Assembly: GCA_001557505.1 (NCBI GenBank)
Contig: LSAX01000009.1
Span: forward strand, 930,001-994,000
Direction of reading: 5' to 3'
Length of the DNA stretch: 64,000 nucleotides
Source of the DNA: Reticulascus tulasneorum
Lineage: Eukaryota; Ascomycota; Sordariomycetes; Glomerellales; Reticulascaceae
The notes below the pieces were generated by a model that had not been told where the DNA came from, ran no database searches, and saw only the letters and a list, made by a program, of their open reading frames with translations. A program made the position numbers and the translations under genes. Numbering within the stretch: the first letter of the stretch is position 1; each line of letters opens with the position of its first letter. Of the stretch, positions 1 to 64,000 are shown piece by piece.

Positions 1-2991
<2,991 letters not shown>

Positions 2992-3494
2992 GCACTTTAA
3001 AGTCTGCTGCTTAAGGACTGCCCTCACTACCTTCATTCTGTCGGGCCAGGTCTCGAAGAGATTCGTCTACTAAAGCTAGAATGCATCCACCATAATTGTG
3101 TCAGATAGTTAGCAATTGAACTGTGTCACTCCTTCTATACTGTTATCCTGATAATTCTGGAGGGTTTGCCGTGGTTGTGGCCTCTTGTCCAACAGCACAG
3201 TCAGATGTACCGCCGTCGTTGCTTGCACGCTTTCGTGGGTCACATTTTGCAACCCGTGGGCTATGGAAACTCTATGAGACAGGACAGAAACAGGCCACGT
3301 ACGGGTTTTTGTTTAGCATGTGAGAGTCTCATCAAGATCAGTTTGGCGTAGAATATGAATGAGATTACGAATTAGGTTTTGGCAAAGCTGTACATCAACC
3401 GGGTATCTAAGTGGCGCCGCGTTCGGCCCGACTTGTCCAAGGACTCCCTCCCCAAACCCACTTGCTTTTGTCGCTCCCGTCTAGCAGTTCAACT
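2992..3494. other. convergent 3' intergenic region
   Basis: Holds the 3' ends of katG and the transporter. No coding signal or RNA gene is seen. Confidence 0.5.
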
Positions 3495-5221
3495 CTACAT
3501 GGCGGCCAGGCCGCGAGATTCAAAGGGCAAAATCAAAACCAGGACGCCTGAGGCGATGAATAGCGCGCCGCTGACGTAGACCGGCACGGCTGTTTGGAGG
3601 TTGGCGAACATGGCGACAATTGGCTGCAGAAATTTCATTAGCTATCTTGAAATGCGTCCAGCCAAGGAGAAGAAAAGGGAGAAGGACGGGGAGTCCGGGT
3701 CCTAGACATACAGCCATGATCCCAAATATTCTGTTGCAGCTTGCGGCCAGCGCGTTTCCCGTCCCGCGCTGCGGCGTGGGGAAGAGCTCGGGCGTGAAGC
3801 TGTAGAGCACGGCGAACATGACGTTGCTGGCGAAGTTGAAGCCGCAGTTCCAGCCCAGAAGAGACTGGCTGTTCAAGGCGGTGGTTGAGCAGTAGAGAAA
3901 CACGCCCGTGAGCACTGTGCTCACCGAGAGTGCGCCTTTCCGACCAATATAGGGCAGCTCAACCAGCCAGCCGCCGAGCAGTGCACCAGGAATGCCCAGC
4001 ACCGCAATGATTAGACTGTTCCGATACGTGAGGTATGTGCTGCCGTCGCCGAAGTCGGCTCCTCTCGAATCCTGGATGAAGGGCAGAAAGGCATTGTAAA
4101 GCGGGTAGGCCAGGCCAATGAAGCCCCATACCACCATGACGATTCCGGTGCTGAGGGCCATTCGACCCGTGGCAAAGAGCACTCGGATGTGGCTGAAGTT
4201 CAATTGCTCGAGGTGTCGCCTCACCGCAGAAGCGGCGTCTATATGTGGCACATAACCGTCGGGCTCGCAGGCTCGCAGGTGGTCGATTGTCAGGTCGCTC
4301 GTTTTCCCATTGCGGCGCGCGACCTCGTGGACGACGCGGACGGCATCCTCGTCCCGGCCCTTGCCGATCAGGTACTTTGGCGATTCGAAAATGGTGAAGA
4401 GGAGAAACCGGATGAGGAACATTATGAGCGTCAGGCCGCCCATGGCGATTGCGAAATACCGCCAGCCCATGTTCTTGCCGCGGGTGCAGTTTTGTTCGTC
4501 CTGTTGGCAGGTGAAATTCCCGAGGAGCGGCCATGCCACTAATGTCGCAATCACCTGGGCAATGGCCCAGTCGATGGAGAGGATGGTGAGCAGATACTGG
4601 TGGCTCGCCGGCAAGAACTCGAGGAAGATGGCAGAGTCCACTGGCAGATTGCCGCCGACGCCGAAGGACCAAAAAGCGTCGAAAACGGCGATGGCGGCGA
4701 AATTGGGCGCGCCGCCGGCAACCAGACCCCAGAGGGCAGTGAGGCCGAGCGTGAGATTGAAGGCCCATTTCCGGCCAAAGATATCGCAGCCGAAGCCCCA
4801 GAAAATGGCGCCGGCGAGCAGGCCGATATTCTGTGAGAGTGTGAGGAACTGCGGCCGCTTGGGGCCGAATTCCCTGAGGACGGGCGTGTAGATCAGCGAC
4901 GTCACGATGGGCCACAGATTGTCGCTGGCCCAGCCGAAGCCGACGACGATGAAGAGCTGCCATTGGTACCATCCCATGCCGATATTTTGAATCTAGCCAT
5001 TCGGTGCAGACTTTTAGCGAAGCACACCTTGAGAGACCAAACTTGCCCGCCTCCGAACTTACCGCGCGATTGAGAACCCTCGCCTTGGCCTCGTACACGG
5101 GATCCAGCGCGCCCTTGGGAATGATGCCCTCGTCATCGATGCCGATGTCGATGCTCTCCAGGCGGCGACGAGCCTCGGCAGGCGTCGAGTCCTTCCCTCC
5201 GCTATCGTCTCCGGTGCCCAT
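3495..5221 (-). CDS. MFS transporter, SVOP/NiaP-like (sugar/organic-acid porter family)
   Basis: Three exons on the minus strand: 5221-5063, 4992-3712 and 3623-3495. They are separated by a 70-bp (GTAAGT..TAG) and an 88-bp (GTATGT..CAG) intron, both phase 0, giving 522 residues. The N-terminal 53 residues are hydrophilic and cytosolic; about 12 membrane segments follow. GFGWASDNLWPI in TM1, GCDIFGRKWAF in the TM2-3 loop (DxxGRK signature) and VGGNLPVDSAIFLEFLPASHQ in TM4 are typical of the SVOP/NiaP branch of MFS porters. ELFPTPQRGTGNA before TM11 is the second family signature. Substrate unknown. The last exon adds the final TM and ends in FESRGLAAM. ATG 5221 is the first ATG in frame and has A at -3. 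Far from, and not obviously linked to, the RiPP-like island. Confidence 0.9.
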
Positions 5222-6525
5222 GTTGCTTGAGTTATCGACCCCGGTGGAACTGCGGGGGAAAAAACAAATTGGCTTGCTGGACTGAAGGGACAAGATGGGA
5301 TGCTTTTAAGTGCTGTCCTGGCTCTCACCGGGAGACCGAGCACCCCATAAATACAGTCCCGGCCCCACCTTAGCCTCGTCCTCCACGTCGTGCCAGCCCA
5401 GTATGGCGCCATTACGTGGTGAAGCGGCATGGCGGGCAGTGATTGGCGATCCGGGTGTGCGCAAACTGGATTGACCGAGTTGGGGTGCATGGGCGATCTG
5501 CGCTTCTCGTTCGCTCGCCAAGGGTCGTGTATCGCACAAATCTACGGGCGTGGGGTTTTTGATCGTGTCACGTACCAGGCTTGTGGATTCTCGGCCTGCG
5601 AGATGCCTCAATTGGAAGTGGAGATTTTAGCATTTGAACCGAAAGATAAAATAAACCCTGCAAAGTGCTGTGTTCTCTGGATAAGTAATTCGGGAGTATC
5701 GTAGCATCTTGTGGTGTAGCTCGAGTCGGGATGATGATGGATTTGTTGGCGTGCATATAACTTAGTCGATTCAGTTGCCCTTAGCGGACTCACACATGGT
5801 TGTGGTGCAGGATCAACTATTAATACTGTTAGCTAATAAGGTACGTCTTGACGGCAATCATGCAAGTCAAAGCTGTGGACGGAATTGGCAACGCCGCAGA
5901 AGCCATGTGGACGATTTAGCGCCTGGACTCGAGGCCAGGCGGTGCTAGAGATAACCGTGTGCAGACCTAAGACGGCATGAGGGATTACTCCAGGCCAGCC
6001 GGCCGGCCAACAACCCAAGAATCGCATGAAACATCAGGTTTCAATTCCTCAGATCCAAACTACCTTTTTCCAAGCCGACAGTTCGTGACGCGTTCAATTC
6101 GACGTTCCACAGAAGCAGCCCTACGTGATATTCGGTATTGATTCGGTATGAAATTACCGGACCCCAGGTTTTCCCCGCATAGCACAGTCTACCTCTCCCT
6201 GTAACAGCACCTGAACTGGATTAGCGTAGGTGACCCTGAATAATTGCCGCCGGCACTTAAATCTTGCACATCTGTACTGAAAATCGCTGGGCGGATCGGA
6301 AATTCAGTGTGGCACCCAAATACGGGGCACCAGGGGGGCATAGCCAGTGTGAATTGTGCCCAACACCTGGTGATTGGCCCCTCCAGCACCTGCAAGTCCC
6401 CATTCTGCTTTCTAATTACCCCTCAACGCCACGAACCCCAACCACCTCAGTCCACTACCACATTCTCACGACCTGCTTAAGTACGTAACCGATGTCGCGG
6501 GTTCCCTTTTGCATAACAGGACGTC
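5222..6525. other. intergenic region between transporter and nucleoside hydrolase
   Basis: Divergent promoter region of 1.3 kb. I see no convincing gene; open stretches are short and lack family resemblance. Pyrimidine-rich tracts at about 6415-6475 lie just upstream of the hydrolase start. Confidence 0.4.
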
Positions 6526-7662
6526 ATGCGACTTGGCTCGGGTGCGATTGGAGTTCGTTTACTATGCATGTTTATAGCAGCTGCCCACGCAGCTCTCAAG
6601 GACCTCATCATCGACACTGACCTGTTCAGTGACTGCGAGTGAGCCACCAAATTCTTCACCATCTCAGATCTTTCCGCTCCCACGCACCCAAACTAACAGC
6701 ATCGCAGTGATGCTGGAGCCCTGCTCCTCGCAGCAACTTCCCCGGACGTGAACCTGCTGGCAGTCAACGTTAATCACAGATCGTCGTATTCGGCCTTGGC
6801 TGCCTCTGCCATCTTGGCACACTATGGCCACCACAGTACACCAATCGGAGCCAGACGCCCCATGACTAACGAAACATTCTTCGACAATTGGGCTTATGAA
6901 CTCGGCGAGTTCTCGAGCAAAGTCGCTTACCACTTCTCTGGCGGGAGCTTGCCATGGGGTCACGCGGAAGAGGCATGGAATCCAGTGAAGTTGTATCGGA
7001 AGACTCTAGCTGAGGCAAAGGAGAGAGTCACCATTGTATCAATCGGGTTCTTCGACAATCTCTCGGGCCTCCTCAACTCTACCGCAGATTTTTACTCTCC
7101 GCTCTCTGGCCCCGAACTCATCGCTAGCAAGGTCTCGGAGCTCGTTGTTATGGGTGGTGGCTATCCCTCCGGCTACGAGTTCAACTTCTGGGGTGGCAAT
7201 TCATCACTGACTGCTCACGTCGTGAACAATTGGCGAGGCCCAATCGTGTTCTCGGGGATTGAACTCGGCGCCAGTGTCAAGTCTGGCGGTCGTCTTGCTG
7301 CGGAAGGGCCACCCGGCGACCCGGTGCGAGCTGCGTACGTCTACTACAACTACTACAAACCACGTGAGTCGTGGGATCCTCTGACCGTACTCTATGCCAT
7401 CAGTGGCCTCGGAGAATTGTTTGAGTTTGGGAACGAGTATGGTTACAACACTGTCACGGCCAATGGCTCCAATTCATGGGTGTTTGATGAGAGTGCTACG
7501 AACCAGCACTGGCTGAAGCTGAAGGTGGATAACACAACAGCATCAGCCGAACTGGACAGCCTGTATATCCAAGGTGCATCGTCGGTCGTTGCCAAATCCT
7601 CGCAGGAAGTTCGCACGACACCAGCTCTATCCGAAGAACGGGTGGAAAGAAGCGAATTATGA
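6526..7662 (+). CDS. secreted inosine/uridine-preferring nucleoside hydrolase
   Basis: Two exons, 6526-6638 and 6708-7662, with a 69-bp intron (GTGAGC..GCAG, branch CTAAC at 6692-6696), encode 355 residues. The spliced N-terminus gives the family hallmark DTDLFSDCDDAGAL, the aspartate cluster that binds Ca2+ and activates water; the intron splits one of these Asp codons. A hydrophobic signal peptide (about residues 1-22, ending AAAHA) precedes it, so the enzyme probably acts outside the cell in purine/pyrimidine salvage. Later motifs are ELVVMGGGYP, IVFSGIELG and SWDPLTVLYA, the last containing the WD(P)xT-type C-terminal Ca2+/substrate segment. The stretch after LDSLYIQGA is poorly conserved and another frame stays open past the stop, so the C-terminal end is less certain. 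Upstream ATG 6526 is the first in frame. Confidence 0.88.
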
Positions 7663-8924
7663 CGTGGTGAGGATGCCAGACTTTGTACGGGGGAACTGTC
7701 AGCGACCCTCTGGGGTGGTGGAGAGAGGTAGCCTCGGTTCAGCCGGCATGAGCTTATGGTTAAGATCATTCAGCATCCACTTCGGAAGTTTAACGCTTTT
7801 TGCCCTTGTTCGTTGCCTACTGGACGCTTGAGAAATATCATCGTCCCGGTTTCCGTTCCAGTCCAAGCTTGAGATCATTCATGATTTGAACCACTGAGAT
7901 GACGGCATCTCGCTGGCGTGTGAGGTAACCGGACCATGGTTTTTCTCGTGGTCGCTTAGCCTCATCCAATGTGTCCAAGGGAAATGGCCTAAAACTGAAC
8001 TCTGTCTGATTGTACCGTTGACTGCAGGTCCATTCTTATGTTGACATCGAGATGCTGCTTAGTGGCCAACAAATCAACGTAGTCAGGCACGGCATGGCCC
8101 TCATTGATGTCACGCTAGTGCTCGAGGCAATGTTGCTGCACAAAATCATTCCGGAGGTATAACGGCGGAACCTAGCCTTAGCTTTCTATCAGGAATTCTT
8201 CCCCTGTTCTTATCGGGCATGTTGCAAGGCATTTGACTCACGGCCCGTAAGCGCTTCCGGTTCTGCCCTAAATCCGGGCTGCAGGAATACTGGTTCCGCC
8301 TGTACTTCTAGAATCTTAATCCCCCGGGTAACTCGGCAGATCCCAACTCAATTTCTGTGCTAGACTCGATTGGCACATCTAATGCAATGCTCGCTGTGAT
8401 TTGGAATAATCGCTACAAGGCGATGACTGAAAAATCAATATCGTGCAGGAACAGAACTAGGCGGAAGACGTATGACCGTCATAATCTGAACCGATTTTCT
8501 AGGATGATCCCAGCTGGCTGGACCTTTCGTCCAGAGCCTGACCCTATCGTGATAGGTGTCCACCGTAAATATGAAGGGCGTGAATGACTCAACTTCCTAT
8601 TGAGAAAGTCCTCCACAAATATGTTCATCAGCGCGCAGATAATCAGGTTTCTAATGAATCCACCATGATTGCCTCGTACTATTTAAACCCATCATTATTC
8701 ATCATCTTCCGCATTCTACTATCCTTTCTACTTCAGCTTGTATCTTTGGCTTAACCTCGCTTGGTCTTAACCGTTTCACCCGCCTCTACTATTGTTGGGA
8801 GAATGAAGCTTGGAAAATGAAATCATAAACTCAATTGGCCTGATCTTCACGTTTACATTTGGCATGTTAAGCGTCCCGTCCCGCCATTCTTGTACACCAA
8901 ACCTTCGTCTGCGATCCGCCCATC
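7663..8924. other. intergenic region upstream of GST gene
   Basis: No gene recognised. TATTTAAA at about 8679-8686 and pyrimidine-rich sequence at 8700-8790 fit a promoter for the glutathione transferase gene. Confidence 0.4.
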
Positions 8925-9590
8925 ATGGCACTCATCGTCCACCATCTCCACGTCTCCCAGTCAGAACGCATTCCTTGGCTTTGCGAAGAGCTGGGTATCA
9001 CCTACGAGCTCAAAACGTACGAGCGGACACCAATCCTAGCCCCGCCTGAGTATAAAGCTCTACACCCATCGGGGCTCGCGCCTGTTATCCAGGATGGCAG
9101 TCTGACGCTGGCAGAGAGCTGCGCCTGCATGGAGTACATTTGCCACAAGTACGCAAACGGCAAGCTGTTTATGCACTGGCCTGATCCTGCCTATACCGAC
9201 TTTTTGTACTGGTGGCATTGGATTGACGGCACCTTTCAACCCAGCGTGTTGGGCATGTTACAAACCCGGCGAGCGGGGCTAAGGGCCGACGATAAGAGCG
9301 TGTCAATGGCGGCAGACCACTTCAAGAGAGGATTAACGGCGTTAAACGACAGGCTAGGTGATAATAAATGGCTTGCTGGTACCGAATTTACTGTGGCAGA
9401 TATAATGCTAGTGTTCATCCTTACAACAGAGCGAATGTTCTACCCCTTTAGTTTGCAAGAGTACGGAAATATTGTCAATTACATCGCGCGCATCGGCGAG
9501 AGGGAGGCATATAAAAAGGCAATGAACAGGTGCGATCCCGAGCTGGAGCTAGCGCGGGGGTCTGATCCGCCGAAAGGGAGAGTGGCATAA
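8925..9590 (+). CDS. glutathione S-transferase family protein
   Basis: Intronless, 221 residues. The N-terminal thioredoxin-like domain (residues 1-80) reads MALIVHHLHVSQSERIPWLCEELG, with the catalytic-site Ser/Arg region of Ure2p/fungal GST-type proteins. GLAPVIQDG supplies the cis-Pro that contacts glutathione, and LAESCACMEYI corresponds to the usual L-x-ES-x-AI-x-Y-I glutathione-binding motif with substitutions. The C-terminal helical domain contains WLAGTEFTVADIMLVF, the N-capping box/hydrophobic staple of GSTs. Length is normal for a single-domain GST. Probably detoxification of electrophiles or peroxides; the substrate cannot be read from sequence. The ATG at 8925 follows a probable TATA-containing promoter and matches family starts. 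Confidence 0.92.
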   Translation: MALIVHHLHVSQSERIPWLCEELGITYELKTYERTPILAPPEYKALHPSGLAPVIQDGSLTLAESCACMEYICHKYANGKLFMHWPDPAYTDFLYWWHWIDGTFQPSVLGMLQTRRAGLRADDKSVSMAADHFKRGLTALNDRLGDNKWLAGTEFTVADIMLVFILTTERMFYPFSLQEYGNIVNYIARIGEREAYKKAMNRCDPELELARGSDPPKGRVA

Positions 9591-10287
9591 GGACATGTAG
9601 TTTTATACGAAAGCGGTTACATATCTCCTCTCATTTAGTTATGGAGATTGATGAAACTCACAACTTGAATATACTGGTAAACAAAGATATGTGCCACCAT
9701 TAAGACTGGCAGTGACCGTTAGTCAGGGATGTGGGTGACTGTCTTTAAGGGGTTTAAAACCAAAGCTTGCTGTCATGTCCAGCTCTCTAAACTTGCTATC
9801 AGCAGTTGATTCTCCATCTCCGTCTAGTTTCTTACGTGGCAGGCGTGATGGCTTACACTCTGGGCGAGTATGTAATTAGTCACGAGCCTCGAGAAAATGG
9901 AGCTTATGCCGCTGCCTCCAGGCACAAAATCATCCCCGATTTAGAGCATAAATATCCAGGTGACTCGTCAGTGACCCTTTGCGGCTTAAAACTGCTAAGA
10001 CCTTGTGTGGAATAGGCTGTTTTCTGTCTGCGAGATGTATGTGTGCATGTAGTACCGGCTAAATGTCCCAGGTGCGCAGCTCATCAAGCCTCCCGATTTC
10101 TTCGCTTTGATTGGCTCTCACAGAGCTTTAGGCAATAACTGCAATGGCCACAATGATCTGCAAGCATTTGTTTAGGTGGCTTCAAAGACATGTCGTAGGT
10201 GTCATCTCATGATATCTCGTTCACGGTACCTGAGACCGACGCAACATCTAACTGATCAACTTCTGAGATGGTTCGCATTCCAGAAAC
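9591..10287. other. intergenic region
   Basis: Nothing coding is recognised between the GST and SET-domain genes. Confidence 0.4.
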
Positions 10288-11730
10288 ATGACGACAATAA
10301 CATGGACCACCTCGTTCCTCTTGTGGAAATTCTTCTTGCTTTTTATCAGCGTTAGTTGTTGGGACAGTGTGGCCGCTTCACCGTCTGCGGCGAATCTGCC
10401 ATTTTTCCTGCAGCCAAATTCCAGAGCGACCTGTCCCCTCCTTTTGGACGAAACTTCAGGAGAAGAGGCTACGGATTGGGGGCCATGGACTCATCGGCCC
10501 TACTGTGTGAATACAGTAAGCGGGCCGAACGCAAAGTACTGCGTGTTCTCCAACAATGATTTCGGGGAGAATGGCATCAGCATCATAACTACTCCCGAGA
10601 CGGCAGCAGACAGCGCGGATTTTCTTCATGACCAGCCGATGTCAATCTTCCTCAGCCCCAAAGCAGCTGCTGAATGGACCGACAAGAGACCTTACAAACT
10701 TATTGATCTCCCAGGCAGGGGAAAAGGCGTTGTTGCGACCAGACTAATCCCCAAGTACGAGACTTTCATGTTGGACAGCACGGCTTTAGCTTTCAATGAC
10801 AACATTGAAGGATCTGTTAATCTTCTCCAAGCTCAATTACTCTTGCGCCAAGCTGCAGATCAGCTTGTGGATAGTAACGAGGTTTTGGGTCTGGGCCGAA
10901 CTGATGAGGTTAGACGAGAGGTCATGGACGACATCATGCTCACAAATGCTTTCCATACGGACTTTTCGGGGGTTCCACACCGTGCCCTTTTTCCAAAAGT
11001 TTCTGTTCGTGTCCCTTTTAAACTCTCAAGCGTTCTGCATTCATGGGTTCGTGTCGTGCTAACTAAGAAGCAGAGGATCAACCATGCCTGTAACCCGAAG
11101 TCAGTTGAAACCCCGTCATTGTTCTAGGATTATCACTTACTAGTTCATAGTGCCTTCGTGATGTTCTCGCCGAGTGGCGTCTCAGTTGCCGTCAACGCGT
11201 ATCGAGACATCCATCCAGGAGAAGAAATTACCGTTAGCTGTACGACTTGCATCCTCTACTTACTTTGAACGACTATTCTAATACTCGTTATAGATCTCCC
11301 TCTCGGCAAGACCTTCCGCGAACGGCAGTCAGCTCTAAAGCCTAGATGGGGCTTCACCTGCGCATGTGAGATGTGCTCTGCGTCAAAAAAAGAAATTGCA
11401 GCGTCCGATGCTCGTAGAAAGCGGGCTTCAAAAGCGGCGGCAGAGATTTACGAGCTCCTGGAGGCTGGCAAAGTGCATGGCGCAGTCAAATTGGCGAAGG
11501 AGGTGCTTGCACTTCTTGACAAAGAGGGATTGAACACGATGTCGACAGAGCATTATGTCACTCTTGCAAGGATTTACTTGGCCATGGGAGACAGAAAGAC
11601 AGCGCAAAACTATGGAGATATGGCAATCGAGGTTTTGAAGAACCATGGGTTCTTGGGTCACGGGGACGGGCAGTGGGGCCTGGAAGACCTGTTGGTGAGT
11701 TTTGGTTTCGGCAACGAGGCTGGCATTTAG
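10288..11730 (+). CDS. SET-domain protein with N-terminal signal peptide
   Basis: Four exons by my reading: 10288-11004, 11074-11099, 11151-11239 and 11294-11730, giving about 422 residues. The introns are 69, 51 and 54 bp; the first is a multiple of three and carries no stop. A hydrophobic leader (residues about 8-30) suggests entry into the secretory pathway. WGPWTHRPYC and KYCVF with nearby cysteines precede the SET domain, a layout I associate with a fungal SET family. The SET core begins GRGKGVVATRLIPKYE. Splicing restores FPKVSRINHACNPNAF, the SAM-pocket NHxC motif, and then AYRDIHPGEEITVSYLPL. A post-SET-like CACEMC cluster and a helical TPR-like tail (HYVTLARIYLAMGDRKTAQNYG) follow. 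A GTGAGT at 11695 could start one more intron, so the C-terminus is uncertain. Methyltransferase substrate unknown. Confidence 0.8.
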
Positions 11731-12042
11731 TGTTTTCTACAATCGCACCATGGTTACAATGTACTTTCAATATCAACTCAAAGACAAGTTGCATCAAAGG
11801 CAATATCGTGGGCGAACCGGAGACAGCCTGACTTCGTGGGGCGCAGTCAGTGGGGCAGGTACATGAGGCTATGCAAGGCAATATGCACGAATGAACTTCT
11901 AGGCACTAGAGAGGCCTCAGATGATGCCCTCACAATTGATGCCTAAATTGTCAACAGGTTGCTTCTCACTGTTTATTTCAAACCTCACACCACCTTGTAC
12001 GAAGTGAACAATATAGACTGTGCTGCGTAGCTCAATAACCCG

Positions 12043-13345
12043 ATGGCTTTCAACGAGGCGCTGCAAAACATCGAGAGACTCATCTCCATCGCCGACGACC
12101 TGTCCACAACGCTAAGGCTCCGCACTGGTTCAACCGCGAAGTATCAAAACTTACAGAGTGACTTCACTCTTGCTTGTACGCTTCTCCGTCAATTGCGCGA
12201 TGCTCTCGGTGCCTTCATCACAAGAGTGACGGAGTTAGAGGCGATAGATATCAAGACAGCAAACATTTCCAAATGGGGCGAATTCCCGACCTCGTATAAT
12301 GGGGAATTTCAACAAGTCCTTGTGGGCATCGACAGTCGCCTGACTGGCCTGCAGAAATGTCTCACTCAAGCACATGCACATGGTGCATCGTTATCGCGAA
12401 TGCGAAGCGACATGCAGTTTTATCTCGGCTGTTTGAAGCTTATTCTCAGCCATCTTGGAAACAATGCCGTATTCCAACTCATGTTCGACATCCCAATGAT
12501 TCGGCAGGGCCTGGAGGCACAGCGCGACGAGACTGGAGGATACACCGCCCTACGACCTCGGATATATCTCATTTCTCGGGAAAATTCGATTGTAGCCCGC
12601 GAAGAAATCATCAGACAGTTCCAGACGGAGATCGACGGACCCAAGCCGGAGAGAGATAGAGAGGTTTCGCCGGTTGCTGTTCTTGCGACTGCACCCACAC
12701 CAGCACAGACATGTCGACAAAGCTTCCCCGCAGAGTTTGATCGAGTATATCGGAAAAGGGGGGTTTGCTCCATCCTACTTCCATGGTTTATTGCTATGGT
12801 TATGGCAATAGTTGCTGGGGATCGAAACAAAGGCGACAAAGCACGAGTAGAAAAAGAGTATGCTCTCCTCCTTCAGTTTAAACTCCATCCTAATAGTAGT
12901 CGATAGCGTTGCTATAATCGTTCGAACAGCTTCTGCAGTCGAGCTTGTAGTCCTGACATGCGTCATTCCATTTGCACTCCATTTCTTCAAAACCCTTCGG
13001 ACAAAGCATCTCGCGTCACTCTGCCTCTGGAGTCTGGTGTGTGCTGATTCCTTTGCGACTGGAGTCTACGCAATCGTGAAAGTGGCCCGAATTCAAAAAG
13101 CCAGACTGTGCGTTGAGTCCGACACGACGCTTCCGCCACATGAATGCGATTCTGGCATTGCCATGCTGCTGGCTATGGCATCCTTGAGGGTTCTAGTGTT
13201 GTAAGTCTCCATGAAGTTTAACCCTGTTCATAGTGGAACTCACGTTCAATGAGCTGATATCATTCACAGAATTGTATGGACCTCGTGGCTGACTAGAGCC
13301 TGTGTAATTCACCTGAAAAAACATATCCCTATTTCTGTTGTGTAG
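12043..13345 (+). CDS. uncharacterised membrane protein with helical N-terminal domain
   Basis: Best model is three exons: 12043-12857, 12907-13200 and 13270-13345, 394 residues. The 49-bp intron (GTATGC..GATAG, with CTAAT branch-like sequence) restores phase, as does the 69-bp intron (GTAAGT..ACAG). The first 200 residues are helical and start MAFNEALQNIERLISIADDLSTTLR. This resembles the N-terminal helical domains that fungi place before signalling or STAND-type modules, but I recognise no named family. ILLPWFIAMVMAIVAG is a first probable membrane span; VELVVLTCVIPFALHFF and two more hydrophobic stretches follow. A shorter alternative treats 12860-13345 as a separate small membrane protein. 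Function unknown. Confidence 0.5.
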
Positions 13346-14239
13346 GACTCAACTGTTGTCAACTCCAAATCCCTTAGAAAGTATGGATATCTTGAGTTAT
13401 GACCTTTCCAAGATAAACTTACTCATGGGATCAAAGTGGACTGGATTAAATGATAAAGGCTAGTGCAATCTCCAACGACACTCCCAACCCCCGTATCAAA
13501 CAATATGCCATAATTTAATAAATTCTGTAACCTCACGTTGTCTAAACTCTCCATTTTAGCACGGTCACTATTGGTCCGAAGTCATATTGCTTATCAGGAG
13601 GCTAAGTCGCATTATCCCGGCCCATGACACCCAACTATGACTCAAAAATAGGTTTGTGTCACAAATGTCAGACTTGTTCCTGCACGTCGGATTCCTGAAA
13701 GCCTCGGTTCCCCAAAGCGACCACCAATTTCGGGCCTTTGTATTACACCTGAAGCAGCCAGCCCCTGTAGATCTGTGGGGAACCTCGGAGCTCAAGCCAT
13801 TCTCTAAAGGACAGCAGATGATCAGTTGACAAACGCTGGAGGACACACGCAGCTCCAGCTGCAAACCTGAGGTGCCAGACTAGATCATTACGAGATTGTT
13901 TGCAATCAATGATCCAATGTTACACCAAAGGTTGTGTAGTGGATGGAGAGAATATTCCGCCGACAATTAGGTCAGAGTATTTCCTGATCGCCTAGCAATT
14001 TTCAGCATCTCTGGAATTAGCTGCGACGAATTCCCCTTGTTCAGCTTACATAGGCCAATGGACTAGTAAGCAATCAAAGTGGGTAGCCGTGGCCAGGACT
14101 ATAAAGGCATGACTTTCGTCGCCAGCCTCCAAGACGGCAGTGGCAGTGATAACATTATCATTTGGTTTCTATCACCCGAAAGCCTCTATACAAAGTACGG
14201 CCCACATCTTCCATATTAAATTCCCTATCAAAGGCAGAA
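13346..14239. other. intergenic region
   Basis: No coding signal. A possible TATA element (ACTATAAAGG at about 14099-14108) lies 130-140 bp before the next gene. Confidence 0.4.
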
Positions 14240-14658
14240 ATGAAGATTTACATCCTTGGGTTTCCCCTTATGGTTCTTACGGCCCCCGCCATGGCAGCCG
14301 TCTACGGCCGCTGCTCGAATAACTGGGGAGACGACTGTATCTGCCTCAGCAAGGGCGTATGCGAAGAAAGCTACGCCGGGAGAGCCTTTCCAGGTTCGCC
14401 TGGAAACTATCCATGCCCTGACGATCCTGCCGACGTCATGGCCTGCATTCTCAAACCGTGTCCCAATGCCTGGCCAGGAACGCAGTGTTTGTGGAGGTCT
14501 GGCTGTAGCTCCGATACTGGATGTGAGTAACTATCCACGCTCTGAGCCGTTACAATTGAACTTAGGGAACTGTCGGATCTTTTGCTAACATTGGTACAGA
14601 CGAGGTTTGCCCTGGCGGGGTGGATTTTGTCTGCTGTAATCACGAGTACCGCGGGTAA
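14240..14658 (+). CDS. small secreted cysteine-rich protein (effector-like)
   Basis: Two exons, 14240-14522 and 14600-14658, with a 77-bp intron (GTGAGT..ACAG, branch GCTAACA), encode 113 residues. Residues 1-19 form a signal peptide (MKIYILGFPLMVLTAPAMA). The mature protein of about 94 residues has 12 cysteines, enough for six disulfides: GRC, DDCIC, GVC, YPC, MAC, KPC, TQC, SGC, EVC and a terminal CC. The spacing PCPDDPADVMAC..VCPGGVDFVCC recalls small cysteine-rich modules found in fungal secreted proteins, but I cannot place it in a named family. Splicing is needed to reach the last three cysteines. Size, secretion and cysteine content fit a secreted effector or antimicrobial-type protein; this role is inference only. 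It sits beside an AT-rich decayed island. Confidence 0.75.
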
Positions 14659-14754
14659 CTCCGGGCTGTTCGCTGCATTAAGAGCTTGAAGAAGCAGGTT
14701 GAACCAAATGATGGAAATTGGGATATTCCATTTATTGAATTCACTTACATCATA

Positions 14755-14920
14755 TTGCTTTATAAATATAATTATATTTATATAAAAAATAATATAAATA
14801 ATATCAATTTTATCTAAACTATTAGAGCTAATTAAGCTATTTTATCTATAAGATCTTAATAAATAAAATAATTATAAAATAATTAGTTAAGATTAAATTA
14901 TTATCTTATAAATACTTATG
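14755..14920. repeat. AT-rich island, probable RIP-decayed repeat remnant
   Basis: About 165 bp almost wholly of A and T (runs such as ATATAATTATATTTATATAA), in sharp contrast to its flanks. Sequence to about 15540 is also gene-free and stop-rich. This is typical of repeat-induced point mutation relics in ascomycetes; the parent element is not recognisable. Confidence 0.5.
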
Positions 14921-15581
14921 TTATCAGCGGCGAGGGGGATTGTGTAGCCGTGCTAGATTTACGCTTTTAGATAAAAGGCGTAAAGGGCTTAAGAGTTATA
15001 GACGTAAACGTGTTTCCTTACACCTCTAAAGCCTTTCCAGTTGTGGCAACACTTATACTCAGCCAAAAAGCAACAGAGGTAATACTAGAAGATGTAAAGG
15101 AGGACTAAATAGATGGTGTAAAGCGACGGGATGTAAGAGCAGCTTGGGTTAGACGACGCCACGATATGCATTGCGGGTCACACATGTACAACTGCGTCTA
15201 ATGCAAGTAGGCTTAGTCACGTTAATATGCTCGATATTACATCCACTGTCACTCATCTAAGCCCATCCGTTGTAGCAATGCAGAACTTACTATTCATGGC
15301 CTGGACAGAGGGCCTCGGAGCATTCAGGGGCGCTGGAAGGCCATAGTTTTAGAGGTGTTCTTGAGAGCTATCCATCACTTTGCAAGGTCCGCCCAGATGG
15401 TTTCTCAAATGGCTGCCCACAGAGTACACGTTCATGGTACACGGGGGAATCAAGATTTAAGGTAGTGAGACGGACATTTCACATTCAGGAAAGTTGAGAC
15501 CGAGAAATGTGATTCAAATGGTATGAAGGTGCTAGTCTATTCTAAATGCCAACGTTGTTATGATAGTGAACAATTTAGTAA

Positions 15582-16037
15582 TCAAGGGGGTATATCATGC
15601 AATGTTTGTCCCAACCCCCTTCTTTTCCCGGCCTCCTTTGTGATATCATAGGTCAGAACTGTTGTGAACAGACGAACAGCAAGAACAAAGATCCCCGGCA
15701 TCACAACCGCTACCGGAGCCGAGCGTGAACTACCACACCAGCTCACTCCCGTTATTCCAGTGGTGCGTCCCGCCCTTCGCAGGCATTGGCCGAGCGGCCC
15801 TACTCCAGGATCGCCATTTCCCTTGGTGCCGTTTGCATATGCCTCGGGGACCTGGCACCACAGAATACAGTCTGCGAGAATATTGACGGGATTCGGCGCA
15901 CAACATACTTTCATGGCGATATCGCTCGCATTGTCGCGGGGGACCATGAGAATATTCAGGTCTTTTCGGAACGGGAGGGAGTCGAAGCTTGGGAGGGTGC
16001 CGGCCAGGCAGAATTCGGTGTAGTTTGTGAAAGACAT
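15582..16037 (-). CDS. small cysteine-containing protein with C-terminal hydrophobic segment
   Basis: Single exon from ATG 16037, 151 residues. The core MKVCCAPNPVNILADCILWCQVPEAY resembles a group of short fungal hypothetical proteins with CCAPNPV..C..WC; I know no function for them. No N-terminal signal peptide is evident. A hydrophobic stretch near residues 115-137 (APVAVVMPGIFVLAVRLF) could be a membrane anchor, and a basic tail (KEAGKRRG) follows. An in-frame extension of 28 residues upstream of ATG 16037 is Ser-rich and unlike the family. The gene lies between two other small secreted-protein genes. Confidence 0.55.
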   Translation of the reverse strand: MSFTNYTEFCLAGTLPSFDSLPFRKDLNILMVPRDNASDIAMKVCCAPNPVNILADCILWCQVPEAYANGTKGNGDPGVGPLGQCLRRAGRTTGITGVSWCGSSRSAPVAVVMPGIFVLAVRLFTTVLTYDITKEAGKRRGLGQTLHDIPP

Positions 16038-17087
16038 GGCTCGCAGTATGACGGGGGCTTTTGGGGAGGGTATGTGCGTGGTGGCTTGGGAAGAGGAACT
16101 TCGCCTCGATTTGGCTGCCAAGCCTGGAATGAAATACTTGGATAGATGCTATTTTGGCTCACCGATTGGTTCAAGTAAAATGATATCGTCCTAATGCACC
16201 TGCCTGGCCTGGCCACCCGGACTCCTGATCAGCGAATTGGTGCTGGAAAATGAGCGCCTGCATATTGTTGTTGGTTCTCTCTCTGCACCTATCTGTGTCA
16301 TGGGTGTCTGGGGCTCAGTCGTACAAGGAAGGAAGGACTAAACTCAACAGGGGGTTGAACTGCGGATCGGTACCAGAAACCTCAGAGGTTGTCTGCCTGT
16401 GAATAGCTGGTTGCAAGGCTATAATATACTGTTGGCTGCGGGTTGTTGAAAGTGCGACTCTATTGGTCCATTCAGACCAGGGGATGTCGGCGGCAGCGGA
16501 CCGGACTGACCCACGCTACAATCGATAAAGTTAGATCACCCAATCAGGCGGACGGGCACGACACCAATGACAAATTTATTATTTGACAACAGTTCAAACC
16601 CCTTCCGACCCATGGGCCACTCCAACACGATATGTGATGTGCTTCGGTTGTTGCCTGCAGTTGGCGAACCCCGGCTCCTGGTTTCAGCCTCGCCTTCAGC
16701 GACTGCCTCCACCAACTTCCACTTGGCGCGACTCTGCAGCACTGCCACCACGTAGAGGATGCATTTTTTTTGCTCTTGACTCGCCGGCACTCGTATGAGG
16801 CTCAAGCCCCACGTTATCCAGCAAGCGGGGGAGGGGCACGGGATAGAGCGACGACGGACATCCATTGGTCTAGCCTTGCACTGACCGTGTCTATGTTGGT
16901 TCATCGCATAAGGTATAATGCAGGTGACGCGATCCTTGAGGTGGTCTATCATTTCCTTTGCAGATCTCTATTGGCTCTGTACGTCAATACAGGCTTTGTG
17001 CGTTCAGGCAAGATGCCAGGGCTATGATAGCCATGCTGTCGATTTGGAATTCTCAATGATGGATATCCAGACCTTGGAATTATCACT
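16038..17087. other. intergenic region
   Basis: No supported gene. The right end is a promoter, see the TATA element that follows. Confidence 0.4.
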
Positions 17088-17095
17088 TATAAATA
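17088..17095 (+). promoter_or_regulatory. TATA box of the small secreted-protein gene
   Basis: TATAAATA lies 116 bp before ATG 17211 and is followed by a pyrimidine-rich tract (17100-17130), the usual layout of a strongly expressed fungal gene. Confidence 0.6.
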
Positions 17096-17210
17096 AGTCC
17101 TCCCCCTCTTTCTCTCGTGTTTCTTCTTCTTAATCAAATCAAAGCTTCACACCACAATTCCAATAACCATCCTTATCCTTGAACCTTACAGCGACTAAAG
17201 CAAAAACAAG

Positions 17211-17463
17211 ATGCGTTTTTACACCAAGTGAGTGGCATCAAGAATGCTCCAAGCTCTTGCTAGAGACCAAACTTACGCTTCCCTCCAGCCTTCTACGCAG
17301 TGTTGCACTTGCCCTCGCCGGCTTGCAGCTTGTCCACTCGCTTCCTACACCCAATACAATCCCTTCGGAAGTGGAACCACGAGTTACCCCACCACAGCCC
17401 GTAACGGACGACATCATTCTAGGGGGCCCTATGGTAATGCAAGTGAGTCGAAGATCCAGCTAG
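17211..17463 (+). CDS. small secreted Pro-rich peptide precursor
   Basis: Exons 17211-17227 and 17289-17463, with a 61-bp intron (GTGAGT..CCAG, CTTAC branch-like), give 63 residues. The spliced N-terminus MRFYTNLLRSVALALAGLQLVHS is a clear signal peptide. The mature part has no cysteine and is Pro/Val-rich (LPTPNTIPSEVEPRVTPPQP). A second GTGAGT at about 17451 could splice into a further exon, so the C-terminus is uncertain. The strong TATA box and leader argue for a real, expressed gene. No family recognised; a secreted peptide of unknown role. Confidence 0.6.
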
Positions 17464-17538
17464 CGAGCGCTGCGGAAATAGACGAAGGATAGTCGAAGCA
17501 AGTATGGTCTAGCCTGTTCTACCATTGCCAGGCCATAG

Positions 17539-20437
17539 TTATAAAGGGAGCTTCTTCTTCGCCCAACATATCGTTGAAAATACGTTGCGTCTCCTAATCT
17601 CCAAACTCTCCGTGTTTGCGTCGTTTGTAATGCCTCCAGAGTCGAGTTCGACTCCTGAATTCACGTCCGAAACTGCCGTACTCGCTGACTCATCATGGAA
17701 GATGACCAAACCATCATGATTAATGAATTCTTTGTCCTCGTAGTGACTACCACGCTGGTAGTCTTCGTTCATGTAATCATCGCCGAGTTCTGATAGCGCT
17801 ATTGTGTCAGATCGTCTGTCTGATGTGACGGGTTCTCCCTGGGACCACTCTTCTGGGTGAATAATCCGGCACCCTGATCTGACGGTTCGGTTGAAATTGA
17901 GCCTTTCCCAAATGACATCGTCTTTTCTAGTCCACTGTCGATATGATCGGAGGAGTTCCACAACCGCATTGTATCCGCGCGAAGTTGCATACTGGATAGC
18001 TTGGACATACTGAACACGTCCGTAACCCTCTGTATTAGCACCATGGTCTATCAATAGTTGGACACTATCGATTCGACCAAAGTGTGCCGCAACCTCAAAA
18101 GCTGTTAGATTAAACCCCAATCTTCGGGCATTCACATCGGCTCCGCCTGCAATTAGCTGACGCAAAAATCCGATAGAACCCGTCTCAGCAGCTGTTGCTA
18201 ATGCGGTCGTTCCCCTATTGTATCTAGCCGACAATGCTGATAAGTTGGGATTGGCACCTCGACTAAGGAGTAGCTCGACGATTAGCGAGTCCCTCCGCTT
18301 GATGGCTTCTACCGACCCAGTCATGGAAATCCCGCACCGATCTCGAACAACATTTGGATCAGCTCCGCAATCTAAAAGAATCTTCACTGTCTCTATGCAG
18401 CCTCTCTGGACTGCACATTGGAGAGGTATAGCGAAAATGCGGTAACCCGTTTTCGTGATAGCGCAGTGTGCATCGATATCGCTGCACTCCAACGCAAGTC
18501 TTCCAATCATACGGGCTGAGAGTCTACAGAGTACTGCGGCTTGCAGCACAAACCCGTCAACGCTATATCCAGCAGCCAGTAGAAAGTTTATGATATCGTC
18601 TCGCGGGTCTTCCGAAATCTTAGCTTACTTATTCTCATAGTCTCTACTTCTAATGGCAAACAAAAGATGGGGTACCTCTCCATATGGTGCCAAGTGCTAA
18701 TAAGTTGCCTCAGTAGACATGAGGCATGTAGCAATATCTGGGGGTGCCTCGTTGCAGGCGAAAGGATTGACTAGGACCACAGCAGCGTACTGAGTCCAAT
18801 GCGACGGCCGGATTGTAGAAAGCTCTAAAACGATGTCTGAGCACCGGGCCCAGGCCGCTAAAGAAACTGCTATATTTTCCAAAACAGGGTTGATATCATT
18901 ACTATCGAACGAACGATTCCGTCGGTGCAGCAATTCCTTTAGCACTGGATCCATACAAGCGTGGCCAGGCCGAATGCAGGTGATCACCGCGGCACACAGA
19001 GCGCCTGAATCATAAGCGTTGTCCCCCAAGCTGAAAGCCTGAGACACAGCATCTTTATTACCGCTCAAAATTACCATTTCTAGACAACTTCTCGGACGAG
19101 CTTCTATTCTCAGAGCAGAAATATCTCGAAGTTACGGTGGTAAAATTGTCTATATCTCCGTCATATTAGGAACCCATATTAGCGATACTAAAATCTCCGT
19201 TGCTGCCTCGACAGCTATAAGATAGCTCGAACTTTGCTAATAATCATAAAATAAAGCGACTTGGTGTGCAGTAAGACCCCCACTGGCCGTTACCTTTAGG
19301 TTAATACCTATATCGACGAGTTGCTTTACCAACCAGAAGTAGCCATCCGTCTGCTGCTACGAACAGGTCGTCCGCCGTAACAGTTACTCCCAAGGTGAGT
19401 AGAAACATCGCTACATGATACTATTTGAAAAGTACCAGGCGCAAATAGAAACTTCTTCCGTGCGATACTTGTCAAAGATGCCTTTGTCATGATAGCGCGT
19501 TAGTAATATGCCAAAACTCTGGTTCGCGGGCCTCCGTGAAGCAGTAACTACCGTTTACATAGTTCAACCACAACCAGCCCTTACGATGTACGGAAGAGGC
19601 CCAGCCGATGAGGACGCAGTCTTCTGGTAACATAACTTCAGTAGGCTCATTAATATCAGCTCCGTAATCCATCAATAGCTCTATAATGTCCAGGGGCACC
19701 ACAAGCAACTGCAATCTACAACGGAGACGGTACTCTCGACCACCCAGATTAGAGAGATATGCTCCAATTAGTATGAGGCGATGCTCCGAGCTTTAGAAGG
19801 GCCCAGGAAATCTCGACTTAACCACAGCTAACTACGGCATACATTGGCGAAAAGCAGCCGCTCGTGGAGTCTGTACTAGCCGAGACAAGATTCTATAGAA
19901 GCGACACTACTTCTATATATCCTCAGGCTGAAGCTAAGATTATAACGTCTTTTACTGTTAGGTTGGAGACTTCATTTCGACACAACCGCTCCTTAAGAAT
20001 TTCGTGGCACAAGTCAAGCGCCTTTCTTTGGTACTTCAAATGTCGGGATTAGATATCAGTGGAGCACAAAAACCCGTCCCCTGAATGGAAAGGGAAAGAA
20101 GCGACAAATCCCAGACAACCAATATCGTCGAGGGAACGGGCCACGTCAACTCCTTCAGGAGAAATCCATCGCCATCCAGACGATCGGTCGCCTAAGTTTA
20201 GTCGAATGTTGAGATCTGCCCCATAATGAACCAGCATCCGGATGATGCCGATGTCACCCCGTATAATAGCAGCGTAGACAGCTATGACAATCTGTCCGTC
20301 TCTGGAGGCATTCACACTCGCTCCGCTTTGAAGCAACAATCGCACTGTTTCTCCAGATCGACCAGGGGAAAGCGCATATATCGCGGTAGCCAGCAAGGTT
20401 AATCTATCCCGCTCCTGGTGGATATTAGCTCTAGCAT
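17539..20437 (-). pseudogene. ankyrin-repeat protein pseudogene
   Basis: Read on the minus strand, ankyrin-repeat coding sequence is found in several disconnected frames. From 20437 to 20049: VRLLLQSGASVNASRDGQ and IIRMLVHYGADLNI. At 19714-19487: IIELLMDYGADINEP. At about 19370-19230: LVKQLVDIGINLK followed by stops. From about 18600 to 17539, a long open part has at least four repeats (VKILLDCGADPNVV, VELLLSRGANPNLS, LRQLIAGGADVNAR, VQLLIDHGANTEG). The stretch 18600-19480 is AT-enriched and broken by TAG/TAA codons, consistent with RIP. No ATG heads the last open block; it extends upstream in frame to a stop. The last 100 residues are acidic and not ankyrin. The 3' part could still be transcribed, but a complete protein cannot be made. 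Confidence 0.75.
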
Positions 20438-21397
20438 CTAATAGAACAGTTTCCGGAGGGGCATACTGGCTGGAAATGTTCAACCGGATTTGTGATGCTG
20501 TGATAACTGCTCTCGATAATCTTCTTCTCCAAGTTGAAATTATTCCTCACGTCTTCAGACGCCACCGACCACGTCCGAATGAATGGGACGTGGGTAATGC
20601 CAGAGTTGCCAACACGCCGGATGGGGTACTCAATCATCTGTTGGGTGATTGGCGATGTAGCTATGCTCATGATAGATATCAATGCGCCGCCAGTAATTAC
20701 GTGCCTGAAGACTCGATTAACGCGTATACATCAGGCAAGATGGGGAGCCATACTTCCACCTGAAGTACTCAAGGAGCCAGAGGGATCCTCATACCCCTCG
20801 ACTGGCCCTATCCAACGCCTCGAACTCAAAGATCGGCCTGCCGTCAGGGTGAGAAGCATGCATATTCCACATCCACTGGCCGATAGCTTCTGCAATGGGG
20901 ATCATGAAGGCAGCCTTGTTGAGGGTAGTAAAAAACGCAAGGAACGTGTTCATGGTAATATCCATTGGCAGCACAAGTAAGCTAGACCCATCGTACGCCC
21001 GAAGAACGGCAATAATAACTGCAATTTGTGTCGCGAAGTGAGTCTCGAAACTCGTGAGAATCGGCAGTGGATAAGTTGATGTAAACTCACCGGTGAAAGA
21101 AGCCAGGCTCAACAGGCAAGATGCAAACTCCCAAAGCCAGATCTTTCGGTAAGATCTGGTGTCCGTATTATCCGAAACACGTTCCTCATGTATTCGTTAA
21201 TCCGGAGTTAACGCACTGGATCCTGACATCGAGCGAGCGTGCACGACAACTCTGCCAGACATCGCATCCCCTTTGTCCTCAGTCACATCGGCAGGCGTCA
21301 TAGTCATGCTTATAGACTTGGAGTCCATGGCTGGATCTTGAATTAGTGCCGCAGCATACCCTTCCTGCCCGACTGAAGTGGAATTGTTCGTAAACAT
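20437..21397 (-). pseudogene. truncated DUF3176 membrane-protein pseudogene
   Basis: On the minus strand this has DUF3176 layout. A hydrophilic N-terminus from ATG 21397 is followed by TM1 (KIWLWEFASCLLSLASF), an intron starting GTGAGT at about 21090, and AYDGSSLLVLPMDITMNTFLAFFTTLNKAAFMIPIAEAIGQWMW. Then come FEALDRASRG and, after a gap, ATSPITQQMIEYP (the family's DPFTQQ-type motif). An in-frame TGA at 20789-20791 falls where family members have Trp before GSL. Homology stops abruptly after CPSGNC at about 20437, where ankyrin sequence starts; the long extracellular domain and last TMs are missing. Function of DUF3176 proteins is unknown. Confidence 0.75.
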
Positions 21398-22702
21398 CGC
21401 TAGCTCAGCGATATTATTAATCCGAGATGGGCGCTGGCCACGATTCACCGTCAAAGAACCAGGATGAAAAGCTTGCTCGTAAGGAGTCTCCAACTATATG
21501 ATGGAGATGTGGATGGAGAGGGAAGGTGCAGAAATTGGAGGTCACGTCCCGGGAAGGGCAACTATATGGAAGGATGGAGTTGCAAGAAACGGCGGAGGCG
21601 CAGCGTGATCTACGACAGCATAGACAGAAATTAATAGCAGCGCTTAACAGACCAATTATTCTAGAAAGTCATAAGCCAAGTAACCAAATCTAGAGACCTT
21701 GAGTTACATGCATTTCTACGCATCTCGGTATTTATAGCTAAATTAACCGCATGGTAATTAACTTGCTCGGCCCACCTTTGGAGTACAGCTCCGATCGCCT
21801 CTCAAAGTCCCTACCTTAGTTCCAATCGCTTCTCGAGCCACCTCGAGAACTTCACTATCTTTAAACGGCTTTTACGCTATATTTACACAGGAGAGAAAAT
21901 TCCATAGGTTATTTCCATAGTTGAGGTCAATAAAAAAATTTGCAGAAAGTTTAAAGTACCCATGTTTAAACATAAGTTTAACAGCAGCTTGATAAACAGT
22001 ATTTAAACTGTCACTGTGGGTGGTTAGAACGAATTAGTGGTTAAGGGTTACTGGCTAATTTAGTGGTTACCTAGTAGGGTTAGCCTAGTGGCTCTGGGGG
22101 CCCGGGGGTTAAATTGCCTAGCGACTGGACCTAAGGCCCACTGCCGGTGTTCTGCAAAGTGCAGAGCCGTAGCGAGGGGCCAAAGCTAGTCCTATAGTCA
22201 GACTAGGTAGGTAGGTAAGTAGGTAGATTCGTTATGTTTTCTTTTCTAGATTATCTATTTATGTACCTTTATAGTTCGCCCCCTGGGGAAAAAACAAAGA
22301 GTCCCGAAACCCAAAAAAGATCTTACCTACTCCTTATCCTGTGTCTCTTACTTCTCTACCTTCTTTTATCATATCTTTCATATCTTTTATTCTCTTAACA
22401 ATAAAAACATCATAAGTTATCAATGGCGTTATGGATGTTGGGGACGCTGGGGACGGATGGAGATGCTGGAGATGTTGGGGGCGAGTGGAGATGGACGGAT
22501 ATATTTTATTTTCCTTTATGTTTATTGTTAAGCAAGTTCAGAATAACGTTAACAGCAGGAGATCATGTAAACTAGACAAAGGCTACAGATTTCCTTAAAC
22601 CAACAAAATCCAAGAAGCCCTCTGTTCAAAAAGGGTAAAGCCAGGGTTATCAGTATAAGTTCCTTAAATGAACAATATAGAGTTGCTCGGAAGTCCAGAT
22701 CA
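21398..22702. other. gene-free, AT-enriched intergenic region
   Basis: No coding signal. Contains imperfect iterations of AGTGGTTA (22013-22085), an AGGTA microsatellite (22205-22226) and a GGAGATG/GGGGACG minisatellite-like tract (about 22430-22500). Probably decayed repeats. Confidence 0.45.
22205..22226. repeat. AGGT(A) microsatellite
   Basis: Five consecutive near-perfect AGGTA/AGGT units. Similar AGGTAGGTA motifs occur near 48172-48183 and 63441-63450 in this window. Confidence 0.7.
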
Positions 22703-25164
22703 TTATACTTCATCGCTAGTTGTAGCTATGCCCTTTCCAACGCTATCTTGAATAAGATCTTCACCAGCGGGTATGGCTTTGATGGTGTTGTCATCATTGG
22801 TAGCAAAAGCTTGAGTACGTGGTTCCTGTCGAGGGTTGAATTCCGTAGGAGTAGGTATAATCGTGACAATTGCGTCTACGGGCTTCGTGGTGCTACTTGA
22901 ACTTTGCGAACGTGTTCCAGGTCTCAGTCTGTATTGTTTCTTGCCATCTTCGATCAGCGGGGACAGCAGCCTCGGGTGGTCGGGGTTCGAGATATCCAGT
23001 AGAGCCAGTAGCTCTCCAGGTCGAGTTTGGGGCACACGTTCGGAACCGTCCGACCAGATCGCAGCGCCAGCTTCTTCATGTGCCATCCGCTGCAGCTGCA
23101 GCGCATCGTTTGTTCGCCACTCAAGCTGCTGATATGTCTTTACATCATACCTTTTTCGAAGCTGTGACATGATCGGGTCGAGGATGATTGAAACGAGAAT
23201 AATGATGCCTCCCAAGATGAAAACAAATAAGATCCCGAAGAGGCTGAACGATGTGTATGCAGTGCTACGAATTTTCTATGATGCAGTCGTACGATCAGTC
23301 ATGAAAACCAAAGCGCAGGCAGTCTAACTAATTTACCTGGTTGCTGCAAACAGCTGTCTCTTCGGTACTGTTGGGCTTTGTATTGAACCACTGGGTAACT
23401 TTCGGGTCGGAGGGGCCGAGTGCAGTGCTTATCAGCGCACCTTGGACAGAAGCCAGAGCAATATTATTCCAGTGCTGTACCTCCAGCATCCATTGGTTGC
23501 TGGGAAGTGCGCCTTGAATACGATCGCCCTGAGCATTTCGCGCAGTGATGGCCCGGGGGCCAAGAGATTTCAAGAACTGTTGCAGTATTCCTTCCATCCC
23601 GATTGAACCTTGTTCCAACCAGGCAAGCCGGCGAGAAGCCGCTTCTCTGTCCGGAAAGATGGGAGATGCCAGCCTGATGAAATCTAGCGACGTTGTAAGC
23701 GGCCCACAGCGAGAGCCTGCCGGTTGGTTAGGGTTGCAAATCTGATACCGTACCTTGCAGGCCAGAGGCGATGCGGGCTGATCCTGTACGTATGTTTCCG
23801 GACCTGGAACGGGCAACCCGTCACTTCCTAGGACCATGAATTGTCGGAAGTACGTCGTCGCCTTGAACCACGGATCTTCGGTTGGTGTGGAGAATAACAG
23901 TCCACCTGCTGATAAAAACAAAACTACCAAGTCGGCGGTCGGATCCTTAAGCTCTGGGATTGGGTCAAAATGTGAATCTTCTAATGCCGGGGCGCCTTCC
24001 GAATAGAGAAGATTAAGTAATCTGTGCTCACATACATGTGTTTGGTTAGCAAGCTGTTCAAAGCTTGACGACTCTTTGATATAGTGCGCTGAACGGCAAA
24101 CCTACGTTAGGCTGTACTCTGGGCGAGCACTGTGAAAGTCTACTAGAGTCTGTTCGTGAATAGCGTCGTTGGAGTGTTCATAGGTAAAGTTTTTGTCTTC
24201 TGGGTAGGCGCGTTGACCTCCATAGAACCATCTTGTGTAAGACCTCTCGGCAGACGCATTGTGCTGAGAAGTGAAGCCCTCCGAAACTAGGGGTGCGCAT
24301 TCCATTGTCCTCCGAAATTGAAAGCGGTCCTGAGGCGGAGCATTGATGCCGAAGTCATCATGGCTGTCAATATAGCCGGTGTCGATTAAGATGTTATTGT
24401 TCTGGCTTTGGCAAATATCTCCAAAAGGACAGCTTGCGTTTGTTTGAACAATGGATTTCAGTCGGCTTCTCACAAATGTCCCGCATCCGAAAAGATTACC
24501 TTCATCTTCCGGTCGGTAACACTGCTGGGCATAGTTTTCCCAAGTGGCTATAAGTTTCGAGCGATATGGGTAGAAATTGGTCTCAAGGTCGGTCACGTTG
24601 CTAGCAAAAAAAGCTTCGCCATTGATAATAGCACAGTTGTCTCCAGAGAGGAGGACTTCAGTACCCATGGCGGCTGATACCTGGGAAGAGAAGCCGCTCG
24701 CAACAGTAAAGCCGACAACACAGACGAGGGACGTCGCGAGAAATAAGAGAAGTCGCCGCCTTGATCGGGCTGAGCTTTTTCTCCAAGCCCATAGCAAGTT
24801 AGCCCACATGAACAAACTGCTTTCCGGGTTTGCCGAGTTTCGCAAGATGGCTTGGCATTGGTGGTGGAGAGCATCTCTCGGTTGTTGGCTCGAGTATACG
24901 AAGTGTAGAGCGAGGCAGATGATACTCCATAGACGATTTCCAACTTCTCAATTGTCAATATTTACTTGGCGTTGAATCGCCTTTGCGGGATTATTCTTTG
25001 TGGATTAATAAATACTACTTACCCCAAGCAGTGAAGAAAGCCACAAAGGCAATCATAAGATTCCCGGCACTTCGATCCAAAGTCAGAGTTGCCCCGAAGA
25101 CTGGTCCTCGAGACCAGTTGGTCCAAACACCAACATAGACAGGATAATTGGATTCGAACTCCAT
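22703..25164 (-). CDS. uncharacterised fungal multi-pass membrane protein
   Basis: Four exons on the minus strand: 25164-25023, 24943-24106, 24021-23337 and 23275-22703. The introns are 79, 84 and 61 bp, and all phases agree (745 residues). It starts MEFESNYPVYVGVWTNWSRG, then GATLTLDRSAGNLMIAFVAFFTAWVGNRLWSIICLALH (TM1), ALHHQCQAILRNSANPES, and LWAWRK followed by TM2 (LLLFLATSLVCVVGFTVASGF). A large Cys-containing extracytoplasmic domain of about 380 residues with several N-glycosylation sequons follows. A further TM (FSLFGILFVFILGGIIILVSIIL) and a basic/acidic cytosolic tail of about 165 residues complete it. I recognise this as a widespread but unnamed ascomycete family; no function is known. 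The gene is intact, unlike its neighbours on both sides. Confidence 0.85.
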
Positions 25165-27540
25165 ACCCCTCGAAAATGGGTATTCCCGGGTTGTCGTCTA
25201 ATACTTGGTTGGATGCGGCGGTGTTGTGCACTAGGCTGAGATAGCTATGAATCGAGAAAGATCGGGGTTATGCGAGATCCGAGTATCACGACTGCAGTAC
25301 TAATTGATGGCTCGAGCGAGAGACCATGAAGCTTTAATCACTCCAGAGAAAAGTAATTACCCCTTCATAACTACTTCTTTAGCCATGTCCTCATTCCATT
25401 TACGCCACAGCAAGCCTCGTATTGCTATTAGTAATGAAATATGATGGCTCGCGATATAGGGGAGAGATAGATGATCTCGGCCTCACAAGCACACAACCTG
25501 CAGCCTCATTTGTGACTTCGCTTTGCATGGCAGCGATGATGCGAATCGCGCAATGCTTTATTTTTTCAGCCGCGGCAAACGTAACGATACAGGAAAGGAA
25601 AAAGAAAAGATAACCATCCTATCCTCTGTTTGGTAGTCTTATTGCTCTAGACTCATCGACTTGCAGCTGAAACTTTCCTCGGCCAGCCTAGAACTTGGAG
25701 ATCACATGCAGCCACTCAAGGCAGGACTCGAATCCATTCCCACAATTGGTTGTATAATTGTTGAGTTCAAGTGGGATTACTAAGTCAACCCACCCCTTGA
25801 CCCACCTCGAGTCAAGACGGCGAACACTCCATCCTTGACATGGTGCCCGATTGTATGACTCCGATAAAGAGGTCTGCCGCGAGCCTCTAGGAAGGCTGTT
25901 CATGCTCATATGCAGCGACGGCTGTTCATCTTCTTCGGGGAAATGGCGGACTTCTGTTACGCCACTGCCTGAGGCTAGCGGAAGTAGACCTGTGATCGAA
26001 TGTCCCTCTCAATACTTTTCACGCCATCGGCAGAGACTAACACATGGCAGGTCCGACATGGTTATCATTATCTCTCACCATGCAGAGGCGCAAATAATGC
26101 CAAAAATGGACTCGGTTACAAACCCAGCAAATACTGGAGGAGGGTCAAGTAGTAAACGATCGCATCCTACTATCACTTAGGCTGATGTAATTGTGGGTTT
26201 TGCTAATATTTCCGTCCCCTGTAGTGTTCTGACAATGTTTGATGCCAATCAAAGGAACCTCTTCATACTCCAGTTAGACCGATCATGATGCCACTCAGCC
26301 AGACAGGAGAGTAGAGAGTAGAGAGTAGGATATATCATGTTAATACAGCAAACTCGGACATAAAGCCAGGACACAAAAATGCCTCGCTCAAGCGAGCTTC
26401 AGCTAGTCTAGCGTGGGTGGGGGCTGAAAGTGTTGGATCAGCACACATACACCACTGATCTGATGAACGAGATCTCAACACAGTGCAATGGACCAGCGCA
26501 AATGTACAATGCATCATGCATCCTGCGGTGCCACTCAAGCGACAACCGGGGGCAAGCTGGACTCGCAGGCCTGACTTCCTGCCTTCCTGCAGCATGTACG
26601 GACTAATACTGTAACAACTAAGTCTGCTAGTGTCCTCCGGACCCTTAAAGTAAAAGTTGTTTGATCTTGTGCGCTTTTCCGAAGTAGGAAACTCCTGCAG
26701 ATAAAATTCTCTTGTAAACCTACTAAGTTCCCGATACTTCCCCTCGTTTACAACTGATATCAATAAAATTGAGTTATGAAAGTAGCAGCATAAAGAGAAG
26801 ACTGTCAATATGAAGGCATTGCTCAATGACAATTGACAAGCATTATGCACACAAAGCTCAATTCTTCACAATACCAGGTCGCTGCCGCTCGATATGTAAG
26901 AACTAGGAGCATCATATACGTAAACAAGAAATGTAAGACGAGATGTTCTTCTACAAGCAAGCTTGTGTTCTGTTGTTTTGGATTTACGAGGGGAAATGAA
27001 AGCTCAGCAACATTATTAGATATCTGACACATCTCACAGCATTGAGATTTAGTCAACTGGCGTCGTCTCACCAGGTACCTTCGTCACTCAATGCTTACTC
27101 GAACCAGTTCATATCCGTGCTAGTACTCATAAGCACTAACGGATACCATGTCCATTCCTTCAGTGCATCACCGGCGCTATTGTATTCTTTTCAGAACCGT
27201 TTGCCACTAAAGGCTAGCGAGTTTCACCGGCTACCTCTATAGTAAGTATTTACCCCTGAAACAGCTATTTAATACCAAGCTGAACCCAAGGCGACAACCT
27301 CAACGGAATGCGACCGTCCCTGCGCCGGTGATCCATCCACGAGATGCGGCGGGGGGTGAAAGCTAGACGTGAGCTTGAGAAGGCAGTGAATTTATGGTAC
27401 TCGTACTGATAGTTTAAGATCTACTCCAAGGCGGCTACCGTAACAATATCCTCAGGGGAACTAAATGCCCTAACTATCACCGCTGGAGCAGTCTGCAAGT
27501 TGCGATCCTCGACACCTTGTCACCATTTTGCTAACTCCAG
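25165..27540. other. gene-free region
   Basis: 2.4 kb with no supported gene. A 171-codon open stretch on the minus strand (26335-26850) has no family resemblance. A branch site and acceptor (GCTAACTCCAG, ending 27540) directly precede the WSC sequence, so a first exon of that gene should lie here, but I cannot find it. Confidence 0.4.
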
Positions 27541-28986
27541 AATATATAGATGGATGGACATACCAGGGCTGTTTTGTTGATTCCGAAACCCGAGTTCTGG
27601 ACGGCATCACTATGGACCATATTTGTCTCGGGGCCGTCGATTTCTCATGCAGACCATTTGCTAACATTGAACAACCAAACATGATGCTCACCCAATGCTC
27701 CGTCTTATGTGAAAAAAGATTTCGAGGATTACTTCGGAGTTGAATATGGAACCCACTGATGTTGTGGTAGCTCTATCGGTAATGGTGGCCTCCCATCTGG
27801 TGACTGCAAAATAGGCTGCGGAGCCAAACCCAGCGAGAGATGTGGACGAGGGTGGGCAATTGATGTGAGTTCTGATCAAGATCGTTTCTTTCATTCTCTG
27901 CGATATCCGCTTCTTCTTGATTAACAAACACGCAATAGGCTCATGATGGTCTCCAGGTATTCAAATCAAATCGAGCTATTGCCCTGAGCTCGGTTACCTC
28001 GGCAAGTCCGACTCTCACGGCGCCGTCAGTACAAACAACACGTGCCGGGCAGCTTGTAAACACTGCAGATGGGGATGGTTCTCCATGCGGCTGCAGTGGA
28101 CCAGCAGAAATGTATTATGTGTCCAGCGGCGACCGGCTGTGCGATGTCGAAATGCAGGCCTGTCTTCCTACAGCGTGAAACATAGGTTTCCTACTCTCAA
28201 CAGACACGTGCAATGGCGCTCTGCAGGCCTTAGCCGGTAATAACGTGACGCTTGCCCAGTTCCAGACCTGGAATCCTAATATGATCGGCACCTGTGACCA
28301 GCTCCTCGGCAATCAGCACTTTTGCCGTTCGCCACATGGCGGCTTCATTGACCTACCTTCGCCCGTCTACAACCCCACAGGCCCCAGCGGCTCTTACTAC
28401 ACAACAGCAAAGCCGCCAGGTCCAACAACTACTGGCACGACTCCCAAATGTGGCCTCTACTACGAAATCAAAAGCCAGGATACGTGCCAGGTAATAGCAC
28501 TGCCGTACGGCATCTCGCTCGACGACTTCTACGAGCTCAACCCAAAGATGCTAGCTGACTGCACGAATCTGTGGCTTGGGTACCCGTACTGCGTGTATCC
28601 GGTGGCTCCAGCCCCGGTATCAAGTGACGGCAAATGCGGTTCGCAGCATAACAACGCCGCATGCCCTGGATCACGTTTCCGCGACTGCTGCAATAACGAG
28701 GGCACATGCGGCTCTGGAAACGCATTCTGCGCACCAGAGAATTGCCAAGGCGGCAATTGCCAGACCGGATCGGAGACGCCAGACGGATCGCGTGGACCGG
28801 AGCACAACTCTTACGTATGCGGCCCTGGTGAGTGCTGCAGCATCTACGACTACTGCGGTAACACGAAGGACTTTTTGCGGACCGGGCAACTGTTCATCTG
28901 GAAACTGCGACCCTGACACTGGTGGCATTTCTACTGACGGGTCGTGCGGGCCGCTGTTTGCGGGGAACAAGATATGTACGGGGTAG
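27541..28986 (+). pseudogene. WSC-LysM-chitin-binding (CBM18) protein gene, disrupted
   Basis: Modules in order: a WSC domain (GWTYQGCFVDS..RVL.., 27550-27850), a Thr/Pro linker, LysM repeats (NVTLAQFQTWNPNM..CDQLLGNQHFC and YYEIKSQDTCQVIALPYGISLDDFYELNPKML..CTNLWLGYPYC), and two CBM18 hevein-like units (CGSQHNNAACPGSRFRDCCNNEGTCGSG and CGPGECCSIYDYCGN). Such proteins bind chitin outside the cell. Breaks: the WSC frame shifts at an A6 run (27712-27717) and meets TGA at about 27760 where a WSC cysteine is expected. The second CBM18 shifts frame at a T5 run (28872-28876), after which the expected FCGPGNCSSGNC continues in another frame. No start exon is found and the LysM-1 intron is poorly defined. 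Either a young pseudogene or a gene hit by homopolymer sequencing errors. Confidence 0.7.
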
Positions 28987-30129
28987 CAGTTCGGTGTGTG
29001 TGTTGCAGCCAGTCCGGCTACTGTAGCTCCAACGATGATTATCGCAAGGGTTCTAATTGCCACTCGGGGGAATGCCATAATTAGGGAAGTAATGGATCTA
29101 GGAGATGATAGCATGTTAAAGTTTTATTAAACATGGAGAGTTTAAGCTTGTGGGAACCCTGCAACCCACAACGTCCCAAGATTTACTCAGAACAGAGTGA
29201 GTTGCGCGTACATCGACAGCACCACAAATTTGCGGCGAACCTGGCAGGACCAGTCATGACTCCTCGATAGAGGGGCGAAGAAATAGAAGACGGAAACTTG
29301 TGACTCCCTGGAGGTTGCGAGATACGTAGTGGCTGGTCCCTCAATAACAAGCGTCCACGGGTTGTACTTGAGGTAAGGCAAAGACGGAATGCACTGGGTT
29401 CGCATGATAACGTCTGCAAAGAAACAGTTGATATATGAAAGTACTTGACGTCAAATCGTGATGGGGAGAGCAGTGACAGAGGCCCCTAAAAGTCGGTCGG
29501 GTTTTAATGTAATCGCTGTAAATGCTGAATAATCGAAGTTGGCCAGTGTGCCTGTCTTGTTAGAACGGGCTAGCTCGATGTCCCGCTTCCAGCGAAGCCT
29601 GTTGCTGTAGTAAGCAGTCACTTTCAACCCCGATGTCCGAGGCAACCTGCAAGATGGCCTGTGCTGGGATGCCTAGATGTTTAGGACCGACAAAATTGAT
29701 CATTCCCTGGGGAAATGCCCATGCCGTCGACAGCTTGACATTACTAATATCGGTCCAATTTCGTGGTCCTTGCGCGCCCAGTCTTTTGTTCTGCCTACTT
29801 AGTCAAGGTGCAGATGTTGTCGTGAGCGAGATTACGAAGCCAGACACCCGGAGCTCCGATTCCAGCGGCAGCTTCTCTAACCAGCGCCCCGGCGCCGGTG
29901 CTACCAAGCAAAATGCAGAACACTCTGAAGATGACAAAAGGAAATCTCGCCAAAAGCTTGTATAAATATCTGATGATTCACCGGTGGGCTAAATATTTTC
30001 TCTCAGCATGAGATATTCTAATCATAACCATCAAACTAAACTCGTGTTACTACGGGTTGTCGACTGTCCTCATACACAAACGTATCATCGTAGTATTCCA
30101 ACAATCAACAATCAACCAACAACTTCCAA
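28987..30129. other. intergenic region
   Basis: No supported gene. Short open stretches on the minus strand (29187-29405, 29451-29645) look vaguely protein-like but match no family I know. A CAACA-rich leader just before 30130 fits the 5' UTR of the next gene. Confidence 0.4.
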
Positions 30130-31223
30130 ATGGCACGCGAAACAGGTACAGATCTGGCCGTTGCGGTAGACTCGCTGATATTAGTCACTGGGGCCAGCGG
30201 GTATGTGGCACGCAACATTATCGAGGAAGCTTTACGCTTTGGTTACCGTGTCCGAGGCGCCGTTCGCTCAGAGGAGAAAGCAACCGCACTGGAGCGAGTA
30301 TTCAACTCGTCCAAGTTTGAGACCGTTGTCGTTCAGGACATGTCAGCACCTGGTGCCTACGAGCAAGCACTTGAAGGGGTAGCTGCCATCATCCACCCCG
30401 CCTCAGTGACCAGCTTCGATCCGGACGCAAGCAGGGTGATTCCGCAGGCGATTTCTGGAGCAACCGAAATTCTCAAGACTGCCTTAACTATCCCATCCGT
30501 CAAACGCTTTGTATACACCGGAACCGTACCATCGGAGTTGCACCCGAACAAGAAATTCAAGATTGACCGGGATTCGTGGAATGAAGGAATCATGGAAGCT
30601 GCCTTGGCAAGCAAACCTGATGGGAACAGTACTGGTTATCTCGTCTACAAAGCAAGTAAACTTGCAGCGGAGCAGGCGATCTGGAAGTTCGTCAAAGACC
30701 ATCAGCCACATTTCATAACCAATGTGGTTCTGCCGTGCACCGTCTTCGGCCGCATTGTAGGCTCCGCAAGCTTGGCTACTCAGATGCCTGCTCAGTGGCC
30801 GATTGGCATTTCGAAGGGAGTGTCGCCTCCTGTCACTATCCCACGTAAGTCGCCAAACTCCTTTCGATTCTCAAGTCATTCCTCGCAATGCTTAGTCAAT
30901 TGACTAATTGTGTCGCGATCTTAGAACACTTCATCAACGTCACAGACCTTGCTCGACTTCATATCACTGCTGTGTTAGACAAAGATGTCTCCAATGAACG
31001 GATCTTTGCTTTCGGCTATCCGTTCACTTGGGAGGAGCTCATCGACGTCGTTCAGGAGCTACGGCCCAATGCCAAAGTGCCCACTTATAATCAGAACTCG
31101 GATCAAGATCTGAGCGAGCCAGATAATCTTCTGGGTAAAACTCTGCTACAAAAATGGTGGGGACAGAGCGGATATACAGACCTTCGGGAGACTATGAAAC
31201 AGAACTTGAACGGCATTGAATAG
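30130..31223 (+). CDS. extended SDR, Gre2/dihydroflavonol-4-reductase-like aldehyde reductase
   Basis: Exons 30130-30844 and 30925-31223 with an 80-bp intron (GTAAGT..TTAG, branch TGACTAA) encode 337 residues. The N-terminal Rossmann fold has VTGASGYVARNIIEEAL (TGxxGxxA) with R-G-A-V-R-S after beta-2, which favours NADPH. The active site is FVYTGTVPSE with YKASKLAAEQAI (YxxxK), and the ending WWGQSGYTDLRETMKQNL is typical of fungal Gre2-like reductases. These reduce aldehydes, ketones or diketones with NADPH. No signal peptide, so cytosolic. It converges on the isoflavone-reductase-like gene and forms the left edge of the RiPP-like island; a role in that pathway is inference. The ATG at 30130 directly follows a C/A-rich leader. 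Confidence 0.93.
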
Positions 31224-31530
31224 AGAGTGATCAGACTGAGAAAACCCTACGCCTAGGAATGGGTCAGTCATGGTCAAGTAATATATATTAGCGAGCATTC
31301 GTAAAAGATTATCCAGCAGCACTTTGGTATTTGGGCAATGTATAAGTTTTGCGTAACTTGTCCGCCGCAACTCTTTCACTTGTGTTATTTGTTGAATTGG
31401 ATCATCACAGGTCATCTGAATCACATTTGCAAGTGTGAAGACAATTTCATTAAACTTTTTATCCGTATGTTTAGATGATTTAATCTGCTCTAATAGACCA
31501 GCAAATATTCGCCGAATTGCTATTGTACAA

Positions 31531-32516
31531 CTAGTAGCGCTTCAATGTAGACAACTGGATTAAAACATCCTTTATCTCTTCGTCCGTCGCCCTCTTCAGC
31601 CCGATCAACTCGTTGGCAACATTCTCCGGCGGGGGATTCGTCTTCGGGTCGAATATGCATTTGCTGAGGAGATCAGCGAAGACAAGTTTGTCTCTTTGTC
31701 CAGCCCTAAAGTTCACCATGCCCCTCTGATAACGTTCCTCATAGCTAGTGCGGATTATGTCGATCTCTGCATTCGGCAGTGCGTCTTTGGTAAGTTGTAG
31801 TGCTCGGTTTTGAGAGAAGCGTATCAGCTCGATGTGAAGGTACTTGTTCTCAGTCTCCTTAGGCCTTTGCAGGGCATTGACTAGCGCATCTCCGAACAAC
31901 TGGCGGCTAGTAACGCCGAACTCAAAATCCGGATATTCGTGCATATAGAAGGTACGCTTGGGAACAGACATCATGGTGTCGTACTCCATGACATACTCCA
32001 ACCATGGCCCGCCGGCGAAGGATGTAAAAGTGATATTTCCTTCTTCTGCAGCCTTCTCAACCATTGCGGCCACATCTGCCTTTCGTTTCATGAATGGAAT
32101 TGCCATCACGGCATCCGTTTGGGGTACAGTGCCCCACTGGGAAGGTATGTATCGTTGTACGCCTGCTGCAATCACTGCATTGAGAACGAGAACATGGTCG
32201 TGGGTCACGCGATCGCCTATGGCGTTCACTACCACGTCACATCCTTCGAGTGCGTGAGTTAGACTGCTCAGCGATGAGTAATCGGCTATGACAATCTTGA
32301 TTGTTGAGGCAAAGGCGGGTTCAATAGTCTTGTGTCTTGTTACGACCCAAACATCAAACTCTGGTTCAGTCGCCAGTGAGTGCACCAGAAATCGGCCCAG
32401 ATTGCCAGTCCCCTAAACAGATCATTAGGGTCACTTTTCCAGATTATTTTCTATGAACAAGCCATGGACTGCTTCTCACTTACCCCTAAGACGGCAATAG
32501 TTTTGGTCTTCGTCAT
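31531..32516 (-). CDS. NmrA/isoflavone-reductase-like NAD(P)H reductase
   Basis: Exons 32516-32484 and 32412-31531 with a 71-bp intron (GTAAGT..TTAG) give 304 residues. The intron falls inside the nucleotide-binding loop: splicing joins MTKTKTIAVLG to GTGNLGRFLVHSL, making the GxGxxG motif. Further marks of the atypical SDR NmrA/isoflavone-reductase-like class are EGCDVVVNAIGD, YIPSQWGT (usual YxPSxFG motif), KRKADVAAMVEKAA (the conserved Lys region) and FAGGPWLEYV. This family includes the reductase of the asperipin-2a RiPP cluster (AprR). The resemblance in kind, plus the location 4.2 kb from a RiPP-like precursor, makes it a candidate tailoring enzyme. A CTCGG-N4-CCGAG palindrome lies about 215 bp before its start. 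Confidence 0.92.
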
Positions 32517-32731
32517 GATGCGAACAGCTGGGTGTTGGTGATGTCTGCTGAATTGCGTAAATTTTGGATATCGACATGGGGGCTCAGGCTTTATAAGTCG
32601 ACGTGCTGAGCAAAAGAATTTTCCACCTCAGGGCCATACTATTATCATATTCCAAATCACATAATAAGCACTACTTACCAAAGGATTCCTCGTGTTAAAG
32701 CGGCCAACACTGATCGTCGTTTTTGTACGTG

Positions 32732-32745
32732 CTCGGTGTTCCGAG
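32732..32745. promoter_or_regulatory. CGG-N4-CCG palindrome, possible Zn2Cys6 regulator site
   Basis: CTCGGTGTTCCGAG is a perfect 5-bp inverted repeat around four bases. Paired CGG/CCG triplets are the usual target of fungal binuclear zinc-cluster activators. It lies in the promoter of the isoflavone-reductase-like gene. A near-identical copy is at 34754. Confidence 0.4.
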
Positions 32746-33206
32746 TGACCACACTGAAAGACTTAAAACACTTTGCCTTTCATCACCACCATGGTCATGA
32801 TATTAAGATATAAACGACTTGAGGAATAAATATTCGTACTCATATGTGAAACCAAATTAAATATGTCTAGATCCAAAGAATTCTCACACTTTTGCTCGGT
32901 GGCACACCACCTAACCGCCTCACAAAAGGTATTCTCCCAATAAAGCCAGACCTGGCTGGAAGGATCCGCCAGGTCTGTTCTGGTATCACCAATAATCACA
33001 TTCCTGCGTCTGCACGCTATCCTTAACTGTCGGAGGTGATAGAAAATGAAGACACCAGGCAACACCACGTGGAGGTGTGGATGCTCGTCACAGGCGGTCT
33101 GTGATGGTTATCAAACCTGGACACAAGTTCGCATGTATTACGACGCAGTGTTACTAGTGTGACACGCATCTTGATCATATTCTTTCCGATGCTGGACCAC
33201 GTCCTG

Positions 33207-34212
33207 TCAATAGGTGGATGGAAGAATTGAAAGTGCACCTCCATCAAGAATGATAACACTTCCGTTGACGTAGGATCCAGCTTTCGACACCAAATAAATT
33301 ACTGTACCAGCGATATCCTAGAATAATTAGGGTCAGTGATGCTCGAGGGAAAGACGTCAAAGAAAACCGACCTCTCGGGATCCCGATCGTCCCCCTGGGA
33401 TGCCTGGCATACCGCCTGGTAAGCTCATGCTAGACCTCATATCTTTGTCAAAATAGCCTGCCGTCATTTCTGTAATGAAAAGGCCTGGTGCAATTGAATT
33501 TGCTCTGATGCCATACTTCGAAAATCCTGTGCTGAGACTCTTCGTGAGATGGATAGCCGCAGCCTTCGAGCTCAGGTAGATATATCCTGGGTCCGCATGC
33601 CGGACAAGTCCAGAATTGCTGCTGATGGTCAAGAACTGGCTTTGAATGTTCCGTTGCCTCCCTGGACTCTCGAGGCTTTTGTTGCCTGAGTCAAGGAGGC
33701 GGAGAAATGCAACAAAAAGGTAATAAACGCCGACCAGGTTTGTGTCAACGACAGTCATGTTTTCGGACTTCTCAGTATTCCAAAGCTGTTCATATATCGC
33801 CTCAATTGTCTCTTCTCCAGCAAGAGACGGAAGTGGGGTCACAGGCCCAAGGAGGCCAGCATTGGCAATCACGCAGTTGACGAAGCGGGTGTGAACAGCA
33901 ATCTGGGCAGCAGCTGAGGCAAGTGAAGACTTCGAGGTGATATCACACTGAACCGGGACGATGCTCTTGTTTTGCTGCTGGGTGTTAGCTTGATAATGAA
34001 GGGTGCCTGGACTGCGTCATTTGCAAAATACACACCGCATTGGCCGCGACGCGCGTGAGAGCCTCCTCGCGGCGTCCTAGGATGAACACTTTTGATGCAC
34101 CGTTGGCATCAAGTGCCATTGCCATCCATTCTCCAAGACCTGAGCCTCCCCCCGTAACGACAAACACCATTCCCTTTACGGAGAACAGGTCTGCGCTGAT
34201 GAAGTTCGCCAT
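33207..34212 (-). CDS. classical short-chain dehydrogenase/reductase
   Basis: Three exons, 34212-34036, 33974-33372 and 33317-33207, with introns of 61 bp (GTGTGT..GCAG) and 54 bp (GTCGGT..CTAG), phase 0 throughout; 296 residues. Motifs: VTGGGSGLGEWMA (TGxxxGxG cofactor loop), LGRR after beta-2, VIANAGLLGP (NAG), ISSNSGLV with the catalytic Ser, and YIYLSSKAAAIHLTKSL containing YxxxK. IAPGLFITEMT (PG motif) and DGGALSI near the C-terminus complete the classical SDR plan. Fungal relatives with the same insert around EQLWNTEKSENM occur in secondary-metabolite clusters. It is transcribed away from the precursor gene, 2.5 kb to its right. Substrate unknown. Confidence 0.92.
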
Positions 34213-34753
34213 CTTGTCCTGCTTGGTCTTGGAAATTAATAAAAAGGCGTGTATGGTATGAAGTTTGTATGATATGCTCAATGTTGGATCAAATATGAGT
34301 GCCTATCGAACAAGAACAAGACATGAAGAGCTCTGTCGGTCTTGTAGCATATATATATTCATGCCATCGACTTCCATTTCACGTACCTAGGGTGTAATGC
34401 CACGTGAGCGCAGACATGTATTCTGAGCACTTTAATCCCATTCGCTCGCAATCGCGCAGAATGAGGTTCAATTTCTCCTCATGTCTTTGTAATCATGCCG
34501 CTTTTGATGTGACGGACTCTTCGGTTGGCATCCTGGCAGCACGAGAGCTGCCATGGACCTCATGACCGGGACCAATTCCAATGATAGGATGAAGTGCAGG
34601 GACTCCGAGCGTTGGAGCAAGAGTTTCGACCAACTAATGCCGTCAGTAAAGCACTGGTAAAGCTTTTCGAATGTGAAGAACGAGGTAAACATATTGGCTA
34701 CCTTACTAAGTAGAAAGAACATGAAATATCGGAGCTCGGAGTGGCGTGCATTA

Positions 34754-34765
34754 CTCGGTGTTCCG
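34754..34765. promoter_or_regulatory. second CTCGGTGTTCCG element
   Basis: Shares CTCGGTGTTCCG with the site at 32732 (also CGG-N4-CCG), about 545 bp upstream of the SDR start at 34212. Two copies in 2 kb, each upstream of a minus-strand oxidoreductase, suggest co-regulation. Unproven. Confidence 0.35.
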
Positions 34766-36751
34766 GGTGCCCCGCGCTAGGTCTCCACACTTCATCTCAG
34801 CTTTTTGACAAACGGCAGTCACTGTTCTTCGCTTCGTCCCGAGGAATCCCAGCCTTGACTAATCAGGAAAGAAAGGACACAATCATTGTACTAGCTGTTC
34901 TGGTTCTGTCCCGTCAACCAAGATATGGCTCTGAAATCGTCGCCTTGATTTGCGTCATACAAACCATGCAGCATTTACATATGCCGAGGCAACCTGGGGT
35001 ATTTGCTAAAGCATTCCTTGATCTGTAATAACTGTAGTGAAGTTACGACTGTTTCCTCAGACTCCCACCATGGCAACGCACATGATCTTTGGGAGTGACG
35101 GTCGCGTCGTAAGCCAACATGCCAAGAATCAGGAGCTTAAATGACGACCGGAAGAACAGAAACAAACACCATAGACGCTGAGTGCCATCCTTTAAAGCCG
35201 GGAATGACTGCTATTTGGGCATTATGAGGCACGAACCCTTTCTCAACTGCAGCAGCCCTTCTACACACGCCCGGCCTCTAATCACGGCTCGCAGACAGAA
35301 TCAACTATATCATCTCGAGATTTCTCTTCAACTAGATTGTTTGTACATAGAAGAAAGGTTATTCTTGACTCAGTCATGGCTTAGCTTAAGTAGCATAACA
35401 GTCTTACTCCCACTGGAGTTTATGTGCCGTTGCAGAATGTAGAAATGTATCCGAATAGAAACCGGTCGTGGGAAATATAGCTGGCGTCGTTCCACCTTGG
35501 CTCTCAGATAAGGAAGCTTATTTGAGCCCTCATACCTTCGGAAATTCCTCCTGCAAGGCAGTCTCACATACAAGAAACCTTGTTTAAGCCCCTGTGTCTT
35601 TTGAAGTTCCCTTGAACAAAGTTTTCTCTCAGAAAAGAGAGTTTTTTGAGCGTTAATATCCTCTCACATCTAGACAAGCAGGAATGCTACAGATATGTCT
35701 TGTGGAACACTGCTTCACAAGACTACCTGCTTGTCGTACTCGGCGTGATCGTTGATGATCACGGCTGTCAATGATCACGGCTGTCAATGGTCACGGCTGA
35801 CATCACTGGAACTGCTGTAAGATACTAGTCATGATGTAGTATGTAATATGCTTGTCTTCTTCTGCCTAAAGTATGTTGTGGCTAGCTATTTATGTGCTAT
35901 TTCCAGCACGTGCCGTGCTGCCCCTGGCTGCCTGTAGCAGTTAGCGCGAAATCATTCAGGTAGCTTGCAGGATATTTGAGGATATAAGTCTTAGGGCTTA
36001 GAATCACTTTATAGCAGGTGTGCTCACCCACTAGTCTTACTACTACTATTCTATTACTATGCTTCAGTCTCAGTATTTGAGTTAAAGGGACCATCTCCCC
36101 CCTATCAAGATCTTCTCTTCTTGAGACACCGTTACAGCTTTGCAATCTCAGACCATGGCAACCCACACTCGTCCCAATAAAGAAGCTGGGCTCCGCCCAT
36201 CCCTGTTGCGGCGAGCCATCCATCGAGCCGAAGTCCCCGCAGTATAGCGTCACATCGGCACGGATGGCAAGGTAACTTTGGCACACCAAGGAGCAACTTT
36301 AACACATTATTGGTGGGCTTATCGCGATAGGAAGGCATGTGTACAGTTTAACACCCCCTGCGAGACTCGACTAAGGTACTCAGAATGACTTATTGTGATA
36401 TATATTGTTGGATAAATGATCGGCAAGTCAAGGTAAAACGCGGATAAGGATCCGTGAATATTTGCTCCTGCCAGAACCGGCGCTTGTTCTTCTTCGTATG
36501 GTTTTACGCAGTGTCGATGATGACAGGACTCGACAGGGTAGTCAGCAGGCACAGACTGGGGGAATTCAGTACCAAGAGAGAAGAAGTGATTCCACCTTAG
36601 CTTATGCCCGGTGCCGAAGATATTAATAATGCTCTCCTTCGCACAATCGATTTGGAACATTCACATCCGCGGGATATGTTACCTCCCTCCCAACTTCCAA
36701 CCAAACTGCAGTCACTTTGATTCCTCGCAATCACCCAACGTAGCTCTAGCA
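34766..36751. other. intergenic region before the RiPP-like precursor
   Basis: 2 kb without a supported gene. It contains the 16-bp tandem repeat at 35755-35802, a pair of related segments (about 35470-35650: TGGGAAATATAG..CAAGGCAGTCTC..TTTGAGC), and the promoter of the precursor gene at its right end. Confidence 0.4.
35755..35802. repeat. three tandem 16-bp units with TGATCA core
   Basis: ATGATCACGGCTGTCA is repeated twice exactly and a third time with three changes (ATGGTCACGGCTGACA). It lies about 950 bp upstream of the precursor gene. Confidence 0.75.
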
Positions 36752-37311
36752 ATGAAGTTCTTCTCTATTATAAGCATCGCTTGTCTGGTGGCTCTGGGTG
36801 CTGCAGCCCCAGTAGCGGGTGACAATGCCGCTGTCGCGGGTAGGATCTACGCTTTTCCTTCACATGTTGAAGCGGATATCTTGTCAACTAACTCTCGAAC
36901 AGACAAGCGTTATCTTCAATACAAAACTGCGCCTGGTATTCCTCCTCCTCCTAAGGGTAAGTAAATACACGCTTTTCATTTCAAATTTTTCCCCCTCGCC
37001 TTGAAGTTCACACTAACTATTACACAGACAAGCGTTATCTTCAATACAAGACTGCGCCTGGTATTCCCCCTCCTCCTAAGGGTAAGTAAATACACGGTTT
37101 TCAATTCCCTTTCTTTCTTTTCTCCCATTGAAGCTCGTATTGACCATCAAACAGACAAGCGTTATCTTCAATACAAAACTGCGCCTGGTACTCCCCCGCC
37201 TAAGAGTAAATACACGCTTTTCCTTCTTTCTTTTCTCGCCTTGAAGTTCATATTAACCATTAAACAGACAAGCGTTATCCTGATACAGATGTGGATGCTA
37301 TTCCATCTTAA
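36752..37311 (+). CDS. secreted multi-core RiPP-like (dikaritin/Kex2-processed repeat) peptide precursor
   Basis: Five exons: 36752-36839, 36903-36956, 37028-37081, 37155-37205 and 37268-37311. The introns are 63, 71, 73 and 62 bp, all phase 1 (each exon ends in one base that joins AC to make an Asp or Asn codon). About 94 residues result. Exon 1 encodes a signal peptide (MKFFSIISIACLVALGAAA) and a short spacer. Exons 2 and 3 each encode one identical unit, DKR then YLQYKTAPGIPPPPK. Exon 4 encodes a variant with Ile to Thr and one Pro fewer. Exon 5 starts NKRY but then diverges and stops. Lys-Arg before each core is a Kex2 protease site. Signal peptide, repeated Tyr-containing cores and an adjacent UstYa gene are the hallmarks of dikaritin-type fungal RiPPs. 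Intron 1 retention is also in frame and gives a 70-residue form ending after core 1. Product and activity unknown. Confidence 0.85.
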
Positions 37312-37500
37312 GGGTACATGCCCGCTTTTCTTATTTTGTCTCGCATTGACGTTCGTACTAACCATTGAACAGATAAGCGTAATCTTCTCCTTATGAAGTA
37401 GCTGTTGCTATCCCTAACAAGTGTGAGACACTTTCCCGTATTCTGAATATGATGTGCAGTCTAACCAATAAATAGAAAGCGTTGCCTTGAACATAAGGCC
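36840..37500 (+). repeat. tandem exon-intron unit array in the precursor gene
   Basis: Units of roughly 100-127 bp, each an intron (beginning GTAAGTAAATACACG in the better copies, ending in CTAAC..ACAG or CCAT..ACAG) plus an exon starting ACAAGCGTTATC. Exon starts fall at 36903, 37028, 37155, 37268, 37373 and about 37474. The first three exons are nearly identical, the fourth diverges, and the last two (ATAAGCGTAATCTT and AAAGCGTTGCCTT) are remnants beyond the stop. Intron sequences are as similar between units as exons, so whole intron+exon units were duplicated. Confidence 0.85.
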
Positions 37501-38358
37501 CCAGTTGATGGAGACGGAAAGACTGCCACAAAGCACCAGACTCTAATGGTTGAAGCTGAATTCCCTATAAACGTGTGTTTTTGCTGGAATCATGGAATGA
37601 GTCTGGTATTATATTGGGAGAAAGCAAAACGTGGAAACCTCGAACTAATGGTAAAATGAATACTCGACAAGTCTTATCAAGGCCCATCCTCGTCGAAGCG
37701 AAATTACAATTAGATACAGTCACTACCTCATGAAATCATCTCTAGGTGAAGGATCCAGTGACTTAAAATTCTAGCTGCAAAGTCCCGACACATGCTGCGC
37801 CCAGCCAGCCAAGCGGCGCCAGTCAGCAAATAGCTAAGATCTGGAGAAACAAGCTTTTTGGTCCTCGGGTCATTAAACTCAATAATTCGTAGCTCTGGTA
37901 CTGCGTGAGGTTTCCTGCTACCTTCTGTTTGGGGAATAACGAATTAGGTTAAAGTAAGGTTGCACTGCAGAAAGGATTCGAGAGGATCATCCGCCGCAAA
38001 TACGCCTGTCAATGCTTATCTTCCAGCGTGCCCAAAAGTTCCTTCACTGTATCCACCGAAAATGCAACCGTAATGGCTTATATGCACAGATGATCCGCTA
38101 CGAGGAGCCCCTCGTAGCTTTCGGGTCGTCAGCACGGCGAAGGTTGCGTCAGGATCAAGCCACTCCTACGAAATTATCTCCACAGCCAATTCAGATTGAT
38201 CACTTTGGCTTGAGTCTTTCGGGCAGCTAGGGAACGCACAGTCGTCTCGCCTGCGTGCGTCATGGTTACTTACGAGCTATTCTTCCCCCCCATTTTGGTT
38301 CATTGCGAGTTTGGCTCCAACACCTTATCCAAGAGACACACGAGAAACCTGAAAGGAG
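37312..38358. other. 3' region of precursor and promoter of UstYa gene
   Basis: The first 190 bp hold two decayed copies of the precursor unit. The rest shows no coding signal and should contain the promoter of the following oxidase gene. Confidence 0.5.
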
Positions 38359-39419
38359 ATGTCTGTCGAATTTGAGCGCAGCAGCCGTTCGGGTTCCCTT
38401 GATATTGAAGCAAGCGACCGGGGTCTTTTGAACAAAGAGAGTTCCGAACGTTTGAGCAATGAAAACAGTCGCTGGCAAACCCCAACTCCCCGTCATCGAT
38501 CGCTATTACTTGTTATTGTGCTACTAGTCTGCACAAATGTGAGTAGTTTGGCTGTCTTGCTCAGAAGAAGCCACTCTTCTGCACCAGGTCCAATATACCC
38601 TAGTATGCTCCGTTACTTTGCATATTTCTTTCTACTCTAGCTGGCCTATACTGACATGGCAAGGACTTGAGGGTGTTGACTCCAGCTATCGTTGGGTTGG
38701 GTTCAATGCCACGTTATTCAGTCAAAGTCACTACGTCGACCCACCCTCACCTCAAGTTGATCAAGCCTGGCTTGATCTGGGCCTTGAAAGTATGTCAACC
38801 TTTCCCTCGCTCAATCAAATTTAATGAAACGACATATTAACTTCAAGTAGATGCTCTGCTTCTAATTCCAACAAGCTTTTCCAGAGAAGCAGACATCTCC
38901 CTGGACCATGTTACCTTGGCCCGAGAAGACGGGGAAAAGGATCTGGTGGTAGGTGTCGAGGCACTTCACCAGCTTCACTGCCTCGTACGTAACATCAAAA
39001 CTCAAGGCCTGGCAACTAGCACAGCGAAACTCATATTGATTAGAATCTCCTTCGCAAATCATTGTACTATAACGCAGAGTACTACCGCGAACTAAAGCAG
39101 AAAGAGTGGGTGGATTCTGAGGTCATCCTCAAGATGCATATCAGTAGGTTCTTCCCAGCTGAGACTATTGTGCCGTAATGTCTGATTGTTGTTAGATCAT
39201 TGCCTGGACATGCTCAGGGAAAGACTTACTTGCACTGCGGACGCCGGATTGTTGCCATATTACTGGGTAGATAATATTCCGGTACCTGACTTCCAGCGAA
39301 ATCACCAGTGCCGAGACTTTGAATCACTCCATAAATGGAGTGACGATGCGAGGGCGGTCTCGAAGCATGATCGGCTTATGCCATTACCAGGTGCAAAGAT
39401 TTTATCGCATATTCCTTAA
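38359..39419 (+). CDS. UstYa/DUF3328 family oxidase
   Basis: Five exons: 38359-38602, 38664-38789, 38851-38984, 39044-39143 and 39196-39419. The four introns are 52-61 bp and all phases agree; 275 residues. It has a Ser/Glu-rich cytosolic N-terminus, a single membrane anchor at about residues 48-68 (SLLLVIVLLVCTN..AVLL), and a lumenal domain with FNATLF (sequon), PPSPQVDQAW (family PPSxxVDxAW) and both diagnostic HxxHC motifs. These are HQLHC (163-167) followed by LNLLRK, and HINHC (200-204) followed by LDMLRERLTC. Both motifs are created or flanked by exon junctions. In ustiloxin-, asperipin- and phomopsin-type pathways UstYa proteins oxidatively cross-link the core peptide, with the His/Cys motifs presumed to bind metal. 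Same strand as the precursor, about 1 kb apart. No UstYb partner is seen in the window. Confidence 0.93.
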
Positions 39420-39697
39420 TTCAGATATATCCAGGTATTCGGCCGGAACTTGTGCATGGCCGTCTACAAACGCAACCACCCTAGCTCTCTGGACTAGAGA
39501 CGCATCTGCGAAGGGCTACACCGTGGCGTTCACTTGATGTCAATCATGTGTCCACGAAGGATTGGTGTCAGTGCCTCAACGGCCGTGGCAGATCTTCGAT
39601 AGGCGATAGCACGGTACATTGCAATTTTCGCGGGTGCATCCCGATGAGCTTGTGTATACACTACAACGAGAATTAATCTACTAAAGCTTAAAGTCTC

Positions 39698-40970
39698 ATG
39701 GTGGACACCATCCTGGCATCGAGACGATACGGCAGTAAGAGAGGATATTATGGGATAGCTGAATTGCTCGTTGTTGGTGATCTAGTCGAAGATTCTGGGC
39801 AGATAAGAAACGGTTTGGGGGTGTTGTATGATGCCTCGGATTGGCTGGCTTGGCATCTGGGGAATGTTGAGTTAAATCAAGCTTGGAAAAGTACCCATAA
39901 CAAAGCAAGATCCGATCTTGACAGGACTGCTAGCTGTCACCAACGAATCTTTCATCTATGAGCCTCCCAAGCCGTCACGTCGTCCGTTTGGGGTATGCTG
40001 CCTCGCATCATGCCTGCAAGCTTGCCCTCTGAGGTTGCCAAAGTCGCCGGGGTGAGTTCGGGTACGGTGCTCGACTCGCTCGGCTTCCTCGCCAATAACT
40101 TACATCCGCTCGATCGAATCTTCCAGCTTTTTGCTTTCCAGGTTATACGTATTAGACACCAGGGCAATATGGAAGAGACAAGGTAACTGCGTAAAATCGG
40201 AGAATCCCTCTATTCTCCAGCCGAACACCTAGAAAGGCTCCACAGCGCGGGCAATGATAAAAGCGCCACTCCGGGCACAGATATTGAGCATAACCAACCC
40301 AAGGCTAATTATCCAACGGAGACAAGCCTTGAGCTGTTGGCGTCAGACAGCTTCTCCAACCCCAAACTAAAAAGTATGGCCAGGCCATGCCCTCCAGTAC
40401 CTGCCGCGCTATACTCTCCTATGAACCTGGTCGTAATCCTGGGTTTCTTGATGCCTGTCGGGCTTGTCGTTGCTGCCGTCATCTGGGAGTATGGTACAGC
40501 CCTAGTCGCCATTATTCTGATCAGCCTCGCGGCCAGCATTGTAGGCTCCGCTGCTCGGTGGAAAAACGCTGATAGGATACAGTGATTCCAGTTATTACAC
40601 TCCTTCCACGTCAGATGGCGGCATGATCATCCGAACACGCCATGGCGCCATACTAGTAATCTGATGCTCCGAGAGCACCGCCTGCGAGCTCTACTCAGGA
40701 GTCGAGGAGTGCCTTTATTTTGTGTCGGGATAGTCCTACCGCAGGCTCATGATCTATAGTGCCGTGCTAATCATGCCGGCCGTTGTCCTGTTCGGTAACT
40801 ATACCTTCAACATGCAGTTGCTCGCTCGTCTACATGTTCCTTAACGTCTTATACTGGAGTCTTGGACTATTACCTCGGCATCCCACTGGGATCTTATCCA
40901 CTATGTGAGCGAGGACATCAACACGGAGGACCCAAAAGGTGGAGAGGGAGTAGAATGATTCCTATGGTAT
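39698..40970 (+). pseudogene. degenerate fungal membrane-protein gene
   Basis: Reads as broken pieces of one protein: MVDTILASRRYGSKRGYYGIAELL.., then a piece with NESFIYEPP. Next, in another frame, LPRIMPASLPSEVAKVAGVSSGTVLDSLG..HPLDRIFQLFAFQVIRIRHQG, SPAEHLERLHSAG, and a hydrophobic part (YSPMNLVVILGFLMPVGLVVAAVIW..AIILISLAASIVG). Past a stop at about 40584 come fragments resembling a CSE..ARELY..EEC motif and two more membrane spans. I recognise this as an uncharacterised ascomycete membrane-protein family. The frame shifts at a G4 run (TTTGGGGTATG, about 39988-39998) and several stops interrupt it. It marks the right border of the RiPP-like island. Confidence 0.65.
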
Positions 40971-41560
40971 GTTAGTGGGCTGATGCCACAGGACGCACAT
41001 TGCTTGCTGCATACAACAATTGAAGTCGGACACATTCGGACCGGCGTACGATGCTAGTATGGCAAGATGTCCGTAAAATTGTGTATTCTCTAGGTACTTT
41101 TATGTTGTGAAATCTAAGTATTTATATTTCAAGTTTGCCATACGAGCAACCACCTGTATAGGAGAAATATACAGGTTGTGTATATACAAAAGTAGAAGAT
41201 AGAAATATTACTTCATGGAAGATATTTGCACTTACCCTAGTAGGTTGGTAAATAGGTATGTAGTTTGCTACGCAGACAGAGCAGACAAAGGAGTCGCATC
41301 AGACGCCTTACCTAATTAGGGAGGCCACATCCCCCCTGGCGAACTCAACCCCAACCCTGAAAGAGCCCCATCTTGCTCCGCAAATCTTCGGTCATCCCTC
41401 GTGCGAAGCTTCTTTAATATCTCACCTGTCTCAACACGACAGCCGACCATCGCGACATTGAATCAGCTTCCTGTAAGCATCTTCCAACCCTTCAACACCC
41501 CAACACTCCGTTCAAAGCCCAGATCTACCGTTCAATCACAACAAAACGAACGTGTCAGCA
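40971..41560. other. intergenic region and promoter
   Basis: AT-rich with TATACA/AGGT iterations (41150-41270). The last 150 bp are C/A-rich, like a 5' leader of the DUF1304 gene. No gene seen. Confidence 0.4.
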
Positions 41561-41926
41561 ATGGCCATCGTTTCAACCGTAGCAACAGGCGGAGTCGCCG
41601 TCCTCCATGTCTACATCATGATCTTGGAGATGTTCCTGTGGACGACCCCCCGCGGCCACAAGGCTTTCAAGCTCACAGCCGACTTCGCCGAGAAGACAAA
41701 GGTCCTGGCTGCGAACCAGGGACTCTACAACGGCTTTCTCGCCACCGGCCTGTTCTGGGGCTTGGCTCATCCGGTGGCCGAGTTCGCAACACAACTTCGC
41801 CTATTCTTCCTCGGCTGTGTTTTCGTCGCCGGCATCTACGGAGGTGTCACCTCGAGCACGAAGATTCTCTATATCCAGAGCCTTCCAGCTGCGTTGTCGA
41901 CTATAGTAGTGCTCTTGGGGCTTTAG
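41561..41926 (+). CDS. DUF1304 family small integral membrane protein
   Basis: Intronless, 121 residues, four predicted membrane helices. GGVAVLHVYIMILEMFLWTTPRG at the start, AANQGLYNGFLATGLFWGL in the middle and GIYGGVTSSTKILYIQSLPAALSTIVVLLG at the end are the conserved blocks of DUF1304 proteins, which occur in bacteria and fungi. Function is unknown. The start is the ATG at 41561 (CAGCAATGGCC). Length is standard for the family. Confidence 0.9.
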   Translation: MAIVSTVATGGVAVLHVYIMILEMFLWTTPRGHKAFKLTADFAEKTKVLAANQGLYNGFLATGLFWGLAHPVAEFATQLRLFFLGCVFVAGIYGGVTSSTKILYIQSLPAALSTIVVLLGL

Positions 41927-42482
41927 AGAGTGTCATGGCCGCCAGGCTAGAACCAGTTGGTGTGGTCGCCGAGCATGAACGAACTGCAGCGGAATTGGAC
42001 GGAGGGGATCTGAAGGTGAAAGGTTATGCCGGTCCAGCACTTCTCGACATGTATATCTTGCTTCTACACCTGATACACCATGAATACCGTCGGTGACTCG
42101 TCAATTCTATCTCACTGTGGTTAGTTTATTCGCCATTCACTTTGAATGTACTACAACCCCCGAGTTGAGCACCGTAGTCATCGAGGGTTTCCAAATTTCA
42201 GTCTCAATGCCGAGCATGAATCGCATCTACTAGTGCCTCTGATCGTAGATTACCAAGGCCCATTCGATTCAATCTAACATTACGGCAATACCAAGTCGTT
42301 CAGAGCACAGCATTTGAATCCTGTTCTCATTTCAGTGGAGAATCCATAGGAATAGTAATACACAAGTCCATGAACCAACTCTCTAGGTAATATACACGCC
42401 ATTGAACTCCGTTCCTGATCCCAGACACGATTTTAAACAGCAGAGCTTCCGGCCCGGTTACTAAAACACTTCCCCACGTCAC
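41927..42482. other. convergent intergenic region
   Basis: 3' flanks of the DUF1304 and Golgi pH regulator genes. Nothing else is seen. Confidence 0.4.
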
Positions 42483-44126
42483 TCACGACCTCTTTTGCAT
42501 CTCCTCCCCAGCATAATCATCCCAATCCTCATCGCTCCCAATCTTCCTCCCGATCCAAATGCCCACTCCCGTCGCCACGCTCGCCATCAAGAACCACCCC
42601 TCGAACCAGCGATCCACGAACCCAGGCTCCAGCGCGCTCTGCAGCGCATCTCCTACCGCCGATCCCATCTCCCTTGGCAGATTGCTCCGTAGCAGCAGAG
42701 CTGAACTGATAACGTATACGGCTGCGATCTGGCCGATTAGTAAGGCCAGGTTCGCCTGGGCCTGGTACAATAGGCCGGGCATCCACTTCGCGAAGAGATG
42801 GAAGGTCTGGAGGACTGAGTTGGCGGACGCGGCGAGAATGACGCCGGAGAGGAGGAAGGAGATGGTGCGTGCCCAGGCGAGTTGGTCCAGCTTCGGATCC
42901 CAGTGCTTGGCGAGCAGGCCGAGGAAGCGGTTGATGGGATCCGAGGAGGAGAAGGAGGCGGAAGGGTAGTAGGCTCTGCGGACAGTGGTGATGGTTGTTG
43001 CAAGAATGCGGTAGAGACAGTATAGACTGAAGATATACTGCGGGATGGCGAGCACTCTGCCGATGGGCGTTGCTGCTCGGGCGGTGGCTGCTTGGCGGGT
43101 TCGCAACATCGAGACACTGGAGCTAAGGTTCGCCTCCATGGATTCAAGGCCCGAAATCTCAAATCTGAGCGCACGCATCTCCGCCTCGTCGCCGCCGACG
43201 CCGCGGATAGATCCCAGCATTTTGCCCATAAATCCCACGTTCGAAGAACTCGATTGGGACTCATGCGCCTTGCGTTGTAGCGCCTGCAATCGATGTCGTT
43301 TCGTAAGAAGCATCTCGTTCGTTGCATCCAGACCAGCCTGCTTCCTCGCCACATCTGAATCCGTCACGGGCCGCCTCCTCGTCGTTGCAGCTGCCCCAAT
43401 GGTCTGCCACGGGGTAGATACAGCTGCGAAGCCAGAGAGCAATGCCATCAGCGAGATACCAATGACGCCGATCCGCTCCAGGCATGCCTTGGTAATCCCA
43501 TCCCTACCATCGATGTCCTCTTCATTCCTCGAGTCCACGCCTATACCAGGCGGCACCACGCTGCCGAAGCTCCAGAACGCAAACAGCCATCCAGCAAACA
43601 CTAGACTCTGAAGCCCCCAAGCAAATTTCGGTATCCTGCCCTTCGCAGTGCGCTGAAACTTCCAACCTAAGCCCGCAATGATACTCTGAAACTCCAGAAA
43701 CGGTATAACTCCCACCAGCAGGAACAGCAGTGTCGGAACGGTAAATCGCAGTCCCAGCTCCCTCGCCTTAGGCGACACCAGCTCCGAGATTTCAGACAAT
43801 ATCAACTCGCCCAGCACGGTCGCCAATGCAACCGTGATGCTAAAGGTCAACGCTGCAACCCGCCTCCTCAAACTCTTCTGCCCATGCTCCGCATGAGCTT
43901 GTCGTAAGGTCGCCGGGGCGTGCGACGGTAGAAAATGGTCTTCGCCATCTTGGGCGTCGTGTACCCTCGCCAATTGGGGAAAGATCTTCTGGTTCGCGAT
44001 CACGGCGACGACGCCGAAGGTAGCGAGGAACGGGGAGAGCGAAACCAGCAGGGCCAGGGTGCTGGGTGCGTTGGGGTCTACGGGTGCGCAGGCATCTTCG
44101 TCGCAGGAGGCGTTGAACCAGAGCAT
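42483..44126 (-). CDS. Golgi pH regulator / GPR89-like (GPHR_N + ABA_GPCR) membrane protein
   Basis: Single exon, 547 residues, about nine membrane helices. The N-terminal half has the GPHR_N layout: Ala/Leu-rich TMs, then LRFTVPTLLFLLVGVIPFLEF..AWGLQSLVFAGWLFAFWSFG and ITKACLERIGVIGISLMALLSGFAAVSTPW. A long cytosolic loop with a coiled-coil part (LDATNEMLLTKRHRLQALQRKA..LRFEISGLESMEANL) follows. The C-terminal half is the ABA_GPCR domain (AIPQYIFSLYCLYRILATTITTVRR and the final TMs). GPHR proteins are voltage-dependent anion channels that keep the Golgi acidic; the plant homologues are GTG proteins. The tail DEDWDDYAGEEM is acidic. ATG 44126 is the first in frame and begins the usual N-terminus. 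Confidence 0.92.
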   Translation of the reverse strand: MLWFNASCDEDACAPVDPNAPSTLALLVSLSPFLATFGVVAVIANQKIFPQLARVHDAQDGEDHFLPSHAPATLRQAHAEHGQKSLRRRVAALTFSITVALATVLGELILSEISELVSPKARELGLRFTVPTLLFLLVGVIPFLEFQSIIAGLGWKFQRTAKGRIPKFAWGLQSLVFAGWLFAFWSFGSVVPPGIGVDSRNEEDIDGRDGITKACLERIGVIGISLMALLSGFAAVSTPWQTIGAAATTRRRPVTDSDVARKQAGLDATNEMLLTKRHRLQALQRKAHESQSSSSNVGFMGKMLGSIRGVGGDEAEMRALRFEISGLESMEANLSSSVSMLRTRQAATARAATPIGRVLAIPQYIFSLYCLYRILATTITTVRRAYYPSASFSSSDPINRFLGLLAKHWDPKLDQLAWARTISFLLSGVILAASANSVLQTFHLFAKWMPGLLYQAQANLALLIGQIAAVYVISSALLLRSNLPREMGSAVGDALQSALEPGFVDRWFEGWFLMASVATGVGIWIGRKIGSDEDWDDYAGEEMQKRS

Positions 44127-44907
44127 CGGTGGCGGGTTCTGGGCGTGAGGATGAGGGATGGGAGAGGCATGTGGTTGAACAAGGAGGTTGGTTGCATCAT
44201 ATGATGCCTAGTAAGTCGTATAGATATTGTTAACGGTGTGTTGTTGCGGTCATCGTTGGGGTTCGCATGGTAGTTTCCTTGATGACACGAGGTGCTATGC
44301 TTCCAACGCCTTGGGTAGCCGCACTGATCCCGAGCCACAATGCCAAGCCACATATTTCAGCCACAATGGTGAATATCGAGATGGCACATTATGAGCGAGC
44401 CACCAGCTCCATCATGCAAATATCAAGGCTGCTAAAGCCATCTGCGGATGCGTCTTCTCGAGAAATCCGATACAGAGTCGGCGGAAATATAATGAGAACT
44501 TTGGAAGATATCAAACAACCAGTACTTGTCACATGAAGTATAGGCTAGCTGTACATCATTAAACCCCCATGTTTTACTATAGAAATGCATGATAATGATG
44601 CAATTAAAGGAACAATGATCACAATGCCAGGAATTCATGGGTTTATGCTTGTTATTGGTAGCCTATTCATGCGGTGGCCAGTTCCGTAGAGCTGAGAATA
44701 TAAATACAAAGTCACTTGCAAAGCCGTCGCTGAGAACCCATACCAACCCGCCTCAGCACTAATGAAAGGCAACTCTACCGAGCGAACCCGTGTGCGCAAT
44801 CGCCAGCAACTACCACCAAGCTTACAGTCTAACCTAGAACTAGCATCGCTGTCTACAGCCCAGGGTATGAGTCTGCGCGAGCATCATAAAGCTCTGGAAC
44901 TTGCGGG
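44127..44907. other. intergenic region
   Basis: Promoter of the Golgi pH regulator gene and 3' flank of the universal stress protein gene. No gene seen. Confidence 0.4.
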
Positions 44908-47262
44908 TTAGCTCGTGCTGCTCGTGCGAGAATGCTTCCCCTCGTCTTCGTCCTCGTCTTCCTCATCTGCAGCGCCGGACTCAACACTCATTTTGCGATT
45001 TTGCTTCAAAAGAGCAGCGGCTTCGCCAACCTCCATCTTGTGTAGCTTCTCTTTCTGGTTCGGATCGAGAGCCTGAGCTTGCGCTTGTGCTTGGTCGCCC
45101 GTCATCACCTCAAACTCCTCTTCCTCGTCAGAATCGTCGGAATCGCTATCGCCGGCGGTGCTTGGCGCGGGCGGAACCTTGGAGTGCGGCGCTTCGGGCG
45201 GCGGGGGGATAACAGTGGGCAGAGACTGCCTGGGGTGCAGCGTGTCCATTCTGAGAGGTTTGATGGTCGGATCGAAAGATGCAGGGAGTCCGAGGACCTT
45301 CGCAACTTGATGTGCTTCTTCGTCTGCTGATATCTTGATCTCAACCTCGTACATGCTGCTCTTCTCGCTGTCGGCCTCGTGCTTTCCACCTGTGGCTGAC
45401 AGCATTCTGACATATGTCTGACGCTCCGTGTCGTGCAGTCGCTTGGATTTCTTCTTCTCTCGCTTTTCGGTCGGCCGAACGACAACAACCGGGACAGGCG
45501 AATACTGGAGGCAGTATTTGGAGAATGAATTTCGGGTATTAACTAAGCCCTGGAGGCCACCAAGGGAGCGGCCACGGGTGCCGACGATAAGCATCGCTGG
45601 CTGATACATCTGAATCTGATTTGCAACACGCGTTAGCTTGTACTTGGTTGGCGAGCGGAGAGCTTTTCAGTTCTTACGAGCTTCTGGAAAGTAGAATGCA
45701 GCTTGCCACAGGCATACTCCAGCACAACACTAATAGCCCTGTTCGCGCCATTCCTCTTCAGAATTGCCTGCATCAAGGTCTGCGCGTCGTCGTGGTAGGA
45801 CTTGTCGTTGCTGCGGACCTCTTTTTCAAGGACCCTGACGCATACGATCTCGTCTCCATCATCGACAAGCTCGTCGAGCAACCATTGCAACGCGTAGTCG
45901 GAATAGGTGTGCTCGTCTACACCGACCATAAAGGTGCGCGACCGTCTCCTAGCCTGGTACCCTTTATGGCGGACATTGAGCGTTAACGATGGGGTATTGC
46001 TCTCGGTAGCCTCGCCAAGCGGAAGATTGTCGAATGCGACATGTGTCTGGAATCTATCATGTGCGGGGATATTGGTTAGCGTCGCCATTGCTCAGAATGA
46101 TGAACTGATTGGGCAAAGTCGTGGGATTTGGCGACTTGGAGATAGGCAAGCCAGGTAGAAACGAAGAAAGAGAAGAGATAGAATAAAGGTATGCGGTCAT
46201 GTTTGCGGGAATATGGGCAGAGCTAGTTGTGGCTGTGGTCGCTTGACGAACGGTGTTTCCACTCCCCCGTTTCCCGTCCGGGCTGGATTCGGCGAAAGTC
46301 GTCTTTCCCTCTGTCTATCTCCAGGAGGGATATATCGCCTAGATACGGTGGGGTGGTGGGGTAGAAAGAACCCCGACGAATAATAGCGCAATGGGTCTGA
46401 CAGTGCGATGGGAGTGGGATGGCATTCGGGCGATTTTGTTTTCTGACAAGCATCACGCTGCGTCCACTAGAACAGGGCTTGCCATTCTGAAGAATACTGG
46501 GGCCCACGCTTATTCCGGTGCGATCCGACCAGAATTATAACCGCAAGGCTGCTCCACCCATCCCCCAGAGCATGATTCAGGAACAAGCGGAGAGCGCGGG
46601 GATATGGAGGGGGATTCCTTCATGCGAGACGAGCGAAGCTGATGCCGTATATCCGTAGGGTTGCGCCAAAAATAAGGGTCCTGTAGATCTAGATCTGGGG
46701 AACGAGTGACACCTTATAAAGACAACACCCGAGCCGCACTGCAGCCTTCAAGGACTTGCTTCTCCATGACGCATTGCGCATAAACGAATGACCGCCACTG
46801 ACCCAGAGCTAACATGGACCAACACAGCTATGGCCCGGGATAAATTGAGAGCAACATGCACCATGGTCACATTGATAGGGAATTATTTCTGACTTACCTT
46901 TCGGGTGGAGGAGACGAACCTCTGATGCGCAGCTTTTGATTGCCCTGGGGAAGGGACGGATGGCGTGGCGGTTGAAAGATCAAGGACGAGATAGATGACT
47001 TTCTATGTCCAGCAAACAGCTGGGGTGATTCAGAAGCCTTATCGCCTTGGTTGTCATCTGGAAGACTAGGCACCCCCGAAATTGTCGAATCAGGGCTCAC
47101 GACCTCTTTCTCCTTGCCTTTATCGTTCTGTTCTGGATTCGGCGAGGAATTCGGGAAATATTCGGTCTTCGCATTGTTCGAGCGCGGGAGAGGTGTGTTT
47201 GGCGAGATGTCGGAATCTGGGCTTTGGACGAGGTTGGTTGGCCTGGAGCCCGGTCCAGACAT
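44908..47262 (-). CDS. universal stress protein (UspA-type) family
   Basis: Three exons, 47262-46898, 46053-45678 and 45615-44908, 482 residues. A 62-bp intron (branch GCTAAC) joins FQKL to IQMYQPAML. An unusually long first intron of 844 bp (GTAAGT..GCTAACC..GATAG) joins KLRIRGSSPPPE to RFQTHVAFDNLPLGEAT. Phases agree, and the joined sequence matches the fungal family as I know it. The N-terminal 120 residues are disordered and Ser/Pro-rich. The Usp domain (about 150-300) contains TFMVGVDEHTYSDYALQWLLDELV, VLEYACGKLHSTFQKL and the nucleotide-loop motif GTRGRSLGGLQGLVNTRNSFSKYCLQYSPVPVVVVRP. The C-terminal tail is acidic and Gln/Ala-repetitive (AQAQAQA, DEEDEDEDEG). A shorter form could start at ATG 46088 inside the long intron. 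Exact role in stress tolerance unknown. Confidence 0.85.
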
Positions 47263-48060
47263 GATAGGCCGAGTATTATTCTTGATGGAGGATCGAGCTG
47301 ACGATGGTTGGTATCTTGTACTTTCGATGCTGCGCTTGTTCGTGCCCGAGAAATCTTCAACTCTTCACAAGTGCTCCGATGGCTTCAGGGAGAGGCCGGC
47401 AGAGGCTATTCGGTGGGAATCTGCATGGGGGGGAAGATAGGATCCGTGGCGGCGCCGGTCCTGACAGTAGCAAGGTAGCGGGCTGCCTAGGGATCAAGGA
47501 CACGGTGAGGTTCTCGTAGGTGCGAAGCTATAAACGCGGCGTCGCTCGTGGGGTTGTCGCTCGTCGCTGATTCAGCAGGTTCGACTGAGGAGGATGCGCT
47601 GGGTCGCGATGAGTGCTACGAGAAATCTGGTTCGAAGTATGCTGCAAGTCGTCTAGCTCAAATTTGGCTTTTTGTTCTCTAGCGGCCGGCGACGTGGTGG
47701 ACGCTGCTTATGTCGTAGCCTAGTAGATGCTTGGGGAAAAAGAAGCGATTAAATAATCGAGTCTGGCCCGCCGTTTCGACTTGGAGCTGAGCAGGGCTGA
47801 GCTTGCTTCCCTTCTCGATTGGGGGTTTGGAGAAAGCTTGGCAGAGGAGGAGACAACAGAGCAGAGTTGCGTGAGAAAGAAGGTGGGCAGCGGAGAGAGG
47901 AGCGGAGAAAATGGGAGATCGACGGAGGGAAGGACGAGGGAATTGGAAGCTCTGGGGAATTCTGGGCACGCCTTCAAGAAGAGGCGGGATGGTGTTTGTG
48001 GGGTCGTCACATCTTGAATGATATGAGAGAAGGGAAAGGGAAGAAGGCGAGGAAGAGAGG
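47263..48060 (-). promoter_or_regulatory. long pyrimidine-rich leader/promoter of the universal stress protein gene
   Basis: On the coding (minus) strand, 47700-48060 is strongly C/T-rich (many TCTCC and CTTCC runs), the usual sign of a fungal transcription start. It implies a 5' leader of 0.5-0.7 kb. No protein gene is supported here despite purine-rich open stretches on the plus strand. Confidence 0.45.
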
Positions 48061-50926
48061 GAAGCTAAAAAGTAGCTGGAGCTGCGTGCATGGATGGATG
48101 GCATGGGGTCGACCGGGATCAGCCCGTGATGCCTTTTTTTTCCAATTCCCCAATCTCAATCTCCCAAGCCTACCTACCTTAGGTAGTAGCTTACCTTCTG
48201 TACATAGTACAGTACCAGACAAAGACAGAGACAGATAGACACAAACCGGCCACTGTAAGAATAACACCAAACGCTTCTAATAAACTTGCCAAGACACTAT
48301 CACAATTACCGAGAGGCTGTGTATACCATTCATCCATTTCTTCGTTTTGCTTCTGCTCCTCTTCCAACCTCCATGCGAAGTACATATAGATAGAGACTGC
48401 TATCCAGACGGCCATTTGCATCATCCAATTACAACATGAATCCGGTCCCCGTTGACGCCATACCTACAGAACGTGTGTAAGATTAATTATCTAGAGAGTT
48501 TGGTTATGTGCTTCACTGCCATTTGGATGTTACCGAGACACCCAACAACCCCCCATCCCACCCTTGTACTGTACTGTAATTAGTTAGCGTTATTAACCCC
48601 CCCAAGAGAACGAACCCACGAGCTCGGGTGGCGGCGCATGGTCGGACATAACTCGCCAAGCTGATACTCAGTAGTAGTATTCATATGGCCTGCCCCTCCA
48701 GAATGAGAAATGCCGCTCTCTCTGTCTCTACGAATATTAGAGTAGCAGGTATAAGATACGTAGTGAGCGTGTTGCCCTTCCCAGCCATCACCGTCGTCAT
48801 CGTCTGGCCAAGGCGTGCGGCCCAACAAGAAACGCTGCCCAGCCCAGCTACTCGGATGATGGCAAGTGCGGTGTACGGTCCGCCGTACGCACCTTTGCGC
48901 ACGCCAAGCAAAGAGCCAAGAGCTGTATCGCGAGGGGTCTTTGGTGGTTGAGCCCTTGCTCGGCGTGCATCTCTTGGCTGACAATCTTGGAAAATGCGAA
49001 AACGAGCCCGCCCGTCCTCTGTCGCAAGCGGCCGTCTTGGACGGTGGGGTAGCAGCCTCAAGAAAACTTGCTCCCAAGCCGGCAATGGCAAAGATGTGAT
49101 AGCCACGCGGATGGCGGGGCGAAAAAGAGGCAGCCTATGCCAAGCAAGAGCTAGTTACATAGCATCATCCCCCACAGTCGTGACCGCGATAGCCCATTCT
49201 CGCGCGGCGCCTTTTATCCCCCTTTCGTACCTTATGTCAGTTGTCGGTTGGGATGAGAGATGGCCTGCCTTGAAAGGCAGATGATGTAGATATGTAGATA
49301 TGTTGGTACAGTAAGATCAGATAGATAGTAGATAACAGTGCCTTCACCGATGCGAATGCAGATGAGCGGCGTGCAAGGGTGCAGTCTCACCGATCAGAGC
49401 CTACGTTACTAGATAGGCTAACTGGGAATGCCTGCTCGAGATAGCTATGTAGCCATTGCATTAGCTGGGTTGCGTCGAGCTATCGAGCGTCATCAGGTTC
49501 CCCAATATCAAGAAGGCTTGATGCCTTGATGTCAGATCAGAAGCCGCCGAAAAGCGGAGAAACTCTATAGATAAAGAAACGCAAATTGGCGAACCACCTG
49601 GCCATCTCCCAGATTCAGATGCACCCAGATCCGACGAGGGGGTGCAGGAGCGGGATGGGGGCCATATCATCTTGGCCATTGAAATGATGAACAGGGTAGG
49701 TAGACGGACTGTTATTCCTACTAATTAGCTCTCTGATACTACTGCTGGCACGACCACTACGACGCAGTGCGCGATGCAATGCCATGCAGCTACTATAACG
49801 TGCCGTACGTATCAACGTACGTATCTAGGCAAACTTGCGCAGCCTCTACAGCAGTAGCAGCAACATGTGCGATATCATGACCATTCAGACTGACGTGATT
49901 GACCACCGTCTTCCTCACCTCCTCTTCTTGCGACGCCTGCAATCAACGTTCCAGCCAGAGCTGCCCACACGCCACAAAACCCACCTCGTCAGTCGCCTCG
50001 GGGCCAACCTGCACGACGCTGCATCCGCGTGCCGTAGACCCAACCTCACGACCCTCAGCAACAGCACTGCTGCCAATCAAGGGCCTGACAACGTGTAAAG
50101 ACCAAGAGATCTGACTCGCTTCGCAAATATGACTCAAAGACGCCTGGTAGGTAACACAAACCAAACTGCACCCTTGCGTACAGGGCGACACGAGGGCGGG
50201 TGGTCACGAATTTGGCCATCCATATGCAAGGAGCTATGGCCGGAACGGACAATAAACCCCCCCAGGGCTAAGTTATCTATCACAGCACATATTTGTTGCC
50301 CCACATGCCGACAAACCCCCCTCAACTGGATCGCTCATCTCATCTTGCGCTATCTTGGCTTTACACACGTTTACGATGTTGCAGAGAGCGAATTTCACCC
50401 AGGTCGGCTGTATTAGGTCGTTTAGGGTCCACAATCGGATATTTTGATTCTTTCCTATTCTTGGGCCACTGTGGCTTCGTCCTTCAAAGAGGACAACACC
50501 CTGGACAAAGCAAAATTCGAATGCCATGACACTGGATGTCTGGGAGAACTCGGCGTCATCACCGGCCTTGATATAAAACACCTGGAATAGCGAAACCCCC
50601 ATGTATCTGGTGGATCCGGACTACTGAAGAGCCTAAATCATGGCTCGTGTGATTTCTGCCAATTTGACGGACGGGTGAAACACAGTTGTTGTCACTTCCT
50701 ACTATCTTCAACAGGGTTGGAAATTCTACTGTGAATATCCCACGTCTCCCCTGCCACCCGACCATGTCTTGTTCCAGGAATAAAGCAAGACGCCTGAACG
50801 CCATTACAATGCGAGGTTTCTCTTCTTAAATATCCCCTCTATCATTATCATGAACGATAAGCTGCTCATGCCAAGCGCAGCGTCCCAAGTCCTTGGCTGG
50901 CATGTGTGTGCCCCTCCATCGATAAT
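48061..50926. other. 2.9-kb gene-poor intergenic region
   Basis: No supported gene. It includes a TACCTACCTTAGGTA palindrome (48172-48186), GATA/TAGATA microsatellite-like sequence (49286-49335) and CAGCAG/CT-rich stretches. A 77-codon minus-strand frame with two hydrophobic parts (48191-48424) is the only hint of a small protein and is weak. An unrecognised non-coding RNA or a large 5' region is possible. Confidence 0.4.
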
Positions 50927-52496
50927 TCAAGTGTAGGTACGAGAAAGGTTGCGGAGGTACCAATCCACCAGCTTTCGTCCTACCTTTGCTTCCGAGATGT
51001 GAATCAGGTCCTGTCGGCTACCGTTAGCGTCCGTTGCACAAATTGCCCGATAGTCCTATGATAAGACACGGGAAGGGATTCTTACACCTTGCATGGCGTA
51101 GTCAAGGTCGCTAACATTGACCAGCTCGCCATCTAGTAACCCGTGGTTGTCGGTCCAGCGTAGTTGCTTAGTCCGTTGCTTGTTGACCAACAGCCAGGAT
51201 CGGAGCTCGTCAGGCTTGACATCCAAGAATCCCGCAAGCTTGTTGAGATCCATGGTAGTGTACAAGCGCAGGTACGACTTGACAGTCGGGTTCCACATGT
51301 TGGTCTTGACTTCGTCCATGAAAATTGAGAGATGATGCTCGATGGGGTCGATGTTGGCCTCCGCGTTGTCGAAATCTGGTGGCACAGGGGAGATAAACTT
51401 GGGGCAAGCAGTGCGGAAGAGCTCCTCGAAGATTGGAAGAGACTCTGGCCCGCCTCTCTGCAACTTAAGCAGCTGGTCGCCATACTTCTCTCGCAGGGCA
51501 GTGTGGATCGTATCATCCAGACGAGTTGGGTGGAATGCTACGCAGATTGCAATCAACGCGTACATCTGCTCGTTCTTCTTGGTGATTGAGTCGTACTGCG
51601 CACTCTTCTGGAAGTTCTTCGTTCGCGACACGTAGATCAGGATGTGGCTAAACATGCGGATAGCATCTGCATAGCGGTTCATCATCATGTATGAAAACCC
51701 GACGTAGTAGTACGTCGTGAAATGGGCTGCCATCACCCGAGCAAACATGGCTTTTTTGTTCAGCTCGATATCATCGAGCGTCTTGAGAGCGAGGCTGAAG
51801 TCTCCGAGGAGACAATGGACTCGAAGGAGACCGATGATGGAGAAATACCCCAGCATTCTGTAGAGATTCTTCGAGCCATAATCACCGGCCACCGCGGCGG
51901 GATCCTCGTTCCGCTTCATCGCAGCCAACTGTTCGGTAATCTGGGATCGCTGAATAAGGGAGTACAGAACATTGAGCACACTGTAGCAGCCCCAGGTATT
52001 CGGGTTGTCCTTCAGTATCTGTATCTCTTCCTCGTTTGTTGCCTGTCTCGCGATGCGCATTCGGTATGAAGAGAAGGAGTTGAATTGGTAGATAAACTCA
52101 TCGATGACGTCCCAAGCCCAGTAGTACTGTAAAATTATCATCAGCGTTTACATTTTCCGAGCCAGAAATTCACCCGCCACTTACGGAAGGAGGCTCCAAG
52201 TCCACCGGGCCCTCACTGTTCAGAATAAAGTGGAATAAGCTGCAGTAGGAATCGTAGCTCTGGAACTTGACCTCCAACGGTGCAGAAAAATCCAGAGGCT
52301 GAGCGGCGGCAGCAAGTTTTGATTGGATATCATCGGTCTGCTGGGCCATAGTCAGGGAGTTGACCTGCTCCAGATCCGACAGCCCATCTTCGTATTGAAC
52401 CTGTTCCTTGTAGTCGGCCACCAGGGCCTCCTCCTCGACGTCGCTGTCATCATCCATGGCGCGGATTGGCGCGTTGCCGTTCTGGTAACCGCTCAT
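50927..52496 (-). CDS. eif3l: eukaryotic translation initiation factor 3 subunit L
   Basis: Three exons: 52496-52185, 52126-51086 and 51010-50927. The introns are 58 bp (GTAAGT..ACAG) and 75 bp (GTAAGA..ACAG), phase 0; 478 residues, normal for eIF3l. The N-terminus is acidic (AMDDDSDVEEEALVADYKEQV). Blocks specific to eIF3l follow: [84 protein letters not shown] and MMMNRYADAIRMFSHILIYV. The C-terminal PCI/winged-helix part contains YLRLYTTMDLNKLAGFLDV. The last 27-residue exon, ending LIHISEAKVGRKLVDWYLRNLSRTYT, is the conserved terminus. It helps recruit the 43S complex in cap-dependent initiation. Divergent from the EFL1 gene. Confidence 0.96.
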
Positions 52497-53148
52497 TTCG
52501 TCGTCAGGCCTTCTTGTGTTTGAGAGAATGCTGTTGGCCGCGATCGCGTTTCGGTAAGCCTGTCGGTGGTGGGGTAGAATTTTCCTTCTTTCTGAGGGGT
52601 TGAGGTTATCACAACTTAAAAAATTGCCCGAAATTTTGGCGAGTTAGGGTTTGCCACCCCGATAGTTGAATATCTGCAATCTTTTGCTGTTTTGTTGCAT
52701 TCACCATCCTTATAATGAGTATTCCGGCGGGGTAATCGCGGGGCAATATTCCGTCAAGGATCATTTTGCGATCTGACTCTTCAGGGTCCTAATAAGAAGG
52801 CTTTGAACTGTGCTATTCTCTAGATGAGTCACATATCACACGAAGTAGAGTCTTTCTTGTGTTGTACTGCAGCGTTAGTTTCATCTAGAAGGTGGTCGTG
52901 TCTCATTCGACTCATCCCAGTGACGAGTCTGCTTAAGAGCACCTAGTAATCGGGTGCAGATAAGCAAGACACATACCATATCCCAAAACCCAACCTTCCA
53001 CTGTAGTATTCAGACGTCCTCCTAGGAGCTCGGCGAACCATTTGAGCTTCTTTCTGGAATATTACTTATATTCGAATTTTCTTCCCATTCTTCTCCTTGA
53101 AATTTCTGCCCTGGAAAACTACGTATCCGTTCAAACAATATTAACGAA
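52497..53148. promoter_or_regulatory. bidirectional promoter of eIF3l and EFL1 genes
   Basis: 650 bp between two divergently transcribed translation/ribosome genes. AT-rich and pyrimidine-rich tracts (52580-52640, 53060-53130) flank both starts. No other gene is seen. Confidence 0.5.
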
Positions 53149-56100
53149 ATGCCTGTTGTCGGCCCGGAGAAGCTGGCTAGCCTGCAAAGGCATGCTGATG
53201 ATATACGAAACGTGAGTCCCGGTGCATGTACCACTAGAAGCTCCCGTGCTGATGAGAGAACAGATCTGCATTCTAGCACACGTCGACCATGGCAAGACGT
53301 CTCTGACAGACACTCTCTTGGCTACAAATGGCATCATCTCACCGAAGATGGCCGGGAAAATCCGGTACCTGGACTCGAGACCGGATGAGCAGCTTCGAGG
53401 AATCACAATGGAGTCTTCGGCAATTTCACTCTATTTTTCTATGCTACGAAGGAATGCGCCAGATGCCGAGCCACAAGCTAAAGAATATCTCATCAACCTC
53501 ATCGACTCGCCCGGCCACATCGACTTCAGCAGCGAAGTATCAACAGCGTCCCGACTTTGTGATGGGGCTGTTGTCTTGGTTGATGCCGTTGAGGGTGTGT
53601 GCAGTCAGACTGTCACGGTATTGCGACAGACCTGGACTGAAAAGCTAAAACCGCTACTTGTAATCAACAAGATGGACAGGCTTGTCACCGAACTTAAGAT
53701 GACACCGAACGAAGCATACGTCCATCTCAGCAAGTTGCTGGAGCAAGTGAATGCTGTCCTTGGAAGTTTCTTTCAAGGTGAGAGAATGGAAGAAGATCTT
53801 AACTGGCGGGAGAAAATGGAAGAGCGAGTCCAAGCAACGGCAAAGAAAGACACTGAAGTCGAGGTACCCGATGAAGTGAGTGACACAGGAGACTTTCAGT
53901 ATGAAGAGAGGGATGATGAGGATATTTACTTCGCTCCTGAGCAAAACAACGTCATATTCAGCAGCGCTATCGACGGATGGGCATTTACGGTCAGGCAATT
54001 TGCGAGCCAATATGAAAAGAAGCTGGGGATTAAACGAGGTCTAATGGAAAAGGTGTTATGGGGCAACTTTTATCTCGATCCCAAGACCAAGAAGATTCTC
54101 GGACCCAAGCATCTCAAAGGCCGGGCTCTGAAGCCAATGTTTGTCCAGTTGGTTTTGGAGCCAATATGGATGGCATATCAAGCCACGACTGGCGGGGATC
54201 ACGGAAAAGGAGATCCTGCATTGTTGGAAAAGATCACAAAGTCACTCAATCTGTCTATATCAACCCATGTATTGCGCGCGCGGGACCCACGACTACTACT
54301 CACGACTGTGTTCTCGTCTTGGCTCCCTCTATCAACAGCACTTCTAGTATCGGTAATCGAGTCTCTACCATCGCCACCAGCTGCCCAGGCCAAGCGACTG
54401 CCAGAGCTTCTTGCCGATTCTCCAGGGGCCGACTATATAGACGCCGCTGTGAAGAGCGCAATGGTCTCATTCAAGACAGCAAAGACGGATCCAGTGGTGG
54501 CCTATGTCAGTAAGATGGTATCGATACCGGAGTCTGAATTGCCACAACACAAGCGCAGGACAGGACAACTCACTGGAGAAGAAGCAAGGGAACTTGCGAG
54601 GAAGAAACGGGCAGAAGCTGCTAAGGCTCAAGCAGCGGCAGAGCCAAGCGGTGTAGACAAGCTCACCACTGCTCTAGAGGATGTCAACCTGGACAATTAC
54701 GCCCCTGCACAGGAGGAAACGAAAGTCAACCCCGAGCATTTGGTTGGATTTGCTCGCATGTTCTCTGGCACAGTCTCAGTGGGCGATTTATTATACGTTA
54801 TCCCACCGAAATGGTCACCATCAAATCCGCACGCTTCCCCAGAGCCCCAGCAGGTGACAGTCACCGCGCTCTATATGCTCATGGGGCGAAATCTCGAGGC
54901 TTTGGACTCTGTTCCAGCTGGAGTCGTATTTGGTATTGGCGGGCTGGAGGGCCACATCCTTAAATCGGGCACCTTGTGTAGTCAGCTGGAGGGGGCGGTC
55001 AATCTGGCGGGAGTCAACACACTCGGCAAGCCAATTGTCCGTGTTGCGCTCGAACCAGTCAATCCTGGAGACCTCGACAAGATGATCCACGGGCTTCACC
55101 TGCTTGTACAGAGTGACCCGTGTGCAGAGTACGAACAGTTCGAAAGTGGCGAGCATGTGCTTCTGACAGCGGGAGAACTGCACTTGGAGAGATGCCTCAC
55201 AGATTTGAAAGAAAGATTTGCTCGGTGTGACATCCAGGCTGGTGCCCCCATCGTACCTTACCGAGAGACCATCGTGAGAGCAGAAGAGATGCGTCCACCT
55301 GCGAACAAAGAGCTGGGCCGAGGAACAGTCATCGGCGTGACCTCGTCAAAGCAAGTCTCTATCAGGCTGCAAGTCCGGCCGTTGCCTACGGATGTTACAG
55401 ACTTCCTCCTAAAGAACGGGGACTGCATCAAGCGCATGTACACGGAAAACAAAGCCCACGACGAATCCAACGGCAATCATGACGAAGACGAGAAGATCGA
55501 AGTCGACACGGACCTGGTAGCGGGTACGGTGATGTCCTTCGAAGAATTCAGGCACAAACTCCAAGCACAACTTGAAACTGGTAAAGGCCGCGAGGCATGG
55601 AAGAATCTCATCCCCAAGATCTCCGCCTTTGGGCCGCGCAGAACGGGACCTAACCTCCTCATCGACTGTACCGCGGATTCCATTCTACCCAAGGTCTTTT
55701 CTGACCAAAGTAAAGCCACCGCGCCACAAGCAGACGAGGCCCTCCAGCCGGCCCACTTCGCCGACAAGATCGCCTACGCCTTCCAGCTCGCCACGGCCCA
55801 GGGTCCCCTCTGCCATGAGCCGGTCCAAGGCCTTGCCATCTTTATCGAAGAGGTCATCCTATCTGCCACCGATGACGATGCATGCGCACGGGACAAGCTC
55901 CCCCGCCTCACCGGCGAGATCATCAAGACCGTGTCCGCAACAATCCGTACCGCCATGCTCGACTGGTCCACGCGCCTGATGCTGGCGATGTACACTGTCG
56001 AGATCCAGGCCTCCACCGAAGTTCTCGGCCGTGTCTACGACGTCCTCACTCGCCGCCGTGGTCGCGTCCTGTCCGAGTCGATGAAGGAGGGGACCCCGTT

Positions 56101-56398
56101 CTTTACTATCCAGGCGGTTCTTCCTGTTGCCGAGAGCTTCGGGTTCGCAGACGAGATGCGCAAGCGCACGAGCGGGGCAGCGCAGCCGCAGCTCATCTTC
56201 GCGGGCTACGAGGTCCTCGATGAGGATCCATTCTGGGTGCCGTTTACGGAGGATGATTTGGAGGATCTGGGCGAGGTGGCTGATCGGGAGAACGTGGCCA
56301 AAAGATACATGGACGGTGTGAGACGCAAGAAGGGGTTGTTGGTGGAAGGCAGAAATGTGGCAACAAATGCCGAGAAGCAGAAGACGCTCAAGAGATAG
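53149..56398 (+). CDS. EFL1: ribosome assembly GTPase EFL1 (Ria1), EF-2-like
   Basis: Exons 53149-53211 and 53264-56398 with a 52-bp intron encode 1065 residues. Splicing joins a 21-residue leader to ICILAHVDHGKTSLTDTLL, the G1 P-loop (residues 26-33). DEQLRGITME is the G2 region, DSPGHIDFSSE G3 and NKMDRL G4. A large acidic/charged insertion of about 200 residues (EEDLNWREKMEERVQATAKK..) distinguishes EFL1 from eEF2. Domains III-V follow (LLTAGELHLERCLTDLKERFA, then QAVLPVAESFGFADEMRKRTSGAAQPQLIFAGYEVLDEDPFW). The His and diphthamide loop of eEF2 are not needed. EFL1 with SDO1/SBDS releases Tif6/eIF6 from pre-60S subunits in the cytoplasm. The tail KKGLLVEGRNVATNAEKQKTLKR is the conserved C-terminus. 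Confidence 0.96.
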
Positions 56399-57333
56399 TA
56401 GGATCGTGTAGATCGTCACTAAATGAACTAAGAAATGTACACGCACTGCAGCAGCTCTTGAATGGATGGGTAGTCGCCAGTAGATACCGTAATTTCAACA
56501 GATTACACATGTCACTTCGTTTGAACAAGTCTTATTTTCCACGTTTTTATTCTTTCTCTCGACTAGCCTAAGGAACACGACAGACAGCCCTGCTAACATC
56601 GCCACCAGCGGCAAAAGCCCGCCATTCCATAACGGCCGTCTTGTCCGTAGCTGGCACATCAACACCATGGACGCGTCCGAGGAAAGACGACTAACAAGCT
56701 GCGAGAGAGATTGGATGACCGCCGTGTGGAAACTCGAAGAGAAGAACGCATAAATCAACAAAAACCCCTCCCTGTGAACATCCATGGAATCTATCACGGA
56801 AACTGTGTCATTCGTCTCAAGAGCCAAGAAGTCATTCATGTTTACTGAGGAATGCAAATGCGTCCTGTGGGTTGCTCGAAAAGACAGTAGGAAAAAGAGA
56901 GAAGAAATTTCTGGCCACTGTGGCCCCCCCTCCTGACATTCCGTGAGCCTTTTTTGTAACTGCAAAAACTCCTATGAATGCTTCGATACGGAACGCCTCC
57001 TCCTGTCGGTGATTTGGAGGTTCTGGGCTCATTGGAGCACCGCCGGTCTGCTATGGCCCTTGGAACGGTAGACGTGGGTTTGATGATTATTGAACCCTCC
57101 GATGACGAAGCCATAAGCAAGGCGGCTGCGAGGTCATGTTGGCCATCAGAATAGGTCGAAGAGCCTCGAAGTTCTGTATCAAGCACCGCAAGGTTGGATC
57201 GAAGCACTAGGTCATCTCGCTTTCACAGTTCGAATACCTATGTGAGGAACGTGTCTAATCGATTTCGGCGGCGAAGGTTTAGAGACAGAGAGTATGGTAC
57301 ACTGAGGAGTCAAGGCGACGAATAAGACAGCCG
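56399..57333. other. convergent intergenic region
   Basis: 3' flanks of EFL1 and eIF4B. Several short open stretches exist on the minus strand, but none has recognisable protein features. Confidence 0.4.
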
Positions 57334-59577
57334 CTACTTGCGGCCGCGAGTCTTATTGACGGTCGTCCAACCATCGTCTTCGGGACTTGCAGGGCCGCCC
57401 TCGCCCGTCACTGGCGTGGTCGGCTCTTTTCCGCCACCTGGAGAGCCATTTGCTCGAGGCGGACGTGCTCCTTCATGTCGAGGACCGCGAGGTGGGCGCT
57501 CTCCGCCCCGGCGTGGCCCAGTGGGGGGGCCTCTTGGGGGCCGCTGTTCGCCTGACGGCTGTCTCCAGCTTCCACCTTCCGAAACACGAGACTTGTTGTG
57601 TGGAGCGTTCTCGCGTGGCTCTCTTGGCTCTCGTGGCTCCCTGGACCGCACGGGCAGCTTCTGCTCGGCAGAAGCGCCGTTCCGAGCCTCCTTGCCCGAA
57701 TCATCCTCCTTTGCAGGCTCTGCTGGCTCTGCCTTGACAGACTCCGGCTTCTCCTCACTCTGCTTCGCTGCGTCGGCTTCGGCCTTCTCGGCTTTGTCAG
57801 CTGCTTCCTTATCGGCGGTTTCCTTGGCCGCAGTCTCCTTAGCGGCAGCCTCCTTCGCAGCGGCCTCCTTCGCCAGGCGACGCTCTTCTTTCGCCTTCTC
57901 GTCAGCCTCACGCTTCTCTTTCAGCTGCTGCTGTCTCTTTTCTTCGATTTCCCGCTCTCTGGTAGCGGTGTCAATTGGTCGTGCACCGCCGAAAATGCTC
58001 GCCTTTGCCTCTCCTCCAGAAGGAGAAAGCAAATCCGGGGTCTCGGAGACGGTTCTCTTCGCAAGATTCAGCTTCGGTCGGCCAGCTGGGCCTGTGATGG
58101 GAGATTGTCCGGGCACTGGCGAGGAAGGTGCCTCGCTACCATCCCGTGATTGCTCGGGCGATTTCGCGGCAGCAGCGTCGGGACGCATGTTGTTCCTCCA
58201 ATGGACATCTTTCTCGGCAGCAGTGGGGGCTCGCTCCGGTCGATCAGGCCGATCAGCCATCTCCCGACGTGGCGGGCGGGACCCTTCCTGACGCGGAGCC
58301 TGGCCCTCACCCCAGGCAGCTGGCGACTGTCGTCGATCTCGGACAGATTCAGATCGAGAGCCCTCGGTCATTCGTGGGCGGCTACCATCTCGGGAACCTG
58401 GAGGTCGCTCTTGTTGTGGCAGAGGAGACAATGGTCCTCTGCGCTCCCAGTTGCCAAAATCTCGAACTTTCCCATCGTCAACTTGCTCTCGAGGAGCTCG
58501 ACGTTCGCCCAATTCAGATCGGCGTTCACCACCAAACTCAGATCGACGTTCACCAAACTCAGATCGGCGCTCGCCAAATTCAGAGGGCCGGCGGTCATTG
58601 CCACCTCGACCTGGCAGGTCAGCCAGAGGTCCCTTCCGAGTCCAGTCGCTGAAGTCACGGTTAGAATCGCCGCCACGTCCGTCTCGATCGCGAGCTGAAT
58701 TTGTCAGAATCTATAGGCCACGGGATTTATGAGGAGATATCTTACGAGGGTCGGCGATCTTAACCTTGATGGTTCGACCCTGGAAGGAGGTGCCATCCAG
58801 AGTCAGAGCCTTCTTCAAGCCATCGACAGAGGCAAACTCCGCATATGCGAAGCCCTTGGGACGCTGTTGCTCTCGGTCCTCGATGATGCGCACGTTGATT
58901 ATTTCGCAGCCCTCAAAAAACTCGGTGACAGCCTCCGAAGTGGCATCGTACGAAAGGTTACCCAAATGGGCAGTGTATGGCGGCTTATCAGGCAATTCAG
59001 TTGGGCCAAGGTTGCGGGGAGCGTAGCCTTGTTCCGTGTTAGCCTTGTCTTGTGCCAAGCGGGGACGAGGGAATTTTACTTCGGTCTCGATCATTATTTT
59101 GCCCCCATGCACTGGAGCTCATAGTCCGCCGATCAGCCGGTGGGAGAGCTTGAGTGCCTTCACAAAGGTGTAAGCTTTACTGGCTGACTGTTTGTGTGGC
59201 TCGCCTTGTGGCAAAATGGGAGTGGGTAGTACGAACCAGCTGCGAGAATGTTAGCAAGCGGGCTGTGAATAGAAAGTGACGGGAAACTCACTGTAAGTAT
59301 CCTCGACTTCGTCGGCCCAGGATCCACCGTAGCCTGTGTGGAATTAGCTTGTGATCGAAGGGTGAAGGTGCCGGTGTGGAATGCGAGGCTCGCGCCGGGG
59401 TGTTGAAGGGAGAGAGGGAGGGGACAGGTTGACTGACTTTCATCCTGCAAAAAGTCGCCAAGCGACATTTTCTGCGCTTCCTTCTTCTTGGGAGCTATCA
59501 ATCCACTTGTTAGTTTCTTGTGTTCTTTGCGACGCATCCGACGGTGCCAGAGAGGTCGGGGGAGGATCCTTACGCAT
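57334..59577 (-). CDS. translation initiation factor eIF4B (RRM protein)
   Basis: At least five exons on the minus strand. Exon 1 is only ATGC (59577-59574). It splices over 79 bp (branch ACTAAC, acceptor GATAG) to 59494-59438 (PPKKKEAQKMSLGDFLQDE), then to 59333-59292 (SYGGSWADEVEDTY). An RRM exon ends at 58746 and the last exon is 58694-57334. The limits of the exon between 59292 and the RRM (GTGAGT at 59291, linker near 59240-59090) are uncertain. The RRM has RNP2 AHLGNLSYD and RNP1 KGFAYAEF, with IINVRIIEDREQQRPK. The last exon encodes ERRSEFG-type repeats, RG/RP-rich tracts, a KEAAAKE coiled-coil-like stretch and the ending DDGWTTVNKTRGRK. eIF4B stimulates the eIF4A helicase during mRNA scanning. 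Confidence 0.88.
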
Positions 59578-60184
59578 GATTGCGGTTTAATGGGCCACGC
59601 GCAGCGACTCAATCGATGCGCGTAGGCAGAAAAGAGGCAGCCGACCGAAGCGGCAGCAGCTCGTCAAAGAACGAGATTTGAAGAAACGAATAGTTCACGG
59701 AGAACTGCAGAATGCCAATCTGGAATTAAGGATCGGCGATCGTAGATGTGAACAGAATGCTTTGGGTCCCAGGCTGGTTTTTCTTCTTTGCCGGGTCTGG
59801 GGGTCTGGAGAAGAGTGAAGTTTTACCCGTAGAAAAAAAGACGATCGAAAGTTTGGTGAGGGTTGACATTTTTCGTCGGCAAGGAGGTGGGAGCGGCTAG
59901 GCCTGGAACGGACTAGCGCGCTTTTCTCACCTGAAGACCCCGTCATCAAAGTCCCGTACTGCGAAAAATGTCGTGGGCTCTGCACCCAATCTCATTCTTG
60001 CGATGCAACTTGATGCAGCTAACTGCCCTCCAATGCAGGAGACCAACTGCAGAAGCGGATGATTCGTTTACATAATTAGCAAGCGAAGACACTCTGGACC
60101 TCTCTCCCTGCCCTCATTTATCCTGTAATTCGCTTCTGAGAATATTGTATCTACATCACATCACGTTGCTGCGGCTCACTCATT
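59578..60184. promoter_or_regulatory. bidirectional promoter of eIF4B and Tim17-like genes
   Basis: 600 bp between divergent starts, with pyrimidine-rich tracts towards both genes (59790-59870 and 60095-60145). No gene seen. Confidence 0.45.
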
Positions 60185-61042
60185 ATGGCCGATGGAGTTG
60201 GCGACCATGAACCTCCCCAAGCTTCCCGAGAACGGCGACATCGCCGGGGTCTTCTACCCCCCGAACTTGTTGACCTGATGGTTCCACCATTGAAATTCGG
60301 AGCCGCTGCAGGTCGGTCATAACCAATCCCCCCGCTCAATATGCTCGCATTCGTTGAGATAAATGGACTGCTTGCTCACCCTTATGTAGGATGTGTCGGA
60401 GTGGCATTTGGCACCGCCGCTGGCATCATCAGAGACGCGCCGCCACTTGTATTCGGTGTAATTGCTGGTTTTCAATGGTTCACCCTCGGGTCAAGCTACT
60501 GGTGTAGGTGTTCAGGCTCATTCATACCATGCGCAATCAAATGACCGGAAGTCTAGTGTCAAGAACCGTTGTCATGAAAGCCTGGGGTGGCGAGGAGACG
60601 CTTCGAAACTCGGACAAGACCAAGGCTAGTGCCATTTCTGGTGGGATTGCTGGGATGGCAGCAGGCTTGCTTCGTACGTATGCAGACTTCCGCGCATGCC
60701 CAACTGCTAAGTGACCTTCTAGGGGGGCCAAGAAATATCCCGTATGCTGTCATATTCTGGAGTTTGTTCGCAGGCGGTGGTCAGGCTATCGATAATCGCA
60801 TAAGAGCCATGGCCCCAGTCGATGCGCGCGATAAGAAAGGCTGGCTGGAGTCCAAATGGAGTCCGCTCAAGAAACTGACTGACGACGAGTATCGAGAACT
60901 CATTGATGGCAAGTTGCTCAAGGTTGATACAGAAATTGCTCTCATCGACGATAAAATTGCGGAGCTGAGAGCCTCAAAGGTGCAAGAGGAAGCCATTGGG
61001 GTAGATACGTCCATTTCGGACAGTGGAAAGCCCAGCAAATAG
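60185..61042 (+). CDS. Tim17/Tim22-like mitochondrial-type membrane protein
   Basis: Four exons: 60185-60311, 60390-60507, 60552-60673 and 60723-61042. The introns are 78, 44 and 49 bp; phases agree and give 228 residues. The 44-bp intron is short, so its limits are the least sure part. The protein starts hydrophilic (ERRHRRGLLPPELVDLMVPPLKFG). Gly-rich membrane helices of the Tim17/22 kind follow: AAAGCVGVAFGTAAGIIRDAPPLVFGVIAGFQWFTLG, KASAISGGIAGMAAGLLRGPRNIPYAVIFWSLFAGGGQAI. The C-terminal 100 residues are charged, with a helical KVDTEIALIDDKIAEL stretch. It resembles a conserved ascomycete family of unknown function; a role in a mitochondrial inner-membrane complex is inferred. Confidence 0.75.
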
Positions 61043-61484
61043 ACCACCATTTTGAACTACATGGTAATGCGTTATGAGTTCCTGGCCCACCTGGTTGATG
61101 AGCAGATCTGTGTTGCTGCTCGTCGATGCGGGCGACCTGAAACTCGACACACACCAACTCTCTAAGATTCATAACCTACATATGGTGATGTGATACGGAT
61201 GATTCCCCGCATATTGCATATGCCGACATCTCCAGTCTGGAATTTTGGCCAGGACACACAGGGGCATGTTCTTCACAAAACTCTAGAGCCGTTTGCCGAC
61301 AACCAACTGCAGGAGCGGTATGCACCTCGGTCAGTGATTGGTCAAGAGTGGCCAGCCTGATTACAGCTCAGGGCCTCGTCCTAGATCTCTCCCCAGCCAG
61401 CTCTTCTCTCCACATCGCTGACACCACCAAGCAATATCTCGATTTATCACTCATTTTCTCTCAGTGTCTTCTTTCTACAGAAAT
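61043..61484. other. intergenic promoter region
   Basis: Contains a C/T-rich stretch (61370-61480) just before the HET gene start. No gene seen. Confidence 0.4.
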
Positions 61485-63236
61485 ATGAGATTGATCAATG
61501 TTCGCACCTTCAAGATGGAGGAGTTCTTGGACGAGCAGCGCTATAAGTACGCGATCCTATCCCACACGTGGGGCAAGGAAGAGATCAGCTATCAAGAGTG
61601 GCTTGATTGGCAAGATGGCAAGAATCGCGGAGAAATCGAGGCCAAAGTAGGATTCAAGAAGATCCGCTGGACCTGTGAGACGGCGCGTAATGACGGCTAT
61701 CACTATGCTTGGGTTGATACAAACTGCATCGACAAGAAAAGCAGTGCCGAGCTTTCGGAGGCCATCAACTCGATGTTCGCTTGGTACAAGTCCTCTGCAG
61801 TCTGTTATGCTTATCTGAAAGATTTTACATGTGGCCAGGACCGGATAGCTTTACGTTCCTGTATATGGTTCACGCGAGGATGGACACTCCAAGAACTGCT
61901 AGCACCATCTAAGGTCGAGTTTTATGACAAACATTGGATGTTCGTGGGGACTAAGGAATCAATGCTCAGCGAACTATCTGACATCACTGGTATTCCGACG
62001 GCTGTTCTCGAATCCCCTTCCCGGATTCCGCTCTCTTGCATCGGCGAACGTATGTCATGGGCGTGCAAGCGCCACACAACACGCATTGAGGACGAGGCTT
62101 ATTCGCTTCTGGGTATTATGGGCATCAACATGTCCCTCCTTTACGGCGAAGGGAAAAGAGCATTCCACAGGCTTCAGGAGGAGATCATGAAGGTCAACAC
62201 TGACCAGTCTCTCTTCGCGTGGGATTCCCCAGAAATGCCGCAGACGAATTTGAACAGCCCGCGCTCTCTCGACCCAAGTTGGAACTCACTCCTCGCACCA
62301 TCACCTGCAGCGTTCGCAAACTGTCGACACGTCGAAAATAGCCACAAGTTCGCCTTCGATGCCACCACGAGAATATCCTCCATGACAAACTTCGGTGTCT
62401 CCATCCAGCTGTCGCTCCTGAGTACAGGCAGCCGATATTGGTCAAGGGCGCCTGGAAACGAACCAAACACGGCTGGCGAGATTGTATATGCGGCTCTCGA
62501 TTGCCTTAAGAACTCAGGCCGCCCAGACGTTAGAGCCATTTGTATTCCTCTGGCCCTGATAAGAGATTCACAGAACGCGTACACCAGATGCGGTGGCATC
62601 CTCCCAACATTACAGATTGAGGTTAGACATAGTACCCAAGAGCCAGTGCAAGTACATATCGCCAGGTTCAGAGAAGAAAATCGTTTGGTGCAAGATATAT
62701 CTCAGGCAATGAGCTCCTATTTGTCGTCCGGCTTGCAGCACATTTTCGTCTTGTTTACTGCCAATGATGCCCTGGAAACGTGGAAGGTGCGACTACTCAG
62801 TTCTACCGTAGACGAACCTGCACAAGTACCACACCCGATGGCTCTGCTTTTCGGCAGACAGTTGTTGCAGCGCCCTTTCACCCACGAGGGCGAAGAGCAT
62901 ATTTCGTACTCGATAGTCATGGCGACGAGTAGTGGCAGGGGGGTCGTTCTTGTTGTTACCATGCGCAAGGATCTCGCGTGTATCGGGTGCCGTTTCTACG
63001 ATCGGACCCGGCCTTTCGAGGCATTGGATCGGAATCTCGAGGAAATAGAACGTGGCGAGCGCGGCTTCAGTGCAAACCTGAACCACTATGGCGAAAGCAG
63101 CCTAAACGTTGAGGTTGGCTTAGCAACGAAGGCTTTAGCTCTTGGAGGTGCCCACGTAGTGTATGTGCCTCTGCATTTCAAGCTACAACCAAGCTGGCTT
63201 GAGAACCAGGCTGGCTTGAGAACCAAACTGGCTTGA
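61485..63236 (+). CDS. HET-domain (heterokaryon incompatibility-type) protein
   Basis: Intronless, 583 residues from ATG 61485. The N-terminal HET domain has all three conserved blocks: YAILSHTWGKEEISYQEW; YHYAWVDTNCIDKKSSAELSEAINSMFAWYKSSAVCYAYL; and WFTRGWTLQELLAPSKVEFYDKHW. DEAYSLLGIMGINMSLLYGEGKRAFHRLQEEIMK follows as in the large HET-E/TOL-like group. No NACHT or WD40 module follows; the C-terminal 300 residues are not a family I can name. HET proteins trigger cell death upon non-self recognition, though many genomic copies have unproven roles. The last dozen codons and the stop lie inside a 17-bp minisatellite. A pyrimidine-rich leader ending TTTCTACAG lies directly upstream; the sequence before the ATG could be an intron acceptor of a 5' UTR intron. 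Confidence 0.92.
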   Translation: MRLINVRTFKMEEFLDEQRYKYAILSHTWGKEEISYQEWLDWQDGKNRGEIEAKVGFKKIRWTCETARNDGYHYAWVDTNCIDKKSSAELSEAINSMFAWYKSSAVCYAYLKDFTCGQDRIALRSCIWFTRGWTLQELLAPSKVEFYDKHWMFVGTKESMLSELSDITGIPTAVLESPSRIPLSCIGERMSWACKRHTTRIEDEAYSLLGIMGINMSLLYGEGKRAFHRLQEEIMKVNTDQSLFAWDSPEMPQTNLNSPRSLDPSWNSLLAPSPAAFANCRHVENSHKFAFDATTRISSMTNFGVSIQLSLLSTGSRYWSRAPGNEPNTAGEIVYAALDCLKNSGRPDVRAICIPLALIRDSQNAYTRCGGILPTLQIEVRHSTQEPVQVHIARFREENRLVQDISQAMSSYLSSGLQHIFVLFTANDALETWKVRLLSSTVDEPAQVPHPMALLFGRQLLQRPFTHEGEEHISYSIVMATSSGRGVVLVVTMRKDLACIGCRFYDRTRPFEALDRNLEEIERGERGFSANLNHYGESSLNVEVGLATKALALGGAHVVYVPLHFKLQPSWLENQAGLRTKLA

Positions 63237-63310
63237 GAACCAAGCTGGCTTGAGAACTAAAGCTGGCTCCCTTCAGACCGAGCTGGCTTGAGAAACCAAG
63301 CTGGCTTGAG
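63187..63310. repeat. 17-bp minisatellite at the 3' end of the HET gene
   Basis: AACCAAGCTGGCTTGAG is repeated about seven times: four head-to-tail copies (63187-63254), one diverged longer copy, and two more ending at 63310. Because 17 is not a multiple of three, successive units are read in different frames. The HET stop (TGA, 63234-63236) lies in the third unit. Confidence 0.9.
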
Positions 63311-64000
63311 AACTAAAGCATGGATGATATGTAGTCAGAGCAAAAGTATGATAACCATACCACGGAGGATGAGGCAAGGACGTCGGCTGCTCACCAGCTC
63401 TGTTATCTACGAATCGTCGCTGCGAATGCTCGCCTATGTAAGGTAGGTAGTTGTAGATGGTCGTTGGTATCCTAGTCCAGCATAGCTATTTTAAATGTTT
63501 GCGTGGTGCCTTCCTAATATCTATAGATTCACTGGTTGGAGGTATGTATATTGATAAGGTCAATTGGTAGAATATAATGCCTACCGTCGACTGATTCTGT
63601 TCCCGTACAGTCTGAAGAAAGTGACCTTGTCTCAATTGCAGCCCACAGAGGTAATAAGTTCGTACTCAAGACTTTGGTATCTGGATGTATTGTGGCCAGT
63701 GAGGCCACATCACAGCTGGCACCTGTGTTGAGGGAGTGAGTAACGTAGGTAGTTTTAGTGGCTGACCTTGGCCGAAGCAAGCCCTGGACTGTGAAGCCAC
63801 TGGGATGGATGACCGCAGTCTGCCAGGAGGTGGGTAGGCACCTTATAGAGCTGACGCATGGGCCATCCACCCTCTGCAAGAAATCCAGCGCGGTGAGGTG
63901 AGGTGGGGTGCGTTTCCATAATGCAAAGAACTTCCGCCATCTAATTAATCCAACCAATGAGTAAGCGCCGGAGCTAACCGAGAGAGCCCATTCCTGGGAT
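63311..64000. other. downstream region of the HET gene
   Basis: No supported gene. A minus-strand open stretch (63529-63957) lacks protein-family features. An AGGTAGGTAG motif is at 63441-63450. Confidence 0.4.

What the first reader, a model, noticed from the sequence alone, without database searches (positions are those of the whole stretch)
36752..37311. Undescribed RiPP-like precursor built from tandem one-core exons
Seen: a signal peptide exon followed by three exons each encoding DKR plus a Tyr-containing core (YLQYKTAPGIPPPPK twice, one variant), and a diverged fourth. Known: dikaritin-type fungal RiPP precursors have a signal peptide and repeated cores separated by Kex2 Lys-Arg sites. 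Inference: this precursor yields at least three copies of one peptide; the two Tyr (YxxY) and the Pro-rich tail are candidates for cross-linking and trimming. The core resembles none that I recall, and the placement of each core on its own exon is unusual.
Basis: partly seen in the sequence, partly recalled or inferred. Interest (0 to 1): 0.93.

Follow-up and report, generated by a model that had tools for sequence, protein, structure and literature searches.

The report
Fungal peptide precursor, one core per exon
A fungal gene strings together several copies of one small peptide, each copy on its own exon and next to a gene for a peptide-cyclising enzyme, so it probably makes a cyclic natural product of a known general kind from an unusually modular gene.

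Summary
Window 36752-37311 (+) is a five-exon gene model for a 96-residue, apparently secreted precursor: a signal-peptide exon, then exons of 54, 54, 51 and 44 nt. Four GT-AG introns (62-73 nt), all phase 1, fall at each D/N|KR boundary. Exons 2 and 3 differ by 2 silent changes in 54 nt, while the introns after them differ at 19 of 71 aligned sites (P=5e-4); two other pairings are not significant. New here: an intact-looking UstYa (DUF3328) gene lies 1.05 kb downstream (38359-39419, Pfam E=7e-47). Its Lasiosphaeris hirsuta homologue is annotated fused to a related precursor with a matching signal peptide, different cores and an apparently retained intron at the same DKR position. The exon-per-core plan is not unique: a second UstYa-linked precursor in this genome has it (C2:4774802-4775411), while four others have uninterrupted arrays. 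So this is a dikaritin/Kex2-processed-repeat-type RiPP locus with a new core and an unusual gene architecture: a new variant of a known kind, not a new class. Splicing, Kex2 cleavage and cross-linking are inferred, not shown.

The parts
36752..36839 (+). Precursor exon 1: signal peptide and short spacer (MKFFSIISIACLVALGAAAPVAGDNAAVA), ends in phase 1
   Evidence: aligns with the signal region of the L. hirsuta precursor, score 64 against 18.5-21 for three other precursors of this genome, 0 of 5000 shuffles; SignalP not available
36840..36902 (+). Intron 1, 63 nt, GT..AG, phase 1; in frame and stop-free if retained
36903..36956 (+). Exon 2: core 1, (D)KRYLQYKTAPGIPPPPK
36957..37027 (+). Intron 2, 71 nt, phase 1; in-frame stop if retained
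37028..37081 (+). Exon 3: core 2, same peptide; 2 silent differences from exon 2
37082..37154 (+). Intron 3, 73 nt, phase 1; in-frame stops if retained
37155..37205 (+). Exon 4: core 3, variant (D)KRYLQYKTAPGTPPPK
37206..37267 (+). Intron 4, 62 nt, phase 1, weaker donor GTAAAT
37268..37311 (+). Exon 5: diverged last unit (N)KRYPDTDVDAIPS and stop TAA
37312..37410 (+). Decayed further unit: intron-like stretch 77-83% identical to introns 2-4 (ungapped columns), then AT-AAG-CGT-AAT... (KRNLLLMK stop)
37476..37560 (+). Older decayed unit (KRCLEHKAPVDGDGKTATKH...), out of phase; weak resemblance to the ADGEAV-type cores of L. hirsuta
   Evidence: 32 and 27 of 2000 shuffles reach the score (with a first residue supplied by me)
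38359..39419 (+). UstYa (DUF3328) oxidase gene, 5 predicted exons, 276 aa, N-terminal hydrophobic stretch, both HxxHC motifs (HQLHC, HINHC)
31531..32412 (-). NmrA/NAD(P)-binding (isoflavone-reductase-like) gene; possible but unproven cluster member
   Evidence: the family has 66 matches genome-wide
33357..34302 (-). Short-chain dehydrogenase gene, two open pieces; possible but unproven cluster member

Best explanation
The locus is a minimal UstYa-type (dikaritin-like) RiPP locus of a fungus, probably of the Sordariales. The spliced mRNA encodes a secretory precursor with three nearly identical cores and a diverged fourth. In the ER/Golgi the kexin cleaves after each KR, a Kex1-type carboxypeptidase removes the trailing KR, and YLQYKTAPGIPPPPK(D) peptides are released. 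The membrane-anchored UstYa oxidase cross-links a Tyr side chain near the N terminus (most likely within YLQY), and the Pro-rich tail serves as a follower that is later trimmed. The gene grew by tandem duplication of an intron-plus-exon unit, so each full core is a symmetric phase-1 exon that can be gained, lost or skipped without a frame change. Shown: repeat, gene model, constraint on one exon pair, neighbouring UstYa with both motifs, kexin gene in the genome, related precursor-UstYa prediction in another genus, second exon-per-core gene. Inferred: splicing, secretion, cleavage, cross-link, trimming, route of growth.
For: Exact gene model; exon against intron constraint for E2/E3 (P=5.3e-4); repeat not expected by chance; UstYa 1,047 bp downstream, Pfam UstYa E=7.3e-47 over residues 40-252, 52% and 49% identical to Echria macrotheca and Lasiosphaeria hispida proteins over 94% and 100%, both HxxHC motifs present, the corresponding residues lying on helices in the model of homologue P0002; L. 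hirsuta P0004 joins a precursor-like N terminus to a UstYa in one annotated protein; kexin P-domain gene at C17:1680733-1681054; second exon-per-core precursor beside a UstYa. DUF3328 genes are most frequent at the position next to Kex2-processed repeat genes (PMC7329392, passages).
Against: No RNA, protein or metabolite data. Intron 4 has a weak donor (GTAAAT), and intron 1 could be retained. The exon-against-intron difference is not significant for E2/E4 (P=0.14) and E3/E4 (P=0.54), and the second exon-per-core gene shows no excess of exon conservation (exon differences 8, 8, 0 of 81; intron differences 0, 4, 4 of 50). Decayed units downstream could mean that the array, or the whole locus, is degenerating. 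No tyrosinase or S41 peptidase match in the window, so any further tailoring or trimming enzymes lie elsewhere or are not used. The cores of window and L. hirsuta are not significantly alike.
Confidence: 0.78

Rival explanations
1. A Kex2-processed repeat protein whose peptides stay linear (signal, pheromone-like or surface peptide); the UstYa next door acts on something else.
For: Most Kex2-processed repeat proteins have no DUF3328 gene within 15 genes: 22% do (PMC7329392, passages). A proline-rich linear peptide is plausible.
Against: UstYa is the next recognisable gene, on the same strand; my grouping gives 21 UstYa loci in 42.8 Mb, so such closeness by chance is about 0.2-0.3% (own estimate: 21 x 5 kb / 42.8 Mb). 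The L. hirsuta prediction has the pair together. Cores start with Tyr.
Confidence: 0.12
2. A decaying locus: the array is in birth-and-death decline and no longer makes a product.
For: Degenerate units after the stop; short array of 3 good cores; weak donor of intron 4.
Against: Exons 2 and 3 are identical in protein with only silent changes while the introns diverged; the UstYa frame is open over five predicted exons.
Confidence: 0.12
3. Only the first core is used: intron 1 is retained and the frame stops just after exon 2 (...PPPPKGK), the other units being non-coding duplicates.
For: Intron 1 is 63 nt, in frame, stop-free.
Against: Intron 1 is 69-74% alike to the other introns (ungapped columns) and has a branch-site-like motif. 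Silent-only changes in exon 3, though only two, suggest that it is translated.
Confidence: 0.06

Closest known systems
Kex2-processed repeat proteins (KEPs; Umemura 2020, PMC7329392; abstract, passages and Methods section 13 seen)
   Same: Signal peptide-like N terminus, at least 3 tandem repeats of at least 8 aa between KR sites, Tyr in the repeats, DUF3328 neighbour
   Different: Core not seen in my searches; each repeat on its own exon. The words intron, exon and splic do not occur in that paper's main text, which mined annotated proteins.
Ustiloxin / phomopsin (UstA, PhomA with UstYa-type oxidases)
   Same: Tyr is the first residue of the core; UstYa-type oxidase
   Different: Core is YLQY..., not YAIG/YVIG/YVIP; no tyrosinase match in the window; no S41 peptidase match there (that ustiloxin clusters use one is recalled); one UstYa here against 2 and 5
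Asperipin-2a (aprA, aprY, aprT, aprR; PMC6514808, passages)
   Same: Single UstYa homologue; more than one Tyr in the core; an NmrA-family (isoflavone-reductase-like) gene is nearby, as aprR is named
   Different: Core FYYTGY; the NmrA gene is 4.3 kb away beyond an SDR gene and of a common family; no neighbouring transporter identified
Epichloecyclins (GigA, Epichloe; PMC7317419, passages)
   Same: Repeated secreted precursor plus a DUF3328 gene in a small (four-gene) cluster
   Different: GigA has 27-aa repeats and a kexB gene in the cluster; its intron layout could not be checked (Johnson 2015 not held)
L. hirsuta B0H67DRAFT_644266 (P0004)
   Same: Similar signal peptide, precursor directly before UstYa, a DKR-started core, apparent phase-1 intron at the DKR boundary
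   Different: Cores YFEYYSVPAGADGEAVKAAK and DFLFYPVPSGADGEAVQADK, the first preceded by KAAR rather than DKR; known only as a fused protein prediction, no DNA seen

Membership tests
KEP (Umemura 2020 definition) | At least 3 tandem repeats of at least 8 aa between Kex2 sites, none over 100 aa | tested here: met
   Three repeats of 15-16 aa between KR sites in the spliced model; depends on the predicted splicing; the paper's own repeat-scoring program was not run
KEP (Umemura 2020 definition) | ER signal peptide (SignalP) | not testable with these tools
   Hydrophobic N terminus ending AAAPVA by inspection; no SignalP here
Dikaritin | UstYa/DUF3328 gene with the precursor | tested here: met
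Dikaritin | Core contains Tyr next to a Kex2 site | tested here: met
   KRY in all four units
Dikaritin | Side-chain cyclised product | not testable with these tools
   needs LC-MS/MS or NMR
Ustiloxin/phomopsin subgroup | YxI(G/P) core | tested here: not met
   YLQY, YPDT
Ustiloxin/phomopsin subgroup | Tyrosinase gene in the cluster | tested here: not met
   0 of 20 genome-wide PF00264 matches lie on the window's contig
Asperipin-2a subgroup | FYYTGY-type core | tested here: not met
Asperipin-2a subgroup | Isoflavone-reductase-like gene in the cluster | tested here: inconclusive
   NmrA-family gene at 31531-32412, 66 family matches genome-wide; not compared with AprR itself
Asperipin-2a subgroup | Transporter gene (aprT) in the cluster | tested here: inconclusive
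   No Pfam match above cut-off in 34300-36760 and 39420-41500; the genome-wide MFS search scored only 9 of 470 candidates; an MFS-like ORF, by eye, lies at 3520-4977, 32 kb away

The most novel reading that the evidence does not exclude
'One core per exon' is a recurrent gene form of UstYa-linked RiPP precursors in this fungal lineage: an intron-exon unit is the unit of duplication, so cores are traded as symmetric phase-1 exons and alternative splicing may vary how many, or which, cores are made. Surveys that mine predicted proteins would miss such genes because gene callers mis-splice them, as the fused L. hirsuta model suggests.
Probability: 0.4. Interest if true: 0.66.

Novelty: new variant of a known kind. 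Interest (0 to 1): 0.52.

Why it matters
Kex2-processed repeat precursors are abundant and diverse (7878 in 1461 strains, PMC7329392 abstract), so one more core is not a surprise by itself. What matters is the architecture: if cores are exons, core number can evolve by exon duplication and be changed by splicing, and protein-based genome mining may overlook a share of fungal RiPPs. In this one genome 2 of the 6 UstYa-linked repeat precursors that I found have this form. The locus also gives clear masses to look for.

Tried and rejected
Protein searches with the 96-aa precursor: 49 word-sharing candidates, none at E<=10 (only proteins of 0.55-1.75 times its length were candidates). With a 202-aa query of nine tandem cores: one hit, P0025 (E=2.4e-3; only the 7992 candidates sharing most words were scored), rejected as an unrelated Pro-rich protein sharing GPGIPPPP-like repeats. 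No solved structure resembles the UstYa by sequence at E<=1. Genome search with the core pattern at up to 2 mismatches: 18 places, of which only the three cores match with 0 mismatches (one has 1, fourteen have 2); the reversed control gave 32, so the rest is noise. Asperipin-2a membership through the NmrA gene was considered and left open: the family is common. Similarity of window cores to L. hirsuta cores is not significant (165, 183, 835 and 292 of 2000 shuffles reach the score); for the 37476 remnant 32 and 27 of 2000. Exon constraint is significant for one of three pairs only and is not seen in the second gene. Structure: AlphaFold2 model of homologue P0002 with 19 relatives, the window's own protein not included (mean pLDDT 77.9); not taken to a fold search. 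NCBIfam added nothing specific for the three neighbouring reductases. Literature on introns in such precursors: searches (listings) and in-text finds (passages) showed no description of one core per exon. Subscription papers that could hold it are not held, and Nagano 2016 was not tried; so 'not in print' is not established.

Full report
What is there. Window 36752-37311 (+) holds a five-exon gene model. Exon 1 (88 nt) encodes MKFFSIISIACLVALGAAAPVAGDNAAVA. Exons 2 and 3 (54 nt each) encode KRYLQYKTAPGIPPPPK, exon 4 (51 nt) KRYLQYKTAPGTPPPK, exon 5 (44 nt with stop) KRYPDTDVDAIPS. All four introns are GT..AG, 62-73 nt, and split the codon before KR after its first base (phase 1), giving D, D, D and N. 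Each has a branch-site-like motif. Introns 2 and 3 carry in-frame stops, intron 4 shifts the frame, intron 1 is in frame and open, so intron 1 is the one that could be retained without harm to the frame. Two decayed units follow at about 37373 and 37476.

Is it more than chance. Tandem Repeats Finder reports period 125, 3.1 copies, 81% match, score 485. In a + strand scan for KR/RR followed by 10 residues, 2 sites in the window have a later partner that is at least 8 of 10 alike within 600 bases, and 1 of these has two; 100 Markov-1 windows have none. Exons 2 and 3 match at 52 of 54 sites, the two differences being silent (AAA/AAG, CCT/CCC); the introns that follow them match at 52 of 71 aligned sites (Fisher P=5.3e-4). 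For exons 2/4 against introns 2/4 (48 of 51; 52 of 62) and exons 3/4 against introns 3/4 (47 of 51; 54 of 62) the difference is not significant, P=0.14 and 0.54. So protein-level constraint is supported for one pair, not for all. The four introns and the intron-like stretch after exon 5 are alike (69-87% over ungapped columns), as expected if an intron-plus-exon unit was duplicated.

The neighbour. Pfam UstYa (PF11807) finds the window locus among 33 genome-wide matches, which I grouped by hand into 21 loci (one match lies in the window). The spliced model 38359-39419 gives 276 aa, E=7.3e-47 over residues 40-252, with HQLHC and HINHC. In a ten-sequence alignment that contains it the second motif (H201, H204, C205) is invariant and the first nearly so; the exception is P0004, whose gene model lacks that stretch. 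In a 20-sequence alignment of homologues, without P0004 and without the window's protein, the His and Cys of both are invariant, and both lie on helices of the model of homologue P0002. Kexin is encoded in the genome. No tyrosinase or S41 peptidase match lies in the window, and Pfam finds nothing above cut-off in the gaps 34300-36760 and 39420-41500 (two weak matches below cut-off in the latter).

A relative. P0004, a 336-aa prediction from Lasiosphaeris hirsuta, begins with a precursor and continues as UstYa. Its signal region aligns with the window's at 15 identical residues, score 64, against 18.5-21 for three other precursors of this genome and 0 of 5000 shuffles. Between its two cores stand 18 residues (KANQNFRWNSRKELNQKI) that read like a retained 57-nt phase-1 intron ending exactly at DKR; this is inferred from protein letters only. 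Its first core follows KAAR, not DKR. The cores (YFEYYSVPAGADGEAVKAAK, DFLFYPVPSGADGEAVQADK) are not significantly like YLQYKTAPGIPPPPK. What they share by eye is an aromatic-hydrophobic-x-aromatic start (an acid replaces the first aromatic in one) and a later P..G, while the tail is different. That is why I guess that the product is built on the N-terminal YLQY(K) and that the tail is a follower; this is inference.

How common is the architecture. Of the 21 UstYa loci I held stretches of about 6.5 kb or more for 15 (window), about 3 kb for 5 (loci) and none for 1 (C2:3477221). Scans for KR/RR repeats and tandem repeats over these turned up repeat precursors at 6: the window; C2:4774802-4775411, with exons 70, 81, 81, 81 and 68 nt, introns 79, 50, 50 and 50 nt, all phase 1, cores KR-SESYTHTMSDDVAFGSHKDGYEGET; and four with uninterrupted arrays: AEAYGPPLNP at C34, EALYKGDGLYVLRTLAK at C32, a HHKGKKTKKNKR repeat at C35:1171k (less RiPP-like) and ADESYLPM at C15. 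So 2 of 6 have one core per exon; strongly diverged arrays would be missed. In the second gene the intron sits inside the core, in a Tyr codon, not before KR, and the signal peptides are unlike, so the two arrays probably arose independently. That gene shows no excess of exon over intron conservation (exon differences 8, 8 and 0 of 81; intron differences 0, 4 and 4 of 50).

Mechanism. From what is known of ustiloxin, phomopsin and asperipin-2a (PMC6514808, PMC9233826, passages only): secretion, Kex2 cleavage after KR, UstYa-type oxidative cross-linking from a Tyr ring. Applied here: three identical or near-identical cores per precursor, Tyr-1 and Tyr-4 as cross-link candidates, Pro tail removed. 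Each of these steps is inferred.

Verdict. It is a new variant of the dikaritin/KEP kind, with an exon-per-core gene as its notable feature.

Noticed in passing
L048 (C2:4774802-4775411, own genome): Second UstYa-linked precursor with one core per exon (four units; 131-nt period = 81-nt exon + 50-nt intron), intron in the Tyr codon of the core.
   Followed up: yes
L049, L040, L043, L053 (own genome): Four further repeat precursors beside UstYa genes, arrays uninterrupted by introns (AEAYGPPLNP; EALYKGDGLYVLRTLAK; HHKGKKTKKNKR; ADESYLPM).
   Followed up: partly
L045 about 2150-2550, minus strand: Small secreted-looking Tyr/Gly-rich repeat protein (SYGDYGDYGAASYGDY...) with a single KR near its end, close to a UstYa gene; possible single-cleavage precursor.
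   Followed up: no
P0004 (Lasiosphaeris hirsuta B0H67DRAFT_644266): Public protein prediction that appears to fuse two genes, a RiPP precursor and its UstYa, and to retain an intron.
   Followed up: partly
window 39440-40760: Several open stretches, one with a hydrophobic, membrane-like C terminus (MNLVVILGFLMPVGLVVAAVIWEYGTALVAIILISLAASIVGSAARWK), and no Pfam match above cut-off; unannotated gene or remnant just downstream of UstYa.
   Followed up: partly
window 35755-35799: Short tandem array ATGATCACGGCTGTCA, 2.8 copies.
   Followed up: no
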